Positions 1 to 32,108 of a stretch of 32,108 nt of DNA are shown here, in pieces (the first letter of the stretch is position 1; the number at the start of each line of letters is the position of its first letter). The DNA is from Nitrospirota bacterium (lineage in GTDB: Bacteria > Nitrospirota > Thermodesulfovibrionia > Thermodesulfovibrionales > UBA1546): the NCBI GenBank assembly GCA_016208875.1, contig JACQXD010000098.1, forward strand, positions 1 to 32,108, written 5' to 3'. A program made the translations under genes and the position numbers. The notes under the pieces are model-generated. The model ran no database searches, was not told the origin of the DNA, and worked only from the letters and a program-made list of their open reading frames with translations.

Positions 1-357
1 TATTTAAATAATGCAAAAGAGCTATTACAAAAGTCGCAGATCGAAGATGACAGATACACCGACGTTAAATATGTTCAAGAAGCATGTAGTACCGCGTATC
101 TTGCAATTTTGAAGGCCATAGATGAGTATTTGATAAATAAGGGAATAGACAAGAAAGAATTACCGAAATCTGTTGAAGGTTATAGGGAAATGCTAAGGAA
201 ACATTTATCAATACATAATGGTAAACTTACAAAAGATTTTGAAATGCTATACGACCTATTACATATTGCCGGTTATTATAGGGGATTGCTCCGGGAAACA
301 AATGTGGTTAAAGATGTTTTAAAAGCTGCAAAAAAGTTTATCGAGAAGATCGCATAA
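1..357 (+). CDS. DUF5618-like small helical protein, 5' truncated by window edge
   Basis: Frame is open from base 1 (YLNNAKELLQKSQIEDDRYTDVKYVQEACSTAYLAILKAIDEYL...); composition resembles DUF5618/HEPN-like proteins. Confidence 0.6.
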   Translation, partial: YLNNAKELLQKSQIEDDRYTDVKYVQEACSTAYLAILKAIDEYLINKGIDKKELPKSVEGYREMLRKHLSIHNGKLTKDFEMLYDLLHIAGYYRGLLRETNVVKDVLKAAKKFIEKIA

Positions 358-510
358 GCCCTTTTTTTCTTAAGCAGCTAAAATCTACACCTTTGAGAAT
401 GTCCTATGCAAAAGCCGAAGGGATTTTTTGATGAGATGAAGGTCTTGAGGGGATAATCTCGATAAAGGGCTTTTCGTGAAAAAAATTGGAAGTATTGTAT
501 TGTTTAGATT

Positions 511-831
511 TTACCTTACCATCGTTCTTAAGACTCTAACTGCAATCGCAATTTTTTCTTCATTCACTTCCTTTATCAATCTATTTAGCATTTCCCTTAA
601 TTCTTTTGAATTTGCCTCATGTCCGAAATCAAAGAGTTCCCACATATCTACCTTTAAAGCAAGGGCGAGCTTTATGAGCATATCAAAGGTAGGATTTTCT
701 TTGCCCCGCTCAATACTGCTGAGATAATTTGTACTTATATCCATCTTTTCAGCCAAATGTTCCTGTGTCCAGCCTTTGCTTTCTCTGAGACTCTTTATCC
801 TTGCACCAAAAAGCTCTTTAGGTGTCATCAT
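511..831 (-). CDS. XRE-family helix-turn-helix transcriptional regulator
   Basis: RIKSLRESKGWTQEHLAEKMDISTNYLSSIERGKENPTFDMLIKLALAL is a typical HTH_3 domain. Confidence 0.9.
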   Translation of the reverse strand: MMTPKELFGARIKSLRESKGWTQEHLAEKMDISTNYLSSIERGKENPTFDMLIKLALALKVDMWELFDFGHEANSKELREMLNRLIKEVNEEKIAIAVRVLRTMVR

Positions 832-1135
832 CTCTTTTACCTCCTGAAAAATGATGACCCTTTTAGGCTAAGTTTATGAACAAGCCAGTGGCATTTTTAT
901 TATTAACTTTTCAATGCCATAGGATGTAGCATTATAGCTAATAGTAGCAATATTGAAGGAATATTATAGGTAATGCTGAGTATATGAGAATCTTATCTAT
1001 TATTCTACTTTAAATTGCAATGATTAGAGATATGTAAAATGTTTGCTTATCTAAAATCTAAGAACGGAAGTTTTACGAATACCTACCATAAGGTAGGATG
1101 AATCAGTCTTAAAACCTTGAAAGGAGGAACAAACA

Positions 1136-2074
1136 ATGTTTAAGCGGTTGGGGATTTTTGTTTTAGCAGTAACTTTGTTGTTATGCATAACAGGTGGAGA
1201 GGCAAGGGCAAGTATAACCGATGGATTGGTAGCTTACTATCCGTTCAACGGCAATGCAAATGATGAGAGCGGGAATGGGAATAATGGCACGGTTTATGGT
1301 GCTACATTAACAACTGATAGGAACGGAAATGCAAACAGTGCTTATAGTTTTGATGGTCACCAATGCAGGATATCATTTATATCTTGACAACAATAAAGCG
1401 AGATTTGACTTGTCCAATCATGAGTCCACAGTAAGTCAGAACTCTATCGGGAGTAACTCGTGGACATTTCTGGTTGGTCTCATTGATAATGGATCAATAA
1501 AGCTTTATGTAAATGGTATTTTGGAGAGCACGTCAACAAGCACGGCACATTTAAGCCCCATCAACTTGATGATCGGTAAAATTCAAGACAATAGAAGTAG
1601 TTATTGGAACGGCAAGATCGATGATGTCCGCATTTATAACCGTGCCTTATCAGATTCAGAGATACAGGAGCTTTATCAGGAGGGTTCTAATGCTATCACC
1701 CTTACCCTCACTCCCCCAACTACCACTACTGTTTCTCAAGGCAGCAAATTAGGCCCATTTTCCATCTCGATAAAGAACAACACAAGTTCAAGCTACACGT
1801 CTTATGTATATATCTATCTTGTAAGCCCTGATGAAACTTGGAAGACATTAATCTCCAAATCGCTTACCTTTCAGCCGGCAAGACACTTACCGTTAATAAC
1901 CTGTACACGAATATCCCATCCACTATATCGCCGGGATCATACTATTATTGGGTAGGTGCATATGACACGAGCTACAACCTTCTCGATTATGATTATTTTG
2001 CATTCACTGTTACAAGTTCATCTTCCAAATCCGGTGAAAATAACGATTTGGGTGTATCGGGATGGGATAATTAG
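1136..2074 (+). pseudogene. Secreted LamG/concanavalin-like domain protein, disrupted by an internal deletion and a frameshift
   Basis: Signal peptide plus ITDGLVAYYPFNGNANDESGNGNNGTVYGATLT..AYSFDG in frame 2, then NAGYHLYLDNNKARFDL...WNGKIDDVRIYNRALSDSEIQELY in frame 3, then SAGKTLTVNNLYTNIPSTISPGSYYYWVGAYDTS..DYDYFAFTVTSSSSKSGENNDLGVSGWDN in frame 2; good SD (ggagg) before 1136. Confidence 0.8.
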
Positions 2075-2091
2075 ATTTATTCGATTTATGA

Positions 2092-2120
2092 TGAAGTGGA
2101 GGGTTCCAGCCTCCACTTCA
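2092..2120 (+). terminator. 11-bp perfect stem hairpin after the LamG gene (no obvious T-run)
   Basis: tgaagtggagg-gttccag-cctccacttca. Confidence 0.5.
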
Positions 2121-2216
2121 TCCACTCTGAAAACTTTCCACCCTTGCTCCCCCAAAATTCCTCTGTCGCTTTGTACGCAATCTGCAGAGAAAGCTAACGG
2201 CCAGTTGACTCATAAT

Positions 2217-2350
2217 GAACCTCCCCGCCGCAGAGACGGCGGGGTATCTTAAAAATAAATCGTACTTTGTCATTCTCGCTTGTCGGGAATCCTTCTGACC
2301 CCCTCTTTGGAAAAGAGGGGTTAGGGGAGATTTATTGAAAATTTATTTAT
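2217..2350. repeat. Dispersed repeat R1, copy 1 (about 130 bp)
   Basis: gaacctccccgccgcagagacggcggggtatc...aaataaatcgtactttgtcattctcgcttgtcgggaatccttctgaccccctctttggaaaagaggggttagggg; near-identical to 7438-7570. Confidence 0.9.
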
Positions 2351-2418
2351 TCAAAAATCCCCCTTCATATATACTGTATTTACAGAACAGAGATACATTT
2401 ATTGGTAGGAGGTTAATA

Positions 2419-2616
2419 ATGATAGTAAAAGATAAAGTCAAGGCAGATGACGGTGTTTTGCATATAAAGCTTCCCGATGAATTCAAAGACAAGGTGGTTG
2501 AAGTGGTGGTAAGACTCGAGGATGAAATAGAAAAAAAGCTCTTGTTAGAGACCATAAAAATTGACACTATAAAATGGAAGTTTAATAGAGAAGAAATATA
2601 TGGAAGAAATTTCTAG
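2419..2616 (+). CDS. Antitoxin-like small protein paired with a PIN toxin
   Basis: SD taggagg before ATG at 2419; MIVKDKVKADDGVLHIKLPDEFKDKVVEVVVRLEDEIEKK...; overlaps the downstream PIN gene. Confidence 0.65.
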   Translation: MIVKDKVKADDGVLHIKLPDEFKDKVVEVVVRLEDEIEKKLLLETIKIDTIKWKFNREEIYGRNF

Positions 2617-3013
2617 GATTTTCGTTGACACTAATATCCTGATCTATGCATATTCTGAAACCGAGCCTAAGAAAAAAGAGATGGTTTTATCACTACTTGG
2701 ACATGAAATGGTTTGCTTAAGCACACAGGTTATCAGCGAATTTATATGGGTTATGAACGGGAAATTCAATATAGATATGAAATCTCTTAAGGTCATAACC
2801 GACAATCTATTCGAGATATATACCGTATTTCGAATAAACAATTCGACTATTGTTAAAGCTATAGATACTGCCTTACAATTCCATTTTTCATATTGGGATA
2901 GTTTAATCGTGGCATCGGCTATCGAATCTAACTGTCGCGTCCTTTATACTGAAGATCTACAGCACGGTCAAATTATAAACAGCAATTTATCAGTTCTAAA
3001 TCCTTTCAAGTAG
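2600..3013 (+). CDS. PIN domain ribonuclease, VapC-like toxin
   Basis: FVDTNILIYAYSE..., STQVISEFIWV, FSYWDSLIVASAIESNCRVLYTEDLQHGQ: PIN acidic residues present. Confidence 0.9.
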   Translation: MEEISRIFVDTNILIYAYSETEPKKKEMVLSLLGHEMVCLSTQVISEFIWVMNGKFNIDMKSLKVITDNLFEIYTVFRINNSTIVKAIDTALQFHFSYWDSLIVASAIESNCRVLYTEDLQHGQIINSNLSVLNPFK

Positions 3014-3036
3014 TTGAAATCTAATTCTGTTTTTCT

Positions 3037-3195
3037 CCCTTACCATCACTCCGCCCTCCAACACAACCGTCTCTAAAGGCAGTAAATTAGGGCCGATTAT
3101 GATTATTTTGCATTTACCGTCACAAGTTCATCGTCTAAATCCGGTGAAGATCACGACTGGGGTGTATCAGGCTGCAGGCTGGCAGAATAATTAGA
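3037..3195 (+). pseudogene. Relic of a second LamG-type paralog (C-terminal module with internal deletion)
   Basis: accatcactccgccctccaacacaaccgtctctaaaggcagtaaattagggccg matches about 1707-1757, then jumps to attatgattattttgcatttaccgtcacaagttcatcgtctaaatccggtgaa matching about 1987-2039. Confidence 0.8.
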
Positions 3196-3213
3196 CTCAT
3201 CCGGGTATAATTG

Positions 3214-3246
3214 CAAGAGGGTAGGGTTTTCAGTCCTACCCTCTTG
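3214..3246. terminator. 12-bp perfect stem hairpin after the relic
   Basis: caagagggtagg-gttttcagt-cctaccctcttg. Confidence 0.55.
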
Positions 3247-3251
3247 AATCT

Positions 3252-3735
3252 TCAACCATGCCTTCTCTCATATCGCTCCATCATATAAAACATGCCTGCT
3301 GCAAAGATAAACAGAAAGGCCAGTATGAGCCAGTGGTTGATACCCAATAGTTTTGGAAGCGATGCATTTTCCACGAGCGAACACATATAGAAGCTTTCGA
3401 TATAAGGAAAGATCACTGCGAATATCAGAGAACCTGCACCAACGCCTATCAAAGTAACCATAGCATCGAGCCTGCCTGATGCAAAACCCGCAACGGCAGT
3501 TCCGGGACAGTATCCGCTTATTACAAAGCCCAATCCGAATATGGCACCCCCGACTATTTGCGGCCAGAAAAAAGTCGGGACGACTCGAAGTCTGCCTATT
3601 TCAAAAAGATCAATATCCGAAAGCAGGTATAATCCCGAAGCGGCAACGAGTATTGCCGTAAACATAACCTTCGGAACGGTAAAATCCTTTAGATAAAAAA
3701 TACCGATTAACTTATGGGGATTCCCGAGCTGAAAG
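3252..3735 (-). pseudogene. YeeE/YedE-type sulfur transport protein, apparently 5' truncated
   Basis: ORF MFTAILVAASGLYLL..VVPTFFWPQIVGGAIFGLGFVISGYCPGTAVAGFASGRLDA; in-frame homologous-looking sequence LGNPHKLIGIFYLKDFTVPKV continues upstream of the ATG until the AGCTNNN repeat and an in-frame stop. Confidence 0.65.
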
Positions 3736-3754
3736 CTGTTAGCTATCAGCTATA
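3727..3754. repeat. Heptad tract AGCTNNN x4
   Basis: agctgaa agctgtt agctatc agctata. Confidence 0.8.
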
Positions 3755-3761
3755 TTTAGGG

Positions 3762-4748
3762 TTATGACAACAGGTCACCGAGGACGTGTTTAATGCGTAG
3801 GAATATCTCGCTGCTGTCGTGTATGCCGGAAACATCAATCCAATGAATATTATCTTCTTTTTTAAACCAGGTAAACTGCCTTTTGGCATACCGCTTGGTT
3901 CCCCTTTTTATGAGCCTTACTGCATCTTCCAATGTAATATCTCCATTAATGTACATTGCAATCTCTTTGTACCCTATTGCCTGCATAGAAGTTAGCAGGT
4001 GAATGGGCTTGCCCGCCAAATCAGTTCGGGAGGGTGAATCGGTGAATGGGTGAATCGGTGAATGGGTGAATCGCTCTAAAAGTCCCTTTACCTCATCGAG
4101 AAGCCCTGTCTTTATCATATCATCAACACGGTTCTCGATTATTCCGTAAAGTTCTTTTCTGTCCCTTGTCAGTCCGATCTTTACAAATTCGTACGGCAGC
4201 GGTTTGGTCAGTTCCTTCTGAAGTTCGGATATGCCCCGTTCCGACTTGAGACAAATCTCTATCCCCCTGATTACCCGTCTTGTATCGGTAGGCATTATTT
4301 TTTGTGCTGCATTAGGATCAAGATCGAGAAGGTAATTATAAAGGATACCTGTCTGTTCTTCTTCGAGTGCAATCAGTTCTTTTCTCAGCTTCCAGTCCGC
4401 CGAAGGACCGCTGAATATCCCGCGGGTCATAGCCTTTATGTAAAGCCCTGTGCCGCCTACGATGATGGGTATATTCCCTTTTTTGTGAAGGGTTTCTATT
4501 ATCGGTACTACTCTTTCTATATATCTGCCAACGCTGTAATTCTCCGAAGGTTCGACGATATCGATCATATGGTGTTTCACCTCGGCCATCTGCTCCTTCG
4601 AAGGCTTTGCAGTTCCTATATCCATCTCCATATAAATCTGCATGGAATCCGCACTGATTATCTCCGTTCCGAGTTCCTTTGCAAGGAGGATCGACGCCGA
4701 TGTTTTACCGACACCGGTTGGCCCTAGTAAGATAATCACTTTATTCAT
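3762..4748 (-). CDS. miaA: tRNA dimethylallyltransferase with repeat-derived insertion
   Basis: [49 protein letters not shown]..., SMQAIGYKEIAMYINGD, KRYAKRQFTWFK; start moved from 4883 to 4748 because the upstream extension is palindromic repeat DNA. Confidence 0.95.
   Translation of the reverse strand: MNKVIILLGPTGVGKTSASILLAKELGTEIISADSMQIYMEMDIGTAKPSKEQMAEVKHHMIDIVEPSENYSVGRYIERVVPIIETLHKKGNIPIIVGGTGLYIKAMTRGIFSGPSADWKLRKELIALEEEQTGILYNYLLDLDPNAAQKIMPTDTRRVIRGIEICLKSERGISELQKELTKPLPYEFVKIGLTRDRKELYGIIENRVDDMIKTGLLDEVKGLLERFTHSPIHPFTDSPSRTDLAGKPIHLLTSMQAIGYKEIAMYINGDITLEDAVRLIKRGTKRYAKRQFTWFKKEDNIHWIDVSGIHDSSEIFLRIKHVLGDLLS
4033..4072. repeat. Octad tract GGTGAATN x5 inside miaA
   Basis: ggtgaatc ggtgaatg ggtgaatc ggtgaatg ggtgaatc. 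Confidence 0.95.
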
Positions 4749-4785
4749 GGCTCGTATTCGGAGATGAATTTTGAGCAAAAAGATA

Positions 4786-4936
4786 AAGACAGGACATGGT
4801 ATTTGAGCGGATTTTTTTGCCGATATTCCGACACCCCCCTTAGTCCCCCCTTGATAAGGGGGGATTTGAGGGGGGTGAGGCAAAAACCTCGGAGGGCGAG
4901 AGCCCGAGAATGAGCGAAAATATTATGTCCTGTCTT
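4786..4936. repeat. Palindromic MITE-like element R2, copy 1, with 12-bp terminal inverted repeats
   Basis: aagacaggacat (4786-4797) / atgtcctgtctt (4925-4936); core cacccccc..ccttgataaggggggatttgaggggggtgaggcaaaaacctcgg. Confidence 0.85.
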
Positions 4937-4947
4937 ATTAAAACTCA

Positions 4948-5970
4948 TCATGTCTTATATCTTGCCTTTAATTGTCCGCATGCAGCGAGAATATCCTGTC
5001 CTTTGCTCTTTCTTATGAACGAAGTGATATTTCCGTCAATAAGTATTTTTTGGAATGCAAGGACTTTATCATTAGAAGGTCTTTGAAACTTACTCCCTTC
5101 GTAAGGATTAAACGGGATAAGATTAACCTTCGAAGGGATGCCCTTAAGAAGCCCGATAAGCCTCCTTGCATCTTCCGGCATATCATTAATGCCGTCAATC
5201 ATTACATATTCAAACGTTATCTTCTGTCTTGGAGACAAGGGGATTTTCCTGCATGCGTCAATGAGAACCTTGATTGGATACTTTTTGTTTATAGGCATGA
5301 TTCTGTTTCTTACATCATCGGTTGCGGCATTCAGTGATATCGCAAGATTTATATGCGGAGCTTTTTGATAAAGCTCGATGATCTTTGGTGCAATCCCGCA
5401 GGTGGAGAGTGTAATCCTCATCTTCGAAAACCCCATAAGTTCGGTTATCCGATGGATTGCCTCAACGACCCCGGTAAAATTCAGTAATGGTTCCCCCATG
5501 CCCATGAGGACGATATTAGTAATCCCCTGACTCCTTATTCTCATTACTGTAATTATCTGGTCAACAATCTCATGAGCCTGAAGGTTTCTTTTAAACCCAA
5601 TCGTTCCCGTCAGACAAAATCCACATGCCATTGCACATCCAACCTGAGATGAGATACAGAGTGTAAGTCTGTCTTCATCAGGTATGAGAACGCTCTCTAT
5701 CGATTCTCCGTCCTCTAACCCAAACAAAAATTTTTCAGTACCGTCCTTAGAGGTTTGTCTACTCATGAGTTCGAGATTGCCGATATAAGCAGCATGCGAG
5801 AGCTTCTGCCTTAAACTTTTCGATAATTCGGTAATATCTTCGATGGATTCGGCCCTTTTCCCGTATATCCAGTGAAGTATCTGTCTTGCCCTGTAATCGG
5901 GAAGTCCCTGTGCTTTTACAAACTCCTTCATCTCGGTTTTGCTCAATGCCTTGAGATTAATTTTGGGCAT
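4948..5970 (-). CDS. rlmN: Dual-specificity 23S rRNA/tRNA (adenine-C2) methyltransferase RlmN
   Basis: SSQVGCAMACGFCLTGTIGFKRNLQAHEIVDQI, GMGEPLLNF, SLNAATDDVRNRIMPINKKYPI. Confidence 0.97.
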   Translation of the reverse strand: MPKINLKALSKTEMKEFVKAQGLPDYRARQILHWIYGKRAESIEDITELSKSLRQKLSHAAYIGNLELMSRQTSKDGTEKFLFGLEDGESIESVLIPDEDRLTLCISSQVGCAMACGFCLTGTIGFKRNLQAHEIVDQIITVMRIRSQGITNIVLMGMGEPLLNFTGVVEAIHRITELMGFSKMRITLSTCGIAPKIIELYQKAPHINLAISLNAATDDVRNRIMPINKKYPIKVLIDACRKIPLSPRQKITFEYVMIDGINDMPEDARRLIGLLKGIPSKVNLIPFNPYEGSKFQRPSNDKVLAFQKILIDGNITSFIRKSKGQDILAACGQLKARYKT

Positions 5971-6136
5971 GATTAATTATACTTTAATTGGATACACAAG
6001 GTTATTTGGATGCCCGCCTCGTCTCGGATAAGAATAAATGAAAGGGTTGCTTTTTCAGGCATATTATTTTATCCTTAAATAATAGGTTCTACAGCGATTT
6101 AAATCTTTTTGTGTGGAACAAAGAAGGAGGTTTCTT

Positions 6137-6457
6137 GTGCTGACAATAACGGAAGCTGCTGCTGAAAAGGCAAAGCAGATACTTACAACTGAGGGAAAGT
6201 CCGACTGGGGTCTTCGTATCTATACGGCGGAGGGAGGATGTTGCGGCCCATCTTTTGGAATGGACATAGATGAAAAGGCCGGCAAGGACGATGATGTAGT
6301 CGAAGAGAACGGTCTTAAGGTATTTATGGATAAGAATACATCGCAGAAACTCGATGGTATGAAGGTTGACTTTTTAAATGACGGGGAGAGGCAGGGATTT
6401 ATTCTGACAGGCGGGAAGGCGCCGTCATGCGGCCCGGGTTGCAGCAGTTGCGGATAA
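6137..6457 (+). CDS. HesB/IscA-family iron-sulfur carrier-like protein
   Basis: GTG start after SD aaggagg; LTITEAAAEKAKQIL..LRIYTAEGGCCGPSFGMDID..GKAPSCGPGCSSCG. Confidence 0.8.
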   Translation: MLTITEAAAEKAKQILTTEGKSDWGLRIYTAEGGCCGPSFGMDIDEKAGKDDDVVEENGLKVFMDKNTSQKLDGMKVDFLNDGERQGFILTGGKAPSCGPGCSSCG

Positions 6458-6471
6458 AACTGTAACGTGAT

Positions 6472-7479
6472 ATGTTTCCAGTTCACAGACCGCGCAGGAT
6501 AAGGAAGAATAAAGTCATCAGGAGAATGGTGAGAGAAACCTCGCTTTCCCCCGATGACTTTATATACCCGCTTTTTGTGACCTTCGGCAAAAACATCCGC
6601 AAGGAAATTAAATCCATGCCGGGATGTTATCAGGAATCGGTAGATAAGATAGCGAAGCATGCAAAAGAGGTTTATTCCCTCGGAATTCCCGCTGTGCTGT
6701 TATTCGGTATCCCGGAACACAAAGATGAAATCGGCTCGAGTGCATACGATCCACACGGGGTCGTGCAAAAAGCAATAAGGGCGATAAAGGATAAAGTTCC
6801 CGGTCTTTACGTTATTACGGATGTCTGCATGTGCGAGTATACGAGCCACGGTCACTGCGGGATAATCCAAAAAGGCGATGTAAAGAATGACCCGACACTT
6901 GAACTGCTTGCAAAAGAGGCGGTATCCCATGCAAAGGCCGGTGTGGATATGGTTGCGCCGTCCGATATGATGGACGGAAGGGTAGGGGCTATACGGTTTG
7001 CCCTCGACAAGGAAGGATTCTATGAGATTCCTATAATGAGTTATGCTGCAAAATATGCATCCTCTTTTTACGGCCCATTCAGAGAGGCTGCCGAATCAAC
7101 CCCACAGTTCGGGGATAGAAGATCATACCAGATGGACCCTGCAAACAGGAGAGAGGCATTAAAAGAAGTTGCATTCGATATAGAAGAGGGTGCGGATATT
7201 GTAATGGTAAAGCCTGCAATGACATACCTCGATATAATCTCTGACGTGAGAGACGCATTTGATGTACCGGTTGCCGCTTATAATGTGAGTGGGGAATATT
7301 CTCTTGTTAAGGCCGCCGCAAAGCTTGGATGGATAGATGAGAATCGCGTGATGATGGAGATTCTCACATGCATAAAACGCGCGGGTGCTGACTTAATTCT
7401 CACCTATTTTGCCAAAGACGCGGCAAAGATTCTGAATGAACCTCCCCGCCGCAGAGACGGCGGGGTATCAAAAAAATAA
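6472..7479 (+). CDS. hemB: Delta-aminolevulinic acid dehydratase (porphobilinogen synthase), C-terminus supplied by repeat R1
   Basis: [64 protein letters not shown]; ends [15 protein letters not shown] from R1. Confidence 0.97.
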
Positions 7480-7570
7480 ATCGTACTTTGTCATTCTCGC
7501 TTGTCGGGATTCCTTCTGACCCCCTCTTTGGAAAAGAGGGGTTAGGGGTATTGAAAATTTAATAAATGAA
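7438..7570. repeat. Dispersed repeat R1, copy 2
   Basis: Near-identical to 2217-2350. Confidence 0.9.
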
Positions 7571-7600
7571 TCGTCCAATACCGGCATTAAGGAGCAGATC

Positions 7601-7942
7601 ATGAAACTGCAGGAAATTGTCGATAGCCTCTCTCTTGACGTCAGGACACAGGGAACAGACCTGAACAGGGAAGTATCGGGAGGATATGTAAGCGACCTTC
7701 TGTCGGATGTAATAGGGAATTCAAAAGAAGGTAATATCTGGATAACCCTTCAGACCCATCAGAATATTGTGGCGGTTGCGGCATTAAGGAACCTGTCGGG
7801 TGTTATCCTTATCAATGGAAGGTCTCCGGATGCGGATACATTGAAGAAGGCGAATGAAGAAGGCGTTTCTATTCTGGTAAGCCCTTTGCCTGCCTTCGAA
7901 GTTGTTGGAAGGCTTTATTCTCTCGGCCTGAGATGCCGGTAG
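7601..7942 (+). CDS. DRTGG-domain protein
   Basis: MKLQEIVDSLSLDVRTQGTDLNREVSGGYVSDLLSDVIGNSKEGNIWITLQTHQNIVAVAALRNLSGVIL; overlaps the PHP gene. Confidence 0.75.
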   Translation: MKLQEIVDSLSLDVRTQGTDLNREVSGGYVSDLLSDVIGNSKEGNIWITLQTHQNIVAVAALRNLSGVILINGRSPDADTLKKANEEGVSILVSPLPAFEVVGRLYSLGLRCR

Positions 7943-8460
7943 AGTTCAGGGCTGACCTCCATATACATACCTGCCTTTCGCCGTGTGCAGACCTTTATAT
8001 GACTCCCCTTCGCATTGTGGAAAAAGCTGCTTCACATGGATTAAATATTATAGCGATCTGCGATCATAACTCTGTAGAGAATGCAGATGTTACAAAAAGG
8101 TTGGCCAAACAAAGAGGGATTAAAGCCATTGCCGGAATGGAGATAACAACTTCAGAAGAAGTCCACATCATCGGTCTTTTCCGGGATATAGACGATGCGA
8201 TAAAGATGCAGGAAATCGTCTATGAAAATTTGCAGTCCGGTGAGAATGATGAAGATGCATTCGGCATGCAAGTTGTTGTTAATGAAAAAGAAGAAGTCCT
8301 CGGTTTCAATAAGCGGTTGTTGATCGGGGCCACAGGGCTTTCGGTTAATAAAATAGTAGATACGATACATTCCTTTAACGGTCTGGCAATTGCAGCTTCG
8401 ACATTCGAGGAACTTTGTTTGGCCTTAAGGAGTGCAGAAGGAAGAAGGGTTATTCTGTAA
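7933..8460 (+). CDS. PHP-domain metal-dependent phosphoesterase, possibly C-terminally truncated
   Basis: FRADLHIHTCLSPCADLYMTPLRIVEKAASHGLNIIAICDHNSVENA. Confidence 0.85.
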   Translation: MPVEFRADLHIHTCLSPCADLYMTPLRIVEKAASHGLNIIAICDHNSVENADVTKRLAKQRGIKAIAGMEITTSEEVHIIGLFRDIDDAIKMQEIVYENLQSGENDEDAFGMQVVVNEKEEVLGFNKRLLIGATGLSVNKIVDTIHSFNGLAIAASTFEELCLALRSAEGRRVIL

Positions 8461-8587
8461 GTCAAAAATATCGCTAATTTCTTTCCATGCAATAAAGAAT
8501 TTTTGCGATAATTTGTCAAGACCGATTATTGCGATTGAGTAATTCTTTAAAATATCTTATCCTTAATTAATAAGGAGGCCAAAGGTT

Positions 8588-8929
8588 ATGGGCATTGTAA
8601 GAGAGGCAAATCCGGCAGCATTAAACGTTGCACGGGAGTTTGCTAAAAAAATCCATGAACTGTTTCCTGATGCAATAGTGAAGCTTTTTGGTTCTGCTGT
8701 TAGAGGGGAGATGGAAGAACTCAGCGATATTGATATTTATATCGAATTACCTGACAGAATTGATATGGAAGCGGTAATGCCACAATTAAGCGAAATTGCA
8801 TGGGAGATCGGTCTTGAACACGGACAGGTTATTCAGGAAGTGATATATAAAAAAAGCGAGATTTGGGATAGTCCGTTAAGGTCTTCTCCATTCATTAAGG
8901 CTGTTATTAGAGAGGGCATCACCTTATGA
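8588..8929 (+). CDS. MNT-type nucleotidyltransferase (antitoxin)
   Basis: KLFGSAVRGEMEELSDIDIYIEL; SD aaggagg upstream; ATGA overlap with HEPN gene. Confidence 0.88.
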   Translation: MGIVREANPAALNVAREFAKKIHELFPDAIVKLFGSAVRGEMEELSDIDIYIELPDRIDMEAVMPQLSEIAWEIGLEHGQVIQEVIYKKSEIWDSPLRSSPFIKAVIREGITL

Positions 8930-9336
8930 GAGATTCGGATGTTATTGCCCTTATCACCCATAATATACAAAAATCAGATGATTCAATCGTACAGGCAGAA
9001 GCCCTTTTTAATATCGAGCAATATTTTGGCTCTGTGAACAGGGCATATTATGCGATCTTTTATGCTGCACTTGGCATTTTGCTCACAAAAGGACTCGGCA
9101 GTTCGAAACATTCAGGGGTGCTTTCCTACTTTGACCGTGAGTTTGTAAAAACTAATGAGGTTGATAAGAAATGGTCAAAGGTATTTCACGATGCATTTGA
9201 GTTACGGTCAATGGGAGATTATGCAAAATTAATAGGAGTTACCAAGCTTCAGGCAGAGACACTGATTAAAGATGCCAAAGGCTTTGTTTTGTGGGCAAAA
9301 CAATGGCTGAAGGAACGTGACTGGTTAGCTGAATGA
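8926..9336 (+). CDS. HEPN-domain protein (putative toxin of MNT/HEPN pair)
   Basis: AEALFNIEQYFGSVNRAYYAIFYAALGILLTKGLGSSKHSGVLSYFDREFVKT..ELRSMGDYAKL. Confidence 0.88.
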   Translation: MRDSDVIALITHNIQKSDDSIVQAEALFNIEQYFGSVNRAYYAIFYAALGILLTKGLGSSKHSGVLSYFDREFVKTNEVDKKWSKVFHDAFELRSMGDYAKLIGVTKLQAETLIKDAKGFVLWAKQWLKERDWLAE

Positions 9337-9546
9337 TTTCCTCGATTATCAATCTTTCTGCCCTTGAGCCTTTTAACCGACTGCGTTCCCAATCTGTTAT
9401 TGCAAATGTGGAATAAAAATGATTATATTTTAATGGAAATTTTGGAGAGAGAGATTTGGTAAGAAAATCTTGGAAAAAAGATGAAGACATAAATTCCTAT
9501 CGGTATAAGATTGAGATGAGGAAGAATGCTACGCCAGTCGGAAGAA

Positions 9547-9831
9547 ATGTATTATGATATTTTAGAAGCAAGATATATTGAAGGGTATAAGCTTGAGCTT
9601 GTCTTTGAAAATGGCAAGAAGGGAATTATTGATTTGAGTGGATATCGTCATAAAGGCGGTGTTTTTAGCCGCTTCTCCGCTATTGAATATTTTAAGCAGT
9701 TCTACGTGAACAAAGAAATCGGAACATTATGCTGGCCTGATGGTGTGGATATAGCACCTGAGACACTTTATCATGAGGCAACACGTGAACCTCTGCCGGC
9801 ATGGGCGACACCGGAAAAAACGGCGGTTTGA
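9547..9831 (+). CDS. DUF2442-like protein
   Basis: MYYDILEARYIEGYKLELVFENGKKGIIDLSGYRHKGGVFSRF..GTLCWPDGVDIAPETLYHEA. Confidence 0.8.
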   Translation: MYYDILEARYIEGYKLELVFENGKKGIIDLSGYRHKGGVFSRFSAIEYFKQFYVNKEIGTLCWPDGVDIAPETLYHEATREPLPAWATPEKTAV

Positions 9832-9842
9832 AGAATCGAGGC

Positions 9843-10131
9843 ATGACAAAGAACAATAACTGTTGGGGCCCGGATAACCCGCATCCGTTAAGCACAAAGA
9901 AGACGGAGCTTGTGTGGGAGGGGAAGTATGATGAGTACGGGAACAGTCGCGAGGTGGATATTGCCGGATGCGCCATGCCGATGCAGAAGATTGAGACGAT
10001 TGACGAATCCGCTCGACTCCAACCACGAATTAGGCAAATATCCGAAGAAGGGCAAATATACAGCCTGTGTTAAAGTCGTTGATATATTCGGATGCGATAC
10101 GAGCATAACGGTAGAAGTTGTAATTGTGTAA
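9843..10131 (+). pseudogene. Relic of a site-specific DNA methyltransferase / restriction-modification gene (N- and C-terminal scraps fused out of frame)
   Basis: MTKNNNCWGPDNPHPLSTKKTELVWEGKYDEYGNSREVDIAGCAMPMQKIETIDES in frame 3, followed in frame 1 by ELGKYPKKGKYTACVKVVDIFGCDTSITVEVVIV*. Confidence 0.55.
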
Positions 10132-10151
10132 AATAACGGAGGTGAGCAGAT

Positions 10152-10469
10152 ATGGATATCGAGAGCTATTTAAAGAGTATTGTAGAGAGGATTACAAATA
10201 ACTTTAATCCTGAGAAGATAATCCTCTTTGGCTCTTATGCCTATGGTCATCCTACTGCCGATAGCGATATAGACATAATGGTTGTAATGGATACCGACAT
10301 GAAACCTTATGAGAGAGCGATTCCCATTAGAAAAACGCTGAAATATCTCGGTATGCCCAAGGATGTTATTGTAAGGACCCCGCAGGAATTTGAAAGATTT
10401 AAGGATATTGTCGGTACCATAATTTATACCGCTGCTCATAAAGGAAAAGTGATTTATGAAAGACGATAA
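10152..10469 (+). CDS. MNT-type nucleotidyltransferase
   Basis: KIILFGSYAYGHPTADSDIDIMVVMD; SD ggaggtga upstream. Confidence 0.9.
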   Translation: MDIESYLKSIVERITNNFNPEKIILFGSYAYGHPTADSDIDIMVVMDTDMKPYERAIPIRKTLKYLGMPKDVIVRTPQEFERFKDIVGTIIYTAAHKGKVIYERR

Positions 10470-10602
10470 AATAAATACAGTAAATGCATGGCTGAGAAAA
10501 GCTGAAAACGATCTCAGAACCGCTGAACATGTTATGACACTGAATATAATGGATAATCCGATTTCCGGAATACCTACGTCGCCCATCAGGATAAGGAATT
10601 AA
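10456..10602 (+). pseudogene. HEPN-domain protein, truncated
   Basis: MKDDKINTVNAWLRKAENDLRTAEHVMTLNIMDNPISGIPTSPIRIRN*; begins as a HEPN protein and stops where the conserved core should follow. Confidence 0.6.
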
Positions 10603-10677
10603 CGGATATTAAGACCGCAAGAGAAGGGTTAAGTCTTTGGGTTCTCGGACTTTTTAAAGTTTATTTTGCGCATCATT

Positions 10678-11226
10678 GAGATGGAAGACCTATCATTGCA
10701 TATACTGGATATCGTAGAAAACTCCATTGGTGCGGGAGCGAGCAGGATCGAGATAAGAATTAATGAGGACTTAAAGAAAGATATCCTTTCTGTAGAGATA
10801 AAGGACAACGGCAGAGGGATAGACGCCGAGACGCTTAAAAAAGTTGCAGACCCTTTTTATACAACACGAACGACCAGAAAGGTGGGGCTGGGATTGTCTT
10901 TGCTTTCTCAGTCGGCAAAAGAGGCTGGAGGGGATTTTACCATTACATCCGGGAAGGGGATAGGGACAATAGTCCATGCGTATTTCAAGCACAGCCATAT
11001 AGATAGAAAACCACTGGGAAACATTGCCGATACGCTTATCGTCCTCATTGCAGGTAATCCGGATATCGATTTTGTTTACGAACATAAAAAGGATGATAAG
11101 GTTTATTCCATAGATACAAAAGAAATCAGGGCAGAACTCGAGGGTGTACCGTTGAATTCTCCGGAGGTTATAAAGGTTCTAAGGGAGGATATCCGTATGG
11201 GGATTAAAGGGCTTAACCCTTCTTAA
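10678..11226 (+). CDS. GHKL/HATPase_c ATP-binding protein
   Basis: MEDLSLHILDIVENSIGAGASRIEIRINEDLKKDILSVEIKDNGRGIDAETLKKVADPFYTTRTTRKVGLGLSLL. Confidence 0.9.
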   Translation, partial: EMEDLSLHILDIVENSIGAGASRIEIRINEDLKKDILSVEIKDNGRGIDAETLKKVADPFYTTRTTRKVGLGLSLLSQSAKEAGGDFTITSGKGIGTIVHAYFKHSHIDRKPLGNIADTLIVLIAGNPDIDFVYEHKKDDKVYSIDTKEIRAELEGVPLNSPEVIKVLREDIRMGIKGLNPS

Positions 11227-11935
11227 TCGCTGTCTTTAATGTCCGGATCCTTGCAATTTCTTCTTGATAGCCGTAGATATGGGCGCCGGCACTGTAGGCG
11301 TACATAGGACCATTCTTCAAACCGGTTTCTCCTGCAACATAATTTTTCAATAACTCTATTCCTCCGAGATTTGTGGGAAAACCTGCCCATAGATCCCACG
11401 AGCGGAAATAGCAGTTTACGGTTAGTGCAAGCTCGTCTTCAATAGGAATAGCCTTAAAATCAAGCAGCCTCAGGCACGGCGGATCGAGTTTTCCGTCATT
11501 ACCGTAACATGTGTCGTGGTCTTCCGGAGAGCCTATCTCTATTACTGCCTGATTTGTTAATGGGGTATCCTTCAACATTTCGATAATCCTGTCGATCTGG
11601 GTTCCGCCCTTCGGCATGGGATAATGTATCCTGCTTGCATATTTATATGTCTCGTTCTCGGAAAGTTCCGAATCCATAAGATAGTTTGCAAAATAATCCT
11701 CAATATATTCCATTGTGGTAGGGGCAGGGATATTAAGCCCGGGAGGCATTACAGGAATCATATCTTCTGACGGATGCTCTATGAAAACAGCGATCCCGGG
11801 ATACTGGAGGCGGTACTGCTCGTTCTCGAAAGAACCTCTTTGTATTTTTTGCATATAAGAGTGTTCGAATATGTTATATATTAGTTGAAACCACGCATCG
11901 GCAATGGTCTTGGCATGCAGACAAAATGGAAGCAT
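11213..11935 (-). CDS. Thymidylate synthase-family protein, PCLR-type (archaeal-like)
   Basis: DPPCLRLLDFKAIPIEDELALTVNCYFRSWDLWAGFPTNLGGIELLKNYVAGETGLKNGPMYAYSAGAHIYGYQEE. Confidence 0.75.
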   Translation of the reverse strand: MLPFCLHAKTIADAWFQLIYNIFEHSYMQKIQRGSFENEQYRLQYPGIAVFIEHPSEDMIPVMPPGLNIPAPTTMEYIEDYFANYLMDSELSENETYKYASRIHYPMPKGGTQIDRIIEMLKDTPLTNQAVIEIGSPEDHDTCYGNDGKLDPPCLRLLDFKAIPIEDELALTVNCYFRSWDLWAGFPTNLGGIELLKNYVAGETGLKNGPMYAYSAGAHIYGYQEEIARIRTLKTAIKKG

Positions 11936-12018
11936 ATTAATTACCTCATAAAAAAATATTGTGTATTACTACTATAACACTTTCTCTTGATAGCCTTCAA
12001 AAAGTGTTCTGAAAAAAA

Positions 12019-13731
12019 TTAACTGATCTTCCATATCAATTCGAAATTGCAGAGGATAATCTCAGGTTTACCGGAACTATTTTTCATAAGCTCCCCTTTT
12101 TCGTCCATTACGAGGAGAAGATCGTTGGCCTTTAGCGATGAGCCGTCATAACCGGTATTTATTAATCTCTCCTTTGTTTTTTCCATGAAGTCTTGGCACT
12201 GTGATTCACTAATAATGCCGTTATGAACTGCCTTAAACAGGTCTATCGGAGAATACAGCAGGCTTTCGTGTTCGGCAACCCATTGATCGGGACCGTTGTA
12301 GTATCCGCGGATCGTGATGTAATTATGATCCTCCTGAAGGATGGGTTCACCTTCCGGGTCGAGGATGTTTTTATGAGACTCGTATTTTCTGAGGTCGCTT
12401 GACGCCTCTATCTTGTGACTGCCCGTCATATATATTGCCCGTACATAAACCGACGGTATCCCGATTTGGTTTAGTTCATGGGCAATGGCAAATTCCTCGA
12501 ACGGACTGTTTATGCCGTACTGCCGGATATTGGAATTAGAGTTTCCGTCTTCTTCTTCTCCGGGTATTTCACCTACTCGGGAGGTTTTCCAGACAAGGTG
12601 AATATTGTCTTTTGTGATCGTGTAAAACACCTCTTTTGTGCCGGATAGTCGTAGAGAAGGCGTCTTTCGCCACCTTTCAGGAAGAAAATAATCAAACAGA
12701 TGGGCATTTCTTCCTACAACCCAAAGGTGTCCTCCCGTGCTTTCCGCATGCCCGTAAATATAGGGGACGCCGAATATCTCGGTATACGAGAGATGAGCGG
12801 GTAATGGAGTAGGTTTAAAACGATTCCTCTGGTCATCGAGATACGAATGTCTTCTCGAAGACTTTACCTCATCTTCATGATCGGGGGTACGCAGCAGGAG
12901 TTCATAATCAATTACCGAATATCTGCACTCGTTTATCAGGCGATGCACCAATTCGATCTGTGCGGCAAGGGGATTATCTTTTTCGGTAAGCCCGATCTCT
13001 TCAATACGGTCGGTGCCGGCCTCGCTTAGAATAATATGCTCGGGCTTCATATCTGCCACAAGGTAGCCCTTTTTGTTAAGGTCCCCGATAACTTGAGAAT
13101 TAATCCTTTTAAGGTGTCTTATAAGTTCATCCTTCTCGATATCGAGGGTCTCAAAGATTTCCATAAGGTTTTTACCTTTTATCCATTCGTAGATAAGCTT
13201 GTATTGCTTCAGTATGTCCAGATCAATGCCTGGATGTTTTGCCCTTATGCGGTTTATCTTTTCCCTCGACCTGCCGCTCTGCCACAACTGCATCCTTTCC
13301 GGCGGCACATAGATTGCCATCGGCCTCTGGGTATTGACCTGCATTTCCTTAGGACCGTAGTGTCCCTCCCGCATATCCGCAACCAGAGAGAATTCTTCCC
13401 ATGGGCTGTTGAACTCTGCATCGCAGAATTCCTGCAAGACATGGGTATTTATAGGGACGTCCTCTCCTACACGGCAGTTTTTTACGACGAGATCGAGTAT
13501 CCTTCCATTGACCTCTTTTGTCGAAACCCTGTAGACGGAGCTTGTGCCTTTTAGTCTTATCTTATGCCCGTCGAACCAGTCTTTTTCATACCAGTTCTTT
13601 ATCTCGAAATGTTCCTGATGCGGGACACCGAATCGCGTGAGATACAGGTCTCCGTCATCGCTGGTCTTAGTGTGGATATAAACTACTCCCAATACGTTAA
13701 CGAGAGATTTCTTTGAGATCATCTTTTCCAT
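12019..13731 (-). CDS. Uncharacterised protein with internal duplication and kinase-like motifs
   Basis: Repeated block RVGE...NSPWEEFSLVADMR / RVGE...NSPFEEFAIAHELN; YEWIKGKNL hinge-like and GYLVADMKPEHIIL catalytic-loop-like motif; downstream of PEPCK on the same strand with a 22-bp gap. Confidence 0.7.
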   Translation of the reverse strand: MEKMISKKSLVNVLGVVYIHTKTSDDGDLYLTRFGVPHQEHFEIKNWYEKDWFDGHKIRLKGTSSVYRVSTKEVNGRILDLVVKNCRVGEDVPINTHVLQEFCDAEFNSPWEEFSLVADMREGHYGPKEMQVNTQRPMAIYVPPERMQLWQSGRSREKINRIRAKHPGIDLDILKQYKLIYEWIKGKNLMEIFETLDIEKDELIRHLKRINSQVIGDLNKKGYLVADMKPEHIILSEAGTDRIEEIGLTEKDNPLAAQIELVHRLINECRYSVIDYELLLRTPDHEDEVKSSRRHSYLDDQRNRFKPTPLPAHLSYTEIFGVPYIYGHAESTGGHLWVVGRNAHLFDYFLPERWRKTPSLRLSGTKEVFYTITKDNIHLVWKTSRVGEIPGEEEDGNSNSNIRQYGINSPFEEFAIAHELNQIGIPSVYVRAIYMTGSHKIEASSDLRKYESHKNILDPEGEPILQEDHNYITIRGYYNGPDQWVAEHESLLYSPIDLFKAVHNGIISESQCQDFMEKTKERLINTGYDGSSLKANDLLLVMDEKGELMKNSSGKPEIILCNFELIWKIS

Positions 13732-13753
13732 TGAGGGACGGATAATACTGCCT

Positions 13754-15541
13754 TTATCCGAGACGTGTTATCAGCTCCTTAAGTTGTACTTTTAATCGCT
13801 CGGGCAGGCGGGTGCCGAACATTGCAAAGTGTTCTTCGATATCAGGTATCTCATCCCTCCACTCCTTAATATCTATCTTCATCAACTCTCTCAAGTTTTC
13901 GGCCGGTATATCCAAACCGTTGAGGTCTATATCGCCCTCTATCGGCAATAGACCTATGGGTGATTTCAGGGATCCAACCTTGCCCTCGACCCGCTCGCAC
14001 ATCCATTTCAGTACCCTGCTGTTGTCGCTGAATCCCGGCCACAAAAACTTGCCGTCCGGACTCTTTCTGAACCAGTTAACATAAAAGATTTTCGGTGCCT
14101 TACTGCCGAGCCTGTCGCCCATGTCGAGCCAATGCCGGAAATAGTCAGCCATATTGTATCCGCAGAAAGGCTTCATGGCAAAAGGGTCCCGTCTTAAGTA
14201 GCCTACTTCACCTATATTGGCAGAGGTAGTTTCAGAGGCTGCGGTTGCCCCGAGGAAGACACCGTGATCCCACGAGTATGCCTCGTGTACCAGTGGGACT
14301 ACGCTGCTCCTACGGCCTCCGAATATGAATATATCTATCGGAACACCGGTAGGATTTTCCCAGTCTTTGCAGATCACAGGACACTGTGATGCTGGCGCAG
14401 TGAAACGGGCATTAGGATGTGCCGCGTCCGTGTTGCTTTCCGGCGTCCAATCACGTCCTTTCCAATCAATGAGATGCGACGGTACATCATCGTTAATCCC
14501 CTCCCACCAGACGTCTCCGTCGTCGGTAAGGGCGCAATTTGTAAAGATCACATTTTCCTTGATCGTCTCCATAGCCATTGGATTGGTCTCGTACGATGTT
14601 CCGGGCGCAACGCCAAAGAAACCGCTTTCCGGGTTTATGGCATAAAGGCGGCCGTCCGAGCCGATCTTCATCCATGCGATATCGTCGCCGATGCATTCAC
14701 ATTTCCAGCCTTTAATGGAGGGCTGCATCATAGCAAGATTTGTCTTGCCGCAGGCAGAAGGGAATGCAGCAGCAATATGGTACTGCCTGCCCTCGGGATT
14801 TGTAAGTCGCAGGATGAGCATATGCTCTGCCATCCAACCCTCTCTTTTGGCTATTGCAGATGCAATCCGTAGTGCCAGACATTTTTTCCCGAGCAAAGCG
14901 TTACCGCCGTAACCCGAACCGAATGACCAGACAAGGTTTTCCTCAGGAAAATGGCTTATATACTTACTCTCTATAGGTGCACACGGCCACTGTACATCTT
15001 TTTGTCCATTGCCTAACGGTACACCGATCGAATGCAGACATGGGATAAAGTCTTCGCCTCTATCGAGGAGTTCAAGCACTTTTGAACTCACCCGGGTCAT
15101 AACATGCATGTTGCAAACGACATAAGGGCTATCGCTGATCTCGACCCCGATTCTCGATATCGGAGAGCCTATAGGTCCCATAGAAAATGGGATCACATAC
15201 ATTGTACGGCCTTTCATACATCCGTTATAAAGACGCTTCATAGTATCTTTAAGTTCGGCAGGGGCGATCCAGTTATTAGTAGGCCCGGCCTTGTCTTTCG
15301 ATGAAGTACTGATGAACGTACGATCCTCGACGCGGGCTACATCGCTCGGATCGGATCTGAAAAGATAACTATTAGACCGCTTCTTAAGCGGGATCGCACT
15401 CCCATTCTCAAGCAATTTAGACAGCATAAGGTTATACTCTTCTTTAGTCCCGTTACAAATATATATATTGTCGGGCCTGCACATATCTGCTGTCTCTTTG
15501 ATCCAGTCGTTGAGTTTTTTGTTCTTAACCGTAATATTCAT
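13754..15541 (-). CDS. pckG: Phosphoenolpyruvate carboxykinase (GTP)
   Basis: [16 protein letters not shown]-loop, [37 protein letters not shown]-like segment. Confidence 0.97.
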
Positions 15542-15753
15542 AGAGATTCTCCTTAAGAAACTCGGACTTCACAAGTATAAGTCAAAAGGATTAGAATTCG
15601 GGCAAATAAATCAGAGACTGTTTTTCTCAACCCGTACTTTAATTAAGTGCTGAATTTATTATACGAATTATCCCATCAAAAAATCCATAGTCGCACGTCT
15701 GAAGCGTACTTATTTGCTTGTATCACGAAAAAATAATTTGGTATCATGAGAAG

Positions 15754-16398
15754 ATGAAACGTTATCTCACGAGGAAGGTTGTTCTCGTTGTTCTTTTAAT
15801 CTTTGTGCTCGACATTAGTGTAAGCACAATTTATTTCTTTTTTATCGAGAATAAGACACATTTCCCTGAAAAGTCCGCCGATGTCGGAATTATTCTTACG
15901 GGTTTTATCGATAGTAAAAACGGGATAGACGACGAAACGAGGCGGAGGATCAATCATGCTTCAAAACTTTATAATAATAGGTTATTCGTACGATTTTTCT
16001 GTGCAGGCGGGGCAAGACCGCATAAGAACTTCTATGGAGCTGAGATGGTGAAGAATGAGCTCATCGCTTACGGTATTAATAAGGATATTATTTATTCCGA
16101 AAGGATATCTAATGATACGCGATCCAATTTAAAGGAGGCATTTAAGATGATCGAGAATAATGGTTGGAGAAGTGTAATAATTATAAGCTCTCCCTTACAC
16201 CTGTATAGAGCACAGGGACTAGTGCCATATTCAAAAAACATAGAGGTATCTCTTTCGGCTTATCCCTATGCCGATTCTAATCCTAAAATAAGTCTGATTA
16301 CATTATGGAAACATATCCATTACGAGTGGGCTGCTTTTTTTTCGGCTGCATTACCTCAACCTATTTATGCAATGATAAAAAAGATAATACAGTCGTAA
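15754..16398 (+). CDS. DUF218/SanA-YdcF family membrane protein
   Basis: N-terminal TM; ADVGIILTGF..RRRINHASKLYNN..FCAGG..MVKNELIAYGINKDIIYSERISNDTRSNLKEAF..SVIIISSPLHLYRAQ. Confidence 0.8.
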   Translation: MKRYLTRKVVLVVLLIFVLDISVSTIYFFFIENKTHFPEKSADVGIILTGFIDSKNGIDDETRRRINHASKLYNNRLFVRFFCAGGARPHKNFYGAEMVKNELIAYGINKDIIYSERISNDTRSNLKEAFKMIENNGWRSVIIISSPLHLYRAQGLVPYSKNIEVSLSAYPYADSNPKISLITLWKHIHYEWAAFFSAALPQPIYAMIKKIIQS

Positions 16399-16441
16399 CC
16401 CATACATCATTATTAATCCCGAATATTATATAATACCTAAA

Positions 16442-16528
16442 GCCGAAGTGGCGGAACTGGCAGACGCGCTAGGTTCAGGGTCTAGTGGTCGAAAGGCCGT
16501 GCGGGTTCGACTCCCGCCTTCGGCACCA
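16442..16528 (+). tRNA. tRNA-Leu (anticodon CAG), CCA encoded
   Basis: gccgaagtggcggaactggcagacgcgctaggttcagggtctagtggtcgaaaggccgtgcgggttcgactcccgccttcggcacca: acceptor GCCGAAG/CTTCGGC, long variable arm, loop TTCAGGG. Confidence 0.96.
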
Positions 16529-16541
16529 TTTCTATTAGTCT

Positions 16542-17411
16542 ATGAAAGCCCTCGATAAGATAAAGGAGGCAACCGCATTTCTTAAAGAATGCGGTATCGA
16601 TGACGCCCCTAAGGAATCCGAGATCATTTTGATCCATATCCTTGAGATTGACAGGATCATACTTTACAGAGACAATCCGAATATTTCAGAAGATGCAATA
16701 AAAATTATAAATGAGATTCTTGCTCGAAGAAAAGAAAGGGAACCACTGCAATATATTCTTGGGCAAGTAGAATTCTATGGGATGAATATAAAAGTTGGGC
16801 CTGGAGTTCTTGTGCCGAGACCCGAAACGGAGATGATCGTGGAAGAAGTCTTAAAGGCGGTTTCAAGTTTCAAGTTTCAAGTTTCAAGTGAAAATAAAAA
16901 CTTGCCGCTAAATATCGTCGATTTATGCACCGGAAGCGGATGCGTGGCATTAGCAATCGCAAAAAATCTTCCCAAATCTCTTATCTACGGTACCGATATA
17001 TCCGGAAAGGCTATCGGGTATGCTAATGAAAATGCAGAGATAAATGGCATTGGAAATGTGCGATTTCTTAAAGGATCGTTGTTCGAGCCTGTTGCCGGAT
17101 TTGCTCCTTTCGATATAATAGTGTCTAATCCGCCCTATATCAGGAGTAATGATATTCCCGATCTTCCTCCGGAGATAAAATACTGGGAACCGCGATCTGC
17201 TCTGGATGGAGGAGAGGATGGGATTAAATTCTTTGGGGAGATACTTCAAACCGCTCCAAAACACCTTGTTAAAGGGGGATTCTTATGTCTTGAACTTGGA
17301 CAGGGACAGGCGGATGCAGTGATAATGATTGCCCAACGCAATGGTTTTAAAAACATTTCTATCAAAATAGATTGCCTTGGTATCGAGAGGATAATATCAA
17401 TGACTAAATAG
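16542..17411 (+). CDS. prmC: Release factor N5-glutamine methyltransferase
   Basis: RRKEREPLQYILGQVEFYGMNIKVGPGVLVPRPETEMIVE, VDLCTGSGCVALAIAKN, FDIIVSNPPYI. Confidence 0.96.
   Translation: MKALDKIKEATAFLKECGIDDAPKESEIILIHILEIDRIILYRDNPNISEDAIKIINEILARRKEREPLQYILGQVEFYGMNIKVGPGVLVPRPETEMIVEEVLKAVSSFKFQVSSENKNLPLNIVDLCTGSGCVALAIAKNLPKSLIYGTDISGKAIGYANENAEINGIGNVRFLKGSLFEPVAGFAPFDIIVSNPPYIRSNDIPDLPPEIKYWEPRSALDGGEDGIKFFGEILQTAPKHLVKGGFLCLELGQGQADAVIMIAQRNGFKNISIKIDCLGIERIISMTK
16861..16890. repeat. Heptad tract TTTCAAG x4 inside prmC
   Basis: tttcaag tttcaag tttcaag tttcaag tg. Confidence 0.97.
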
Positions 17412-17503
17412 ATTTATAAGTTTTTTATATAACTTAAACCCTTGACATTAGATTACACCTTTGATTAAGATAGCAAAGATTTTTCTCTTAGGAGGCTTTT
17501 TTT

Positions 17504-18196
17504 ATGTCAGGCATGCATGAAGTACTTTTAATGGACGCTGTGGTTAGCCCCGAGGTAGTTCCTCATAATGTTTCTTACGCAATTCTCGCATCTATTATCC
17601 TGATAACCGTGGCGGTTATTATCAGAGGTTCGATGCGTCTGGTACCGACAGGTATCCAGAATTTTGTAGAGACAATAGTCGAAACATTCTTGAAAATGGC
17701 AGAGGACAATATAGGGCATCATTGGGGGAAAACTTTGTTCCCTTTGATCGGTACATTGTTTATGTTCATCCTTGTCTGTAATTTAATGGGTCTGATCCCG
17801 GGCTTTGCATCTCCTACAAGTAACATAAATACAAATGCAGCGATGGCAATCCCCGTGTTTTTAGCAACCCATTATTACGGTATCAGGGTGCACGGGATTA
17901 AATATATAAACCATTTCCTCGGTCCCATCCGTTCTGTATTTGCACTGCCGCTTATGATGTTGATGTTTATAATAGAATTCATCGGCCATCTTGTAAGACC
18001 GGTTACCCTATCGGTCAGGCTTTTCGGTAACATGGTGGCAAAACATATAATACTCCTTGTGCTTGCTATGCTGGTACCATGGATTATTCCAACACTTATA
18101 TTAGCCCTTGGCACACTCGTAAGTTTTATACAGGCATTTGTCTTTGTCCTTCTGACTACTTTATATCTTGCCGGAGCTGTTGAAGAAGGACATTAA
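17504..18196 (+). CDS. atpB: ATP synthase F0 subunit a
   Basis: LVPTGIQNFVETIVETF, NLMGLIPGFASPT, LFGNMVAKHIILLVLAMLVPW, FIQAFVFVLLTTLYLAGA. Confidence 0.96.
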   Translation: MSGMHEVLLMDAVVSPEVVPHNVSYAILASIILITVAVIIRGSMRLVPTGIQNFVETIVETFLKMAEDNIGHHWGKTLFPLIGTLFMFILVCNLMGLIPGFASPTSNINTNAAMAIPVFLATHYYGIRVHGIKYINHFLGPIRSVFALPLMMLMFIIEFIGHLVRPVTLSVRLFGNMVAKHIILLVLAMLVPWIIPTLILALGTLVSFIQAFVFVLLTTLYLAGAVEEGH

Positions 18197-18229
18197 AAAA
18201 TAAGACTTTGAAAGAAAGGAGGAAGGAAT

Positions 18230-18586
18230 ATGAAAAAAATAATCTCGGTATTACTAATTACATTAGCCCTTATCTGTTTGCTTGCCCCATTTGTTCTGGC
18301 AGAAGAGGCTGAAACAGCCCCCAAGGCTGCTGCTTCCGGGGACTCTTCAGGTAAGGCAATGGCAGCCCTCGCAGCAGGACTTGCAATAGGCATTGCAGCA
18401 TTAGGAACAGGTATCGGTCAGGGTATTGGTTTGAGCAAGGCCTGTGAGGGCACAGCAAGAAATCCCGGTGCATCGGGTAAGATCACCACAACACTCATCA
18501 TCGGTCTGGCCATGATCGAGTCACTGGCGATTTATGCCCTGCTCGTAGCACTCGGCATTCTGATCAACCAGAAGATGTTCTTCTAA
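18230..18586 (+). CDS. atpE: ATP synthase F0 subunit c with N-terminal signal-like extension
   Basis: [52 protein letters not shown]. Confidence 0.96.
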
Positions 18587-18608
18587 TTATCGCAGACAAT
18601 AGATTTTC

Positions 18609-18639
18609 AAAAGGGGTCGCAAGACCCCTTTTTGTTTTT
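18609..18639 (+). terminator. Intrinsic terminator after atpE
   Basis: aaaaggggtc-gcaa-gacccctttt followed by tgttttt. Confidence 0.9.
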
Positions 18640-18661
18640 CATATAAGAAGTACCGTATCCC

Positions 18662-19066
18662 CTACTTCGGAGTCCTTCTGTAAAATGACGATTTATATTT
18701 TTCCGGTTTGAACGGCTTTAATCTCACAACCTTACAGTTCGGTATCCTTTTCGATATAGCCTCTTCGTTTACCCTCTGGTCATAACCCAGCGCAATAACA
18801 TCGGGCTTGAGCTGCTCAAGTATGATAAAGATGTCTTTTTCATTAAGACCTAATACAACTTTATCCGGGATACCGGTCTTCTCTACATTTTCCTTACGTT
18901 CGTTCTTGTTATGCTCGGGGAAGATATCCTTAATGCGTTTAACATTTTCATCTCTTGCAACGATCACGATCAGTTCATCTCCGAGTGCCTTTGCCTGTTT
19001 TAGAAAATCAACGTGCCCTAAATGAAAATGATCGAAGGTCCCGGCACATACAACACGTGTTTTCAT
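18662..19066 (-). CDS. Nucleotidyltransferase of the cytidylyltransferase-like/FAD synthase (RibL-like) family
   Basis: VVCAGTFDHFHLGHVDFLKQAKALGDELIVIVARDENV; stand-alone, no riboflavin kinase domain. Confidence 0.8.
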   Translation of the reverse strand: MKTRVVCAGTFDHFHLGHVDFLKQAKALGDELIVIVARDENVKRIKDIFPEHNKNERKENVEKTGIPDKVVLGLNEKDIFIILEQLKPDVIALGYDQRVNEEAISKRIPNCKVVRLKPFKPEKYKSSFYRRTPK

Positions 19067-19077
19067 TATTTGACCTC

Positions 19078-19800
19078 TTAAATCCTCTCATCATAATGTG
19101 TTATTAAAGTACCGTATCCTTCTTCCGCAAGGGTCTTTGCAAGACGATAGACATCGTCTTTTACGTTAAACCTGCCGAGCCTGACCCTGAAATACTTATC
19201 ACCATTTATCTCTGTCTCAAGGATATAAACCCTGCTGTATTTAAACTCCAATGCCGCCTTCATCCGATTTGCATTCGGCAATTCCCTGAAAGAGCCGACC
19301 TGTATCGTAAAAGGTCCTTTATTACTCGCACCGGAATATCGAACCTCTTTTATATACCCCGTATCCCTGCCGATGTAATCAATCCTGACCTTCCCCGTAC
19401 CGGTACCTATCAATCCTATCTCCTTTGCACACGCATATGAGAGGTCTAAATCCCTCCCTGCAATAAACGGCCCTCTATCATTCACCGTGCATTCTGTAGA
19501 CCTGTCATTTGAGATATTTGTTACTCTGAGCCTTGTACCGAAGGGATATTCCTTATGTGCGCATGTGTTTGCATACATATTAAAAGGCTCTCCGGAAGAT
19601 GTCGGTTTCCCATGAAAATCGGAGCCATACCACGAGGCAACTATAAGTTTTGATTCTATAGGGCTTGTCTTATGACGGCTTTCATATTTTGTGGTGGAAC
19701 AGGAAGTCAACACAAGAAGAATGCAGAGATACACGATACACGATGCACGATGTAGGTTAAAGAGTTTTTTATCATGTATCATGAATCCTGCATCCTGCAT
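19078..19800 (-). CDS. RlpA-like double-psi beta-barrel lipoprotein with SPOR domain
   Basis: Lipobox LVLTSC; ASWYGSDFHGKPTSSGEPFNMYANTCAHKEYPFGTRLRVTN..VNDRGPF; C-terminal FTIQVGSFRELPNANRMKAAL SPOR. Confidence 0.9.
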   Translation of the reverse strand: MQDAGFMIHDKKLFNLHRASCIVYLCILLVLTSCSTTKYESRHKTSPIESKLIVASWYGSDFHGKPTSSGEPFNMYANTCAHKEYPFGTRLRVTNISNDRSTECTVNDRGPFIAGRDLDLSYACAKEIGLIGTGTGKVRIDYIGRDTGYIKEVRYSGASNKGPFTIQVGSFRELPNANRMKAALEFKYSRVYILETEINGDKYFRVRLGRFNVKDDVYRLAKTLAEEGYGTLITHYDERI

Positions 19801-19801
19801 C
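19728..19801. repeat. Convergent heptad pair: GATNCAN x3 then NTGNATC x4
   Basis: gatacac gatacac gatgcac gatg ... atgtatc atgaatc ctgcatc ctgcatc. Confidence 0.85.
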
Positions 19802-19803
19802 TT

Positions 19804-21147
19804 TTACAGTATATATCTGCTTAAATCCTCATCCTTGACTATATCGGACAGCTTGCCTTTAACATATTCTCTGTCTATAGCCAATTTACCGTTTTTTCTT
19901 TCAGGGGCCTCAAAAGATATATCCTCGAGAAGTTTCTCCAGAACCGTGTGGAGTCTTCTTGCACCGATATTTTCGGTCTTCTCATTAACTGTTGCTGCTA
20001 TGCCTGCTATCTCTGCTACAGCGTCCTTTGTAAAATCTATCTCCATATTCTCCGTTGCAAGTAACGCCGTATATTGCTTTGTAAGGGCATTATAAGGTTC
20101 TGTAAGAATCCTGACAAACTCATCCTTGCCGAGCGGCTCAAGTTCTACCCTGATAGGGAATCTTCCCTGTAATTCCGGTATAAGGTCCGAAGGCTTTGAC
20201 ATATGGAATGCACCGGCAGCTATGAAGAGTATATGCTCGGTTTTCACAGGACCGTGCTTTGTTGTGACCGTCGTTCCTTCCACTACCGGCAACAGGTCCC
20301 TTTGAACCCCTTCTCTCGAAACATCGGGCCCGTGGCTATAACCACCCCTGCTTGCAATCTTGTCGATCTCATCTATGAAGATAATGCCGGACTGTTGAAT
20401 TCGATCTATTGCTTCTTTGGTAACCTTTTCCATATCGATAAGTTTATTGGCCTCTTCCTGCCGCAGTATCCTCAATGCCTCCGGTACCTTTACCTTTTTC
20501 CTTTTGGCCTTTTCCGGGATCAAACCGCCGAGCATCTCTTTTAAATTTATCTCGAGTTCTTCGAGTCCGACATTTGAGATGACACCAAAAGGCATTACTT
20601 TTTCTCTCACCTCGATGTCCACATATCTGTTATCGAGTTTCCCTTCCTTAAGCTGCTGCCTCAGACGTTCCCTCGTTTCCTTATATCTCTCCTTCTCCTC
20701 CTCCGGAACGCTGACGCCGCGCATAGGCCGCTGTTGGGGGAGCAGCAGATCAAGGAGTCTTTCCTCGGCAAGGGACTCTGCCTTTTCCTGAACCTTTTCG
20801 ATATGTTCCGACTTGACCATATTCAATGATATCTCTGTGAGGTCTCTGATCATGGATTCTACATCCCTGCCGACATACCCCACTTCAGTAAACTTGGACG
20901 CCTCTATTTTTAAAAATGGTGCACCGGCAAGTCTTGCAAGCCTTCTTGCAATTTCGGTCTTGCCGACACCCGTTGGCCCTATCATGATTATGTTTTTGGG
21001 AAGCACCTCATCCTTCAATTCCGGGGAAAGCTGCTGTCTCCTCCATCTATTCCGCAGGGCAATGGCAACAGCCTTTTTTGCCTTATTCTGGCCTATGATG
21101 TATTTGTCCAGTTCCTCAACTATTTTTCTTGGTGTAAGGTTATCCAT
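19804..21147 (-). CDS. hslU: ATP-dependent protease ATPase subunit HslU
   Basis: [79 protein letters not shown]. Confidence 0.98.
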
Positions 21148-21158
21148 ATTGACTCCGC

Positions 21159-21689
21159 TTAGATCAGTTCCTCGATGGTAATGTTGTCATTTGTGTAGAT
21201 GCATATGTCGGATGCAATCTTCATCGATCTTTCCACTATCTCTTTTGCCGGAAGATTTGTGTTTTCGACAAGTGCCACAGCCGAGGCCTGCGCATAAGGA
21301 CCTCCCGAACCTATCGCTGCAATCCCGTCTTCCGGCTCTATTACATCACCGGTGCCCGAGATTATGAATGTATGTTCCTTATCCGCGATGATCAAGAGCG
21401 CCTCGAGCCTTCTTAGAATCTTATCCGTACGCCAATCCTTGGCCAGTTCCACCGCTGCCCTTTTGATGTTACCCCGGTATGATTCTATCTTTGCCTCGAA
21501 CCTTTCGAACAGTGTAAATGCATCTGCCGTAGCTCCTGAAAAGCCGGCAATAATCTTATCACCATACATTGTCCGTATCTTTCTGGCATTATGTTTTAAG
21601 ACCGTGTTTCCCATGGTTACCTGACCGTCACCGGCAATTGCCACTTTCCCGTCCCGCCTTACACATAATATTGTGGTACCTTTAAACAT
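21159..21689 (-). CDS. hslV: ATP-dependent protease peptidase subunit HslV
   Basis: [39 protein letters not shown]; start set at 21689 behind a good SD, rejecting the repeat-encoded extension. Confidence 0.97.
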
Positions 21690-21701
21690 CTTACCTCCGG
21701 T

Positions 21702-21747
21702 GATGCAGGATGCATGATTCATGATGCACGATTCCCTGTTCATGATT
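21702..21747. repeat. Heptad tract GATNCAN x6
   Basis: gatgcag gatgcat gattcat gatgcac gattccc tgttcat gattc. Confidence 0.85.
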
Positions 21748-21805
21748 CAAAACCATTGTATATTGTAGAATTACTAAGGAGTGCATAAGTAAGGCATCAT
21801 TATTG

Positions 21806-21970
21806 AAAAATCTCCCCGCTTCCCGTTGCAATACTTCGTGGCAATGGGAGCCCAGCCTCTTTGCTAAAGAGGGGAACACACCCCTTAATCCCCTCTTGAT
21901 AGAGGGGAATCTTTCCTCCCTTTGGCAAAGGGAGGTTAGCCGTGCCCGCCGGCAGGCAGGGAGGGATTTT
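21806..21970. repeat. Cluster of GC-rich palindromes
   Basis: cctctttgctaaagagggg; cccctcttgatagagggg; cctccctttggcaaagggagg. Confidence 0.75.
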
Positions 21971-22041
21971 ATAATTAATGTCTTCATACTTATGACCGCA
22001 TTAGTAACTGTTAATTTTGTAACGATAAATTTAAATTTATC

Positions 22042-22070
22042 CTGCATCGTGCATCCTGCATCTTGCATCA
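22042..22070. repeat. Heptad tract NTGNATC x4 at the 3' end of xerC
   Basis: ctgcatc gtgcatc ctgcatc ttgcatc a. Confidence 0.85.
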
Positions 22071-22949
22071 TTTTTTCTCATCTTTTGCAAGCGGATGGGC
22101 TTTATCATAAGTATCCATCAGATGCGTAATATCCAAATGCGTATATTTCTGCGTTGTCGACAAAGATGAATGTCCCAAAAGTTCCTGGATCACTCTCAGA
22201 TCCGCACCATCCTGAAGGAGATGGCTTGCAAATGTATGCCTGAGCGTGTGGGGACCTATCCGGCCTTCATACCCAATTGACCGTGCATACTTTATTACTA
22301 TACGCCTTACGCTTCTGTCTGTCAATCTTGTACCGTTTCTATTAAGGAAGATCGCCGCCTCCTTTTTTTTGAACAGTACTCTCTCGACCATATATGTTTT
22401 TATTGCCTCTATTGCCTTTTTACCCACAGGTACCATCCGTTCCTTTTTACCCTTTCCTTTTACTTTAACAAGAGCTTCCCTGAGATTAATGTCGTCTGCG
22501 TCCAGTCCCGTCAGCTCGCTTACGCGGAGACCGCTTGAATATAGGAGTTCGAGTATTGCCTTATCCCTTGTAGGAAAAAAGCCTGTACCGCCCGGTTGTT
22601 CGACGAGAGAAAACACATCGTCAACCGAAAGGAACTTAGGAAGCGTTTTGGGTAGTTTTGGCGTCGGGACAAGCCTTGCAGGATTATTTTTTATATAACC
22701 TTCGCGATAAAGAAATTTTAGAAACGACCTTATCGTAGCAAGCCTTCTGCTTACCGTGGTCTTTTTGTGTCCGGCATTAATCTGGTCTGCGACAAACCCT
22801 CTTATATCGTTCAGTTCGATAGCTGACGCCTTTAATTTAATATAGTCAAAAAAAATATCGAGGTCCTCCCTATACGCCCTGAGTGTATGGGGAGATGCTC
22901 CCTTCTCTACCTCAAGGTATCGAAGGAACTTATCTATGTGGGTATTCAT
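22068..22949 (-). CDS. xerC: Site-specific tyrosine recombinase XerC/XerD family
   Basis: LLYSSGLRVSELTGL, HTLRHTFASHLLQDGADLRVIQELLGHSSLSTTQKYTHL; conserved order with hslV-hslU. Confidence 0.93.
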   Translation of the reverse strand: MNTHIDKFLRYLEVEKGASPHTLRAYREDLDIFFDYIKLKASAIELNDIRGFVADQINAGHKKTTVSRRLATIRSFLKFLYREGYIKNNPARLVPTPKLPKTLPKFLSVDDVFSLVEQPGGTGFFPTRDKAILELLYSSGLRVSELTGLDADDINLREALVKVKGKGKKERMVPVGKKAIEAIKTYMVERVLFKKKEAAIFLNRNGTRLTDRSVRRIVIKYARSIGYEGRIGPHTLRHTFASHLLQDGADLRVIQELLGHSSLSTTQKYTHLDITHLMDTYDKAHPLAKDEKK

Positions 22950-23077
22950 ATAATTAAAATCTTCGATGCTTTACATCGGGGTGTACATTCCCCTCTTGAG
23001 AGGGGTGCAGGGCATAGGTGTTAACTTAAGGAATTTCCAAACTATTATCAGAAAGAAGGAATAATAATAGACCATAA

Positions 23078-23155
23078 AATCTCCCCTTACCCCTCTTTTC
23101 CAAAGAGGGGAATCGTATGTTATCCCCCTTTGGAAAAGGGGGAATGAAGGGGAGG
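23078..23155. repeat. Two adjacent GC-rich palindromes
   Basis: cccctcttttccaaagagggg and ccccctttggaaaaggggg. Confidence 0.8.
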
Positions 23156-23229
23156 ACTTTTATATGCGATGTTAGCGTTTATATTATAATATCTTAATTA
23201 ATCGGATTAATCACTACAATGGAGGAAAA

Positions 23230-23358
23230 ATGAAACAAACATGCATTATAAAGGGAAATGAAATGTCATTCCCGCAGTTCTTAAGCGGGAATCCAGAAAC
23301 AAAAACACTGGATGCCCGATTAAAACACTTCGGGCATGACGAAAGAGAGGTATTTTAA
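23230..23358 (+). other. Candidate 42-aa leader ORF (MKQTCIIKGNEMSFPQFLSGNPETKTLDARLKHFGHDEREVF)
   Basis: SD ggagg at 23221-23225, ATG 23230, TAA 23356-23358 just before GTG 23360 of the TPR gene. Confidence 0.35.
23264..23340. repeat. REP-like palindromic element
   Basis: tgtcattcccgcagttcttaagcgggaatccag...ctggatgcccgattaaaacacttcgggcatgac. Confidence 0.75.
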
Positions 23359-23359
23359 G

Positions 23360-23959
23360 GTGAAAAGGATAATCATTTGTGCGGTAGTTACTATCTTATT
23401 TAATGCGGCATTTGCAAATGCAGAAAGTTATCATGAATATGTTAGCCTGGGGAATGCGGCATTTCATGACGGAAAGATAGACGATGCCATCGAAAATTAC
23501 ACCAAGGCAATTCAGATGGAACCAGATAAAGAAGGGAAGGTTTATAACCTTCGCGGGATTCTCTACAGACAGAAAGGAAAATACACTCTGGCTATTAAAG
23601 ATTTTACAAAGGCTATCGAGTTAGACCCTGAAAATGCAGAAAGGTATCTTGCTAATAGGGGCAACGCCTATGGTTTTAAGAGTGATTTTAAAAATGTCGT
23701 TAAGGATTTCTCCGAGGTAATCAAGCTGAATCCCGAATCGGGTGAGGCTTATTTATTGCGAGGCAAGGCTCTATTATTCATGGGGCAGCCTGCAAAGGCT
23801 GTAAATGATCTGACCAGTGCAATAAAAATCAATCCCGAAGCCGGGGAGGCATACAAACTAAGGTCAATGGCATATGAAATATTGGGTAAAAAGTCCAAGT
23901 CTAAGGCTGATAAGGAAAAGGCAAAGAACCTGGGCATAGAGATAAAAGGTGCTCATTGA
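23360..23959 (+). CDS. Periplasmic TPR-repeat protein
   Basis: GTG start; signal peptide VKRIIICAVVTILFNAAFANAES, then TPR units (AIENYTKAIQMEPD, AIKDFTKAIELDPENA). Confidence 0.85.
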   Translation: MKRIIICAVVTILFNAAFANAESYHEYVSLGNAAFHDGKIDDAIENYTKAIQMEPDKEGKVYNLRGILYRQKGKYTLAIKDFTKAIELDPENAERYLANRGNAYGFKSDFKNVVKDFSEVIKLNPESGEAYLLRGKALLFMGQPAKAVNDLTSAIKINPEAGEAYKLRSMAYEILGKKSKSKADKEKAKNLGIEIKGAH

Positions 23960-23960
23960 G

Positions 23961-24896
23961 ATGCCTCTGGCTTCTATAGACGTCGGTTCTAATACGCTAA
24001 GACTGCTTATCGGCATAGTAGAGGGTAACAAAATTACACGCCTGAGATGCGAAATGGTCACCACCCGTCTGGCTGCGGGGCTCAACAGCAGCAGGTTGCT
24101 CAAGGCAGAGAATATGGAAAAATCAATATCCGTTTTAAAAGAGTTTTCAAATCTTATGTCGGAACACAATGCGTCTCATCTGAAGGCTATTGGAACAAGT
24201 GCGATGAGAGAGGCAAAAAACTCAGAGGAATTCATAGGAAGGGTTTTATCCGGTACAGGCATAAAGATAGAAGTGATCTCAGGCCGTGAAGAGGCCGAAC
24301 TTACGGCTAAAGGCGTCTTATCAGACCTGCCGAAGACTGCATCATCATTTATTATCGACATCGGCGGCGGAAGCACCGAATGGATACTCTGCGAGGATTC
24401 ATCTATTATCGAGATGGGTACTATACCGGTCGGTGTTGTAAAACTTTTAGAGAGTCATATAATATCAGACCCTCCTTCAAAATCCGACCTGCTTTCAATT
24501 AACGGGTATCTGGGAAAAATATTAAACAGGCTCAAGGCAAAGGTAGGACATCTGGTAAGCATCGATACGGTTTTGATCGGGACGGCAGGGACAATCACAA
24601 CGCTTGCGTCCATCGATCTTGGGATCGATGCCTACTCGCATGAAAAAATCCACAGATATAATATATCGCTTCGGAGGCTTTATGATATCTCGGAGAAACT
24701 TATAAGTCTCTCTTGCAGCGATAGAAAGAACCTTAAAGGACTTGAGCCGGAAAGGGCAGACTTGATTATACCCGGCATACTATTTACAATTAAAATTATG
24801 GAGACCTTTGGTTTTAATAGCATACTTGTAAGCGATAACGGACTTCTTGAAGGCGCACTCCTGAGATTATCGGAGGAAGTCTATAAAATTGTTTAA
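23961..24896 (+). CDS. Ppx/GppA phosphatase family protein
   Basis: ASIDVGSNTLRLLIG, GTSAMREAKN, EVISGREEAELTAKGVL, FIIDIGGGSTEWIL, GTAGTITTLASI. Confidence 0.93.
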   Translation: MPLASIDVGSNTLRLLIGIVEGNKITRLRCEMVTTRLAAGLNSSRLLKAENMEKSISVLKEFSNLMSEHNASHLKAIGTSAMREAKNSEEFIGRVLSGTGIKIEVISGREEAELTAKGVLSDLPKTASSFIIDIGGGSTEWILCEDSSIIEMGTIPVGVVKLLESHIISDPPSKSDLLSINGYLGKILNRLKAKVGHLVSIDTVLIGTAGTITTLASIDLGIDAYSHEKIHRYNISLRRLYDISEKLISLSCSDRKNLKGLEPERADLIIPGILFTIKIMETFGFNSILVSDNGLLEGALLRLSEEVYKIV

Positions 24897-26253
24897 ATCA
24901 AAGACCATAACTTTCCCATTTATCGATTACTTGAAGGAACCAATCGTCATATTAAAAAGAGACGGCTCTGTCATAGAGGCAAATAAAACCTTTTTAGAAT
25001 TTTCCAAGCTCGGGAAAAAAGAACTTATCGGGAAAAACAGCAGGGACGTTATGCCCTTAAAAGTTTTCGCCGAGAATATAACAAAATGCACATTTGAACG
25101 GATCGAGGTGTCGGAGCAGATAACATTTGGTGACCACGTATTAAACGCAACCATCACCCCTGTAATTATTAACGGTGATCTGAATTTCATAAGCATAGTT
25201 TTTAGAGATATTTCTGCCTTTGTCCAGCTTGAGAGGATGCTGCTCAAAAGGAATAAAGAACTGGGGACAATAAATACACTTTCAGGGGCATTTATAGCCT
25301 CGAGGGATATAAGTTCTGTTTTTGCGGATTTGCTTGAGAAGGTATTGATTGTGTCGGACTTCGGTATCGGCTGGATGGTTGTAAAGGAAGGCGGAACATT
25401 CGTCTTGAAAGGCATGTCAGGGGCATCTCTCTCTCTCAAGCGTGACATTGAGAAAGGGGAACTCGATTTTATCTATAAAGGTGCAATCGAATCGGGCGAT
25501 CCGCTTTATATTTTGGAATCCGGAGAGATAGAAAGGGTCGAGATTCTAAAAAGAGAAGGTATAATGTTTTTCTCCGGCATCCCTTTAAGAATCGGCCCGG
25601 AGACAATGGGTATTCTCATTCTCGCAAGCAGGATGGAAATAAAATTCGATTTCGACGTGGCGGCGTTGTTCTCGCTTATAGGTAATAATGTCTCCCTTAT
25701 AGCGGAGAAGATAAGACTGTTTCAGGAGGCTCAGCGTCTGGCGATAACAGACGACCTGACCGGACTTTATAATGTCAGGTACTTTTATGATATCCTTAAC
25801 AAGGAAATAGCAAGAGCAAAGCGGTACAATACACCATTTTCACTAATGCTTTTCGACATCGATGATTTTAAGGTTGTTAACGATACTTACGGTCATCAGG
25901 CAGGGGACGATATTCTTCGTACCCTGGCCTCTATTCTAAAGGGCATATCAAGACAGACCGATGTTGCCGCACGATATGGAGGAGAAGAGTTCATAGTCAT
26001 TCTTCCCAGCACGACAAAGCAAGAGGCATTAAATCTTTCCGAAAGGATACGGGAAAAAGTGGAGAGACATAACCATTATATCGAAGGAGAAACGGTAAGA
26101 ATAAGCGTAAGCGGCGGTATAGCAACATTTCCCGAAGATGCCGGGGATTCGAAGTCACTGCTTTATGCAGCAGACATGGCGATGTACGAGGCTAAGGCCA
26201 TGGGTAAAAAACAAATCCGTTTATACAAAGGTGTCCATGAGACGAGTATTTAA
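24889..26253 (+). CDS. PAS-GAF-GGDEF diguanylate cyclase
   Basis: PAS-like N-terminus (IVILKRDGSVIEANKTFLEFS); DDLTGLYNVRYFYDIL..RQTDVAARYGGEEFIVILP with RxxD I-site. Confidence 0.93.
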   Translation: MFKSKTITFPFIDYLKEPIVILKRDGSVIEANKTFLEFSKLGKKELIGKNSRDVMPLKVFAENITKCTFERIEVSEQITFGDHVLNATITPVIINGDLNFISIVFRDISAFVQLERMLLKRNKELGTINTLSGAFIASRDISSVFADLLEKVLIVSDFGIGWMVVKEGGTFVLKGMSGASLSLKRDIEKGELDFIYKGAIESGDPLYILESGEIERVEILKREGIMFFSGIPLRIGPETMGILILASRMEIKFDFDVAALFSLIGNNVSLIAEKIRLFQEAQRLAITDDLTGLYNVRYFYDILNKEIARAKRYNTPFSLMLFDIDDFKVVNDTYGHQAGDDILRTLASILKGISRQTDVAARYGGEEFIVILPSTTKQEALNLSERIREKVERHNHYIEGETVRISVSGGIATFPEDAGDSKSLLYAADMAMYEAKAMGKKQIRLYKGVHETSI

Positions 26254-26980
26254 AAGGCCGGAAAGTCTTAAGGGTGTGCCATTTCGGTTCTGCCCCGGAT
26301 GCGGGCACAGCCTTATACACAGGATCATTGCGGAAACGATAGATAAGTTGGGTATCAGAGGAAAGGTTATAGGAATTGCACCGGTCGGATGTGCCGTATT
26401 TGCATATGACTATTTTAATTTTGATGTTATCGAGGTAGCTCACGGCAGACCTCCTGCGGCAGCAACGGGATTGAAACGGGTAATGCCGGATAGTATAATA
26501 TTCTCCTATCAGGGAGATGGAGATCTGGCTGCTATCGGCACCGCAGAGATAATTCATGCTGCAAACAGGGGTGAAAACTTCACTGTGTTCTTTGTGAATA
26601 ATGCCACATATGGGATGACCGGAGGTCAGATGGCTCCAACGACACTTCAAGGACAGAAGACCACTACAACAATAGAAGGTAGAGATACTAAGGTATCGGG
26701 TTATCCTCTTCATGTATCCGAACTCCTCTCGACTATCGAAGGGGTCTCTTTTATTGCAAGGACATCTGTCGATTCAGTAAAGAACCTCCTGACAACAAAA
26801 AAAGCTGTTGAGAAGGGCTTCAGGTATCAGATAGAAGGTAAGGGATTCAGCCTTGTAGAGATATTATCTCCGTGTCCGACCGACTGGGGAATGTCCACAG
26901 AGGAATCACTAAAATGGGTGCGTTCCGAGATGATGTCTGTTTTTCCCCTCGGGATATTTAAGGATAAGTTTGATACATGA
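26237..26980 (+). CDS. 2-oxoacid:ferredoxin oxidoreductase, beta (TPP-binding) subunit
   Basis: FRFCPGCGHSLIHRIIAE, GIAPVGCAVFAYDYFNFDVIEVAHGRPPAAATGLKR, SYQGDGDLAAIGTAEIIHAANRGENFTVFFVNNATYGMTGGQMAPTT. Confidence 0.93.
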   Translation: MRRVFKRPESLKGVPFRFCPGCGHSLIHRIIAETIDKLGIRGKVIGIAPVGCAVFAYDYFNFDVIEVAHGRPPAAATGLKRVMPDSIIFSYQGDGDLAAIGTAEIIHAANRGENFTVFFVNNATYGMTGGQMAPTTLQGQKTTTTIEGRDTKVSGYPLHVSELLSTIEGVSFIARTSVDSVKNLLTTKKAVEKGFRYQIEGKGFSLVEILSPCPTDWGMSTEESLKWVRSEMMSVFPLGIFKDKFDT

Positions 26981-26982
26981 CT

Positions 26983-27155
26983 TTATAGATAGGGGTTATA
27001 GTACTTTCGCTCATTCTCGGTCGCCGAAAGCGACCTCCGAGGTATTTTGCCTCACCCCCCTTAAATCCCCCCTTATCAAGGGGGGACAAAGGGGGGTGTT
27101 TAATGAATATCGGCAAAATAAATCCGCTCAAATACTATAACCCCTATCTATAAAA
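26983..27155. repeat. Palindromic element R2, copy 2 (inverted relative to copy 1), with 22-bp terminal inverted repeats
   Basis: tttatagataggggttatagta / tactataacccctatctataaa; core cctcaccccccttaaatccccccttatcaaggggggacaaaggggggtg. Confidence 0.88.
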
Positions 27156-27171
27156 TTCTATTAAGAATAAC

Positions 27172-27741
27172 GTGAGGGATAGATTGGAATATCGGATAAT
27201 GGCGGCAGGGTCAGGAGGGCAGGGGATTTTATTCCTCGGTAAGCTGCTCGCATACGGCGGCATGATTGAAGGGAAAGAGGTAACGTGGTTTCCGTCTTAT
27301 GGAGCTGAGGTGCGCGGCGGTACGGCAAACTGTACCATAATTATCTCCGACGAAATGATCGGTTCTCCGATCGTCGGAAATCCCGAAGTCCTGATAGTCA
27401 TGAATGAAGCATCTCTTAAAAGATTTCAACCGAGATTAAAAAAGGGCGGATTGCTGATATTGGACTCATCCCGGATGAAGGGATGCGAGCTTAGGTCCGA
27501 TATAGATGTGTTAAAGGTTCCTGCAAGTGAGATAGCCGCCTCTATCGGAAACACAAAATATGCAAATATTATAATGTTAAGCGCCTTGCTTGCGAAGAGA
27601 GAGATTATAAAAGAGGTATCTGCAATCATCGCCCTCGAGGATTTGACCCCGGAGAGAAGGAAGAAAACCCTCGATGCGAACAAAAAGGCAATGGTGAAAG
27701 GCAGGGAATATATTGAAGATAAGAAAAGCAAAAACAACTGA
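27172..27741 (+). CDS. 2-oxoacid:ferredoxin oxidoreductase, gamma subunit
   Basis: IMAAGSGGQGILFLGKLLAYGGMIEGKEVTWFPSYGAEVRGGTANCTIIISDEMIGSPIV. Confidence 0.93.
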   Translation: MRDRLEYRIMAAGSGGQGILFLGKLLAYGGMIEGKEVTWFPSYGAEVRGGTANCTIIISDEMIGSPIVGNPEVLIVMNEASLKRFQPRLKKGGLLILDSSRMKGCELRSDIDVLKVPASEIAASIGNTKYANIIMLSALLAKREIIKEVSAIIALEDLTPERRKKTLDANKKAMVKGREYIEDKKSKNN

Positions 27742-28165
27742 TATCAAACAGGTGCAGAAGTTGATTAATGAATTTGCAAAGAAAGAAAAAATGCTGCCGC
27801 GATCACTCAATGACTTATATGAGAGCATAAGGGATATTTTAGTGTACGAGGATAAAGGACAGATAAAGGGTGCATGTGCCCTTCACATATTATGGGAAGA
27901 CCTTGCAGAGATAAGATCACTCGCAGTCAGAGAAGATTCGCAGGAGAAGGGTATCGGTAATCGTCTTCTGAAGACCTGTCTTACAGAGGCGAAACGGCTC
28001 GGCATAAAAAGGGTATTTGCGCTTACGTATCAGCCTGAATTTTTCAGGAAGATGGGTTTCAGCGATATAGACAAATCAAGGCTCCCTCAAAAGATATGGG
28101 GCGATTGCCTTAGATGCCCGCGATTCCCGGAATGCGATGAGTTCGCCGTTATCGTGGAATTTTAG
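27713..28165 (+). CDS. GNAT-family N-acetyltransferase (short ArgA-like)
   Basis: MKIRKAKTTDIKQVQKLINEFAKKEKMLPRSLNDLYESIRD..EIRSLAVREDSQEKGIGNRLLKTCLTEAKRLGI..IWGDCLRCPRFPECDEFAVIV. Confidence 0.85.
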   Translation: MKIRKAKTTDIKQVQKLINEFAKKEKMLPRSLNDLYESIRDILVYEDKGQIKGACALHILWEDLAEIRSLAVREDSQEKGIGNRLLKTCLTEAKRLGIKRVFALTYQPEFFRKMGFSDIDKSRLPQKIWGDCLRCPRFPECDEFAVIVEF

Positions 28166-28594
28166 AGATTCGATAGTGCTTCATTTATATATTCAAGAAT
28201 TCCATTATGGCATATAAAAGGTGTTGCTGGTGAAAAAAGCTTCTCTCCGTAGGTCTTTTTTTTATATCCTGCTGATTGTACTGTTGGGTCTGTTCGCATA
28301 CTCCAATACCTTTCGTGCCTCGTTTCAGTTTGATGACATCCCTATTATCGTTAATGGCCACATAATTAAAGATTTAAAGTTATTTGTCGAACCTACAAAG
28401 GCTAAAGATTTCAAAGGTCAATTTGAATACGAAACCTTTAAAAATAGATATATCGGTTATCTAACTTTTGCCCTTAATTATAGACTGCACGGACTCGATG
28501 TTGCGGGATATCACATTGTCAATTTTACAATACACATTATCAATGCGGTCCTTGTTTACTGGTTTGTAATCTTGACATTTAAAATACCATTCCT

Positions 28595-28626
28595 CAGCTA
28601 TCAGCCATCAGCTATCAGCTATCAGG
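28595..28626. repeat. Heptad tract CAGCYAT x4
   Basis: cagctat cagccat cagctat cagctat cagg. Confidence 0.9.
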
Positions 28627-28634
28627 ATAATACG

Positions 28635-28706
28635 GAAGATAAGAAGATAAGAAGATGGGAAGATAAGAATTTCTCAACTTCTCAACCTCTTAACTTCTCA
28701 ACTTCT
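28635..28706. repeat. Convergent octad pair: GAAGATAA x4 then TTCTCAAC x4
   Basis: gaagataa gaagataa gaagatgg gaagataa gaa / ttctcaac ttctcaac ctcttaac ttctcaac ttct. Confidence 0.9.
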
Positions 28707-28840
28707 ATTGCCTTATTTTCTGCTTTAATATTTGTAAGTCATCCGGTACATACACAGTCGGTTACTTACATATGGCAGAGGGTTGCTTCTCTTGCAACAC
28801 TCTTTTATCTCCTGTCGGTTGTGATGTATATCAAATTCAG

Positions 28841-28937
28841 GATACACGATACACGAGAAAGAAAAGCATACATCGTGCATCATGAATCGTGAATCATGCA
28901 TCGTGAGTCATGAATCATGGATCATGTATCTTGCATC
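28841..28937. repeat. Convergent heptad pair: GATNCAN x2 then NTGNATC x9
   Basis: gatacac gatacac ... gtgcatc atgaatc gtgaatc atgcatc gtgagtc atgaatc atggatc atgtatc ttgcatc. Confidence 0.93.
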
Positions 28938-29028
28938 GTTATTTTCCGCCGTTCTTGCAATGAAGACAAAGGAGACGGCATTCACATTGCCGCTGATAAT
29001 CGTTCTTCATGAATTAATGTTTTTTAGT

Positions 29029-29061
29029 GATTCACGATTCACGATTCACGATTCACGATTT
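29029..29061. repeat. Heptad tract GATTCAC x4
   Basis: gattcac x4 then gattt. Confidence 0.95.
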
Positions 29062-29382
29062 AAGAAAAGGGTTTTATTCCTAATCCCATTTCTCCTTACA
29101 ATGCTCATTATTCCTCTTACCCTTTTAGGAACTAATAAACCAATCGCAGACGTAGTAACCAATATGATCGGAGCAATCAATAAGTCGAAAGCGATGTCGA
29201 CGTGTGATTATCTACTTACTCAATTCAGGGTAATAGTTACATATATAAGGTTATTAGTCTTGCCCATAAATCAGAATTTTGACTATGACTATCCGGTATA
29301 CAATTCGTTTTTTGAACCGCAGATAGTGTTATCATTCCTTTTTTTGCTTTCTATTTTTGGACTTGGTGTCTATTTGTTTTAT

Positions 29383-29483
29383 CGTTCACGATTCACGATG
29401 CATGATACACCCTCCTTTAATTCCCCCCTTATTAAGGGGGGACATAGGGGGGTGTCACGCATTACGCATCACGCATTACGATT
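29383..29483. repeat. Composite: GATNCAN heptads, GC-rich palindrome, YACGCAT heptads
   Basis: gattcac gatgcat gatacac | cctcctttaattccccccttattaaggggggacataggggggtgt | cacgcat tacgcat cacgcat tacgatt. Confidence 0.85.
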
Positions 29484-29678
29484 AATCGCCTTCGGAGTTC
29501 TTTGGTTTTTTATAACATTATCTTTTGAATCAAGCATTATCCCGATTTCGCCCGCTCTTTTGTTTATGTCTCCCGTAAAAGCGAATATCGATGTGATATT
29601 CGAACACAGGGTATATTTGCCATCGATTGGTCTTATAGTAGCCTTCAGCACAGCTTTATTTCATGTTTTACAACGGAG

Positions 29679-29774
29679 CGACAGTACGACAGTGCGACAG
29701 TGCGACAGCGTGACAGAGCTAAGCAGGGATTCTTCCCATTCACCTATTCACCCATTCACCTATTCACCCATTCC
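29679..29774. repeat. Octad tracts CGACAGNN x5 and YATTCACC x4
   Basis: cgacagta cgacagtg cgacagtg cgacagcg tgacagag ... cattcacc tattcacc cattcacc tattcacc cattcc. Confidence 0.93.
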
Positions 29775-30352
29775 GATTATTGCTCTAATAGTTGTTCTTA
29801 CAATTGCTGCTTATCAGAGGAATATTGTATGGAAGGACGAAGTAAGCCTGTGGGAGGATGCGGCAAGCAAGAGTTCAAAGAAGGATAGGGTACATAATAA
29901 TCTCGGTAGAGCCTATGGAGATGAAGGCCGGTTTGATGAGGCTATAAAGCAGTTTAAAACTGCCATAGGATTAAATCCGTATTTTGCAAGAGCACACAAT
30001 TGTCTCGGTGCTGCATATCAAGCTAAAGGTCTTATCGACAGTGCAATAAATCATTACCAAATTGCAATAAAGCTCAAACCGAATGATCCCGATCCGCGTT
30101 ATAATCTCGGGCGCATATATTTTGATAGAGGAAATATGGATGTAGCACGTAGGGAATTTAAAGAGGTATTACGGATAAATCCCTCTTATTATGAAGCTCA
30201 AAGATTTCTTGAACTGACCTATTTTCCGGATAAGAAAAATAAATGAGGAGAAGTAAGAGATTTTTTTTATAAACCTTTAAATATATCCACGAATTTTTTG
30301 TTAAAATACCTACTGATGAAATGTTCGTAATAACGGTAAAAAAGAGCAGTTA

Positions 30353-31945
30353 ATGAAATACTATATTATTCTTATACTGCTTGTCATAATTGCCTTTGCA
30401 AACTCTCTCCAGAATTCGTTTGTATGGGATGATCATAACCTTATTCTTAATAACCCTAAGATTAATATCCCGGTAAAAGAAATGCCTCTACTTTTTAAAA
30501 CAACCTTATGGGAACTTTCTAAAGGCGTACGCGATGTTTATTACAGGCCTCTTGTCTCCTTGTTGTTCGTGCTGAATTACAAAATATGGGGACCTACCCC
30601 GATGGGCTTTCACCTGATAAATATTCTGTTTCACTTCATCAATGCAATATTAGTATATAGGGTGGGATTGCTTTTGTTAGACAGTGATAATAAAAAGCTA
30701 ATATCACTTATGGCAGCCTCCATTTTTGCCGTGCATCCTGTTCATAACGAGTCTGTGGGTAGACCCGCGGCAGGGGAGCCCCTGTTTGGTCTTTTTATAA
30801 TCCTGTTTCTTTATCTCTTTCTAAGAGACAGACGATACCTTTCATGGATTGCATTCTTCCTTGCCTTACTCTCAAAAGAGGCGGCGGTAATGCTGCCCTT
30901 TGCACTGGTGATTCTTACAATTTATAAAAAGGGGATAAAGAGGGGTGTGGCTGAGATAATACCCTATATATCTTTGGTCGGCATATATCTTATTATAAGG
31001 GCGATGGTTGTTGATTTCGTTTGGGGGAGTAAGATAGACCAGCCGGTATCTGCCTGGATATTCACAATGGCTGCTGCAACCTTAGATTACACAAGACTTC
31101 TCATAATTCCTTACCCTCTAAGTCCTTATTATCCGGCCAGATGGTATATGTCTGTATTTGAAACAAAGGTAATTTTTGCGCTACTGACTTTAACTACGGT
31201 TTCTTTTATTGGATTTAAGATCAGAAAAGACAAGGTGATGCTTTTTCTGCTCGTATTTGTTTTTATTATGGTTGTGCCAGTCATATTTAAGGTCAATACC
31301 TTTCGTGTGGGTTATGAACTTATAGCCATATTCATGGTTATCACAATTTCTTCGAATATGGTATGGAAGAATGACGGTACTCTTTTTAGGAAAATTGTAA
31401 AAGAGTTTCCGGATGCTTCCTTTGCATATAATAATCTCGGCGTGTACTTTAAGGAGAAGGGGGAATTCGATAAGGTAATCGAGTATTTTGAAATATCCCT
31501 TAAAACAGGGCATGGGAGTAATGCCCTTAGTTATTTTAATCTCGGTGATGTTCAGTACGGACTTAAAAATTATGAAAAGGCACTGGACTATTTTAAAAAG
31601 GCGTTGAATTTTAAATCAGACGAACAGCTACATTTAGCTGCACTAAACAAGCTTGGAAGGACATATAGTGCAATGGGACAGACGGAGAATGCCATCGAGA
31701 CATTTAAAAAGGCGATAATCCTTTTCCCATTGGATACTGTTCCTTATAATAATCTTGGTGTCCAATACATTAAGGCCAGCAGACCAGACTTTGCAGCTGA
31801 GATTCTCGAAAAGGGCTTGAAGATCGGCGAGTCCCCCGCTCTCCGCAGCAATCTTTCTCTTGCTTATGCTGAACAAATAAAAAGGGATGCCAATTCAGGT
31901 CTTATTAAAAGGGCAAACAGACCATCAAAGATGATTCATTTATGA
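30353..31945 (+). CDS. GT-C/TMTC-like multi-TM protein with C-terminal TPRs (intact paralog, no repeat inserts)
   Basis: NSFVWDDHNLILNNPKI, FHFINAILVYRVG, FAVHPVHNESVGRPAAGEPLFGLFIIL; C-terminal TPRs. Confidence 0.88.
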   Translation: MKYYIILILLVIIAFANSLQNSFVWDDHNLILNNPKINIPVKEMPLLFKTTLWELSKGVRDVYYRPLVSLLFVLNYKIWGPTPMGFHLINILFHFINAILVYRVGLLLLDSDNKKLISLMAASIFAVHPVHNESVGRPAAGEPLFGLFIILFLYLFLRDRRYLSWIAFFLALLSKEAAVMLPFALVILTIYKKGIKRGVAEIIPYISLVGIYLIIRAMVVDFVWGSKIDQPVSAWIFTMAAATLDYTRLLIIPYPLSPYYPARWYMSVFETKVIFALLTLTTVSFIGFKIRKDKVMLFLLVFVFIMVVPVIFKVNTFRVGYELIAIFMVITISSNMVWKNDGTLFRKIVKEFPDASFAYNNLGVYFKEKGEFDKVIEYFEISLKTGHGSNALSYFNLGDVQYGLKNYEKALDYFKKALNFKSDEQLHLAALNKLGRTYSAMGQTENAIETFKKAIILFPLDTVPYNNLGVQYIKASRPDFAAEILEKGLKIGESPALRSNLSLAYAEQIKRDANSGLIKRANRPSKMIHL

Positions 31946-31946
31946 T

Positions 31947-32108
31947 ATGAAAAAGAGATTTTTTCATATGCCTATTGTTCATGTCCTGCTAATCGCAGTA
32001 TTGGGGATTTTTGCCTATTCAAATACATTTCATGCTTCTTTCTACTTTGATGACATGTCCAATATTGTTGAAAATCCCACAGTCAAAGACTTAAAGTTTT
32101 TTAGCGAA
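31947..32108 (+). CDS. Third GT-C/TMTC-like paralog, truncated by window edge
   Basis: MKKRFFHMPIVHVLLIAVLGIFAYSNTFHASFYFDDMSNIVENPTVKDLKFFSE, close to the N-terminus of the 28221 ORF. Confidence 0.85.
   Translation, partial: MKKRFFHMPIVHVLLIAVLGIFAYSNTFHASFYFDDMSNIVENPTVKDLKFFSE

Follow-up and report, generated by a model that had tools for sequence, protein, structure and literature searches.

The window, the whole stretch of 32,108 nucleotides that was analysed, carries a gene for a two-domain protein, P0001, directly after the gene for a GTP-dependent phosphoenolpyruvate carboxykinase (PEPCK). Judged from sequence comparison, P0001 belongs to an undescribed family that is strongly conserved in Nitrospirota. 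We tentatively propose that this is a divergent kinase-like phosphotransferase family with a pseudokinase half, acting as the operon partner of PEPCK in Nitrospirota and most likely modifying either PEPCK or a factor that in turn acts on PEPCK. What the sequences themselves show, as described below, is the duplication, the conserved motifs, the degeneration of half 2, and the linkage and co-occurrence with PEPCK.

Organization of the pckG-P0001 region

The open reading frame of P0001 (570 aa) occupies exactly 12019..13731 on the minus strand and starts 22 bp downstream of the PEPCK gene, which is located on the same strand, as an earlier sequence-only reading had stated:

13754..15541, minus strand: pckG, GTP-dependent phosphoenolpyruvate carboxykinase, 595 aa (P0002); NF003253, 954 bits, E 2.8e-287; PF00821 and PF17297
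12019..13731, minus strand: P0001, two-domain kinase-like/pseudokinase-like gene; conserved over its full length, 61-78% identity in Nitrospirota

No terminator-like site was found in the gap between the two genes on the minus strand, and promoter-like sites in a scan of the region were at chance level. P0001 belongs to no family in Pfam, NCBIfam or PHROGs, in agreement with the earlier view that no characterised family could be recognised. No description of a PEPCK-linked bacterial kinase, of a tandem PEPCK pseudokinase or of the family itself was found in the literature searched, which does not prove that there is none.

The next gene below P0001 (11213-11935, minus strand) is a diverged thymidylate-synthase-like gene, whose closest model is TIGR03283, of the methanogen type (79 bits, under the cut-off). 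Such a gene was present at 0 of the 62 other loci compared and is therefore a local neighbour only. Elsewhere in the window, the ORFs at 8588-9336 and 10152-10469, both on the plus strand, were assigned by eye as nucleotidyltransferases (MNT-like); the former is followed by an ORF that by eye is HEPN-like, in the arrangement of a toxin-antitoxin pair. A plasmid search gave no match.

P0001 contains an internal duplication

A profile of residues 1-312 was aligned to one of residues 313-570 with hhalign (probability 96.9%, E 1.3e-10, 205 columns), confirming that the protein is built of two homologous halves, as had been claimed. Independently, a profile made from half 1 and single-domain relatives detected half 2 in other phyla, with E values of 1e-7 to 2e-17. 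On these alignments the internal duplication of P0001 is almost certainly real. When half 1, half 2 and the single-domain proteins were placed in one tree, half 1 (26 sequences) and the single-domain proteins (9) formed separate clades and half 2 was set apart by a long branch. The tree fits one old duplication, with single-domain forms that would be either older or secondarily reduced.

All the motifs quoted in the sequence-only reading are present. Its statement that both halves start with an equivalent FGVP segment proved incorrect: FGVP at 34-37 is FAEP in most relatives, and the true counterpart of FGVPY (320-324) in the hhalign alignment is LGVVY (14-18). Pairing of the two FGVP segments was rejected as being in the wrong register, both in alignment A1 and by hhalign.

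Half 1 retains kinase-like catalytic residues

Residue conservation was assessed in a set of 35 relatives (half 1 or single domain) that spans several phyla. The following features were located in half 1:

12796..13731, minus strand: half 1, residues 1-312, putatively active kinase-like domain; invariant catalytic residues, AlphaFold2 pLDDT 81, top 50 Foldseek matches all protein kinases
13528..13548, minus strand: putative Gly-rich-loop-like GTSSVYR, residues 62-68 (GTGSVYK in many relatives), from alignment A1
13480..13482, minus strand: Lys84 of LVVK, ATP-binding Lys position; Lys in 34/35, Arg in 1/35
13366..13404, minus strand: PWEEF helix, residues 110-122 (helical in the model), with Glu113 at the alpha-C Glu position; Glu113 in 35/35
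13174..13191, minus strand: hinge-like YEWIKG, residues 181-186; Trp183 and Gly186 in 35/35
13030..13068, minus strand: catalytic-loop-like GYLVADMKPEHII, residues 222-234, with Asp227, Lys229 and His232, each in 35/35; aligned by hhalign to canonical protein kinases (see below)
12901..12909, minus strand: DFG-position motif Asp275-Tyr-Glu277; Asp275 and Glu277 in 35/35

The elements thus run in the order GTxSVY loop, VVK, PxEEF, YEWIKG hinge, DMKPEHI and DYE. Glu113, Gly222, Asp227, Lys229, His232, Asp275 and Glu277 were invariant in all 35 sequences, and the four residues that mark the protein-kinase-like (PKL) superfamily, the ATP-binding Lys, the Glu of alpha-C, the catalytic Asp and the Asp that binds metal, follow each other in the correct order. 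The Asn of the catalytic loop is replaced by His, and DFG by DYE or DFE. Alignment A1 shows further conserved residues that are non-catalytic, FNSPWEEF and NWYExxWF. With this residue set, half 1 is probably catalytically active.

Related substitutions were seen in other bacterial kinases. A recognisable kinase (L092) carries HRDIKPEHIII together with DFG. In the small planctomycete kinases L089, L090, L096, L097, L099 and L101, HSDIKPGH and IDLE replace HRDxKPxN and DFG; the substitutions resemble those of half 1, but these kinases form a group of their own.

Half 2 is degenerate

Half 2 was compared in 60 sequences, 40 of the Nitrospirota set and 20 from Planctomycetota and Verrucomicrobiota:

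12022..12795, minus strand: half 2, residues 313-570, degenerate pseudokinase-like duplicate; hhalign to half 1 E 1.3e-10, catalytic Asp lost in 60/60
12586..12588, minus strand: Lys382, equivalent of Lys84; Glu in 29/40 sequences of the Nitrospirota set
12112..12153, minus strand: degenerate catalytic loop GYDGSSLKANDLLL, residues 527-540; Leu533 in place of the catalytic Asp in 40/40 of the Nitrospirota set
12040..12051, minus strand: CNFE, residues 561-564; the position of the DFG Asp is occupied by Asn in 57/60

Lys382 is still there in the window protein, and its position is Lys or Arg in 18/20 of the Planctomycetota and Verrucomicrobiota sequences, in which an ED dipeptide a little ahead of the site expected for the catalytic Asp could hold a displaced Asp. 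A pseudokinase has lost at least one of the VAIK Lys, the HRD Asp and the DFG Asp, as is found in half 2. The degeneration reported from the window sequence therefore holds across the family, with the catalytic Asp lost throughout and the DFG Asp replaced by Asn in nearly all sequences, and half 2 is very probably inactive.

The degeneration of half 2, the tight operon linkage (see below) and the conservation of the non-catalytic FNSPWEEF and NWYExxWF residues would also suit a non-catalytic, nucleotide-sensing subunit, which would bind PEPCK and use half 1 to signal the ATP/GTP state, with no transfer of phosphate. We consider this improbable, since the full catalytic set of half 1 is strictly kept in 35 diverse sequences, beyond what nucleotide binding needs.

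Relationship to kinases in profiles and structure models

Similarity of P0001 to kinases was detected with the NCBIfam model of Bud32 (NF011464; E 6e-5 and 22.8 bits, the curated cut-off being 246 bits), the sequence of S6K in the PDB (E 0.0035), PD-T4-6 kinases in PADLOC (E 9e-4) and ABC1 in Pfam (E 0.26), and the A1 profile matched canonical planctomycete kinases down to E 3e-6. Five kinase-pointing comparisons share one stretch, residues ~166-272, from the hinge to the catalytic loop. An hhalign comparison with an alignment of canonical kinases gave 95.3% (E 2e-8, 61 columns) with a comparison set that, being drawn from the same family-profile matches, is not fully independent. The Pkinase model PF00069 had no match in P0001; its best value, 0.089, was obtained for one of nine family members, and the Pfam gathering score was not reached.

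Models were obtained with AlphaFold2 (pLDDT 80 for the whole of P0001 and 81 for half 1). For both, the top 50 Foldseek matches in the PDB were protein kinases only, at probabilities of 0.94-1.00, with best E values of 6.5e-5 for the whole protein and 1.5e-4 for half 1 (1mru). TM was only ~0.3, against a fold-superposition criterion of TM above 0.5, and rmsd was mostly 6-10 Å. We read this result as shared local architecture, the remainder being divergent or misplaced in the models; it does not prove that the kinase fold is complete.

A single helix (283-303) follows DYE in the half-1 model, and the single-domain proteins stop within about 30 residues of DFE, one of them (L108) after about nine. 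An activation segment with APE and the helices alpha-F to alpha-I were absent from the half-1 model and from the single-domain C-termini. The substrate-binding C-lobe helices of protein kinases are therefore missing. The kinase-like architecture claimed in the sequence-only reading was thus recovered in the order of the motifs, the invariant catalytic residues of half 1 and the exclusive kinase matches; the fold itself is kinase-like only locally, with TM about 0.3 and a C-lobe that is short after the DFG position.

Assignment to the ordinary Hanks kinases was rejected because of the low TM and the missing helices after the DFG position. Bud32 membership was rejected since one of nine family members matched, far under the cut-off, and ABC1 membership since the match was not significant. 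A defence role was also rejected: the PADLOC matches are to generic PD-T4-6 kinases (E 9e-4) and cover the catalytic loop only. A kinase-related ancestry of the P0001 family is highly likely.

The kinase-like gene accompanies PEPCK in Nitrospirota

Among 295 sampled Nitrospirota genomes, 40 had a match to the P0001 family (in one, G071, to the catalytic stretch only, E 2e-6) and 47 had GTP-PEPCK. The kinase-like gene occurred in 39/47 genomes with GTP-PEPCK and in 1/248 without it (p 1.6e-39), and, by genus, in 24/30 with and 1/105 without (p 6e-20), in 2x2 tables tallied by hand and with tests that ignore relatedness. Within several families (e.g. f1, f2 and f13) the two genes are jointly present or jointly absent.

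PEPCK was located upstream on the same strand at 40 of 48 Nitrospirota loci; the gap was ≤250 bp at 32 loci and within 60 bp at 21, and at four the genes overlap by 8 bp. The eight loci without an upstream PEPCK comprise two without upstream sequence, one with 1.8 kb and five with about 6 kb of flank; two of these last five genomes were examined, and both carry a GTP-PEPCK elsewhere. Six of the eight Nitrospirota PEPCKs that lack the kinase-like protein are only 29-50% identical to P0002. From these identities the kinase-like gene is seen to follow one PEPCK clade in Nitrospirota. L181 and L182 have a PEPCK of the same clade as P0002 (77-81% identity) and no kinase-like gene; they are natural controls for the role of this gene.

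The linkage might be passive, the gene lying in a conserved chromosomal block with no functional tie to PEPCK: nearby genes are also conserved (M50-protease-like at 29/43 loci and trpS-like at 22/43, both named by eye), and no linkage to PEPCK occurs outside Nitrospirota. This explanation is improbable, because presence and absence track PEPCK across 24 genera of several families, which housekeeping neighbours cannot explain, and the pair is kept at loci whose other neighbours have moved. A functional tie of the kinase-like gene to PEPCK in Nitrospirota is likely.

Relatives outside Nitrospirota

Relatives were found in 13/199 genomes of one Planctomycetota class and in 14/196 genomes of the Verrucomicrobiota/Lentisphaerae phylum; a search of Chloroflexota yielded just one genome, already known. 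They occur as two-domain and as ~300-aa single-domain forms. PEPCK is normally not adjacent in Planctomycetota and Verrucomicrobiota, the exceptions being L055, where a fragment lies at 0.2 kb, and L109, where the distance is about 4.6 kb, and its presence is barely informative there (30/30 versus 24/30, p 0.02). The conserved pairing with pckG expected from the window thus stands in Nitrospirota, by both linkage and co-occurrence, and is absent from most relatives in these other phyla.

A planctomycete single-domain relative (L108, 7926-8801) lies 12 bp downstream of the gene for PEP carboxylase, an enzyme of the PEP/oxaloacetate node that uses the same metabolites as PEPCK. Four single-domain relatives of Verrucomicrobiota (L177-L180, about 7900-8920) abut or overlap argJ, of arginine biosynthesis, identified by Pfam in L178 and by similarity in the other three; L107 adjoins argG. 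In L177 and L179 an rpsI-like ORF, named by eye, is also close by. Neighbour scans outside Nitrospirota showed no recurrent partner but argJ in these four. With PEPCK mostly non-adjacent and ppc, argJ or argG as neighbours instead, the role of the family is broader than PEPCK. The argJ neighbours suggest other targets, and the partnership with PEPCK is a Nitrospirota specialisation.

IDYE/IDFE-type motifs and a catalytic-loop His are reminiscent of small-molecule and LPS kinases. Together with the missing C-lobe helices and the single-domain genes beside argJ and ppc, this resemblance would fit a kinase-fold enzyme that acts on a small molecule, or an AMP or other transferase, in the same pathway as PEPCK and leaving PEPCK unmodified. 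We regard this as unlikely, though less so than passive linkage or a nucleotide sensor: P0001 has no match to the APH or WaaP families in Pfam, and in profile comparisons it comes closest to protein kinases.

Proposed function

GTP-PEPCK, a central enzyme, is reported to be without allosteric control; acetylation switches the human cytosolic PEPCK, which is phosphorylated as well, and PPDK is controlled by a dedicated phosphotransferase, PDRP (PMC8100219). The lack of allosteric control and the post-translational modification of human PEPCK make a covalent regulator plausible.

For P0001 we infer kinase-type catalysis, PEPCK as the target and half 2 as a regulator. Half 1, or the single domain elsewhere, would bind a nucleotide through Lys84 and Glu113 and a metal through His232 and Asp275, and Asp227 would act as the catalytic base in the transfer of phosphate (or AMP). 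Half 2, a duplicate without catalysis, is probably a regulatory or docking module. In Nitrospirota, the kinase-like gene would have joined the operon of one GTP-PEPCK clade and be co-expressed with PEPCK. Its product would most likely modify PEPCK, or else a factor through which PEPCK is acted on, and would thereby determine in which direction, or at what level, flux runs between oxaloacetate and PEP.

That PEPCK itself is the direct covalent substrate is a possibility we put below this broader proposal. More speculative still is a new C-lobe-truncated kinase family in which the tandem form is dedicated to the covalent switching of the GTP-PEPCK of Nitrospirota and the single-domain relatives serve PEP carboxylase and arginine synthesis enzymes in Planctomycetota and Verrucomicrobiota. 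If the proposal is true, Nitrospirota would steer gluconeogenesis or anaplerosis through a dedicated kinase/pseudokinase operon partner, which would be a new kind of control, and the known kinase-like families would be joined by one that has a cut-down C-lobe and carries its own pseudokinase.

Comparison with known systems

With Hanks-type Ser/Thr kinases (e.g. PknB), half 1 shares the Gly-rich loop, VxK, the alpha-C Glu, the hinge, the DxKPxH loop and the Asp at the DFG position, and its best Foldseek match is 1mru (E 1.5e-4). It differs from them in the catalytic-loop His for Asn, in DYE for DFG, in an N-terminal extension of about 60 residues, in the absence of APE and of alpha-F to alpha-I, and in having no Pkinase match at threshold. 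The atypical kinases Bud32 and ABC1 (UbiB) resemble P0001 weakly in profile from the hinge to the catalytic loop, but only one of nine P0001-family members matches Bud32, far under the cut-off, and the ABC1 match is not significant. In the LPS heptose kinase family WaaP/InaA, His replaces the catalytic-loop Asn as in half 1, which we take as a lead only; P0001 has no Pfam match to this family, and its genomic context is different.

Plant PEP carboxylase kinase (PPCK) is a phosphotransferase dedicated to one enzyme of the PEP-pyruvate-oxaloacetate node. The PPDK regulatory protein (PDRP, DUF299) has such a role as well (PMC8100219). No sequence relation of P0001 to PPCK or PDRP was found, and P0001 differs from both in its partner enzyme and in the presence of a pseudokinase half.
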